In this document: positions 1-30,948 of the stretch, piece after piece
Layout of the letters: each line of letters begins with the position of its first letter
Position numbering within the stretch: the stretch's first letter is position 1
From: a virus
IMG/VR virus record: IMGVR_UViG_3300010153_000057
Span: 1-30,948 of that record
Direction: 5' to 3' (one strand)
Length of the DNA stretch: 30,948 nt
Notes under the pieces: model-generated
Database searches by the model: none
Told to the model about the DNA's origin: nothing
What the model saw: only the letters and a program-made list of their open reading frames with translations
Made by a program: the position numbers and the translations under genes

Positions 1-234
1 ATAATAAAAGAAATTTTAAACGATAAACAAATAAAAGATACTATGGAAAATTTAAAAAGCGGCGGCGGATATATTGACGACTTGAGCCGCTTAAAAGCTA
101 AAGCAATTAGAACCCCGTTAAAATTTTATAGAATATCAAATGACTGCATAAATAAGTGTAAAACGATCGAAGAACTAAAAATGTTTTTAAGTAGTAACGA
201 TAAAGAAAAATTTAACAAAATATTTAAAAAATGA
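1..234 (+). CDS. hypothetical protein, 5' end outside the window
   Basis: The reading frame is open from base 1 through the ATG at 43 to a TGA at 232-234, so the gene probably begins upstream of the window and the ATG at 43 is internal. The visible 77 residues are basic and probably helical, with a short Gly patch (SGGGY) and two Cys residues near the middle (DCINKC). I recognise no family. The stop overlaps the next start by 4 nt (ATGA), so it is translationally coupled to the downstream gene and belongs to the same early-type operon of short genes. Confidence 0.55.
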   Translation: MIKEILNDKQIKDTMENLKSGGGYIDDLSRLKAKAIRTPLKFYRISNDCINKCKTIEELKMFLSSNDKEKFNKIFKK

Positions 235-833
235 GAAAGTTAACTAAGTATAAATTGAATAAAGTATCTAAAAATTTAGATTTGTTCTTTAATCTTGCAA
301 CTAATAAAGAGATAAAAGAGGGGAAACAATGGTACAAAGTAGCTAATAAATTCTGTATTGATGCGGCAAGCGAATACAACACAACCCCGTTTATAGTTGC
401 GTCAGTTGTATCGGCACTAAGTCCCCGCAACAAATGGAGTCAGAACCTAAAAGACACTTTAAAAGTATTTAAAGCAATAAAAGAAGGCAAAGAACCGGAA
501 CAAATAAAAGTTTGTACCTTTCATAAGAATAAATTTAAAGCTTTTAACATTGCAAAAGGATTGCAGGAGATAAACGAAGATAGCCGCAAGACGTACAATT
601 TTGTAAATAATATAGCCCACCTATCTAACGCACATTTAACGGTTGATATATGGCACTTGCGAGCGTGTTTAAAGGAGTTTAAAAGCATAGGCAATGCAAA
701 TATAGGACAACTAGCTTATAATCAAATAAAAGGCTTAACAATCAAAAAAGCTCAAAAGCTAGGATTAAAAGGTTACGAATTACAGGCGATTCTATGGCTT
801 TCAGTACAAACAAACATTAACAAATTAAAATAA
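231..833 (+). CDS. DUF7178-like phage protein (helix-hairpin-helix glycosylase-like fold suspected)
   Basis: This 200-residue helical protein has the signature SALSPRNKWSQNL (about residues 61-73), then a region with NFVNNI and TVDIWHLRACL (about residues 122-147), and a C-terminal helix GYELQAILWL. The same order (ALSP..W..N, then VDxWHxR) is how I remember the DUF7178 family of phage proteins, which is thought to resemble HhH DNA glycosylases; no catalytic function is established for it. This is recognition from memory, not a search. It is coupled to the upstream gene by a 4-nt overlap. Its role is unknown; a DNA-binding or DNA-modification-related role would fit the fold but is inference. 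Confidence 0.6.
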   Translation: MRKLTKYKLNKVSKNLDLFFNLATNKEIKEGKQWYKVANKFCIDAASEYNTTPFIVASVVSALSPRNKWSQNLKDTLKVFKAIKEGKEPEQIKVCTFHKNKFKAFNIAKGLQEINEDSRKTYNFVNNIAHLSNAHLTVDIWHLRACLKEFKSIGNANIGQLAYNQIKGLTIKKAQKLGLKGYELQAILWLSVQTNINKLK

Positions 834-838
834 TTATC

Positions 839-1027
839 ATGACAAACAAAAAAGAAAAATTATACTTTAATATAAAAGTAAAGCATAATCCTTATCATAG
901 TTACTACTACAAAGAAACAATAAGAGCGGTAAGTTTTCGAGGTGCTGAACAAACAAAAGTTTATAAGGAGTATTTAAAGGACATGAAAAGAGGACGCTAT
1001 GCAAGTATTCAATTACAAAGAGTTTAA
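839..1027 (+). CDS. small basic hypothetical protein
   Basis: A 62-residue Lys/Tyr-rich protein starts at an ATG 5 nt after the previous stop. It is probably a small alpha/beta protein (YFNIKVKHN, then YYYKETIRAVSFRGAEQTKVY). I recognise no domain. It is the last gene of more than 20 codons before the terminator at 1113-1138, so it closes the early operon entering the window from the left. Confidence 0.6.
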   Translation: MTNKKEKLYFNIKVKHNPYHSYYYKETIRAVSFRGAEQTKVYKEYLKDMKRGRYASIQLQRV

Positions 1028-1031
1028 CAAT

Positions 1032-1088
1032 ATGAAAGTACCTTTACTATTTATTATATTAGCTATTATCTTGCACTTTTGCAGTTAA
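1032..1088 (+). CDS. possible 18-residue hydrophobic peptide
   Basis: An ATG 5 nt after the previous stop opens 18 codons reading MKVPLLFIILAIILHFCS. This looks like a single membrane segment or a bare signal peptide with a terminal Cys-Ser. It lies immediately before a terminator, in the position of a last operon gene. Its length and composition could also be chance in AT-rich DNA, so I hold it weakly. Confidence 0.25.
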   Translation: MKVPLLFIILAIILHFCS

Positions 1089-1112
1089 TTTATACTGATT
1101 TACCAACAAATC

Positions 1113-1138
1113 AAGCCGCTTTTTAGCGGTTTTTTTTT
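1113..1138 (+). terminator. rho-independent terminator of the left operon
   Basis: CCGCT (1116-1120), a TTTT loop, and AGCGG (1125-1129) form a perfect 5-bp GC-rich stem, extended by G-T and two A-T pairs to about 8 bp. A run of T follows through 1138. It lies about 25 bp after the last short frame and before the long non-coding gap, so it marks the end of the early transcript. Confidence 0.85.
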
Positions 1139-1563
1139 GCTTATAATTGTAAAAATATATTTGTTTTGATGATGCTGTTTGTAATTGGCCCAATATCTTG
1201 CAAAATTTCTGTATTTATACAATCATTTTAGTCATAAGTTGTTAACATTTGCCGAAATTGTGTTAAAAATGTTGAAAAACTAGCTATTTTTGAGAATAAA
1301 TTTCCGTCAAATTTGCGTCCTATCTATTATTGCCAACAGTATATAACCATTAGAATTTTAAATCCAATTTTATATGCTAATTAGGAGATTATATTTGGTG
1401 TATGATATTGTATGATTATGTATTGCTTTGGAGTACGTTTATTCAGCGTTGCAAAAACTTTCGTAAGTTACATAAAAGGGTAAAAAGTATTTACGCAAAG
1501 TTAGTGTAAAAATAGACCCCCATATTACACAAAAAAAATTTTAAAGTCCTATTTTATAGGTTG

Positions 1564-1647
1564 AAGGGTTTGGGAAGGGTATAATGTACCCTACATAATA
1601 AAGCTAAAGCTATAAATAAAGCTATGGATAAGGATATAGTTATAGTT
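1564..1647 (+). repeat. origin-like element, copy A (non-coding)
   Basis: AAGGGT half-sites lie at 1564-1569 and 1575-1580 (step 11 bp). The palindrome AGGGTA-TAATG-TACCCT is at 1576-1592. After a 7-nt spacer ACATAAT come eight consecutive A-rich hexamers (1600-1647) of the types AAAGCT, AAGGAT and ATAGTT. The same architecture is seen at 22942-23036 and 27640-27728. Read in the frame matching the coding copy it contains a stop, so this copy is not protein-coding. It ends 14 bp before the -7 box of the terS promoter, so it could act as an origin, as a regulator site for the late operon, or as part of the packaging region. Confidence 0.8.
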
Positions 1648-1660
1648 TACACTATTTTTG

Positions 1661-1668
1661 TATATTTG
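1661..1668 (+). promoter_or_regulatory. late promoter -7 box of the terminase operon
   Basis: TATATTTG matches the Bacteroidota -7 consensus TAnnTTTG. The ATG of terS begins only 4 nt further on (TATATTTGCAGTATG), so the transcript is predicted to be leaderless or nearly so. The -33 element is weak (GTT near 1639). The inverted-repeat arm TTTACACTA (1646-1654) lies between the two boxes and could be an operator. Confidence 0.7.
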
Positions 1669-1672
1669 CAGT

Positions 1673-2077
1673 ATGGATGAAGATAAATTAAAGAAAGAGA
1701 TGGATGGCAAAACATTGCCAAAGCGAACTTTCGGAAACCATAATGCTGTCGGTAAACAAAAAGGTAGCATAAGAAAGAATACCAAGATAACAAGAGAAAT
1801 ACTTGCTAATGCCTTAGCAGGGCAGGAAGTCAATGTTCGTGATGCTTTGGAGAAACTAGCACAGAAGAATCCTGAAGCATATATCAATGCAATAGCTAAA
1901 CTACTTAACTACGCAATGCCTAAACTTCAATCAACTGAGATTACCGCACAGAGTAGTAAAAAAATTGAAATAAATTTAGACAACAATATTAGCATTGATG
2001 ACCTAAAGGCAAAGATGGAAGCGTTGGAAAGAGAAGATGATATTGAAGATGTAGAATTTGAAGATTTAGATGGATAA
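1673..2077 (+). CDS. terS: terminase small subunit (putative)
   Basis: The protein has 134 residues. A basic N-terminal segment (FGNHNAVGKQKGSIRKNTKITREIL) resembles the GNxxGRPKGS-type start of DUF5681-like and TerS-like proteins. A helical core follows (VRDALEKLAQKNPEAYINAIAKLLNYAMPKLQ), then a very acidic tail. TerS binds the packaging site and hands DNA to the large subunit. The assignment rests on this pattern and on the position directly before terL, which it overlaps by 8 nt. I chose the ATG at 1673 rather than a TTG at 1658 because the promoter -7 box covers 1661-1668; the message would then start at or next to the ATG. Confidence 0.75.
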   Translation: MDEDKLKKEMDGKTLPKRTFGNHNAVGKQKGSIRKNTKITREILANALAGQEVNVRDALEKLAQKNPEAYINAIAKLLNYAMPKLQSTEITAQSSKKIEINLDNNISIDDLKAKMEALEREDDIEDVEFEDLDG

Positions 2078-3497
2078 GGCTACTAAAAAACAAATGCTAC
2101 AAGCAATGGAGAAAGCCATTTGCGAGAAGTCCTTTTACGAGTTCTTTATTAAGGCTTTTGTTATAGCAGAGCCATCCGTTCCTCTATCAACAAATTTCCA
2201 CCATAAATACCTATGCGATATTCTACAAGGCGAAGCCGAAAGGATAATAGCAGGTAGAGAAAAGGATAAGGACATAATTATTAATATTCCCTTCCGTAGC
2301 ACAAAGTCATTATTAGTAACAGTTCTGTTTCCCGCTTGGTGTTGGGCAGTACATCCAAAGATGAGGTTTATTACAGCTTCTTACTCTGCGGAGATTAGTA
2401 TTGAACACGCAACAAAGTCGAGAGATATAATAAATAGCGAATGGTATCAAAAACATTGGGGAGAAAAATACCAAATTAAAAAAGACCAAAACCTAAAAGC
2501 AAGATATGAGAATACTTTTCTAGGAGTTAGGAGAGCAACATCTGTTGGAGGGTCGGTAACAGGACAGGGGGGAGATATAATATTAGTCGATGACCCTACA
2601 TCTCCAAAAAATGCTGCATCGGAAACGGAAAGAGATAATGCGAATGAATGGTATAAGTCAACACTATACTCACGACTTAACGAACCTACAAAAGGAGTTA
2701 GGATAATTATTATGCAAAGAGTACACGAAGACGACCTAAGCGGTTATCTTCTATACAACTCTCCTGACAAGCATCAGCATATATGTATTCCTGCTGAATT
2801 GTCTGACGACCTAAAACCTAAATACCTTGCTGAACATTACGAAGATGGCTTGTTTTGGAAAGAAAGATTCTCTAAAAACATACTTGATGACTATAAATCA
2901 GCCTTAGGCTCTTATGGATATGCAGGACAGCTACAACAGCGACCTACACCTGCCGATAGCGGTATGATACAGAAAAATTGGTTTAAGATTGATGATGAGA
3001 AGGTAGATGATGTAGTAAACTTTGTTATTGACCCCGCATATACAGCAAGTCAGAAAAATGACCCGTCAGCATTGATGGCTTATACATTTAAAGACGGAAA
3101 GTGGCAAATAAGAGAAGTTCAGAACGTAAGACTTGAATTTCCTGACCTAATTAAACATATTGGCAAGTTCGTACACAAAAACGGATATACTAGCCAATCA
3201 AAAATATATGTAGAACCAAAAGCAAGTGGGAAGTCAATAGTTCAAACTCTAATAAGAGAAACAGGATTGAACGTAAAAGAGGACAAACCACCAACAAAAG
3301 ATAAAGTCGCAAGGGTACAGGACATAAGTGCTACCTGCGAAACGGGCAGAGTGTCTTTGCTAAAAGGACATTGGAACGAAGAATTTTTAATGCAATGTCA
3401 GCAGTTTCCTGCTGCAAAGCACGATGATATGGTCGATTGCTTAGTTATGGCTTTAAATCATCACTTTAAGGCTAATAACGTAGTATTCTTTGGCTAG
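2070..3497 (+). CDS. terL: terminase large subunit (ATPase and nuclease)
   Basis: The 475-residue protein has a usual TerL length. The N-terminal ATPase has a variant Walker A (IPFRSTKS, residues 73-80) and a Walker B with catalytic acid (IILVDDP, about 170-176). The C-terminal RNase H-like nuclease has its acidic residues in FVIDPAYTA (D321), VEPKASGKS (E382) and KHDDMVD (D452, D453, D456). TerL docks on the portal, translocates DNA into the prohead using ATP and cuts the concatemer. Its start lies inside the end of terS (8-nt overlap, ATGGATAA). The portal gene is about 15 kb downstream rather than adjacent, which is unusual. The family assignment is firm; the packaging type (cos or pac) cannot be read from this. 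Confidence 0.95.
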   Translation: MDKATKKQMLQAMEKAICEKSFYEFFIKAFVIAEPSVPLSTNFHHKYLCDILQGEAERIIAGREKDKDIIINIPFRSTKSLLVTVLFPAWCWAVHPKMRFITASYSAEISIEHATKSRDIINSEWYQKHWGEKYQIKKDQNLKARYENTFLGVRRATSVGGSVTGQGGDIILVDDPTSPKNAASETERDNANEWYKSTLYSRLNEPTKGVRIIIMQRVHEDDLSGYLLYNSPDKHQHICIPAELSDDLKPKYLAEHYEDGLFWKERFSKNILDDYKSALGSYGYAGQLQQRPTPADSGMIQKNWFKIDDEKVDDVVNFVIDPAYTASQKNDPSALMAYTFKDGKWQIREVQNVRLEFPDLIKHIGKFVHKNGYTSQSKIYVEPKASGKSIVQTLIRETGLNVKEDKPPTKDKVARVQDISATCETGRVSLLKGHWNEEFLMQCQQFPAAKHDDMVDCLVMALNHHFKANNVVFFG

Positions 3498-3567
3498 ATA
3501 GGGTATAAAATTGAAAAAAGACGAAAATTGCGTAATTACTAACAGAATTATTAACAAATTTGCAACT

Positions 3568-3951
3568 ATGACTAAAATAGAAGGTGTAAGCGAGAAACAT
3601 ACGGAAATCTTAACAGATTACTTGACTTTTCTAAGAAAACAGCTATATACTATAACCGAATATTGTGATGATGGTAAATATCACGATTTTGAAGAAGTTT
3701 TAGAAGATATTGTGTCATATTATATTGATTTCAAGAAATATGCTGTTCACGATGAACAAAGTATGGAAGAATGGGTTTATATGTTGCCAAATTTGACAAT
3801 GTATTCATTTATGGGATTTTTGGCAGGTATTAAGAATAAGAGAAATATTATAGTAGTAGATAAGATTTACGAAAACGTAATGATGTCAACTATGGAAACA
3901 ATAGGTCTTATCTCAGATGCCTTGCAAGAAGATAAAGAAATAAAAAATTAA
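3568..3951 (+). CDS. hypothetical protein between terminase and tail genes
   Basis: A 127-residue helical, acidic protein of no family I recognise, with many Tyr and Met (for example WVYMLPNLTMYSFMGFLAGI near the middle). I prefer the ATG at 3568 to the TTG at 3511 because it is preceded by CAAATTTGCAACTATG. That is almost identical to the box-plus-start of the protease gene (TATATTTGCAACTATG), so a weak local promoter or leaderless start is possible. Starting at 3511 would add 19 residues. It lies between terL and a putative tail assembly chaperone, so a virion-assembly role is likely but unproven. Confidence 0.7.
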   Translation: MTKIEGVSEKHTEILTDYLTFLRKQLYTITEYCDDGKYHDFEEVLEDIVSYYIDFKKYAVHDEQSMEEWVYMLPNLTMYSFMGFLAGIKNKRNIIVVDKIYENVMMSTMETIGLISDALQEDKEIKN

Positions 3952-3952
3952 T

Positions 3953-4594
3953 ATGCTACACCTAACAATAAATAAAAAAAAGTACAGTATTCCTAATGAA
4001 TGGTCTGAAATGACTTTAGAATACTACTGCGGAATATTTGAGATATTGAAAAAATATCAGCGTAATGAAGAACAAGAAAAAGAAGATGAAGGGAAAGACC
4101 TTCTGAAATACTTTTTTGTGCAAGAAACAAAGATGTATCGTGAACTTTTTATCTATATGACAGATGTAGAGAAAGAAACAATAGATAAAGTTCCAATTAG
4201 CGACATAGAAGCTGTAATGCAATGTTTAGACACCGTTACAAAAGACTATGTGCCAACAGGAATGACATATTTTGAGCTTGACAACGATATATACTATTTT
4301 CCAATGGACTTTCTTAGAACAGGAACTTTTGGAGAGTATATAGAAGCAAGTCAGTTAGAAATGAATACACAATACCTAAAAAATGGTAGATTTGATATTT
4401 TACCTGAACAAATGGCTATTTTGTGTAAAAAAGTTGACGAAGAAGTAGATTTAGATAATATTGACGAGAAAGCAGAGCTTTTTAAGAAATTAACAATGGA
4501 TGTCGTTTGGGAGTTCAGTTTTTTTTTGAACAAACGAACAATAACATCAACAAGTCTTATCCAAACCTTTTTAGGGGAGGAACTGACAATATAG
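3953..4594 (+). CDS. putative tail assembly chaperone, short (gpG-like) form
   Basis: The protein has 213 residues, starts 1 nt after the previous stop, and has a compact N-terminus (LTINKKKYSIPNEWSEMTLEYYCGIFEIL) of a type I associate with Bacteroidota phage tail genes. Its last codons overlap a second frame that continues to 4812. A T9 run at 4519-4527 gives the in-frame slippery heptamer T TTT TTT, so a -1 slip would make a longer 286-residue product. The short form ends normally at 4594 with FLGEELTI. Tail chaperones of long-tailed phages are classically made as such a pair and coat the tape measure before tube assembly. Identity is inferred from the frameshift layout and neighbourhood, not from clear sequence similarity. 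Confidence 0.55.
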   Translation: MLHLTINKKKYSIPNEWSEMTLEYYCGIFEILKKYQRNEEQEKEDEGKDLLKYFFVQETKMYRELFIYMTDVEKETIDKVPISDIEAVMQCLDTVTKDYVPTGMTYFELDNDIYYFPMDFLRTGTFGEYIEASQLEMNTQYLKNGRFDILPEQMAILCKKVDEEVDLDNIDEKAELFKKLTMDVVWEFSFFLNKRTITSTSLIQTFLGEELTI

Positions 4595-4812
4595 CTGTTG
4601 CGAAAGCAAGTAAAATTATGAAGCCATTTGGTTGGCTAAACACTCTTTACGACCTAGCAACAGATGGTGTTTTTACTAGAAATGGTAAAGATGCAATACA
4701 AAGTGTTAAAGATGAAAAGTTATATAAGGTATTTACTTTTATGGCTTGGAAAACAGCTAAAACAGATTATGAGATAGCTGTAAATAAAGAACAACAGAAA
4801 ACAGTAAAATAA
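4507..4812 (+). CDS. frameshift extension of the tail assembly chaperone (gpGT-like)
   Basis: This frame is -1 relative to the gene at 3953. It has no ATG before 4618, although its translation already looks coding from about 4530 (NNNINKSYPNLFRGGTDNIAVAKASK). It is therefore most simply reached by -1 slippage on the T9 run at 4519-4527, which adds about 95 residues to the upstream product. Alternatives are an independent start at TTG 4507 or ATG 4618. The extension is helical and basic at its end (MAWKTAKTDYEIAVNKEQQKTVK) and joins the next gene by a TAATG overlap. I know no family for it. Confidence 0.6.
   Translation: MGVQFFFEQTNNNINKSYPNLFRGGTDNIAVAKASKIMKPFGWLNTLYDLATDGVFTRNGKDAIQSVKDEKLYKVFTFMAWKTAKTDYEIAVNKEQQKTVK
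4519..4527 (+). promoter_or_regulatory. probable -1 ribosomal frameshift site (T9)
   Basis: Nine T residues place T TTT TTT in register with the codons AGT TTT TTT TTG of the gene starting at 3953. Both tRNAs can re-pair after a -1 slip, giving F-F-F-E-Q. A GGGAG (4509-4513) lies 5 nt upstream and could act as an internal Shine-Dalgarno stimulator. I see no strong hairpin downstream. A 9-base homopolymer could alternatively be a sequencing length error, which would make a single 286-residue gene. Confidence 0.6.
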
Positions 4813-5990
4813 TGGCATTTAAAAGGCTAAGAGAAATAAGAGATAGGTTTGAGCAGCAATGGATAAATGGTGGTTTTATTTTTGGTTATGAAAACGAAAT
4901 AAATGAAAATCATAATAACGACTACCCATTACTTGTTGCTTTACCTCCAACATCAGAACTTCCTGAAACGGAAGGAGGAAGTAAAGAAGATTACACTTTC
5001 GAGTGTTTAATAGTAAAACCATACTTTCAAAATCATACAGGTTCACTTGACGTAGTGTTTTCACTACTAGAGCAAGAAGCATTGACTTGGTTGCAGAGAG
5101 TATTAGATAGCTATACAAATAAAGAAGTAATTTTAAGCCCTAACAGTATATCAGTTGAACGAGAAAAAGAACTATATAACGACAAGTTGATACAAGTTAG
5201 GCTTACTTTTACTCTTAATGCTTTCTCACATCACTTCTCTCACTATGACGAGAGTTCTATAACCGCTTTATCTCCAAGTGTTTGGCTAAGGTCAGATTTA
5301 GGTGTTAAAACACAAATGTTTGGAGGAAACGAAGTTGTTACACGATGGAAAGACCAAAGTGGTAATTCTAATGACTTTATACAAGCAACCTCAACAAAAC
5401 AGGCTTCTTACGAATACGAAGATACGACAAATGGCTATCCTTACCTGAATTTTGATGGAACGGATGACTTTATGAAGTGCGTAAACAATTCTATTGATGG
5501 TACGGGAGATTCTTTGGATAGAGCAATATCTATATTCTATATAGCAAAAACAAACGCAGCAACAACAGGAACTTTGCTTTCTGTCAACAGAGATAATGCA
5601 GCTTATGCACAAATAGATATTAATGCAAGAGTAGATGGTGGTAGTTCAAATTGGAACAACTTTTTAGAAGATAGCTCTGATGACGAATCATCATACACAT
5701 ACACAACAAATGTTTTAAATACAACAGGTGTTTATGGTTTTACAATGAAATCAAACGGACTTATGAAGTCTTTTTACAATGGTTCTTTGGCAGCTACAAC
5801 AAACAATCCAAGTTTTACTCCTGAAGCATATAGAAGCGACTATCCTATAATGCTAGGTGCTACAAACTCAACAACTCCTACTAACTTTTTAAACACACAG
5901 ATACAAGAGATAATGATTTTTGATGATGAGTTAACAACAGACGAAGTTACAACACTATCAACATACTTAAAACATAAATACAACATATAA
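4812..5990 (+). CDS. tail-associated protein with C-terminal LamG/jelly-roll domain
   Basis: The protein has 392 residues in two parts. Residues 1-145 are an alpha/beta domain (ending NDKLIQVRLTFTLNAFSHHF) of the kind seen in small tail-completion-like proteins; I do not recognise the family. Residues 150-392 look like a concanavalin/LamG jelly roll (ALSPSVWLRSD, WKDQSGNSNDFIQ, YLNFDGTDDFM, then IQEIMIFDDELTTDEVTTL), a fold that typically binds glycans or decorates tails. The two parts suggest a structural base with a displayed binding domain. The start overlaps the previous stop by 1 nt and the stop overlaps the next start in the same way, so it is expressed in step with the tail operon. Host-surface glycan binding is inference. 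Confidence 0.65.
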   Translation: MAFKRLREIRDRFEQQWINGGFIFGYENEINENHNNDYPLLVALPPTSELPETEGGSKEDYTFECLIVKPYFQNHTGSLDVVFSLLEQEALTWLQRVLDSYTNKEVILSPNSISVEREKELYNDKLIQVRLTFTLNAFSHHFSHYDESSITALSPSVWLRSDLGVKTQMFGGNEVVTRWKDQSGNSNDFIQATSTKQASYEYEDTTNGYPYLNFDGTDDFMKCVNNSIDGTGDSLDRAISIFYIAKTNAATTGTLLSVNRDNAAYAQIDINARVDGGSSNWNNFLEDSSDDESSYTYTTNVLNTTGVYGFTMKSNGLMKSFYNGSLAATTNNPSFTPEAYRSDYPIMLGATNSTTPTNFLNTQIQEIMIFDDELTTDEVTTLSTYLKHKYNI

Positions 5991-8221
5991 TGGCAGCATC
6001 AGAAATATTTGCACAACCATCTAGCGGAGTAATATCTGCTCACGAACCTGTAAAATACTCTTATAGGATTTCAAGCGACACTAACAACGAGTTTAAAAGT
6101 GCGATTTTTATAATTACACCTAGAAACCCCTATACTAATATTCTTGATGGTTCAAGGCAAGTTAGAATCAGAGTGCAACCTAGTTTATCTATACCAAATC
6201 TTGCATCAACATCGGGAGGTAACGCAACAACAATACATGACTTTTCCTTAGATGTTAGCAGCATACTAAGAGATTTTATGTCATACGATTTAAGAGCTTG
6301 TACTCACGATACAAGTAATGGTATTACAAGAGATATAACTCAGTCTATGCCATCTGTTAATATGTTTATAAAGTATGCTGTAACAATTCAAGCAGAAAAA
6401 ATAGATGCAAATGGTGCGTTAGTTATTGATTCTAATTTAAACCAATCAATACCAACGAATATGGCTGCAAATGTAGCTCTTTCTGATGAGGAATTAAATA
6501 GTCTTACTCTTGCAAATACTCTTTTAACAGGAAGTTCTGCTAACGAACAAAATAGTGCTTTAGATAAAGCATTTACACATAGCTTCTCAAACAAGACGGG
6601 CAGAGTAAAATATCTTACACTAAAACCAAATCATAGGATAATAGGTATTGATGAATCAGAATATATATCTCTTATACTTGACAGCGAAAATGATGCTAAT
6701 AGACAGCCTATTGCTCAAATACAATTTACATTAAAAGATGGAAGCATACTGCAAGACGGACAAGGAAACACACTAAACTTAAATATAGACCATTCTGCTC
6801 AGGGAGATGGAACTTATAGTGCTTCTACCTTATTTGCTTGGGGAGGTGCTAAAGCTGACAACCAATATCTAAGCAGTCAAATTACTAGAGGGGTTTTTCA
6901 GTTTGGAGTAGGAACAAGAAACATAAGAGAAGCATTTATCGGTTGGACTTCAAGAACTAACGATGGAACTCCACCAATAGGAGATTGGTCTAATATAGCT
7001 TCATACACAGTTTATACAAGAAGCACAGGTGCTAGTGTTGCTGCAATAGGACAAAAACTAACCTATCATATAGACCACGATTCAGAAATGAAGAAACTTT
7101 TTGGCAGGTCTGTAAGATTTCATTGGCAAAGTAGGTTGGGAGGTATTGATAGCTATACTTTTGATGGTATGTCAACAGAAAGTATAAATGTAAAGTCAAA
7201 AATGTATGAGCAATCTATATATCCACAATTCAACGCACAATTAGGAGGCAGCTCAGGAAACGCTAATTTTTTCGGTGGAGTAGAAAATATAAACACTTCA
7301 GACACTTACGGTGCGTTACAAAGCAGAATTGGAGGTCTTACCTCAGACGAGTACAGAAGTGTCAGCAAATCGACTGTAAAAGCCTTTAGAGAGGGTCAAG
7401 CGGTTTCAAGACCATACCCAAAAGAACAAAAAGGAATGATGGAAGATTTATTATCATCTCCTAATGTTTGGATAGAAAGAGGTTGGGTCGGTAGAGAAAT
7501 ATTTAGAGAAGATTTTAGTTCTATTCCTAGTACGGATGATTGGACTTTGGTTGATGGAGATTTTACAACTGAAGGTGGAGTTTCTTCTTCTGATGGGCAT
7601 ACAACAGGAACTAACACTTACTTTAAAGGGAATAACTCAGGAGATGATGAGGTTTGGGCTACTAGCAAGAAACTTTTTCAATACAACCCTGACAAAATTT
7701 ATGAGGTTGAGGTAAGAGTAAAAAGAGAATCAGGCTCAGGAAATACTTATGTAGGTCTTACAGGTTATAAAGCAGATAAAACAACTGCGGTAAGCATAGC
7801 AGGTGTTGATTCAACTTCTAACGCACACTTTATTACTTTAAGTGGATATGTTCAAGCAGCAGATGACGAGTGGGAGGTTCACAGAGGGTATATTACAGGG
7901 CTAAGGGAATCAGAAGCGTTTAGTTTTCCTACGAGTAACGCTAACTTTGCATCTAAGGCACACGAAGACGTTAAATTCTTTTCTCCTTTGTTTGCAATGA
8001 ATTACAACGATGCAGCAGGAAAATCTTTTATAGATTATCTTGTAGTTAGAGAATACGAAAGCGACTTACCAAATACTCAAGGATGGTATAGTACACTTAA
8101 CAGACACTACTACGTTCCTGTAAACATTAAGGATGGTTCAGCTACAAGTTTTGATAGCGAACAGCAATCAACTATGACTATAAACTACATTGAAAGTAAA
8201 AATAAGAAAACAATACAGTAA
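5990..8221 (+). CDS. large tail structural protein with carbohydrate-binding-like insertion
   Basis: A 743-residue, beta-rich, Ser/Thr/Asn-rich protein with no cysteine pairs or catalytic motif that I can see. The N-terminal 500 residues carry several beta-domain stretches (YSYRISSDTNNEF; WGGAKADNQY; HIDHDSEMKKLFGRSVRFHW). Residues about 503-690 look like an inserted galactose-binding or CBM-type jelly roll (REDFSSIPSTDDWTLVDGDF, YEVEVRVKRESGSGNTYVGL, FIDYLVVREYES). The last 45 residues resume the beta framework. Its position among TAATG-coupled tail genes upstream of the tape measure points to tail tip or baseplate. Family unknown to me; receptor or glycan contact is inference. Confidence 0.65.
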   Translation: MAASEIFAQPSSGVISAHEPVKYSYRISSDTNNEFKSAIFIITPRNPYTNILDGSRQVRIRVQPSLSIPNLASTSGGNATTIHDFSLDVSSILRDFMSYDLRACTHDTSNGITRDITQSMPSVNMFIKYAVTIQAEKIDANGALVIDSNLNQSIPTNMAANVALSDEELNSLTLANTLLTGSSANEQNSALDKAFTHSFSNKTGRVKYLTLKPNHRIIGIDESEYISLILDSENDANRQPIAQIQFTLKDGSILQDGQGNTLNLNIDHSAQGDGTYSASTLFAWGGAKADNQYLSSQITRGVFQFGVGTRNIREAFIGWTSRTNDGTPPIGDWSNIASYTVYTRSTGASVAAIGQKLTYHIDHDSEMKKLFGRSVRFHWQSRLGGIDSYTFDGMSTESINVKSKMYEQSIYPQFNAQLGGSSGNANFFGGVENINTSDTYGALQSRIGGLTSDEYRSVSKSTVKAFREGQAVSRPYPKEQKGMMEDLLSSPNVWIERGWVGREIFREDFSSIPSTDDWTLVDGDFTTEGGVSSSDGHTTGTNTYFKGNNSGDDEVWATSKKLFQYNPDKIYEVEVRVKRESGSGNTYVGLTGYKADKTTAVSIAGVDSTSNAHFITLSGYVQAADDEWEVHRGYITGLRESEAFSFPTSNANFASKAHEDVKFFSPLFAMNYNDAAGKSFIDYLVVREYESDLPNTQGWYSTLNRHYYVPVNIKDGSATSFDSEQQSTMTINYIESKNKKTIQ

Positions 8222-10818
8222 TGGCTGAAATAAGACTAGAGTTAAGAGATGATACTAATGGAATATTGGGTAATGTAGATATTACTTCTAGTGATAACTT
8301 TCCTTTGTCTTTGACTTATCAGAATTTTGATATAAGAAACTTTAACTCTAGGGGTGGTAGTTTCAGTAAGACATTTAAGATTCCCGCTACAAAGAACAAC
8401 AACGTATTGTTTAATCACATATACACAGATGGTAATATTGATGCTAAAAATGTTAGAGCAGATATACCTGCTACAATATACGCAGACAATGTTCCCGTAA
8501 TAACAGGTACTTTAAAATTAACAAAAGTTTTAAAACAAACGGAAGCGTTAGAGTATGAATGTAACTTCTTAGGCGACAATATGGATTGGGCATCTAGGAT
8601 AAAAAACTTAGAGTTAAAAGAACTTACTTTTGCAAAGTCTGATGGCTCTGATTATATTTACGCTGACGTTCAAGGTATTAGCGGAAACAACAGGGATTAC
8701 AATCAACAGGATAGTAACTCAGATAAACTACTATACCCTTTGGCTTCTTACGGAGAGGGTGTTAGTTCAAGAAACCAAGTCTTTGATGGAGATTTAGCAC
8801 CTGCAATGTATTTAAAAAACATTTGGGATAAGATATTTTCAACACAAGGATATACTGTTGAAAGTGAATTTTGCAATAGCACATTTTTTAAATCACTTAT
8901 AGTTCCTTTTAACTTTCAGAAACAATCAGAGCAAGTAAACTTTAAATACGGAAAGATTGAAAAGTCTAGCACTTATGTTCAAATAACTCAATTTACTGAA
9001 GGTAGCGGACTAAACCCTACATCATTTGCACATATAGGACACGGTGTTATTGAAGTTAAAAAAGGAGATAATAATGCGGGAGTATTGACTGCCGACACAT
9101 CTGTAATAGCAAGATACCCTTTTAATGGTGCTACGATTACTGATGATGCAAACGTACCTGCTTCAGGCGAAACAGGAAACGTACAAGAGGGAACTAATGG
9201 TAACGGTAACTTATCAGGTAGTTCGTTAATAGTAAAATCAAACGCAGGAAATCACACGATAGATTTTAATATAGATTTTAGATGTTTTGGAGAAGCAAAC
9301 TCATTAGCTAAAATTGAATATAGGCTTATTGGAGAGGTTTGGAGGTTTGATGACGATAAAGATACCAATTTACCCAATGTAGATGGCTTTTATAAAGCTG
9401 TTAAAGATACTGAAGCGGGTACTAATACAAATCCAAACATAGAAAGAGTTTGGACTAGCGGAAATGTAGATTTCCAAGAAAATATAGATTACGATAGAAC
9501 GCACAACTTTTCAGGTAGTGTTGATGTATTCGGAGATTCTGAAGATAAATATATATTTACTGTTGCGGTTGGAGTGCTTAACTTTAACAATCCTGTTGTT
9601 GGCGATAGCTCTAATCTTTCTTTTGGTTGGAAAGGGGGAACGCTTGAAATAGCAGGTAGTACAGAAATAGAAACAGGAGAAGAACTAACAGACTTACAAT
9701 TCTTTTTGCCAAGAGGAAAGCAATCAGATTTTATATCAGGAGTTGCTCAAATGTTTAATCTTCAGTTTGAAACAGATGTTGCATCTAAAACTGTAAAGGT
9801 TGAGCCTTACGATTATTTCTATAAAGACTTTTCTGATGCTGTTGATTGGACTGAAAAGATAGATTACTCAAAGTCAATACAAGATGAATTTATATACGAC
9901 ATAAAGTCTGAGCTTAAATTTCAATACAAAGATGCTTCAGGAGATGGTTTCATAGAAAGATATAATAAAAAAAATGATACTGATTGGGGTGCTTACAGAG
10001 AGCTAGATACTCAGGGATTGTTTTCAGATGGAGAGTATGTTGTAGAAAACAAATACTTTTCTCCTACCTTTAATTGGTATGAATCAGACTATATAGACCA
10101 ACCCGCTTCACATCAACTTTCAAGACGACCATTTATACCTATTTATCATTCTAAAGTAAGCAACTTAGATGCTGCTGCAAGTGCGGAAAGAGCTGATAAA
10201 GATTTTAACATAGGTGCTAGGGTATTGATAACACTTCCTGTTTCATCAGGAACAAGACAGTATTTAAGTTCGCAAACGGGAAAAGTAACGGGATATTCTA
10301 GGAGTTCTACTAATGAGGTTGTTACTTCAGACATATTTCAAAAAGATTTTGTTAGAGCAAATTTCTTTCATTTAGATAATGCTAGAAATGATACTGACGA
10401 ATCTGATGATTTTGGAAACTTTATGAAGCTAAGTATTGGAACTTACAACGGAAACCTTATACAGATAGACCCTAACTTATCTTTTAATAACATTCTGTTT
10501 GACAACGCAAATTCAAGTACAGGGGAGTATGATATGAAGGGATTGTATTATCATTTTTATTCTAAGATGATTGAGCAGTTAAAACAAATGCCAAGAATAA
10601 AGAATGTATATTTAAGGCTAGATAAAAAAGATATTGCGGTTTTAGACTTTCAAAAACTTGTTTATTTAGATGGTCTTTATTACAGGATAAATAAGATAAT
10701 TGATTTTAAACCACATCTTAAAGAAAGCACAAAGGTAGAGTTGGTAGAATATTTTGATTTAGGTGTTAGCGACAACACAGGACAAGTAATGAACATAAAA
10801 GATAGATTGAACTTATAA
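8221..10818 (+). CDS. putative baseplate hub / tail tip protein
   Basis: The protein has 865 residues. The N-terminus (IRLELRDDTNGILGNVDI, then FDIRNFNSRGGSFSKTFKIPATKNNNVLF) is a pattern I associate with large tail-tip proteins of Bacteroidota phages: strands followed by an S-K-T-F-K-IPAT segment. Residues about 300-490 form a beta-rich, Asn/Asp-rich insertion. The C-terminal third resumes (FLPRGKQSDFISGVAQMFNLQFETD; then YLDGLYYRINKIIDFKPHLKESTKVELVEY) in the way hub proteins resemble gp27-like beta barrels. Such proteins link tube to fibres and sit at the membrane-facing end. The hub assignment rests on this recalled pattern and context. It is joined to both neighbours by 1-nt TAATG overlaps. 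Confidence 0.6.
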   Translation: MAEIRLELRDDTNGILGNVDITSSDNFPLSLTYQNFDIRNFNSRGGSFSKTFKIPATKNNNVLFNHIYTDGNIDAKNVRADIPATIYADNVPVITGTLKLTKVLKQTEALEYECNFLGDNMDWASRIKNLELKELTFAKSDGSDYIYADVQGISGNNRDYNQQDSNSDKLLYPLASYGEGVSSRNQVFDGDLAPAMYLKNIWDKIFSTQGYTVESEFCNSTFFKSLIVPFNFQKQSEQVNFKYGKIEKSSTYVQITQFTEGSGLNPTSFAHIGHGVIEVKKGDNNAGVLTADTSVIARYPFNGATITDDANVPASGETGNVQEGTNGNGNLSGSSLIVKSNAGNHTIDFNIDFRCFGEANSLAKIEYRLIGEVWRFDDDKDTNLPNVDGFYKAVKDTEAGTNTNPNIERVWTSGNVDFQENIDYDRTHNFSGSVDVFGDSEDKYIFTVAVGVLNFNNPVVGDSSNLSFGWKGGTLEIAGSTEIETGEELTDLQFFLPRGKQSDFISGVAQMFNLQFETDVASKTVKVEPYDYFYKDFSDAVDWTEKIDYSKSIQDEFIYDIKSELKFQYKDASGDGFIERYNKKNDTDWGAYRELDTQGLFSDGEYVVENKYFSPTFNWYESDYIDQPASHQLSRRPFIPIYHSKVSNLDAAASAERADKDFNIGARVLITLPVSSGTRQYLSSQTGKVTGYSRSSTNEVVTSDIFQKDFVRANFFHLDNARNDTDESDDFGNFMKLSIGTYNGNLIQIDPNLSFNNILFDNANSSTGEYDMKGLYYHFYSKMIEQLKQMPRIKNVYLRLDKKDIAVLDFQKLVYLDGLYYRINKIIDFKPHLKESTKVELVEYFDLGVSDNTGQVMNIKDRLNL

Positions 10819-11780
10819 TGGCAAAAATATACAGTATAGACGAAAACAAGTTGTTATCTAACAAGGTTTATTGCACTATTGATGGTGTTAAAACTCCTGT
10901 TGTTTATAGATTCTCGGAAAACAATTATTCTAGTGGAGAAGAATATTCTTACTTAAATGATTTATATGTTACAAGCGAAAGAAGAATTGCATCTCAAATT
11001 GGCTCAAAGCAAAAGTTAAATTTAAGAAAAACATTCTCGGAATCAGTAACAACAACTACAACAACCGCACAGGGAACAACTACTACTACTGCAACAACAA
11101 ATATCCTTCCTGTTTGTGTTTTTGATTTCTTTGCAAAGGTTTATGATACTAGCGGTGGTATAACACAATGGAAAAGTTCTTTTGGAACACCAATACTAAG
11201 TCAAACAACCTCAGCAAACAGACCATCTTTAGGTGTTGAAACTAGAGGTGTAAACGGATTTACTCCTATATACTTTAATACATACCAATCAGACTTTATG
11301 TCTTTGGATTCTGCTATTACAGTAACAGGAGATTTTACAATGTTCTTTTATATAGAACCAATAGGAACTCCTGTAAACAAATACTTTAGATTGTTAGGTA
11401 AGAGTGATGATAATAATATGTTCTTATCAATAGGAGAGAGGTCAGAAAAGTCTTATGTAATAAGTTTTGACGGTTCTACATCTAGCGAAATAAACGCTAA
11501 TGGGGAATATTGGTCGCCTAGTAGCAAAAGACTACTTATAACTATACAAAGAAGTGGCACTACATTATATGTAAGAGAAAATGGAACGCAAATAACTAGC
11601 GGTGCTGTTTCTGCAAATAACTTTGTATTCGACCAAGTAGGAAAGTTAGGTAACAATACTGACTTTTTCTTTAACGGTTCTATATATCACTTCTCTGTCT
11701 TTGATGGATATTTAAACACTAACCTAGAAACTATTGAAAAAGCAATAATAAGTTCTACTGATAAAGCTAAGGGTATATAA
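10818..11780 (+). CDS. tail fibre-like protein with Thr-rich linker and LamG-like domain
   Basis: The protein has 320 residues. Residues 1-72 form a small attachment domain (KVYCTIDGVKTPVVYRFSENNYSSGEEY). Residues about 75-93 are a Thr-rich linker (TTTTTTAQGTTTTTATT) encoded by repeated ACA/ACT triplets. Residues about 98-320 look like a second LamG/concanavalin jelly roll (FDFFAKVYDTSGG, then FTMFFYIEPIGTP and NGSIYHFSVFDGYL). The anchor-linker-lectin layout suggests a flexible receptor-binding arm next to the hub protein. Together with the proteins at 4812 and 5990 it makes three tail proteins with a probable glycan-binding domain. Binding target unknown. Confidence 0.65.
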   Translation: MAKIYSIDENKLLSNKVYCTIDGVKTPVVYRFSENNYSSGEEYSYLNDLYVTSERRIASQIGSKQKLNLRKTFSESVTTTTTTAQGTTTTTATTNILPVCVFDFFAKVYDTSGGITQWKSSFGTPILSQTTSANRPSLGVETRGVNGFTPIYFNTYQSDFMSLDSAITVTGDFTMFFYIEPIGTPVNKYFRLLGKSDDNNMFLSIGERSEKSYVISFDGSTSSEINANGEYWSPSSKRLLITIQRSGTTLYVRENGTQITSGAVSANNFVFDQVGKLGNNTDFFFNGSIYHFSVFDGYLNTNLETIEKAIISSTDKAKGI

Positions 11781-12268
11781 TGAAGAACCTACAAAAAGTA
11801 TTTAAAGAAATAGGAAGGAAGCTAGTTTTTCAATTTAAAAGAGAATTAGAGCAACAAGGACACAGGGCTTCTAAGTCAGGTAGTGTAATAGACGGTATAG
11901 CATTTAAAACGTCTATAATGGGCTTAGATGTGTTTACAGACAAAGACTACATTCACGCACTTAACGAAGGACAAAAGGCTCACGCACCCAATTTACAAAA
12001 CATTTTAGATTGGATAGAAGACAGAAAAAGTACAATTCCATACGCTAACGAGCAAGAGAAACACGAGATAGCCTACGCTATTATAACACGAATACAAATA
12101 GAAGGTACTCCTACTAGGCGTGCTTTTAAATATAGTGATAACGGAAGAAGGACAGGATTTATTGAGCAAGTTATAAATACAAACAAAAAACAAATAACAA
12201 AAAATATTCAGACTGCTGTCGGAAAAGACATAGAAATATTATTTACTAAACTACCAAAAGAAATATAA
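11780..12268 (+). CDS. HK97 gp10-like head-tail or tail-completion protein
   Basis: The protein has 162 residues. The segment VFTDKDYIHALNEGQKAHAPNLQNILDWIEDR followed by TRIQIEGTPTRRAF matches the layout of HK97-gp10-like minor tail/neck proteins (basic helical N-terminus, a YxxxLNxG-type strand, an entry with PTRRAF near the end). These proteins sit at the tail terminator or neck and help join head and tail. It lies directly before the tape measure with 1-nt overlaps on both sides. Recognition is from memory of the family, so moderate confidence. Confidence 0.65.
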   Translation: MKNLQKVFKEIGRKLVFQFKRELEQQGHRASKSGSVIDGIAFKTSIMGLDVFTDKDYIHALNEGQKAHAPNLQNILDWIEDRKSTIPYANEQEKHEIAYAIITRIQIEGTPTRRAFKYSDNGRRTGFIEQVINTNKKQITKNIQTAVGKDIEILFTKLPKEI

Positions 12269-15147
12269 TGGCAAAGAACACCACTATACATAGAATACAG
12301 ATTGAAGGAACTAGCGACTTAATTAAGTTAAGAAAAGAGTTAGACGGTTATCAACAATCTTTAAAGAAGGTTAAGAAAGAAACCAAAGATGGTATGACTA
12401 GCGGACAAGCTAAGAAGTACCAAGAACTTTCTAGCTCTATAAAATCTACCCGTAAAGAGTTAAATCAAGCAGAGAAGTCTTTAAAGGGAATGAATACCTC
12501 TAGTAAGAAAGGTATTGGTTTTATAGGTAAGATGGCAGGTGCTTTTACTGTTGCAACTTTGGCAGCAGGTGCTTTTCAAAAAATATCAAGGGCGGTAACT
12601 CAGGCTATTACAAATGGTGTTGACACTTTTAGAAAGTATGAATTTGCTATGTCTAAGGTTAGAGCAATTTCAGGTGCTACTGCATCAGAGTTTAAGCAAT
12701 TAGATGATTCAGCACAAGAACTAGGTCGTACAACATTCTTTACTGCGGAACAAGTAGCAAACCTTCAAATAAACTTTTCCAAACTTGGTTTCACAGCAAA
12801 AGAAACATTATCAGCACAAGCAGCAGCTCTTGATACTGCGGTGGCTTCAGGGTCAGACTTGGCTAGAACAGCAACGGTAATTGGTTCTTCCATTAGAGGT
12901 TTTAATCTTGATGCTAGTGAAGCTACAAGAGTTGCTGACGTTATGGCTTCTGCTTTTACTAGCTCTGCTCTTGATATAGAGAAGTTTCAAACGTCTATGA
13001 CGAAGGTTGCACCTATTGCTGAACTTATGGGTGTTAGTATAGAAGAAACAACAGCTATTATGGGTAAGCTGTCCGATTCAGGTATTGAAGCATCTATTGC
13101 AGGTACATCACTTCGTAATATTTTTCTTAAAATGGGCGACCCTGCTTCTGACCTTGCTAAAGCAATGGGCAAAACTATTGGTTCAGGGGAAGAATTGGTT
13201 GCAGAATTAAAGAGATTAAGAGATACAGGGGTAGATGTAGAGAAGATGCTTGAAGTTGTTGACCAAAGACAAGTTACTGCATTTGCAACAATGGTAAAAG
13301 GTGTTGATGTTATTGAAAGTCAGATTATTGCTTTTGAAAATAGTTCGGGTGCTGCAAAAGCTATGGCTGACATTGTTGGGGATAATCTTGAAGGTGCAAT
13401 GCTTAGGTTTAAGTCTGCAATGCAAGGATTGGCTATTGTTTTAACAGAAAAAATTGCACCTGCTATTACTGCGGTAGTAGAAGGTTTTACCGACTTTGTT
13501 TCTTTTCTTTCACAAGCAGCAGACAATACACTTAGCGAACAACTAGAAGAAGATAGAAAAAAATTAATTACTTACAGAGTTAAGTTAAACGATTCTAATT
13601 TATCTCTTGAAGATAGAAAAAAATTACTTGTAAAAATTAAAGACGAATTTCCTGATTATCTAAAAGGTATTGATACTGAAAAACTTTCTCTTGAAAAACT
13701 AAATACATCTCTTAAAAAAGTCAATGATTCTATGGTAAACAGAGTTTTGATTGCAAGAGAGCAAGAAAAAATTTCAGAAAAACAATCACAGTTGTTGGAC
13801 AGAAGGGTTGACCTAGAAGACCAAGAAACAGTTGTTCAAGACCAAATAGCTAAAGTTGTAGATAAATATAACTTAAAGCTAAAGGAAAATGTTACTTTAG
13901 AGGAGCAAGTTGCCAATCTTCTTAAACAAAGACCGAGCAAATATGGTAGAATATTAGACCCTATGACTGAACTAAGTCATCAAATGTCAGAACACAAAGT
14001 AATACAGTCGCAAGTTAATGATTTGTCTAATGCGGAAAACGAGTTAATTCAGAAGAAAACTGATTTAATGAACAAACTTGGAATAAAGCAGGAGGACTTT
14101 AACGAAGAAGATGATAAAGAAAAAAAGAAGAAAACAGGAAAAGGAGGAAAGCCTGTTATTGAAGATGAAGATAAAAAAGAGGATAAAAAAGAAAAAGTTA
14201 TAAAAGATGCAACTGCTTTGCAAGATGCAGAGTTAGCTATTCTTAATGAAAAACAAAACATTCTTCAAGAATTTGCTGACGGAGAAATACAATCAAAAGC
14301 AGAACTAAATCAACAACTGAAAGAAATGGAGATAGAACATCTCCAATGGGTTGTAGATAATAATTTAGCAACAGGAGATGACCTTATAAAGATAGAGCAA
14401 AGACTTCTTCAAGCTAGGGTAGATGCTAGAGCAGCAGAACGAGAATCTTTTGAATCCGCTAGAGAAGATTATGAGAAGGAACAAGAATTAAAAAAGAAAA
14501 ATGAAGTTGACCGTATAGAACAAATGAAGGAAACGGGTAAACTTCTAATGCAAATTGGCGAAGCTGAAGGAGAGAATAGTAAAATAAAAGCAGCAGGTAT
14601 TAAGATTAGTCAAGCTGCTGCTGTTGCTTCAGGTATTAAGGGATTAATGGAATCAAGTGAAGGAATTGCCGCACAAGCAAAACTTCCTTTTCCTTCAAAC
14701 CTTATTGCTATGGCTGCAACTGCCGCACAGGTTGCTTCTGTTATTTCAAGTATAAAAGGACTTATGGGAGGTTCTGATAAGTTTGAACAAGGAGGTCTTA
14801 CAAACGGAGGAATGTTTAAAGGTGCTTCACACGCTAACGGTGGTGTTAAGTTTGCAGTAGGCGGAAGAATACACGAAGCAGAAGGTGGAGAAGCTATTAT
14901 AAACAAGCGTTCTACTGCAATGTTTAAACCAATGCTATCTGCTATGAATCAAGCAGGAGGTGGTGTTAAATTCGCTAACGGTGGCTTTTTATCAACAGGA
15001 GAGAAGTTTGCAATGGGTGGAGAAGTAGCTGACGTACAACAAATGATTGGAGGTATGGGAGGTGCTACACAAGTAGTAATGGTAGAGAGTGATGTAACAA
15101 GAACACAGGGCAGAGTTTCTAATATTGAAAGTCAAGCCACTTTTTAG
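12268..15147 (+). CDS. tail tape measure protein (TP901 family)
   Basis: The protein has 959 residues. After a coiled-coil N-terminus (residues 10-75), a hydrophobic helix follows (GFIGKMAGAFTVATLAAGAF). The TP901-type tape-measure core occupies about residues 120-300 (FAMSKVRAISGAT, LGRTTFFTAEQVANLQ, GLMGVSIEETTAIMGKL-type segment, GIEASIAGTSLRNIFLKM). A long charged coiled coil (about 420-770) includes a Lys-rich stretch near 619-650. The C-terminus has Gly repeats (FEQGGLTNGGMFKG, GGVKFAVGGR, GGVKFANGG). It sets tail length and is ejected at infection; about 1.5 angstrom per residue would give a tail near 140 nm (inference). The promoter of the next gene lies over its last codons. Confidence 0.93.
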   Translation: MAKNTTIHRIQIEGTSDLIKLRKELDGYQQSLKKVKKETKDGMTSGQAKKYQELSSSIKSTRKELNQAEKSLKGMNTSSKKGIGFIGKMAGAFTVATLAAGAFQKISRAVTQAITNGVDTFRKYEFAMSKVRAISGATASEFKQLDDSAQELGRTTFFTAEQVANLQINFSKLGFTAKETLSAQAAALDTAVASGSDLARTATVIGSSIRGFNLDASEATRVADVMASAFTSSALDIEKFQTSMTKVAPIAELMGVSIEETTAIMGKLSDSGIEASIAGTSLRNIFLKMGDPASDLAKAMGKTIGSGEELVAELKRLRDTGVDVEKMLEVVDQRQVTAFATMVKGVDVIESQIIAFENSSGAAKAMADIVGDNLEGAMLRFKSAMQGLAIVLTEKIAPAITAVVEGFTDFVSFLSQAADNTLSEQLEEDRKKLITYRVKLNDSNLSLEDRKKLLVKIKDEFPDYLKGIDTEKLSLEKLNTSLKKVNDSMVNRVLIAREQEKISEKQSQLLDRRVDLEDQETVVQDQIAKVVDKYNLKLKENVTLEEQVANLLKQRPSKYGRILDPMTELSHQMSEHKVIQSQVNDLSNAENELIQKKTDLMNKLGIKQEDFNEEDDKEKKKKTGKGGKPVIEDEDKKEDKKEKVIKDATALQDAELAILNEKQNILQEFADGEIQSKAELNQQLKEMEIEHLQWVVDNNLATGDDLIKIEQRLLQARVDARAAERESFESAREDYEKEQELKKKNEVDRIEQMKETGKLLMQIGEAEGENSKIKAAGIKISQAAAVASGIKGLMESSEGIAAQAKLPFPSNLIAMAATAAQVASVISSIKGLMGGSDKFEQGGLTNGGMFKGASHANGGVKFAVGGRIHEAEGGEAIINKRSTAMFKPMLSAMNQAGGGVKFANGGFLSTGEKFAMGGEVADVQQMIGGMGGATQVVMVESDVTRTQGRVSNIESQATF

Positions 15148-15155
15148 TATATTTG
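15125..15155 (+). promoter_or_regulatory. late promoter overlapping the tape measure stop
   Basis: TTG (15125-15127), 20 bp, TATATTTG (15148-15155): a full Bacteroidota-type promoter. The next ATG starts 4 nt after the box (TATATTTGCATTATG), so a leaderless transcript for the HTH gene is predicted. It lies over the end of the tape measure gene, showing a new transcript start inside the late region. Confidence 0.8.
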
Positions 15156-15159
15156 CATT

Positions 15160-15480
15160 ATGGCTATTAGACAAAACAAAGAGGAAGTAGTTTTAGAGTT
15201 CATTGACAATATATACAATGAGGTTAGAGCTAAGTTTTCGGAAGATGCAGGAATAAAGAATGTTTTATATCATTTGATAGAAAGCGGACTTGTTGACCCT
15301 AAGCAACTAAGGGATTATATGGTTATAAAAGACTACAAGAAGATTATAGAGCAGAACGCAGGGCATAAGACCTATACCTTTATGGACTTGTCTATTAAGT
15401 ATGACATTTCTGACAGAACAGCTCAAACAATAGTTTATCGAGGGAAAGATAAATTTAAAAGCGAAAACAACATAAGGTAA
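15160..15480 (+). CDS. HTH (Mor-like) DNA-binding protein
   Basis: The protein has 106 residues. Residues 5-60 are helical (EFIDNIYNEVRAKFSEDAGIKNVLYHLIES). Residues about 68-100 form a helix-turn-helix (YTFMDLSIKYDISDRTAQTIVYRG) like the DNA-reading end of Mor-type phage transcription activators. It has its own leaderless promoter and is followed, after 55 bp that contain another late promoter, by the protease gene. A regulator of late head genes is an attractive idea; an HTH protein for packaging or head assembly is another. No partner or operator can be named from sequence. Confidence 0.6.
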   Translation: MAIRQNKEEVVLEFIDNIYNEVRAKFSEDAGIKNVLYHLIESGLVDPKQLRDYMVIKDYKKIIEQNAGHKTYTFMDLSIKYDISDRTAQTIVYRGKDKFKSENNIR

Positions 15481-15522
15481 GGGTTTTACGGATTTTTTCG
15501 CAAAGTCTATAATAACTATATA

Positions 15523-15530
15523 TATATTTG
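15523..15530 (+). promoter_or_regulatory. late promoter -7 box of the head genes
   Basis: TATATTTG followed by CAACT and the ATG at 15536 gives the same short-spaced late pattern. The -33 partner is imperfect (TTTTTTCG ending at 15500, 22 bp before the box). The gap from 15481 contains little else: a TAAGGGTTTTAC segment and a T run that might act as a weak terminator for the HTH gene. Confidence 0.7.
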
Positions 15531-15535
15531 CAACT

Positions 15536-16543
15536 ATGAACAAATGGTACTCAATAGAAAACAAGGCAGAAAGTAATTCAGTTGAAATCTCAATTTACGA
15601 TGAGATAGGCGACTACGGAACTTCTGCTAAAGACTTTATAGAAGAAGTAAAGAATGTTAGCGAAAGAGATATTACACTAAGAATCAACTCTGTTGGTGGT
15701 AGTGTTTTTGATGGACTTGCTATTTACAATACTTTACGTTCTCATAGAGGTTATGTAAACATTAAGATTGAAGGCTTGGCTGCTTCAATATCTACTGTTA
15801 TTGCAATGGCAGGAGATAATATTGAAATGTCTGAGAACGGATTTTTTATGATACACAACCCATTCGGACAATCGGCAGGGGAAGCAACTGATATGCGTAA
15901 GACTGCTGATTTACTTGACAAGATTAAAAGTGAAATTATCGAGATTTACTTAAAGAAAACAAACCTTTCGGTTGAAGCTCTTTCTGAAATGATGGATAAA
16001 GAAACTTGGCTATCAAGTCAAGAAGCTGTTGAATTTGGTTTTGTTGATAACATCACAGAAGCAATGAAAGTAGCTGCATCGTTTGACCTTTCTAAATTTA
16101 CTAACGTGAATGAAAAAGAGGTTAACGACAAACTAGGATTAATTAATAACCAAAAATCATTAAAAATGACCGAAGAATTAAAAACTTGGTTTAATGGTGT
16201 TAAAGAAGAAATCTTAAACGCTGTTAATGGAGATAAAGTTTCATCTCCTGTTGAAGAAGTTTCAGTTCTTTTTTCTGACAATGAAGAAATAGTAAATAAG
16301 TTCTCTGAGCTTGAAGAAAATGCTATATCTTTAAGAGAAGAAAAAGAAGAACTAGCAGGTCTTGTTGGAGAAAAAGAAGGCACTATTGCTGACTTAACTA
16401 ACAAGGTTTCTGAATTAGAAGCAAAATTAGCAAAAAGTGAAGCTACTGAAACAGTTGTTGAAGCTGAAAGCGACCCATCTATTGTTACTGAAGAAGTAGT
16501 AGTGAACGAGTGGGATAGCTTTGCTAAATCAATTTTAAAATAA
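15536..16543 (+). CDS. ClpP-like prohead protease fused to scaffold
   Basis: The protein has 335 residues. Residues 1-180 are a ClpP/SppA-type (S49-like) serine protease: INSVGGSVFDG oxyanion region, nucleophile Ser84 in GLAAS, His107 in MIHNPFG, and Asp171 in FGFVDNI as the likely third member. Residues 210-335 are an acidic coiled-coil scaffold (ENAISLREEKEELAGLV, TIADLTNKVSELEAKL) ending in a conserved-looking WDSFAKSILK tail that could bind the capsid protein. The protease matures the prohead and removes the scaffold. An internal ATG at 16166 could yield scaffold alone. The major capsid gene follows 29 bp later, and a terminator after it closes this transcript. Confidence 0.9.
   Translation: MNKWYSIENKAESNSVEISIYDEIGDYGTSAKDFIEEVKNVSERDITLRINSVGGSVFDGLAIYNTLRSHRGYVNIKIEGLAASISTVIAMAGDNIEMSENGFFMIHNPFGQSAGEATDMRKTADLLDKIKSEIIEIYLKKTNLSVEALSEMMDKETWLSSQEAVEFGFVDNITEAMKVAASFDLSKFTNVNEKEVNDKLGLINNQKSLKMTEELKTWFNGVKEEILNAVNGDKVSSPVEEVSVLFSDNEEIVNKFSELEENAISLREEKEELAGLVGEKEGTIADLTNKVSELEAKLAKSEATETVVEAESDPSIVTEEVVVNEWDSFAKSILK
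16166..16543 (+). other. possible nested scaffold start inside the protease gene
   Basis: ATG at 16166 (residue 211 of the protease-scaffold protein) is preceded by an A-rich stretch (CATTAAAA) like the start regions of other genes here. Starting there would give a 125-residue scaffold (MTEELKTWFNGVKEEIL to the end) without the protease, as with lambda C/Nu3. Only the layout supports it. Confidence 0.35.
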
Positions 16544-16572
16544 TAATATAAACTAACTAAATTTAAAGAATT

Positions 16573-17604
16573 ATGGCATTTCCAAATTCAAACTCCCTAC
16601 CTGCTTTTACGCAGATGGATGCTAACCAAAGCATTATTTCTCCTTTGTTCTTAGGACAAGACTATATGGAGTATATGAATGTTCTTCCTGATATTAAGGG
16701 AGTAACAAAAGTTGACCACTTAGGGTCATTATCAAAAATTACTAAGGCTTTTACAGCAGGTGCTTTCGCAGGAGAAACTGCGGGTACTTTCTCAGGTGTT
16801 ACTATTACTCCTGCAAGAGTTGAAGCTGAAATTGAATTTTACTCTAACTCTCTATTCGGGAAAGTAAAAGCTCAATTAATGAAAGGAAACTTTGAGTTCG
16901 ATAACATTGACGGTACTGCTGTTAAGAATGTACTTATCGACTTAATCGCACAAGGAATCAAGGCTGACTTTAACAGACAGTTATTCTTAGGCGATTCTTC
17001 TCTTAGTTCAGGTGGAGATTACCTAGACTACAATTCTTACGATGGTATATTCGAAGTATGTAAAGATACTTTAGCTGCTGCTCAAAAATTAGACGCATCT
17101 GATGTTACAGGTGTTGCTAACGGAGAAGCTCTTAATGCTGCTGCTGATGGTGTAAACATCTTACAAGCTATGTATGATGCTGCTACTCCTGAATTATTAT
17201 CAGCAGGAAATCACGTTTTCTTTGTATCAGGCGATATTTACGACAGATACTCTGAGTATTTAGAAGGTACGGGTTATGCTGCGGCAGGACACTCTGTACT
17301 TGTAAACGGTATTCCAAACTTGACTTACAGAGGTATTCCTGTAATTGCTCGTAGAGATTGGGATGTTGCTATTACTGCTGACTTTGCTATTATCAATGGT
17401 GCTTCTGTTGCTATTGAAACTCACAGAGCTATCTTAACTACTCGTGATGCAATCATAGTAGGTACTGACTTTAGCGAAAGTGCAATGGAGCAATGGTATT
17501 CTCAAGACAATAAGTCTTACAGATTCCGTGTATCTTATATGTGTGGTGTAGCTTTAGCTGATGCTAAACTAGCGGTTTGTTACACAGCAGATGCTTTAGC
17601 ATAA
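16573..17604 (+). CDS. major capsid protein (HK97 fold)
   Basis: The 343-residue protein follows the prohead protease and precedes a strong terminator. It shows an N-terminal arm, an E-loop-like region with ITKAFTAGAFAGETAG and VEAEIEFYSNSLFGKV, a helix (VLIDLIAQGIKADFNRQLFLGD), and a P/A-domain C-terminal half (FVSGDIYDRYSEYL, GIPVIARRDWDV, ALADAKLAVCYTADA) typical of HK97-like capsid subunits. It assembles the icosahedral shell on the scaffold of the preceding gene. Its leader has no -7 box, so it is probably transcribed from the protease promoter. Family recognition is by layout and motif style; the position is decisive. Confidence 0.85.
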   Translation: MAFPNSNSLPAFTQMDANQSIISPLFLGQDYMEYMNVLPDIKGVTKVDHLGSLSKITKAFTAGAFAGETAGTFSGVTITPARVEAEIEFYSNSLFGKVKAQLMKGNFEFDNIDGTAVKNVLIDLIAQGIKADFNRQLFLGDSSLSSGGDYLDYNSYDGIFEVCKDTLAAAQKLDASDVTGVANGEALNAAADGVNILQAMYDAATPELLSAGNHVFFVSGDIYDRYSEYLEGTGYAAAGHSVLVNGIPNLTYRGIPVIARRDWDVAITADFAIINGASVAIETHRAILTTRDAIIVGTDFSESAMEQWYSQDNKSYRFRVSYMCGVALADAKLAVCYTADALA

Positions 17605-17615
17605 TTAATATAAAC

Positions 17616-17647
17616 TAAGGGGGATGAAATACTCCCCCTTAATTTTT
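17616..17647 (+). terminator. terminator after the major capsid gene
   Basis: TAAGGGGGA (17616-17624) pairs perfectly with TCCCCCTTA (17633-17641) across an 8-nt loop, followed by A and TTTTT. It ends the protease-capsid transcript, perhaps partially, because no promoter is visible before the next gene at 17668. This would give capsid mRNA higher levels than genes downstream. Confidence 0.85.
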
Positions 17648-17667
17648 AACTTTTAAATAATAATAAA

Positions 17668-18240
17668 ATGGCAATAGAAAATTTAGTTTTAGCTACTACT
17701 GACTTTGAGAAAAGAGGTGGTTTAAGACATATAGGTCTTTGTGCAACATCAAACCTAACACCTACGTTTACTGCCGCAGGTACAGCAGATACTCACGCTG
17801 TGGCTTTAGTTGATGGTGCTTCCTTAGCTTTGTTTGACTTAAAGCAAGGTACGGGTTCTTTAACAACTAGCGGTTCAAAAGAAAATGGTGTTATGATGTT
17901 TGAGCATACTCTTTCATTCTACATTCCTAACTGTTCAAACGAACACTTTGGAAACTTACAAAAATTATTACAAGAGCAAATTGCTGCTGTTGTAGTTGAC
18001 CATAACGACCAAGCGTTCTGTATAGGTATGTCTGCTGCTTTTCAGCACACAACAGGTTCAGGTTCTTTCAATAATCAAATGTACGCTACAATGACAGGTC
18101 TTGAAGGTGGCACAGGTGCTGCTTTAGGCGATGAAAACGGTGTTACTGTTACTATTACTTGTTCTTCAGGAGAACTTCCTAGAACTGTATCAAGTACGGT
18201 TACTGTTGACCTTGCAGCAGGTACAATGGCATTATCTTAA
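17668..18240 (+). CDS. putative major tail tube protein
   Basis: A 190-residue, beta-rich, soluble protein (DFEKRGGLRHIGLCATS, VMMFEHTLSFYIPNC, FCIGMSAAFQHTTGSG, MYATMTGLEGGTG, then VTVTITCSSGE) with few charged clusters. Length, beta content and position next to the major capsid gene between two terminators suit a highly expressed virion protein, most likely the tail tube; a decoration protein is the alternative. The leader is A-rich (AATAATAAAATGG) and has no promoter box, so it depends on read-through of the terminator at 17616-17647. Confidence 0.5.
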   Translation: MAIENLVLATTDFEKRGGLRHIGLCATSNLTPTFTAAGTADTHAVALVDGASLALFDLKQGTGSLTTSGSKENGVMMFEHTLSFYIPNCSNEHFGNLQKLLQEQIAAVVVDHNDQAFCIGMSAAFQHTTGSGSFNNQMYATMTGLEGGTGAALGDENGVTVTITCSSGELPRTVSSTVTVDLAAGTMALS

Positions 18241-18254
18241 TAATTAATTAAATT

Positions 18255-18292
18255 GGGTACGCATCGTGCATTTTGCACTTTGCACCCTTTTT
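18255..18292 (+). terminator. probable terminator after the tail tube gene
   Basis: GGGT (18255-18258) pairs with ACCC (18284-18287) around an inner stem GTGCA-TTT-TGCAC (18266-18278), followed by TTTTT (18288-18292). The stem is interrupted by mismatches, so I score it below the capsid terminator. The next promoter overlaps it. Confidence 0.55.
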
Positions 18293-18302
18293 ATTATACT
18301 TG
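18271..18302 (+). promoter_or_regulatory. late promoter of the portal segment
   Basis: TTTTG (18271-18275), 19 bp, TATACTTG (18295-18302), then GCACT and the ATG at 18307... in full TATACTTGCACTATG. One base of the -7 consensus differs (C for T). It has the same 4-nt distance to ATG as the other late promoters and lies directly behind the terminator. Confidence 0.7.
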
Positions 18303-18306
18303 CACT

Positions 18307-18510
18307 ATGTATATATCAAAAAACAAAGAAGGCAAAACTATCTTTAAAGAAGGTGTTGCTGTTATGTGGGCGGATGCTACACAAGAAGAACTCAAAGCAA
18401 TTTATGATTTGGGTTATACTAATTTTGTAACAAAAGAAGGAAATGCAGAATCAAAAAAATCAAAATCAAAAGCAAAAGAAGCAAAAAACGAAACCTCAGA
18501 TAAAGAGTAG
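18307..18510 (+). CDS. small virion-region protein with Lys-rich tail
   Basis: The protein has 67 residues. Residues 1-44 form a small domain (MYISKNKEGKTIFKEGVAVMWADATQEELKAIYDLGYTNFV) and the rest is Lys/Ser/Ala-rich and disordered. A TTG at 18253 in frame is not credible because it would precede the promoter. The last 68 nt overlap the portal gene in another frame; both frames are low complexity there. Proteins of this shape (short domain ending in a charged tail) are often found before portals in Bacteroidota phages, but I know no function. Confidence 0.65.
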   Translation: MYISKNKEGKTIFKEGVAVMWADATQEELKAIYDLGYTNFVTKEGNAESKKSKSKAKEAKNETSDKE

Positions 18511-19735
18511 TTTCGGTGCTAAGTACGCTTTTGTTAATCTTTCTACTCCGCAAATTTCTACCGAAGTAAAAGACTTAGATAGATTAAGAGAAGATTGGAT
18601 GCCATTTGGTAAAGACAATCTATTTCCTCAATACCTTGCTGAGTTAAAAAGACAATCTTCAACTCATCGTTCTGTATTGGCACAGAAAACAACTTTTACA
18701 ACGGGAGCAGGTTTTGCAACCGACAGCGAAGAACTTAAAGGCTTCATAGAAGATGTAAACGCAAATGGAGAGAGTTTAAAGGATTGTTTCAAGAAGTTGG
18801 CAGATGACTATTACACTTATGGTAATGCTTTCTTAGAAGGCGTTATTTACGATGGTGGAATAAACTTTTATCATAAAGACGCATCTACTGCAAGATTATC
18901 TAAAACTAAATCTCACGTTTACTTTAATCCTGATTGGGCTAATTACAAAAGAAACAAGCAGAAAACTCAAAGAATACCTATATACCCTAACGTAGCAGGG
19001 AGTAGATTTATAATACACTACAAAGACTACGAAAGTACATTTAACTTTTACGGACTACCTGACTATGTTGCTGCATTAGAGCATATAGCAATAGACTATG
19101 AGATTGGTAAATACAATCACACAGCTTTTAAGAATGGTTTTAGTCCTTCCGCTATCGTTACTGTTAATGGAGATTTTGGCGAAGCAGAAGCAGAGAAATT
19201 TGTTGAAACTGCCAAAGACACTCTTACAGGTAGTGGCAATAACTCTAAGATACTTTTCTTAGTAAAGAACGGAGATGATGCAAATAGCACAGACGTTCAG
19301 ATTTTAAACAACAAAGAGGATGGGGATTTCTTAGATTTACAGAAATTAACAGACCAAAATATAATTACTGCTCATAGATGGCAACCTGCTTTGAGTGGTA
19401 TCGTTTCATCAGGAAAGATGAATAACACAGGTAGCGAAATAAGAATTGCTTATGACTTGGCGATGAGTACAGTTATTAGAGATACTACTAACATACTTCT
19501 TTCTCCTATAAAAAGCGTTATAAACAGAGAACTAGGTATAGATACTTCGGACTTAACCGTTGTTTATGAGCCACCTATTTCATTCTTAGCTGACATAGAC
19601 CCTAAACAAGTTCTTACTGTTAATGAGCAAAGAACAATGCTTAATAAAGACTTACCTGAAATTAAGGATGGGGAGCTATTGATTTCAGACAGACAATTCA
19701 TTAGAGTAGAAAAAACAACAACAAACGTAGATTAA
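18443..19735 (+). CDS. portal protein
   Basis: The protein has 430 residues. The first 20 are Gln/Lys/Asn-rich (from the overlap with the preceding gene). The portal-type core includes PFGKDNLFPQYLAELKRQSSTH, then YYTYGNAFLEGVIY, a wing and stem region (HWANYK-like NPDWANYKRN, YGLPDYVAALEHIAIDYEIGKYN), and the tunnel-side tail (TDQNIITAHRWQPALSGI, STVIRDTTNILLSPIKSVINREL). Twelve copies form the ring through which DNA enters and leaves. The order after it (connector-like 19737) supports this. The ATG at 18443 is the first credible start; a later start would remove only the disordered head. Confidence 0.85.
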   Translation: MQNQKNQNQKQKKQKTKPQIKSSFGAKYAFVNLSTPQISTEVKDLDRLREDWMPFGKDNLFPQYLAELKRQSSTHRSVLAQKTTFTTGAGFATDSEELKGFIEDVNANGESLKDCFKKLADDYYTYGNAFLEGVIYDGGINFYHKDASTARLSKTKSHVYFNPDWANYKRNKQKTQRIPIYPNVAGSRFIIHYKDYESTFNFYGLPDYVAALEHIAIDYEIGKYNHTAFKNGFSPSAIVTVNGDFGEAEAEKFVETAKDTLTGSGNNSKILFLVKNGDDANSTDVQILNNKEDGDFLDLQKLTDQNIITAHRWQPALSGIVSSGKMNNTGSEIRIAYDLAMSTVIRDTTNILLSPIKSVINRELGIDTSDLTVVYEPPISFLADIDPKQVLTVNEQRTMLNKDLPEIKDGELLISDRQFIRVEKTTTNVD

Positions 19736-19736
19736 T

Positions 19737-20264
19737 ATGGCAAATGTAAGACAGTACAATAATTTTGTAACAGCATCGGAAGTAATCGCAAACGCTTTTA
19801 CTAATCAAGCTACTGATACAGCACTTATATCTGATAGTATTTTAGATATTGCTGAACTTGCACACATTAAGCCTGAGCTTGGATTGGACTTCTACGAGGA
19901 ACTAAAAACACAAAATCATAACAGCAGTTTAACTACTGATAATCAAATACTTATCACTCATTTTCTAAAACCTGCTTTATATTGGTTTGTAAGGTTTGAG
20001 GTTATGAATGAAATACAATACAATACTACTTCAGCAGGTTTAGTTGTTAACGTATCTGAATTTAGTAGTCCTGCCAATGTTGAGCAATTTAATCAAATGA
20101 AGTCTGATACTTTTAGAAAAGCTAAAGTTTTTCTTGATGATATGATTGCTTTTATAACTCACGAAGACCAAGTAAATAAGTTTCCTTTATATGGAACAGA
20201 TGGGGATAGCTCTATGCCTGACCAAGATATAGCAAGTAAGTTAAACGGAATAATATTCTATTAA
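19737..20264 (+). CDS. DUF6712-like head-tail connector protein
   Basis: The 175-residue, mainly helical protein starts with FVTASEVIANAF and continues with ISDSILDIAELAHIKPELGLDFYEEL and FLKPALYWFVRFEVM. This helical pattern (AE..HI.P.LG.DFY..L) is the DUF6712 family of Bacteroidota phages as I recall it, whose members look like gp6/gp15-type head-completion adaptors. It starts 1 nt after the portal stop, the normal position for a connector. It ends with a 1-nt overlap onto the next gene. Confidence 0.65.
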   Translation: MANVRQYNNFVTASEVIANAFTNQATDTALISDSILDIAELAHIKPELGLDFYEELKTQNHNSSLTTDNQILITHFLKPALYWFVRFEVMNEIQYNTTSAGLVVNVSEFSSPANVEQFNQMKSDTFRKAKVFLDDMIAFITHEDQVNKFPLYGTDGDSSMPDQDIASKLNGIIFY

Positions 20265-20725
20265 TGGATTTAGTAAAATACTACATAAACAGATTTTTTA
20301 AAAACGCTGTAAGAAAGAATGATGACTGTCCTGATGGGTATGAACACGAAATGCCTGATGGTAATTGGATGTGTGGCAGAGAACACCCTGAGCCTTACAA
20401 CTTTTCACAAGAAGAAATAGACGAAACATATACAGAATACAAATCATCTGTAAATATGAGCTACTCTGAATTAAAAAGATGGTCTGAAACTGAGTGTAGC
20501 AAGAAAGCTAGTATAGGTAGAACTGCAATAAACAGAAACCTAACATTACTTTCTAAGAAAAAAGCAGATTGGACTTCTGCTAACGCAACAGAAGCTAGAA
20601 AAGCTATTGCATATATAGCAAGAGCAAGAAAACAAAAACAAGGCAAAAACGTGAGTAAAGATTGCCCATACTCTAAAAACTATATTGCTTTAAAAAATTG
20701 GGCTTACGATAGAAATAAAAAATAA
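20264..20725 (+). CDS. hypothetical virion-region protein with Cys/His N-terminus
   Basis: The protein has 153 residues. The N-terminal part holds CPDGYEHEMPDGNWMCGREH (Cys, His, Cys, His spacing that could bind a metal, but also could be structural). The C-terminal part reads MSYSELKRWSETECSKKAS, LLSKKKADWTSANATEARKAIAYIARARK, then CPYSKNYIALKNWAYD. I have seen this second part as a recurring small domain in marine phages (helical, W and Y rich, CPYSKN near the end) but cannot name it. It lies between the connector and minor structural genes. Confidence 0.6.
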   Translation: MDLVKYYINRFFKNAVRKNDDCPDGYEHEMPDGNWMCGREHPEPYNFSQEEIDETYTEYKSSVNMSYSELKRWSETECSKKASIGRTAINRNLTLLSKKKADWTSANATEARKAIAYIARARKQKQGKNVSKDCPYSKNYIALKNWAYDRNKK

Positions 20726-20731
20726 TAAGAT

Positions 20732-21196
20732 ATGGCAAGTACAGTAACATCAGCAACTCTTGAAGTTGTAATATCAGAAACTCTTAGTTTAGGAGGAACT
20801 CAATATGGAGGAACAAAAACACTATCAATAGGAAGTATAAACGAGGTTTTTAAGAGAATAGTAAAGTGTGTAAACAGTCAGACTACTACTGTTGCTACAT
20901 TTAACGGAAATGCTTTTGCATCTGCAAACGCTATTGATGTAGAGGATGCAAAGTATATTAGAATTACAAATCTTGATGATACTAACCCTGTTGAGTTGGC
21001 TATTGTTGGTGCTGCAACACTTTATCAAGTTAAATTAGCAGCAGGAGAATCTCATATTTTAGGCTCTCCTGAAGATTTAATGTTGTCAGAAGCAGACACA
21101 AGTCCTAGCTTTGGAACAATGGCAGACATAGCAAGTATTCAAGTAAATCCTGCATCAAATGATGTAGATGTGGAAATTTTTATAGCATCAGTATAA
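20732..21196 (+). CDS. small beta-rich structural protein
   Basis: A 154-residue beta-sandwich-type protein (LEVVISETLSLGG, EVFKRIVKCVNSQTTTVATF, AKYIRITNLDDTNPVELAIVG, YQVKLAAGESHIL). The segment YIRITNLDDTNPVEL is a style common in minor capsid or decoration proteins of marine phages. No enzymatic motif. It lies in the middle of virion genes, 6 nt after the preceding stop. Decoration or head-fibre role is inference. Confidence 0.55.
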   Translation: MASTVTSATLEVVISETLSLGGTQYGGTKTLSIGSINEVFKRIVKCVNSQTTTVATFNGNAFASANAIDVEDAKYIRITNLDDTNPVELAIVGAATLYQVKLAAGESHILGSPEDLMLSEADTSPSFGTMADIASIQVNPASNDVDVEIFIASV

Positions 21197-21197
21197 T

Positions 21198-21803
21198 ATG
21201 GCAAGTAACGAACATAGTGCATTAGACAACACGCAACTTCACGTTCCTAAAGACTTTAGTTCAGCTTCGGCTAACACAGTATTAACAAAGAACGGAAGCA
21301 ATGCTTTAACTTGGGCTGACGATAATTTAAGACGTATGCAGCACATTAGAGTTGCAGGGTTTTTTAGCAAAAGCAATACAACAGAATACGCACCAACCTA
21401 TGCAGGTGGAACAACTCACAGCTACGATACTGCGGTAACAGACCCAACTGTTGATGCACAAGATGCTGTTGCACAAGCACAAGTATATTGTATTAGAGCG
21501 GGTTATGTAAATGCTTTTGGAGGGGTGGTTGCTTGTAGTAGTGGAAAAACTGTAAACTTTAAAGTATATAAGGGTACTCCTGTTGACGAAAGTTCTTCTG
21601 CTATTAACCTAACCCAATTAGGAGATACTGCTTCTGAAGTTGGTGGCGGTAATACTACTACTGATATTTTTGCAGCAGGTTCTATGGGTTCTTCTGCTTC
21701 TTTTTCAGCAGGAGATATACTTATAGTAACAATATCTGCGGGTGCTGCTTCTTCTACGGTAGCAAGATTTAACGGAACTTTAGAAATAGTATATAACGAT
21801 TAA
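21198..21803 (+). CDS. structural protein with fibre-type start
   Basis: The protein has 201 residues. The N-terminal 35 (EHSALDNTQLHVPKDFSSASANTVLTKNGSNALTW) resemble the head-binding segment of phage head fibres or decoration proteins (ALxNxQLHxPKxF.. motif common in marine phage genomes). The rest is beta-rich and Ser/Ala/Gly-rich. It starts 1 nt after the previous stop. The likely role is a capsid or tail appendage; the partner is unknown. Confidence 0.6.
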   Translation: MASNEHSALDNTQLHVPKDFSSASANTVLTKNGSNALTWADDNLRRMQHIRVAGFFSKSNTTEYAPTYAGGTTHSYDTAVTDPTVDAQDAVAQAQVYCIRAGYVNAFGGVVACSSGKTVNFKVYKGTPVDESSSAINLTQLGDTASEVGGGNTTTDIFAAGSMGSSASFSAGDILIVTISAGAASSTVARFNGTLEIVYND

Positions 21804-21805
21804 CA

Positions 21806-22045
21806 ATGGCATCAACAGCACAAGAAATAGCATTAATGAAACAGAAAATGGAATCAATGGAAGATAAGTTAGGGGGGGTGGATGATAAGTTAGATAACCT
21901 AACTAAAAAACTTCTTGACCCTGATGTTGGTGTTGTTTCTCGTGTAAATCAAAATACACAGGCTAGAAAGCTAATAACTAGAGCTATGTGGTCTTTATAC
22001 ATTATTGTTATTACTGCATTAGTAGGTTTGTTTTTCGGAAAATAA
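21806..22045 (+). CDS. coiled-coil plus membrane-anchor protein (XhlA-like, lysis region)
   Basis: The protein has 79 residues. Residues 5-40 form a heptad-type coiled coil (IALMKQKMESMEDKLGGVDDKLDNLTKKLL) and residues about 60-77 a transmembrane helix (AMWSLYIIVITALVGLFFG). This is the layout of XhlA-type hemolysin/holin partners. It is followed without a gap by another small membrane protein, then by the putative lysis enzyme, so it opens the lysis cassette. Whether it acts as a holin, an antiholin, or an anchor for the enzyme cannot be read. Confidence 0.6.
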   Translation: MASTAQEIALMKQKMESMEDKLGGVDDKLDNLTKKLLDPDVGVVSRVNQNTQARKLITRAMWSLYIIVITALVGLFFGK

Positions 22046-22273
22046 ATGATACAAAAAGACTTTACACTTAGTATAGGTAACATTATATGGGTTATAGGTA
22101 TTATATTCACTATGGGTATAGCTTATTCTCAGATAGGTCAATTAGGAGAGGACATTGTTGTTCTTGAAAAAAGACTAGAAAAGAAAATAAAAGTTATCAA
22201 TGAGTGTGAAGATAAGATAAACGATTTAGAAATAGAAATAGCAAAAATTAATTCTTGTAAAAATAAAAAATAA
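22046..22273 (+). CDS. small membrane protein with C-terminal coiled coil (lysis region)
   Basis: The protein has 75 residues. A transmembrane helix at about 11-30 (GNIIWVIGIIFTMGIAYSQI) is followed by a charged coiled coil (VVLEKRLEKKIKVINECEDKINDLEIEIAKIN). The topology resembles an inner-membrane spanin or a Rz-like protein, and also some antiholins. The start codon comes directly after the stop of the upstream gene, and the two have mirrored topology (coil-TM then TM-coil), suggesting they work together. Confidence 0.6.
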   Translation: MIQKDFTLSIGNIIWVIGIIFTMGIAYSQIGQLGEDIVVLEKRLEKKIKVINECEDKINDLEIEIAKINSCKNKK

Positions 22274-22289
22274 TTTAAAAATTAAAAAA

Positions 22290-22457
22290 ATGAATTGTAA
22301 TTGCAATAAAAATTTACAAGAATGTAAATGCGAAAAAATTGTTGAAACTGTTGAAACTGCTAATGGTTTTGATGCTTGGTTAGATGTATTGGAGCAAGAA
22401 GAACAACCTACTTGTAATATAGAAAATCAAGAGGACTGCGAAAATTGTGGCAGCTAA
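22290..22457 (+). CDS. 55-residue Cys-rich acidic protein
   Basis: This short gene reads MNCNCNKNLQECKCEKIVETVET, then ANGFDAWLDVLEQEEQPTCN and ends in DCENCGS. Cys residues are at about 3, 5, 12, 14, 42, 50 and 53. Its stop overlaps the next ATG (TAATG), so it is translated with the putative lysis enzyme. The run ECKCEK followed by ETVETANGF resembles the start of the gene at 29632 (NCFCEK, then ETAETA repeats and GF), so the two may be relatives. Function unknown; metal binding is possible. Confidence 0.6.
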   Translation: MNCNCNKNLQECKCEKIVETVETANGFDAWLDVLEQEEQPTCNIENQEDCENCGS

Positions 22458-22939
22458 TGGAATTAGTTGTATTAAGATATAATTTACAAAACGATAGCAC
22501 CAACGGAATGTTATTGCAAAAGACTACAAAAGGGTATGACTTTCTTTGTTATACTCTAGAAGATGAGTATAGGGTAACTAAGGTTAAGGGGGAAACAATG
22601 ATTCCTTACGGATGTTACGAAATTAAAATAAGAAAAGAAGGTGGATTTCATAATAAATATAGCAAAAGATTTTCTGATATACACGATGGTATGCTTCATA
22701 TCGTCAATGTTCCTAATTTTGAGTATGTTCTTATACATTGCGGAAATACTGACGAGCATACTGCGGGGTGTTTACTTGTTGGCGACAACCAAGAAAACAA
22801 CGGATTAATTTCTAATGGATTTATAGGAAAGTCATCACAAGCCTACAAAAGAATTTACCCGCCAATTTTAGATGCTTTGCAAAAAGAAGAAAAAGTGTTT
22901 ATAGAATATATACATATAGACAATTTTACTAATAATTAA
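22457..22939 (+). CDS. DUF5675 family protein, candidate lysis enzyme
   Basis: The protein has 160 residues. The diagnostic stretch is MIPYGCYEIKIR, then LHIVNVPNFEYVLIHCGNTDEHTAGCLLVGD: His, then HxxNT-like and T-x-GC, reminiscent of L,D-transpeptidase-type (YkuD) catalytic patterns with a Cys. DUF5675 proteins are frequent in Bacteroidota phages; their activity is not established as far as I know. The neighbours (two small membrane proteins before, a 3TM holin after) point to cell-wall cleavage or remodelling at lysis. I chose the ATG at 22457 (1-nt overlap with the preceding stop) over an earlier non-ATG start at 22445. Confidence 0.65.
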   Translation: MELVVLRYNLQNDSTNGMLLQKTTKGYDFLCYTLEDEYRVTKVKGETMIPYGCYEIKIRKEGGFHNKYSKRFSDIHDGMLHIVNVPNFEYVLIHCGNTDEHTAGCLLVGDNQENNGLISNGFIGKSSQAYKRIYPPILDALQKEEKVFIEYIHIDNFTNN

Positions 22940-22941
22940 TT

Positions 22942-23036
22942 AACCCTTGCTAAAGGGTTCACAAAGGGTAGTTTATACCCTATATAATAAAGCTAAAGAT
23001 AAAGCTAAGGTTATAGTTAAAGATAAAGTTAAAGAT
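22942..23036 (+). repeat. origin-like element, copy B (between lysis genes)
   Basis: AACCCTT (22942-22948, inverted), AAGGGT (22953-22958) and AAGGGTA (22964-22970) are stepped by exactly 11 bp. The palindrome AGGGTA-GTTTA-TACCCT is at 22965-22981. A 7-nt spacer ATATAAT is followed by eight A-rich hexamers (22989-23036; AAAGCT, AAAGAT, AAGGTT, ATAGTT, AAAGTT types) that run right up to the ATG of the holin gene. The frame stays open from a TTG at 22947 and would read LKGSQ... KAKDKAK, echoing the coding copy C, but the holin fold begins after the element. Confidence 0.85.
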
Positions 23037-23426
23037 ATGAGTATTTTAGGAAAAATTTTTAGTAGCGGTGCAAAAGAGTTAGTAGAATCTGTTGGCGGTA
23101 TAGTCGATGAATTGCACACATCAAAAGAAGAAAAAGCAGAACTAAAACATAAGTTTGAAGAAATGATAATGTCTTACGAAGCTAAGATGCAACAAGAGGT
23201 AACTAAGCGTTGGGAAGCTGATATGCAAGGTAATTGGCTTACAAAGTCTATAAGACCTCTTACACTAGCTTTCTTAATGATTGTTTTAACTACATTTACA
23301 TTAGTTGATTTTGGATTTGTAGATATGGATATTAAAGATTCTTGGATTGACCTATGGCAAATTTTAGCTATTACCTGCTTTGGTGCATACTTTGGTGGTC
23401 GTTCTTACGAAAAAATAAAGAAATAA
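23037..23426 (+). CDS. 3TM-type holin (GTA-holin-like)
   Basis: The protein has 129 residues. An amphipathic/charged N-terminus (LVESVGGIVDELHTSKEEKAELKHKFEEM) is followed by RWEADMQGNWLTKSIRPLTLAFLMIVLT, then another membrane segment (LWQILAITCFGAYFGGRSYEKIKK). The RWxxDM...W....RP signature is that of the Holin_3TM family. It forms the lesion that releases the lysis enzyme. I chose the ATG at 23037 because the 5' part of the longer frame (from 22947) is the repeat element, not part of the family. It is the last gene before the 23515-23547 terminator. Confidence 0.75.
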   Translation: MSILGKIFSSGAKELVESVGGIVDELHTSKEEKAELKHKFEEMIMSYEAKMQQEVTKRWEADMQGNWLTKSIRPLTLAFLMIVLTTFTLVDFGFVDMDIKDSWIDLWQILAITCFGAYFGGRSYEKIKK

Positions 23427-23434
23427 TTAGGTAT

Positions 23435-23485
23435 TAAGATATTTTTTAGTATCTTAGCGATTCTATTACCCTAATCTCTTAGGGT
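23435..23485 (+). other. two inverted repeats after the holin gene
   Basis: TAAGATA (23435-23441) pairs with TATCTTA (23450-23456) over an 8-nt loop. ACCCTAA (23468-23474) pairs with TTAGGGT (23479-23485) over 4 nt. Neither has a T tract directly after it, so they are not simple terminators. The second contains AGGGT/ACCCT like the origin-like half-sites, in a different arrangement. They may be regulatory or RNA-processing hairpins; no function can be assigned. Confidence 0.4.
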
Positions 23486-23514
23486 TATGTGTTTTGATAA
23501 TTGTAATTGTTTTG

Positions 23515-23547
23515 AATGGGGTGTTTAATTACACTCCATTTTTTTTT
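23515..23547 (+). terminator. strong terminator at the end of the late region
   Basis: AATGGGGTGT (23515-23524) pairs with ACACTCCATT (23531-23540) across a 6-nt loop with one G-T pair, followed by TTTTTTT. It ends the lysis transcript directly upstream of the promoter for the metallophosphoesterase gene. Confidence 0.9.
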
Positions 23548-23562
23548 ATGGAATATTATTTG

Positions 23563-23570
23563 TATATTCG
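23563..23570 (+). promoter_or_regulatory. late-type promoter -7 box before the metallophosphoesterase
   Basis: TATATTCG followed by CACT and the ATG at 23575 (TATATTCGCACTATG) is the short-spaced late pattern with one deviation (C for T). No clear TTTG lies about 19 bp upstream because the terminator T run occupies that region. Predicted transcript leaderless. Confidence 0.6.
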
Positions 23571-23574
23571 CACT

Positions 23575-24336
23575 ATGAAACAATATAGACCTAGATTAAC
23601 ACAAAAAGAATACGAAATAATACAACAACATCGTACTAATAATGGTGTAGGTATCATTGGAGATACTCACGAACCATTTTGCCACCCTGATTACAGAGAT
23701 TTTTGTTACGAAGTTTTTGACAGATTTGGTGTTTCAGATATAGTACACATTGGAGATGAGGTAGATAACGCTGCCTTATCTTATCACGAAAAGCTAACTG
23801 ATATGCCTAACGCAGAAAGTGAAGCAGAACAAGCACAGAAAGCTATGGAGAAGTGGTATGCTACTTTTCCTGACGTAAAGGTTTGTGTAGGTAATCACTC
23901 AGCACTTCCGTTTAGACAAGCAACAACAGCAGGTATTCCTAAAAGATTCTTAAAGTCTTATGAAGAAATATGGAAAGCACCTAAAGGTTGGAAGTGGGAA
24001 TTAAATTGGGAGATAGATAATGTTATCTATGAACATGGTACGGGGTCGTCAGGTGCAAGAGCTGCTGTAAACAGAGCAACTGCCAATAGACAATCTACTG
24101 TTATCGGGCATTGTCATTCTTTCGGTGGAGTTAATTATATGGCTTCTCGTAACGATTTGATATTCGGAATGAATGTTGGTTGTGGTATTGATGTAGATGC
24201 TATGGCATTTAGCTATGGTAAAAACTTTCCTAAGAAGCCTACTCTTGGCTGTGGTGTCGTTCTTGACGGTGGAAAGACTGCATTATTTATTCCTATGGAC
24301 TTAGGTTCAAAAATAATTCACAAAAATACACTCTAG
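23575..24336 (+). CDS. calcineurin-like metallophosphoesterase
   Basis: The 253-residue protein has all five blocks of the fold: GDTHEP (D30, H32), GDEVD (D61), GNHSALPFR (N107, H108), H154 in YEHGTG, and GHCHSFGG (H179, H181). It should bind two metal ions and hydrolyse a phosphoester; the natural substrate (nucleotide, nucleic acid or protein phosphate) is unknown. Phage members of this superfamily can be nucleases (MRE11/SbcD type) or small phosphatases; the short length with no capping domain suggests the simple type. The start is ATG 23575, just after the -7 box; upstream codons in the frame run through the terminator. It stands alone between late terminator and early promoter. Confidence 0.85.
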   Translation: MKQYRPRLTQKEYEIIQQHRTNNGVGIIGDTHEPFCHPDYRDFCYEVFDRFGVSDIVHIGDEVDNAALSYHEKLTDMPNAESEAEQAQKAMEKWYATFPDVKVCVGNHSALPFRQATTAGIPKRFLKSYEEIWKAPKGWKWELNWEIDNVIYEHGTGSSGARAAVNRATANRQSTVIGHCHSFGGVNYMASRNDLIFGMNVGCGIDVDAMAFSYGKNFPKKPTLGCGVVLDGGKTALFIPMDLGSKIIHKNTL

Positions 24337-24372
24337 TAAAAGAAACTTTTTTTTACTTTTTATTAATTATTG

Positions 24373-24403
24373 TTTGGTATATTAAAAAACTTTGCTATCT
24401 TTG
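24373..24403 (+). promoter_or_regulatory. early promoter of the replication region
   Basis: TTTG (24373-24376), 19 bp, TATCTTTG (24396-24403) is a perfect Bacteroidota promoter. The leader of about 25 nt contains ATTAATCAATTAAACAATT before the ATG at 24434, an A-rich start region without Shine-Dalgarno. Upstream, 24337-24356 holds a weak AAAAG/CTTTT hairpin with T run that may end the phosphoesterase transcript. Confidence 0.85.
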
Positions 24404-24433
24404 TCGAAGTTATTAATCAATTAAACAATTATT

Positions 24434-24688
24434 ATGAACACAGAATTAGAAGTAAAAACAGTAAAATTAGGAGATGTTCTTTTCTTTTTAGATATGAAGA
24501 TAGAAATAATAGAGCATCTACTTAGAGAAGATGAGCAATCAGAATTACAATACAGAAACTCTTGCAATGGAAGTCCTGCTGATAGCGTAAACAAAGTTAT
24601 GGCTGAGTTTTCAAACGGAAAAGTTTTTGCTCGTAATCACTCTTTAGAAAAACTAAAAGAATTTAGAAATCAAATAACTAACCTTTAA
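24434..24688 (+). CDS. hypothetical early protein
   Basis: An 84-residue acidic, helical protein (VKTVKLGDVLFFLDMKIEIIEHLLRED, then NHSLEKLKEFRNQITNL). I recognise no family. It is the first gene of the early operon and so probably abundant soon after infection. It precedes the annealing-type protein by 11 nt with an ACAATTATT leader. Confidence 0.65.
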   Translation: MNTELEVKTVKLGDVLFFLDMKIEIIEHLLREDEQSELQYRNSCNGSPADSVNKVMAEFSNGKVFARNHSLEKLKEFRNQITNL

Positions 24689-24699
24689 TAACAATTATT

Positions 24700-25101
24700 A
24701 TGTCAGAAACAAGAAAAGAAACACTAAGAAGATTATTTACTGCAAACAATTTAGTACAAGAAGATGTTTATAAGCATCAACACTACACAATCATTACAAG
24801 AGCAGGTATTGATAAGATACAAGCTAACTCAAGTATTGACATAAAGTATGATGTTGTTGAATGTAGTTCTAACTTTTGTGTAGTAAAAGCTACTGCAACA
24901 TCTACTGATGGAAGTAAAGTTATAGAAACATTTGGTTCAGCGTTAAAAGGAGCAGGTTTTAAGGATGGAAACTGCAATACTTGGTATGTTATGGAGATGG
25001 CAGAGAAAAGAGCTATGTCAAGAGCTGTATTAAAGTTAGCAGGTTTCTACGAATTAGGTATCTTTGGAGAAGATGAATCAGAAGATTTTAAGAAGAACTA
25101 A
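24700..25101 (+). CDS. possible Rad52/ERF-like single-strand annealing protein
   Basis: The protein has 133 residues. The middle is a beta-meander (IDIKYDVVECSSNFCVVKATATSTDGS) and the end is the helical block WYVMEMAEKRAMSRAVLKLAGFYELGIFGEDESEDF. The AExRAxSRAVL helix is what Rad52/Sak/ERF-like annealing proteins show after their beta sheet. The acidic tail would suit contact with SSB-type partners. Such proteins anneal complementary strands for phage recombination. It is short for ERF/RecT, so this is a tentative call. It overlaps the next gene by 1 nt. Confidence 0.45.
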   Translation: MSETRKETLRRLFTANNLVQEDVYKHQHYTIITRAGIDKIQANSSIDIKYDVVECSSNFCVVKATATSTDGSKVIETFGSALKGAGFKDGNCNTWYVMEMAEKRAMSRAVLKLAGFYELGIFGEDESEDFKKN

Positions 25102-25340
25102 TGACCGATTGGATAGATGATATTCTAGCAGACGAGCCTATCAGCAATAGTCAAATTTCTATTGTTGAGGGTTTGCTGACTAGCATACCTTACTCTGAGG
25201 AAGAAAAGCAAGATATAGAGAGGGGTCTAATATATCTCACATACATTGAAGCATATCAACTAATAAATAAATTAAAAGAAGATTACGTTTCTAAAGACCC
25301 AAGAGAACAATTTAACAAAATGGCTAAAAGATGGCAATAA
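25101..25340 (+). CDS. small helical protein, recombination-associated by context
   Basis: The protein has 79 residues. Residues 14-60 (ISNSQISIVEGLLTSIPYSEEEKQDIERGLIYLTYIEAYQLI) resemble the small helical domain (TxxQxxxIxxLL...EAxxLI) found at the C-terminus of several phage annealing and SSB-like proteins. Here it is a separate polypeptide coupled by a 1-nt overlap to the annealing-type gene, so it may be its split-off C-terminal domain. This is inference from pattern and adjacency. Confidence 0.5.
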   Translation: MTDWIDDILADEPISNSQISIVEGLLTSIPYSEEEKQDIERGLIYLTYIEAYQLINKLKEDYVSKDPREQFNKMAKRWQ

Positions 25341-25558
25341 GAAAACACGCAATGACTAGAACGGGTGCAATAGTTAGCATCACTAGAGAACAAATTAAAA
25401 ATATTCGAGAGCAAGGCTTGAATGAAAACAGTAAGTATGTAAAGGGAGATATGGGTGTAAACTCAACTTTTATAGATAGATATAAAAGTGTTCCTGATAA
25501 AGACATACAGGATTTATATAAGCAAGAGTTTGGAATAGAATTAGTAATAGTAAAATAA
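25331..25558 (+). CDS. hypothetical basic small protein
   Basis: A 75-residue protein (VSITREQIKNIREQGLNENSKYVKGDMGVNSTFIDRYKSV) with a possible helix-turn-helix but no clear family. It overlaps the preceding gene by 10 nt, a typical coupling in this operon. Function unknown. Confidence 0.6.
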   Translation: MAIRKHAMTRTGAIVSITREQIKNIREQGLNENSKYVKGDMGVNSTFIDRYKSVPDKDIQDLYKQEFGIELVIVK

Positions 25559-25563
25559 ATAAA

Positions 25564-25635
25564 ATGATATTTACAATAGGATTTGTTCTAGGAATAGCAG
25601 TAACAATAATAATCTCAAAAAAACATAATAAATAA
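25564..25635 (+). CDS. 23-residue single-pass membrane peptide
   Basis: ATG 5 nt after the preceding stop encodes 23 codons (MIFTIGFVLGIAVTIIISK, then KHNK): one hydrophobic helix with a basic end. It lies between two tightly packed genes, with the next ATG 7 nt after its stop, so the space is best explained by a tiny gene. Role unknown; small phage membrane peptides often act on host functions. Confidence 0.5.
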   Translation: MIFTIGFVLGIAVTIIISKKHNK

Positions 25636-25642
25636 AAAAGAT

Positions 25643-25867
25643 ATGAAAGCAGCAAGTAGTAAATTTGAATCACTTATGCGAGAGCTAGGTGTAACTAAAA
25701 AAGAGTTTAGCGAGATTACAGGAGTTAAAGGAACGACTGTAAGCAAGTATTTAGCAAACCCAAGTATGTTAAGACTAAAGCACATACAATGTTTGTCAGA
25801 GAAGCCTAAAATAAACGAGAAGCACGACTTAAACAGCTTAATACAAACTATACAAAATGACGATTAA
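25643..25867 (+). CDS. Cro/CI-like helix-turn-helix protein
   Basis: The 74-residue protein has a compact HTH at residues 6-50 (FESLMRELGVTKKEFSEITGVKGTTVSKYLANPSML), with TTVSKYL as the recognition helix. It resembles the HTH_3 / Cro family. It could repress or activate early phage promoters. No CI-type partner gene is visible in the window, so a lysogeny switch is not supported. Overlaps the DnaA-like gene by 11 nt. Confidence 0.65.
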   Translation: MKAASSKFESLMRELGVTKKEFSEITGVKGTTVSKYLANPSMLRLKHIQCLSEKPKINEKHDLNSLIQTIQNDD

Positions 25868-26288
25868 TCAATTACAATATCAAAAGTATCAAGCACTAAG
25901 AGATGCGGTTTGTACCGTTTATGGTATAACATTAGAGCAATTAGAGGGTAACGTAAGAAAAGCACCGATAGTTGCAGGAAAAAGAATGTTTTTTTATTTT
26001 TTACGAAAGCACTACTTTTTACCTTATCAAAAAATATCAAGTATCTTTAAAATGAATCACGCAACAGTAATACATCATTGCAGGACAATGAAAGGATATA
26101 TGGATTATGACAAAGACGTAATACTTGATTATATTAGAGTTAGAGATTTAGTGTTCGAGCAGAACAGCTTTGTAACACTAAAGGATGAACTAGAGGTATT
26201 AGAAAAAGAAGCGTTAGTAATAAACGATAGAATAGATAAAATTAGAACTGAAATTAATTATTTAACTGAATTAGAAAATGGAAATTAA
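25857..26288 (+). CDS. stand-alone DnaA domain IV-like DNA-binding protein
   Basis: The protein has 143 residues. Residues about 22-85 match DnaA domain IV (GITLEQLEGNVRKAPIVAGKRMFFYFLRKHY, then YQKISSIFKMNHATVIHHCRTMKGY): the basic loop, and the NHATVIHHC helix corresponding to DnaA's (D/N)HSTV(I/M)HA signature. There is no AAA+ ATPase domain (too short). The C-terminal 45 residues are a coiled coil. In DnaA this domain reads 9-bp boxes at the origin. Here it would bind phage or host origin DNA and recruit or displace replication proteins. It sits upstream of the SSB-like gene and the replisome organizer. Confidence 0.8.
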   Translation: MTINQLQYQKYQALRDAVCTVYGITLEQLEGNVRKAPIVAGKRMFFYFLRKHYFLPYQKISSIFKMNHATVIHHCRTMKGYMDYDKDVILDYIRVRDLVFEQNSFVTLKDELEVLEKEALVINDRIDKIRTEINYLTELENGN

Positions 26289-26589
26289 AGGAACTTTAGA
26301 AGCGATTTTTGAAACAAAAGAGTTCAAAAGCGGATTTAAGAAAAGAGAATTTGTGATAAACACAGGTGGAGATTACCCACAATCAATCAAAATGGAAGTC
26401 GTAAAAGACAACATTGACAAGTTAGACACATTGCCTATTGGTAGTGATGTAGATTGTAAGATTGATATTAGAGGTCGTCTGTACGAGGGAAACTATTACA
26501 ATAACATACTTGCTTGGGCAATAGATGGAAGTGGTGCTAAACCATCTAAGAAAGCAGAAGTAAAAGAAGAATCAGACTTACCTTTTTAA
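26278..26589 (+). CDS. SSB-like protein (DUF3127 family)
   Basis: The 103-residue protein has an OB-fold-like pattern: MEIKGTLEAIFETKEFKSGFKKREFVIN, GDYPQSIKMEVVKDNIDKLDTL, VDCKIDIRGRLYEGNYYNNILAWAID, as in DUF3127. The acidic tail ends in DLPF, as in SSB proteins where the tip docks replication partners. It binds single-stranded DNA at the fork (family knowledge). Overlaps the DnaA domain IV gene by 11 nt, so they are co-translated, which supports a joint role in replication. Confidence 0.8.
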   Translation: MEIKGTLEAIFETKEFKSGFKKREFVINTGGDYPQSIKMEVVKDNIDKLDTLPIGSDVDCKIDIRGRLYEGNYYNNILAWAIDGSGAKPSKKAEVKEESDLPF

Positions 26590-26618
26590 GGTAGTTAGAT
26601 TAATAAAAGTATTTGATT

Positions 26619-26834
26619 GTGAAATCGAAAACTAAAAGAAAGAACGTAAAGAGGGTAGATAGCTTGTTAGCCAAGAACGCTGCCCTCAACGCTTCTCTCG
26701 GTATGGATAGCACCAAAACTGAGATAGAGGTCGTTAGAAAAGATATAAGAGTAAATATCAGAAAAATTAAAGATATGTGCGAATACACATATAATATTAT
26801 AAATGTAGATGATAACCATAAAACAGTACATTGA
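26619..26834 (+). CDS. small basic helical protein
   Basis: The protein has 71 residues if started at GTG 26619, or 73 from TTG 26613; no ATG lies near the beginning. It has KTKRKNVKRVDSLLAKNAALNAS, then an IRVNIRKIKDMCEYTYNII helix and an HKTVH end. It is highly basic and probably nucleic acid binding. It shares its TGA with the ATG of the nuclease gene (1-nt overlap). Function unknown. Confidence 0.5.
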   Translation: MKSKTKRKNVKRVDSLLAKNAALNASLGMDSTKTEIEVVRKDIRVNIRKIKDMCEYTYNIINVDDNHKTVH

Positions 26835-27259
26835 TGAAGTTTGAAACTGCTAATGATTTTAAAAGACAAGACAGGGCGGCTAGGTATTTTTGTAATAAGT
26901 ATGACTACTCTTACGCTTCATCAGAAGAATGGGGTAAAATAGATTATCAAATATTCGGACTTAATGCTGAGGTTATTTGTGGGTTTGAGGTCAAGGGGTG
27001 CAAGAATCAAAAGATAGGAGATAAAGACAAGGTATTAGTTTCTATGCGTAAGATTGTAGATGCTCAACAATATCAAATAAAAAACAATAAGCCTGTTGTT
27101 ATGTGTTGGGCGTTTGATGATGGCATATTATTTAATAGACTAAACAATTTAGAGGGTACTTTTAAGCTAGGAGGAAGAAAACCAAGAGCAGGTTCTACAT
27201 TCGATGTGGAGATGTTAGTTTATGTAGAGCAAAGAAATCTTAATAAAATTTTGTTTTAG
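26834..27259 (+). CDS. PD-(D/E)XK-type nuclease-like protein
   Basis: The protein has 141 residues. The catalytic-site pattern is KIDYQIFG (D37), then ICGFEVKGC (E52, K54) at the usual spacing for the restriction-endonuclease-like fold, followed by the helix SMRKIVDAQQYQIKNNKPVVMCWAF that typically lies behind it. Proteins of this layout occur in replication regions of marine phages. Substrate unknown: candidates are recombination intermediates or host DNA. I chose the ATG at 26834 rather than TTG 26831. The gene ends the operon that began at 24434; a new promoter follows. Confidence 0.65.
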   Translation: MKFETANDFKRQDRAARYFCNKYDYSYASSEEWGKIDYQIFGLNAEVICGFEVKGCKNQKIGDKDKVLVSMRKIVDAQQYQIKNNKPVVMCWAFDDGILFNRLNNLEGTFKLGGRKPRAGSTFDVEMLVYVEQRNLNKILF

Positions 27260-27281
27260 TTAAAAAAGTTATTTACCTTTG
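27249..27281 (+). promoter_or_regulatory. early promoter of the replisome organizer operon
   Basis: TTTTG (27249-27253), 20 bp, TACCTTTG (27274-27281). The leader to ATG 27312 is about 27 nt, A-rich (AACAATTAACAATTATCAAA), without Shine-Dalgarno, as in the other early genes. The -33 element lies within the end of the nuclease gene. Confidence 0.85.
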
Positions 27282-27311
27282 TCCTAATATTAACAATTAA
27301 CAATTATCAAA

Positions 27312-27980
27312 ATGGCAAAAAGAATGACAGATACGGACAAGTGGAAGAAACGCTTTGTTCGTGAATTAAAACCTGAACACAAGCTACTATGGTTCTACAT
27401 ATTAGATGACTGCAATCACGCAGGTATATGGGAGGTGGATTTAGAGGTAGCTTCTATAAGAGTAGGTTTTGAATTATCACACGACAATCTACCATCATCA
27501 TTTGGCGATAAAGTAATATCGTTTGATGATGGCGATAAGTGGTTTATTCCTGACTTTATTGAGTATCAGTATGGAGAGTTAAATCCAAACTCAAACGTAC
27601 ATAAATCAGTTTTAAATATTTTAAATAAATATAATCTTGAAGGGTATTTGAAGGGTTCACAAGGGGTACAAACTACCCTTAAAGATAAGGATAAAGATAT
27701 AGTTATAGTTAAAGATAAAGCTAAGGCTAAAAGGTTTGTAAAACCAAACATTGAAGATGTTGTTGATTATTGCAACGAAAGAAAAAATAATGTAGATGCT
27801 GAAAAGTTTTACGATTACTATTCTTCTAACGGTTGGAAAGTAGGTAAAAATGCAATGAAAGATTGGAAAGCATCTGTAAGAACTTGGGAGAAGAACTCAA
27901 CAGATAATAAAAAAGTATCACAACCAAAACAAGTATTAACAGCTTGGCAACAAGCAAGAACACAAATTAACAATGGATAA
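27312..27980 (+). CDS. replisome organizer (Lin1244/DnaD-like replication protein)
   Basis: The protein has 222 residues. Residues 10-95 form the Lin1244-type winged-helix domain (KRFVRELKPEHKLLWFYILDDC, HAGIWEVDLEVASI, WFIPDFIEYQYGEL). Residues 110-139 are a Lys/Asp linker (EGYLKGSQGVQ, then KDKDKDIVIVKDKAKA). Residues 160-195 are the C-terminal FYDYYSSNGWKVGKNAMKDWKASVRTW block seen in helicase-loader and DnaD-like phage proteins. The protein should bind the phage origin and load helicase. The linker is encoded by origin-like copy C, as in lambda O where the origin lies inside its gene. This makes it the prime candidate for binding the AAGGGT half-sites. Family recognised by motif; DNA target is inference. 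Confidence 0.8.
   Translation: MAKRMTDTDKWKKRFVRELKPEHKLLWFYILDDCNHAGIWEVDLEVASIRVGFELSHDNLPSSFGDKVISFDDGDKWFIPDFIEYQYGELNPNSNVHKSVLNILNKYNLEGYLKGSQGVQTTLKDKDKDIVIVKDKAKAKRFVKPNIEDVVDYCNERKNNVDAEKFYDYYSSNGWKVGKNAMKDWKASVRTWEKNSTDNKKVSQPKQVLTAWQQARTQINNG
27640..27728 (+). repeat. origin-like element, copy C (inside the replisome organizer gene)
   Basis: AAGGGTA (27640), AAGGGT (27651) and AGGGGTA (27662) are stepped by exactly 11 bp. GGGTA-CAAAC-TACCC is at 27664-27678. After a single T, eight perfect-length hexamers occupy 27681-27728 (AAAGAT, AAGGAT, ATAGTT, AAAGCT, AAGGCT types). The hexamers encode dipeptides (KD, IV, KA), which explains the odd protein linker. This matches iterons followed by an easily melted region, so it is the best origin candidate in the window. 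Confidence 0.85.
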
Positions 27981-28179
27981 GTTAAAATACATAGAGGATA
28001 GAATAAATAAAGCAACTAACCCTGTATTAAAGGGAATGTGGAAAAACGCATTAATGAATGTTAATAGTCCTAGAAGAAAGGTAACTTGGGATGCTTATTA
28101 TTTATATATGGGTTATACCTGTAATACTAAACAGGATAAAAGACAATTAGAAGCTAGAAAAAAAAGGCACAATGGATAA
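27973..28179 (+). CDS. small basic hypothetical protein (replication operon)
   Basis: A 68-residue, Lys/Arg-rich protein (IEDRINKATNPVLKGMWKNALMNV, then VTWDAYYLYMGYTC and a basic tail). No family recognised. It overlaps the replisome organizer by 8 nt and the next gene by 8 nt, both with starts of the form ATGGATAA, so it is co-translated with replication proteins. Confidence 0.6.
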   Translation: MDKLKYIEDRINKATNPVLKGMWKNALMNVNSPRRKVTWDAYYLYMGYTCNTKQDKRQLEARKKRHNG

Positions 28180-28570
28180 GAAGAAACAAGTTTGGTTTAG
28201 ATATACAAACGACAGGGAGGGTCTAAACGTAGATTGTGTAGATTTATTAAGCAAGTGTTATTTAATGCTAGGTCAAAAACCTGATGCTGAACAGATTGTA
28301 CTAATGAGTAAATTCTTAGTAGATGACCTAGCAAAGGGGTATGGCTCACTACAAATGGATGAGGTTAACTTTGCGTTTGAGCAAGGGGTAAGGCACTCTG
28401 AAAATGGTGGCTTTGTTAATGTTCGTAATTGGAATATATGGCTTAAAGAATATAAAGGCAAAGCACAATTAAAGCGACAGCAAAACCTTGTAACGGATTA
28501 CGATAAGTTTAAGCAAGGAGAAAAGTTAATTAGTTCAACAATCAATAAGGCAAAAAAGTTAAATGGTTAA
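28172..28570 (+). CDS. helical replication-operon protein, function unknown
   Basis: The protein has 132 residues. The central block AEQIVLMSKFLVDDLAKGYGSLQMDEVNFAFEQGVRHSENGGF followed by VNVRNWNIWLKEYK resembles a domain I have seen in phage replication operons of Bacteroidota (EEVxxAFxxGVxG..G......W...Y). It may help helicase loading, but I cannot name the family. Basic, disordered C-terminus. Overlaps both neighbours by 8 nt. Confidence 0.55.
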   Translation: MDKKKQVWFRYTNDREGLNVDCVDLLSKCYLMLGQKPDAEQIVLMSKFLVDDLAKGYGSLQMDEVNFAFEQGVRHSENGGFVNVRNWNIWLKEYKGKAQLKRQQNLVTDYDKFKQGEKLISSTINKAKKLNG

Positions 28571-28814
28571 AAGAAAAATACATTTGGCAAGAGTTTACTT
28601 TAAGATAAGTAATTCTAAAACAACAAACAAAAGGTGGCTTTCAAGATTACACGAAATGTTTTTAACAACCGATGATTTAATCGAACTTAATAAAGATAAG
28701 TATGTTTTATCTAAGTTGGCTAAGAGTAGCAATAAGAAAGCAACTGACGTTAACATTATAATTAATGCGGTTGAGTTTGTAGAACAGTACGGAGAAACAA
28801 CTAATAGATTTTAA
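28563..28814 (+). CDS. small basic hypothetical protein
   Basis: An 83-residue protein, basic N-terminus (MVKRKIHLARVYFKISNSKTTNKRWLSRLHEMF) and helical end (KKATDVNIIINAVEFVEQYGETTNRF). No family recognised. The start overlaps the preceding gene by 8 nt. The helical content and charge suggest nucleic acid binding, but nothing more can be said. Confidence 0.6.
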   Translation: MVKRKIHLARVYFKISNSKTTNKRWLSRLHEMFLTTDDLIELNKDKYVLSKLAKSSNKKATDVNIIINAVEFVEQYGETTNRF

Positions 28815-28815
28815 G

Positions 28816-28938
28816 ATGAAAGAATTTTATATTATATTGTCATTTATCGGAGTAATTATTTCAGGATTTTTGCTTTGGTTTGAGTATAGAAAAGATGTTA
28901 GATACAAAAAACAAAAAGAATGGTTGAACAAAAAGTAA
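28816..28938 (+). CDS. 40-residue single-pass membrane protein
   Basis: ATG 1 nt after the preceding stop encodes MKEFYIILSFIGVIISGFLL then WFEYRKDVRYKKQKEWLNKK: one membrane helix (residues 4-22) with a basic cytoplasmic tail. Tight packing between genes and the clear signal of a membrane anchor support a real small gene. Function unknown. Confidence 0.55.
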   Translation: MKEFYIILSFIGVIISGFLLWFEYRKDVRYKKQKEWLNKK

Positions 28939-28954
28939 TAATTTTTATTATGTC

Positions 28955-28986
28955 TTTGGTTTTTTCTATTTTATATCTTATATTTG
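28955..28986 (+). promoter_or_regulatory. early promoter of the VRR-NUC operon
   Basis: TTTG (28955-28958), 20 bp, TATATTTG (28979-28986). The ATG of the nuclease gene is at 29002, so the leader is only about 9 nt. This explains the 60-bp spacing after the membrane-protein gene. Confidence 0.8.
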
Positions 28987-29001
28987 CTCAAAACAGAAAA
29001 G

Positions 29002-29370
29002 ATGGCAGAGAAAAGTGGTAATACTGAAGAAAAAGTACAGATAGCAATAGTAAACTATCTTAAACTTCAATACCCAAAAGCAATATTTACTGCGACAATG
29101 GGAGGTCAGTTCCAAAGACATTACTCTCAAAGGATGAAAGCAAAGCGTACAGGCTATTTAAAGGGGGTTAGCGACCTTTTAATCTTTGAACCGAATGATA
29201 AGTATTTCGGATTGTTTATAGAGCTTAAAAAGGACAAAAAGTCTTACCCGTCAAAAGAACAGAGGGCTTTCATAGGAGGGGTGTCTGACAGGGGGTACTA
29301 CGGGGTATGCTGCAAGGGGTTCGACCATTGCAAAGAAATAATAGATAAATATTTTAACAACGAACTATGA
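29002..29370 (+). CDS. VRR-NUC domain nuclease
   Basis: The 122-residue stand-alone VRR-NUC protein: YLKGVSDLLIFEP (D58), FGLFIELKKDKKS (E74, K76), SKEQRAFIG (Q87), then a Cys-rich end (YGVCCKGFDHC). The D...ExK...Q set is the PD-(D/E)XK active site of the family, whose members cut branched DNA such as Holliday junctions or flaps. In phages it is usually a recombination or packaging resolvase. I prefer the ATG at 29002 to the upstream TTG 28984, because the promoter -7 box covers 28979-28986. The stop overlaps the next ATG (ATGA). Confidence 0.85.
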   Translation: MAEKSGNTEEKVQIAIVNYLKLQYPKAIFTATMGGQFQRHYSQRMKAKRTGYLKGVSDLLIFEPNDKYFGLFIELKKDKKSYPSKEQRAFIGGVSDRGYYGVCCKGFDHCKEIIDKYFNNEL

Positions 29371-29642
29371 GTGAATCAATGAAAATTATCGCTAAGAAGC
29401 GAAACGAAAAGAAAGCTAAGAAGAAAGCTAAAAAGATTATAGACATTACTAACAAGCAGAGCGACAAAATACTAGACCAAGTAGTCAATCCTTTGTTAGA
29501 CGATGCCATAGCTAAGATTATAGCAGAAACATACAAAGAGTATGTAGAAGAATTTAATGGGGATGAGGTAAAAGCTGTTCACAAAATATTTGAGGTGGGT
29601 GCTGCATTGTTAAACACAGATAATTTTAAAGATGAAAAATAA
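29367..29642 (+). CDS. Lys-rich hypothetical protein
   Basis: The protein has 91 residues. The first 25 residues are a basic stretch (KIIAKKRNEKKAKKKAKKI), and the rest is helical and acidic (QVVNPLLDDAIAKIIAETYKEY, DEVKAVHKIFEVGAALL). The strong charge split may suit nucleic acid or protein binding. No family recognised. Coupled to the nuclease by a 4-nt overlap and to the next gene by 11 nt. Confidence 0.6.
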   Translation: MSESMKIIAKKRNEKKAKKKAKKIIDITNKQSDKILDQVVNPLLDDAIAKIIAETYKEYVEEFNGDEVKAVHKIFEVGAALLNTDNFKDEK

Positions 29643-30063
29643 ATATTATTACGATTTTAAAAGAAATTTGAATTGCGAAGAAAATTGTTTTTGCGAAAAA
29701 AATAAAGAAAAACTTTCAATGTGTGAAACTGCTGAAACTGCTGAAACTGCTGAGGTCTGTGAAACTGCTGAAACTGCTGAAACTGCTGAAACTGCTGACC
29801 CTGTTGGGTTTAAGGATAGTATGCCCTCAGCACAGGATATGGGAATCCCTAGCTACTATATCGGAAGAAACGGATATGAAGCACGAAAAGTCGTTGCTAA
29901 TTTTGACCTATCATATAATATAGGCACAGCAACGACATACCTCTTACGTTGTGGTAAGAAGAAAGAAAATGGAATGAGCGACAAAGATAAACATATTGAA
30001 GATATAAACAAGGCAATTAATCATTTAAAATTTGAAATAAGCAAATTGCTAGATGAAAAATAA
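29632..30063 (+). CDS. DUF3310-like protein with Cys start and ETA repeats
   Basis: The protein has 143 residues. Residues 14-31 are Cys-rich (NCEENCFCEK, MCE), residues 32-55 are an Ala-Glu-Thr repeat encoded by a 9-bp tandem unit, and residues about 82-140 match DUF3310 (YEARKVVANFDLSYNIGTATTYLLRCGKKKEN, then DINKAINHLKFEI; compare GNAxKYxxRxGxK and KAxxYL in the family). DUF3310 is common in phages; a nucleotide-kinase-type role has been suggested but not established to my knowledge. The repeat linker and Cys block are not part of the family and look added. Overlaps of 11 nt on both sides. Confidence 0.7.
   Translation: MKNKYYYDFKRNLNCEENCFCEKNKEKLSMCETAETAETAEVCETAETAETAETADPVGFKDSMPSAQDMGIPSYYIGRNGYEARKVVANFDLSYNIGTATTYLLRCGKKKENGMSDKDKHIEDINKAINHLKFEISKLLDEK
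29725..29796 (+). repeat. 9-bp tandem repeat (GAAACTGCT) inside the DUF3310-like gene
   Basis: Eight units of 9 bp: three exact GAAACTGCT (29725-29751), one changed unit GAGGTCTGT (29752-29760), and four exact (29761-29796). It encodes Glu-Thr-Ala repeats. The unit length keeps frame, so copy number can vary without breaking the gene. Confidence 0.9.
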
Positions 30064-30202
30064 TTCTGAAATAATAAAAGAATTGCAATCAATTTGTAAT
30101 TATATTGAAAAGAACAATGTTTATGGCTTTAATTCTAAAAAAGGAATAGACATATTTATATATATAAAAGAACGAATAAAAAAATTAAAAGATGAGCATT
30201 AA
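30053..30202 (+). CDS. 49-residue helical protein
   Basis: ATG inside the end of the previous gene (11-nt overlap) encodes 49 residues: MKNNSEIIKELQSICNYIEKN, then NVYGFNSKKGIDIFIYIKER and a basic end. Its stop overlaps the next start by 11 nt, so both ends show the same coupling as the other genes in this operon, which is the main support for its reality. It probably has two helices. No family recognised. Confidence 0.6.
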   Translation: MKNNSEIIKELQSICNYIEKNNVYGFNSKKGIDIFIYIKERIKKLKDEH

Positions 30203-30389
30203 TATATACGACAGAAAAGATATGAGAGGGGGAGGATATGCGAAAAGAAAGTTTACATTGGAACAAGCCGAAGAAATAAGAAAAGAATATAAGCAAGGGG
30301 GTATAAGTCAGAATCAATTAGCTCGTAAATATGAGGTTTCTCAACCCATTATTAATATGTTATTGAAAGGAAAAACATATATTAAATAA
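30192..30389 (+). CDS. small helix-turn-helix protein
   Basis: The protein has 65 residues. Residues 22-60 are a resolvase/NUMOD-type HTH (TLEQAEEIRKEYKQGGISQNQLARKYEVSQPIINMLLKGKTYI), with SQPIINML as the recognition helix. Such stand-alone HTH proteins may regulate transcription or mark remnants of a homing endonuclease DNA-binding part; no HNH motif is present. It closes this operon: a weak TAGC-AA-GCTA hairpin and T run follow at about 30413-30430. Confidence 0.65.
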   Translation: MSINIYDRKDMRGGGYAKRKFTLEQAEEIRKEYKQGGISQNQLARKYEVSQPIINMLLKGKTYIK

Positions 30390-30451
30390 TTTTTTTACAT
30401 TTTTTTTACTCTAGCAAGCTAAAGTTTTTTAATTCTTTTTTAAAAAAGTTG

Positions 30452-30481
30452 TTGTTTATTTAAAAATTAGTTGTATGTTTG
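30452..30481 (+). promoter_or_regulatory. early promoter
   Basis: TTG (30452-30454), 19 bp, TATGTTTG (30474-30481). The leader to ATG 30513 includes ATTATTAATCAAAACAATACAATT, nearly the same as the leader of the gene at 24434 (TTATTAATCAATTAAACAATT), so the two promoters probably share timing or regulation. Confidence 0.85.
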
Positions 30482-30512
30482 CAATGAAATTATTAATCAA
30501 AACAATACAATT

Positions 30513-30758
30513 ATGAAAGCAAAACAAATAGAAAGTTACTTAGTAGAAAATTACGGAGAGTGCAGACACAATCCTACACAATTTGAAAAAGCATTAGGTA
30601 TTACATCTAAAAGTTATGAGGTAGATTCTTTTAAATTATTCTTATTTATAGTAGAGAACAGACCAATCGAATCAATGCACACACATTCTTACGGGTTTCA
30701 TACTGCAAATGGTAGAGAACTTATAGAGAATTTTCAAAACAATTACTACAACAATTAA
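30513..30758 (+). CDS. hypothetical early protein
   Basis: The protein has 81 residues: MKAKQIESYLVENYGECRHNP, QFEKALGITSKSYEVDSFKLFLFIVENRPIES, then HTHSYGFHTANGRELI. His, Cys and Asn near the middle might form a metal site, but the spacing fits no family I know. Upstream in-frame codons from TTG 30471 lie inside the promoter box and are discarded. It has its own promoter, so it is expressed separately. Confidence 0.6.
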   Translation: MKAKQIESYLVENYGECRHNPTQFEKALGITSKSYEVDSFKLFLFIVENRPIESMHTHSYGFHTANGRELIENFQNNYYNN

Positions 30759-30799
30759 AAAAAAATAAAAACAATTAGGATTATATTAAAAAAGTTTAT

Positions 30800-30807
30800 T
30801 ATATTTG
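30800..30807 (+). promoter_or_regulatory. promoter -7 box near the right end
   Basis: TATATTTG with the ATG of the next gene at 30846. The -33 region is weak (TTAGGA near 30775). The leader is A-rich (AACAATTAACAACAACTAAAACACA) like the early ones. Confidence 0.6.
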
Positions 30808-30845
30808 CCTAACAAAACAATTAACAACAACTAAAACACAAAACA

Positions 30846-30948
30846 ATGAAAGTAAAAGTATCAAAATTAGTAAAGTATTACAAGTACGCTGAAGTAGAAG
30901 TAGAAGTTCCTAACGATATACATAACGATAAATTATGCGATTGGCTAA
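30846..30948 (+). CDS. hypothetical protein, 3' end outside the window
   Basis: The first 34 codons are visible: MKVKVSKLVKYYKYAEVEVEV, then PNDIHNDKLCDWL. It looks like the beta-strand start of a small acidic protein. The frame is open at the window end. It follows a promoter and an A-rich leader, so it opens another early transcript. Confidence 0.6.
   Translation, partial: MKVKVSKLVKYYKYAEVEVEVPNDIHNDKLCDWL

Follow-up and report, generated by a model that had tools for sequence, protein, structure and literature searches.

A short DNA element inside the rep gene of IMGVR_UViG_3300010153_000057, a marine Bacteroidota-type phage, is most likely a replication origin. In the stretch of DNA analyzed here (30,948 nt, hereafter the window) this element was read directly at 27640-27728, and it combines G-rich half-sites at 11-bp steps with a ladder of A-rich hexamers. 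Since two further copies lie in front of the terminase and lysis genes, the sequence very probably represents a genuine protein-binding signal, one that belongs to the lambda/SPP1 origin type and is recognized by an initiator family not described before. We consider it probable that the half-sites form a binding array for the initiator Rep and the hexamers a DNA unwinding element, with the copy inside rep (copy 3) acting as origin.

The half-site array and hexamer tract within rep

The features of rep and of copy 3 are as follows:

27312..27980, + strand: rep, encoding a predicted two-domain replication initiator of 222 aa (ORF, AF2, PHROG)
27312..27647, + strand: N-terminal winged-helix-like domain, proposed reader of the half-sites (AF2, Foldseek)
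27640..27646, + strand: half-site 1, AAGGGTA (direct read; synonymous change about 0)
27651..27657, + strand: half-site 2, AAGGGTT, 11 bp on (synonymous change about 0)
27662..27668, + strand: half-site 3, AGGGGTA, 11 bp on; inverted (ACCCTA) in many relatives
27674..27680, - strand: half-site 4, inverted, TACCCTT as read on the + strand, 12 bp further on
27681..27728, + strand: tract of eight A-rich hexamers, put forward as DNA unwinding element, encoding a KDKDIVIVKDKAKA-type linker

The GGG triplets of the first three half-sites start at 27642, 27653 and 27664, i.e. in steps of exactly 11 bp, and the CCC of the fourth starts at 27676, 12 bp after the third GGG. The pattern GGG-N8-GGG-N8-GGG occurs once in the window, compared to 0.02 expected occurrences. 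An earlier note on this DNA had described three AAGGGT(A)-type half-sites at this spacing; the spacing proved exact, while the third site reads AGGGGTA and not AAGGGT. The palindrome GGGTA(27664-68)-N5-TACCC(27674-78) and the eight A-rich hexamers at 27681-27728, both listed in the same note, were recovered by direct reading. The hexamers are, in order, AAAGAT, AAGGAT, AAAGAT, ATAGTT, ATAGTT, AAAGAT, AAAGCT and AAGGCT. Hereby, the tract shows an AT content of 0.76, a purine content of 0.72 (97th percentile) and a duplex instability at the 95th percentile; for the hexamer tracts of the window in general, low duplex stability lies at the 95-97.5 percentile, which places them within the least stable 5% of the genome. 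Repeated initiator-type sites within the initiator's own gene (27640-27680) and an adjoining AT-rich, strand-asymmetric candidate unwinding region, the hexamer tract, are thus both found in copy 3. GC skew is positive almost throughout the window and, being monotonic without a turning point, cannot place an origin; AT skew is monotonic too, with no origin turning point. An origin based on DnaA boxes was ruled out, as these boxes are not enriched in the window (3 found versus 5.5 expected).

Constraint on copy 3 was evaluated with 80 codon-aligned rep relatives from IMG/VR (71-93% identity), of which 52 non-redundant genes entered the synonymous test. The ratio of observed to expected synonymous change is 0.085 for residues 109-123, compared to 1.11 for residues 1-104 and 1.13 for residues 143-222. 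Over the hexamers the ratio amounts to 0.59, the lowest 15-codon window elsewhere reaching 0.78. Among 200,000 random column sets of the same size, not one is as low in synonymous change as the half-site residues, and the glycines of sites 1 and 2 retain their codons GGG and GGT throughout the aligned relatives. In many relatives sites 3 and 4 are inverted (CAA GGG GTA CAA AGT ACC CTT becoming CAA ACC CTA CCT AAT AGG GTT), which alters six consecutive residues (QGVQST-L versus QTLPNR-V) and leaves the GGG/CCC base positions identical. Intermediate forms of these two sites occur as well (ACCCTAcctgaAGGGGTA), and the fourth site is degenerate (ACCGTA) in one sub-group. Considering all copies in 17 contigs, the half-site consensus is (A)AGGGT(A/T), with the T after GGG invariant in 160 of 160 collected sites, which had been chosen on GGG or CCC. 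Free drift of the 11-bp spacing among close relatives, which the earlier note had named as a refuting outcome, is not seen: the spacing is fixed, and the hexamers retain register and pattern while differing in number. The alignments hence support a constraint on the in-gene element at the DNA and not the protein level.

A purely protein-level constraint, or a chance low-complexity KD linker devoid of DNA function, is hardly credible. KDKDKD linkers are indeed common in unrelated phage initiators, for example in a P. gingivalis phage that lacks G runs, but here the synonymous sites are frozen, the amino acids vary while the bases stay, the same sequence also occurs in noncoding DNA, and one distant relative (L231) uses another reading frame. 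The results on synonymous sites and on the noncoding copies already contradict a protein-only or chance origin of the KD linker.

An RNA element in the transcript, made up of a hairpin and an A-rich tract and serving e.g. processive antitermination or as a translation signal, appears quite improbable. It would agree with the placement of all copies on the transcribed strand, with the hairpins that some forms can make (GGGTAC-AAA-GTACCC or ACCCTA-N5-TAGGGT) and with the tract of copy 2, which runs into a start codon. The hairpin is disfavored, however, because pairing is not what the relatives conserve: the GGG/CCC phase is kept instead, sites 1 and 2 are direct repeats, the ACCCTA/ACCGTA group is unable to pair, the distant relative L287 has three direct sites, and half-site orientation differs between copies. 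With pairing lost while the base phase is retained, the hairpin was ruled out as the conserved feature. An Rfam search gave 0 matches at the gathering threshold.

The Rep protein and its distant relatives

According to AF2, Rep consists of a folded N-domain (residues 1-112), a disordered linker (residues 115-140), which roughly corresponds to the stretch encoding the element, and a helical C-domain. The full-length model has a mean pLDDT of 70.7 and a pTM of 0.46; for the N-domain model, whose helices and strands follow the order of winged helices, these values are 86.7 and 0.78. In a Foldseek search of BFVD the best named match of the N-domain is A0A8S5LV39, named 'Replisome organizer', at an E value of 9e-4 and a TMq of 0.65; other matches are organizers at E 0.03-0.07 as well as DnaD-like and RepL proteins. 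In line with this likeness to annotated organizers, the N-domain is predicted to adopt a winged-helix fold similar to that of phage replisome organizers. Structural comparison with the PDB returned nothing significant for the full-length model or for the N-domain, the latter coming near plasmid Rep structures at E ~0.6-1.3, and a PDB sequence-profile search with Rep gave no match.

Pfam assigns 0 families to the window Rep at E<=0.01, and 32 Rep members yielded scattered weak or C-domain matches, with no Lin1244/DUF4373 at E<=0.1. Among the PHROGs there is no convincing match for the N-domain (one of 43 members reaches one, at E 0.007). For the C-domain there is a match to phrog_15768 (4e-26) and a weak one to a DnaD-like helicase loader family (4e-4); Vibrio phage proteins annotated DUF4373 match this domain as well. 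The Lin1244-like label that the earlier note had given to the protein could not be confirmed, because a Pfam match is lacking and the PHROG similarity is limited to the C-terminal domain. Its placement of an iteron-plus-A-rich element within a replication-initiator gene holds: the element is under DNA-level constraint and goes together with the N-terminal domain of Rep.

This linkage is seen in Pseudanabaena phage Pan5, which has residues 1-118 in common with Rep (58%) and a different C-domain. The linker of Pan5 reads ATGGGG-CATCTAT-CCCCC-ATAAAT-GGGGG-TAAAG followed by AAGGATAAAGATAAAGACAAGGAT, with the runs at 11-bp steps. Alignment searches with the N-domain yielded dozens more members with differing C-domains, and most of these distant members carry G-rich half-sites, stepped by 11 ± 1 bp and followed by hexamers, in a linker of unrelated amino acids. 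Thereby, L223 shows CCCC-CCC-GGGG and WARGRT hexamers translated as DKDMVMDKVMVKDK, L287 reads AAAGGGTATCC-AAAGGGTATAC-AAAGGGTATAC-ATACCC, and the hexamers of L231 are translated in another frame (QGQGNGQGQG). In L306 the half-sites have jointly switched to GCACC/GGTG with the 11-bp step kept; in L275 the step is 9 bp. When the synonymous codons of 16 distant genes were shuffled, 4.3 phased pairs were expected in total, compared to 21 observed, a result which is strong only as a total and weak gene by gene (most P 0.01-0.2).

Counting against the origin reading, recognisable half-sites were not found in a few N-domain relatives (L250, L277), and some others miss the full set of runs. As a counter-test, the contigs of N-domain relatives with an element-free linker were scanned, and related noncoding elements were found there. 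G033 contains two clear elements with hexamers, one of which closely precedes a terS-like ORF, and G034 also has a clear element with hexamers; those in G036 and G035 are weaker, and in contig G037 these scans found none. By contrast, in a P. gingivalis phage whose likeness to Rep is limited to the C-domain, KD hexamers are present but G runs are not. In four distant reps (L204, L217, L222, L231) a second half-site cluster lies at codons ~13-25 (e.g. AAGCCCTTTATAAGGGGCTTACAAGGGGCTTAT), which is possibly autoregulatory.

Noncoding copies of the element

The earlier note had reported the element at one place, and this did not hold: in addition to 27640-27728, the window contains two noncoding copies, one before the terminase small-subunit gene terS (copy 1, 1564-1647) and one before a holin-like gene (copy 2, 22943-23036). 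With these two copies present, copy 3 is a candidate and not necessarily 'the origin'. Their features are:

1564..1592, + strand: three half-sites of copy 1 (AAGGGT, AAGGGTA, TACCCT), noncoding
1600..1647, + strand: eight hexamers of copy 1
1661..1668, + strand: TATATTTG, TAnnTTTG -7 box, 4 nt before the terS ATG (1673)
22943..22981, + strand: four half-sites of copy 2 (ACCCTT, AAGGGTT, AAGGGTA, TACCCT), noncoding, kept in relatives
22989..23036, + strand: eight hexamers of copy 2, ending at the ATG of the holin-like gene (23037)

A search of the window for the three-part motif AGGGT-N6-RGGGT-N6-TACCC, allowing up to 2 mismatches, gave three matches with 0 mismatches at 1565, 22954 and 27652, all on the + strand, compared to 0.02 expected; three matches were reached in none of 100 shuffles. 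Each copy then continues with exactly eight hexamers that are, or come close to, WARGNT. The site-1 position of copy 1 is degenerate in the window and intact in some relatives, and the purine bias of this copy is unexceptional (79th percentile). Directly upstream of it lies an inverted repeat (1540-1562, CCTATTTTATAGG), which recurs in relatives, often imperfectly. Copy 2 is located between a gene end at 22939 and the holin-like ATG at 23037. This noncoding copy continues without a stop into the frame of the holin-like ORF (22947-23426, LKGSQRVVYTLYNKAKDKAKVIVKDKVKD-M) and would thus read like the rep linker.

The element pattern was matched in 14 of 16 related records, ten of which have three full copies and the rest one or two, every copy being oriented like rep; a reversed control pattern was matched in 0 of the 16. 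When inverted sites were accepted as well, the in-gene copy was also found in the remaining records, and copy 1 or 2 is missing or altered in a few. Most near-complete relatives retain the three-copy set. More distant relatives (seven contigs) and phage Pan5 have a single copy, located in rep. Noncoding copies without Rep were observed in 13 of 16 contigs, and the three of these that were inspected are all records of the same phage group. The inspected contig that spans early as well as late genes breaks off within the gene immediately preceding rep, so that these contigs are probably fragments and not counter-examples. A separate cluster of long G tracts with steps of ~11-13 bp occurs in several relatives roughly 2-4 kb downstream of rep (G006 17879-17940, G007 8572, G012 31930, G013 27420, G014 14460, G016 1472, G001 2267), and a similar G-rich stretch lies at 29275-29320 of the window, within the VRR-NUC gene.

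The main rival of the origin reading is a transcriptional operator, a rank it owes mainly to the promoter box following copy 1. Here, Rep or another phage DNA-binding protein would time the terminase operon (copy 1) and the lysis/early operon (copy 2), the in-gene copy would be autoregulatory or a decoy, and the origin would lie elsewhere. The TAnnTTTG box before terS, which corresponds to the known Bacteroidota -7 promoter consensus, stands behind copy 1 in every scanned relative having this copy, with the terS ATG a few bases on. Likewise, copy 2 adjoins the holin-like ATG, all copies are oriented along transcription, and the window encodes other HTH proteins. The scan found no such box behind copies 2 and 3, however, and a hexamer tract conserved in register would be needless for an operator and is typical of an unwinding element. 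Moreover, distant relatives scanned over their whole length show only the mid-gene copy, and it is the N-domain of a two-domain replication protein, not the regulators, that the sites go along with. On balance we regard the operator as unlikely.

Proposed mode of action and relation to known origins

For the favored origin reading we propose that the winged-helix N-domain of Rep reads (A)AGGGT(W) half-sites, so that four Rep molecules at 11-11-12 bp would sit on one face of the helix, with half-site orientation being secondary to helical phase. The assembled complex would then melt the adjoining hexamer tract, which is rich in purines and in AT, and a DnaB-type helicase of the host may be recruited by the C-terminal domain, comparable to lambda O with P and SPP1 G38P with G39P/G40P. 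Since the array lies at the disordered linker of Rep, the DNA could impose the amino acids here without much cost. Both noncoding copies would bind Rep too and might represent secondary origins. Alternatively, they could form a fork barrier which switches theta to concatemer replication, the role proposed for SPP1 oriR, or could place the neighboring late promoter under Rep-dependent control. A more far-reaching version is possible, albeit doubtful: a new initiator family would define a movable origin, composed of phase-fixed, orientation-free G-rich half-sites and an A-rich hexamer ladder, whose three copies couple replication to late expression. Hereby, Rep bound in rep would start theta replication, and Rep bound at the terminase-promoter and lysis-gene copies would switch late transcription or block forks to yield concatemers.

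An iteron origin within the initiator gene plus an extra copy is of a kind known from lambda and SPP1. In SPP1, oriL lies in gene 38 and the similar oriR is intergenic in the late region, with repeats and an AT-rich unwinding element; oriR bound by G38P is proposed to stall forks and thus to lead to concatemer replication (PMC6316719, PMC3485210). Common to both phages are the origin in the initiator gene, a probable one in the window phage, the similar copy outside this gene and the combination of repeats with an unwinding element, here a proposed one; a second similar copy beyond the initiator gene in the late region is found in the window (copies 1 and 2) and in relatives. SPP1 has two copies, however, and the window phage three, with 11-bp-stepped half-sites in mixed orientation and A-rich hexamers, and the window N-domain matches no Pfam family; the likeness to SPP1 is one of arrangement. 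The lambda ori in gene O consists of iterons followed by a strand-asymmetric AT-rich tract and is bound by the N-terminal half of O (PMC4488673, PMC5043065). The window phage has such iterons and such a tract inside the initiator gene, too. In lambda, however, four 19-bp inverted-repeat iterons are bound by dimers in a single ori, whereas the window phage has short half-sites on one helical face, free in orientation and in up to three copies. DnaD-like and Lin1244-type proteins resemble Rep in the C-domain (phrog_15768; weakly DnaD-like loader), but Rep is without a Pfam match and the C-domains of distant members are unrelated. Bacterial DnaA/oriC shares the principle of initiator boxes adjoining a short-period melting tract. 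The DnaA-trio has a period of 3; the half-sites of the window are, in contrast to those of oriC, GGGT-type, and the melting tract has a period of 6.

A search of the open-paper literature found no description of the element, and no paper treating DUF4373 together with 'phage'. We consider four things as new: the initiator family, half-sites that are stepped by 11 bp but free in orientation, a hexamer ladder that does not depend on the reading frame, and the placement of three copies around the early region. A widespread group of uncultured phages hereby gains, from sequence alone, a predicted origin and a predicted initiator family outside Pfam and PHROGs. Moreover, a DNA signal here dictates protein sequence, with the same bases read as KDKD, VKVM or QGQG and inversions rewriting six residues. 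The three-copy arrangement raises the question whether one initiator governs replication start, fork stalling and late transcription via the same element.

A short protein (25857-26288) corresponds to DnaA domain IV only (Bac_DnaA_C, E 3e-13), with no AAA+ domain, and a DUF3127 protein encoded near rep (26278-26589) matches the phage single-strand DNA-binding family phrog_4932 (5e-24). Nuclease genes flank rep, namely a putative PDDEXK_14 endonuclease at 26831-27259 and a VRR-NUC (Holliday-junction-resolvase-like) protein at 28984-29370.
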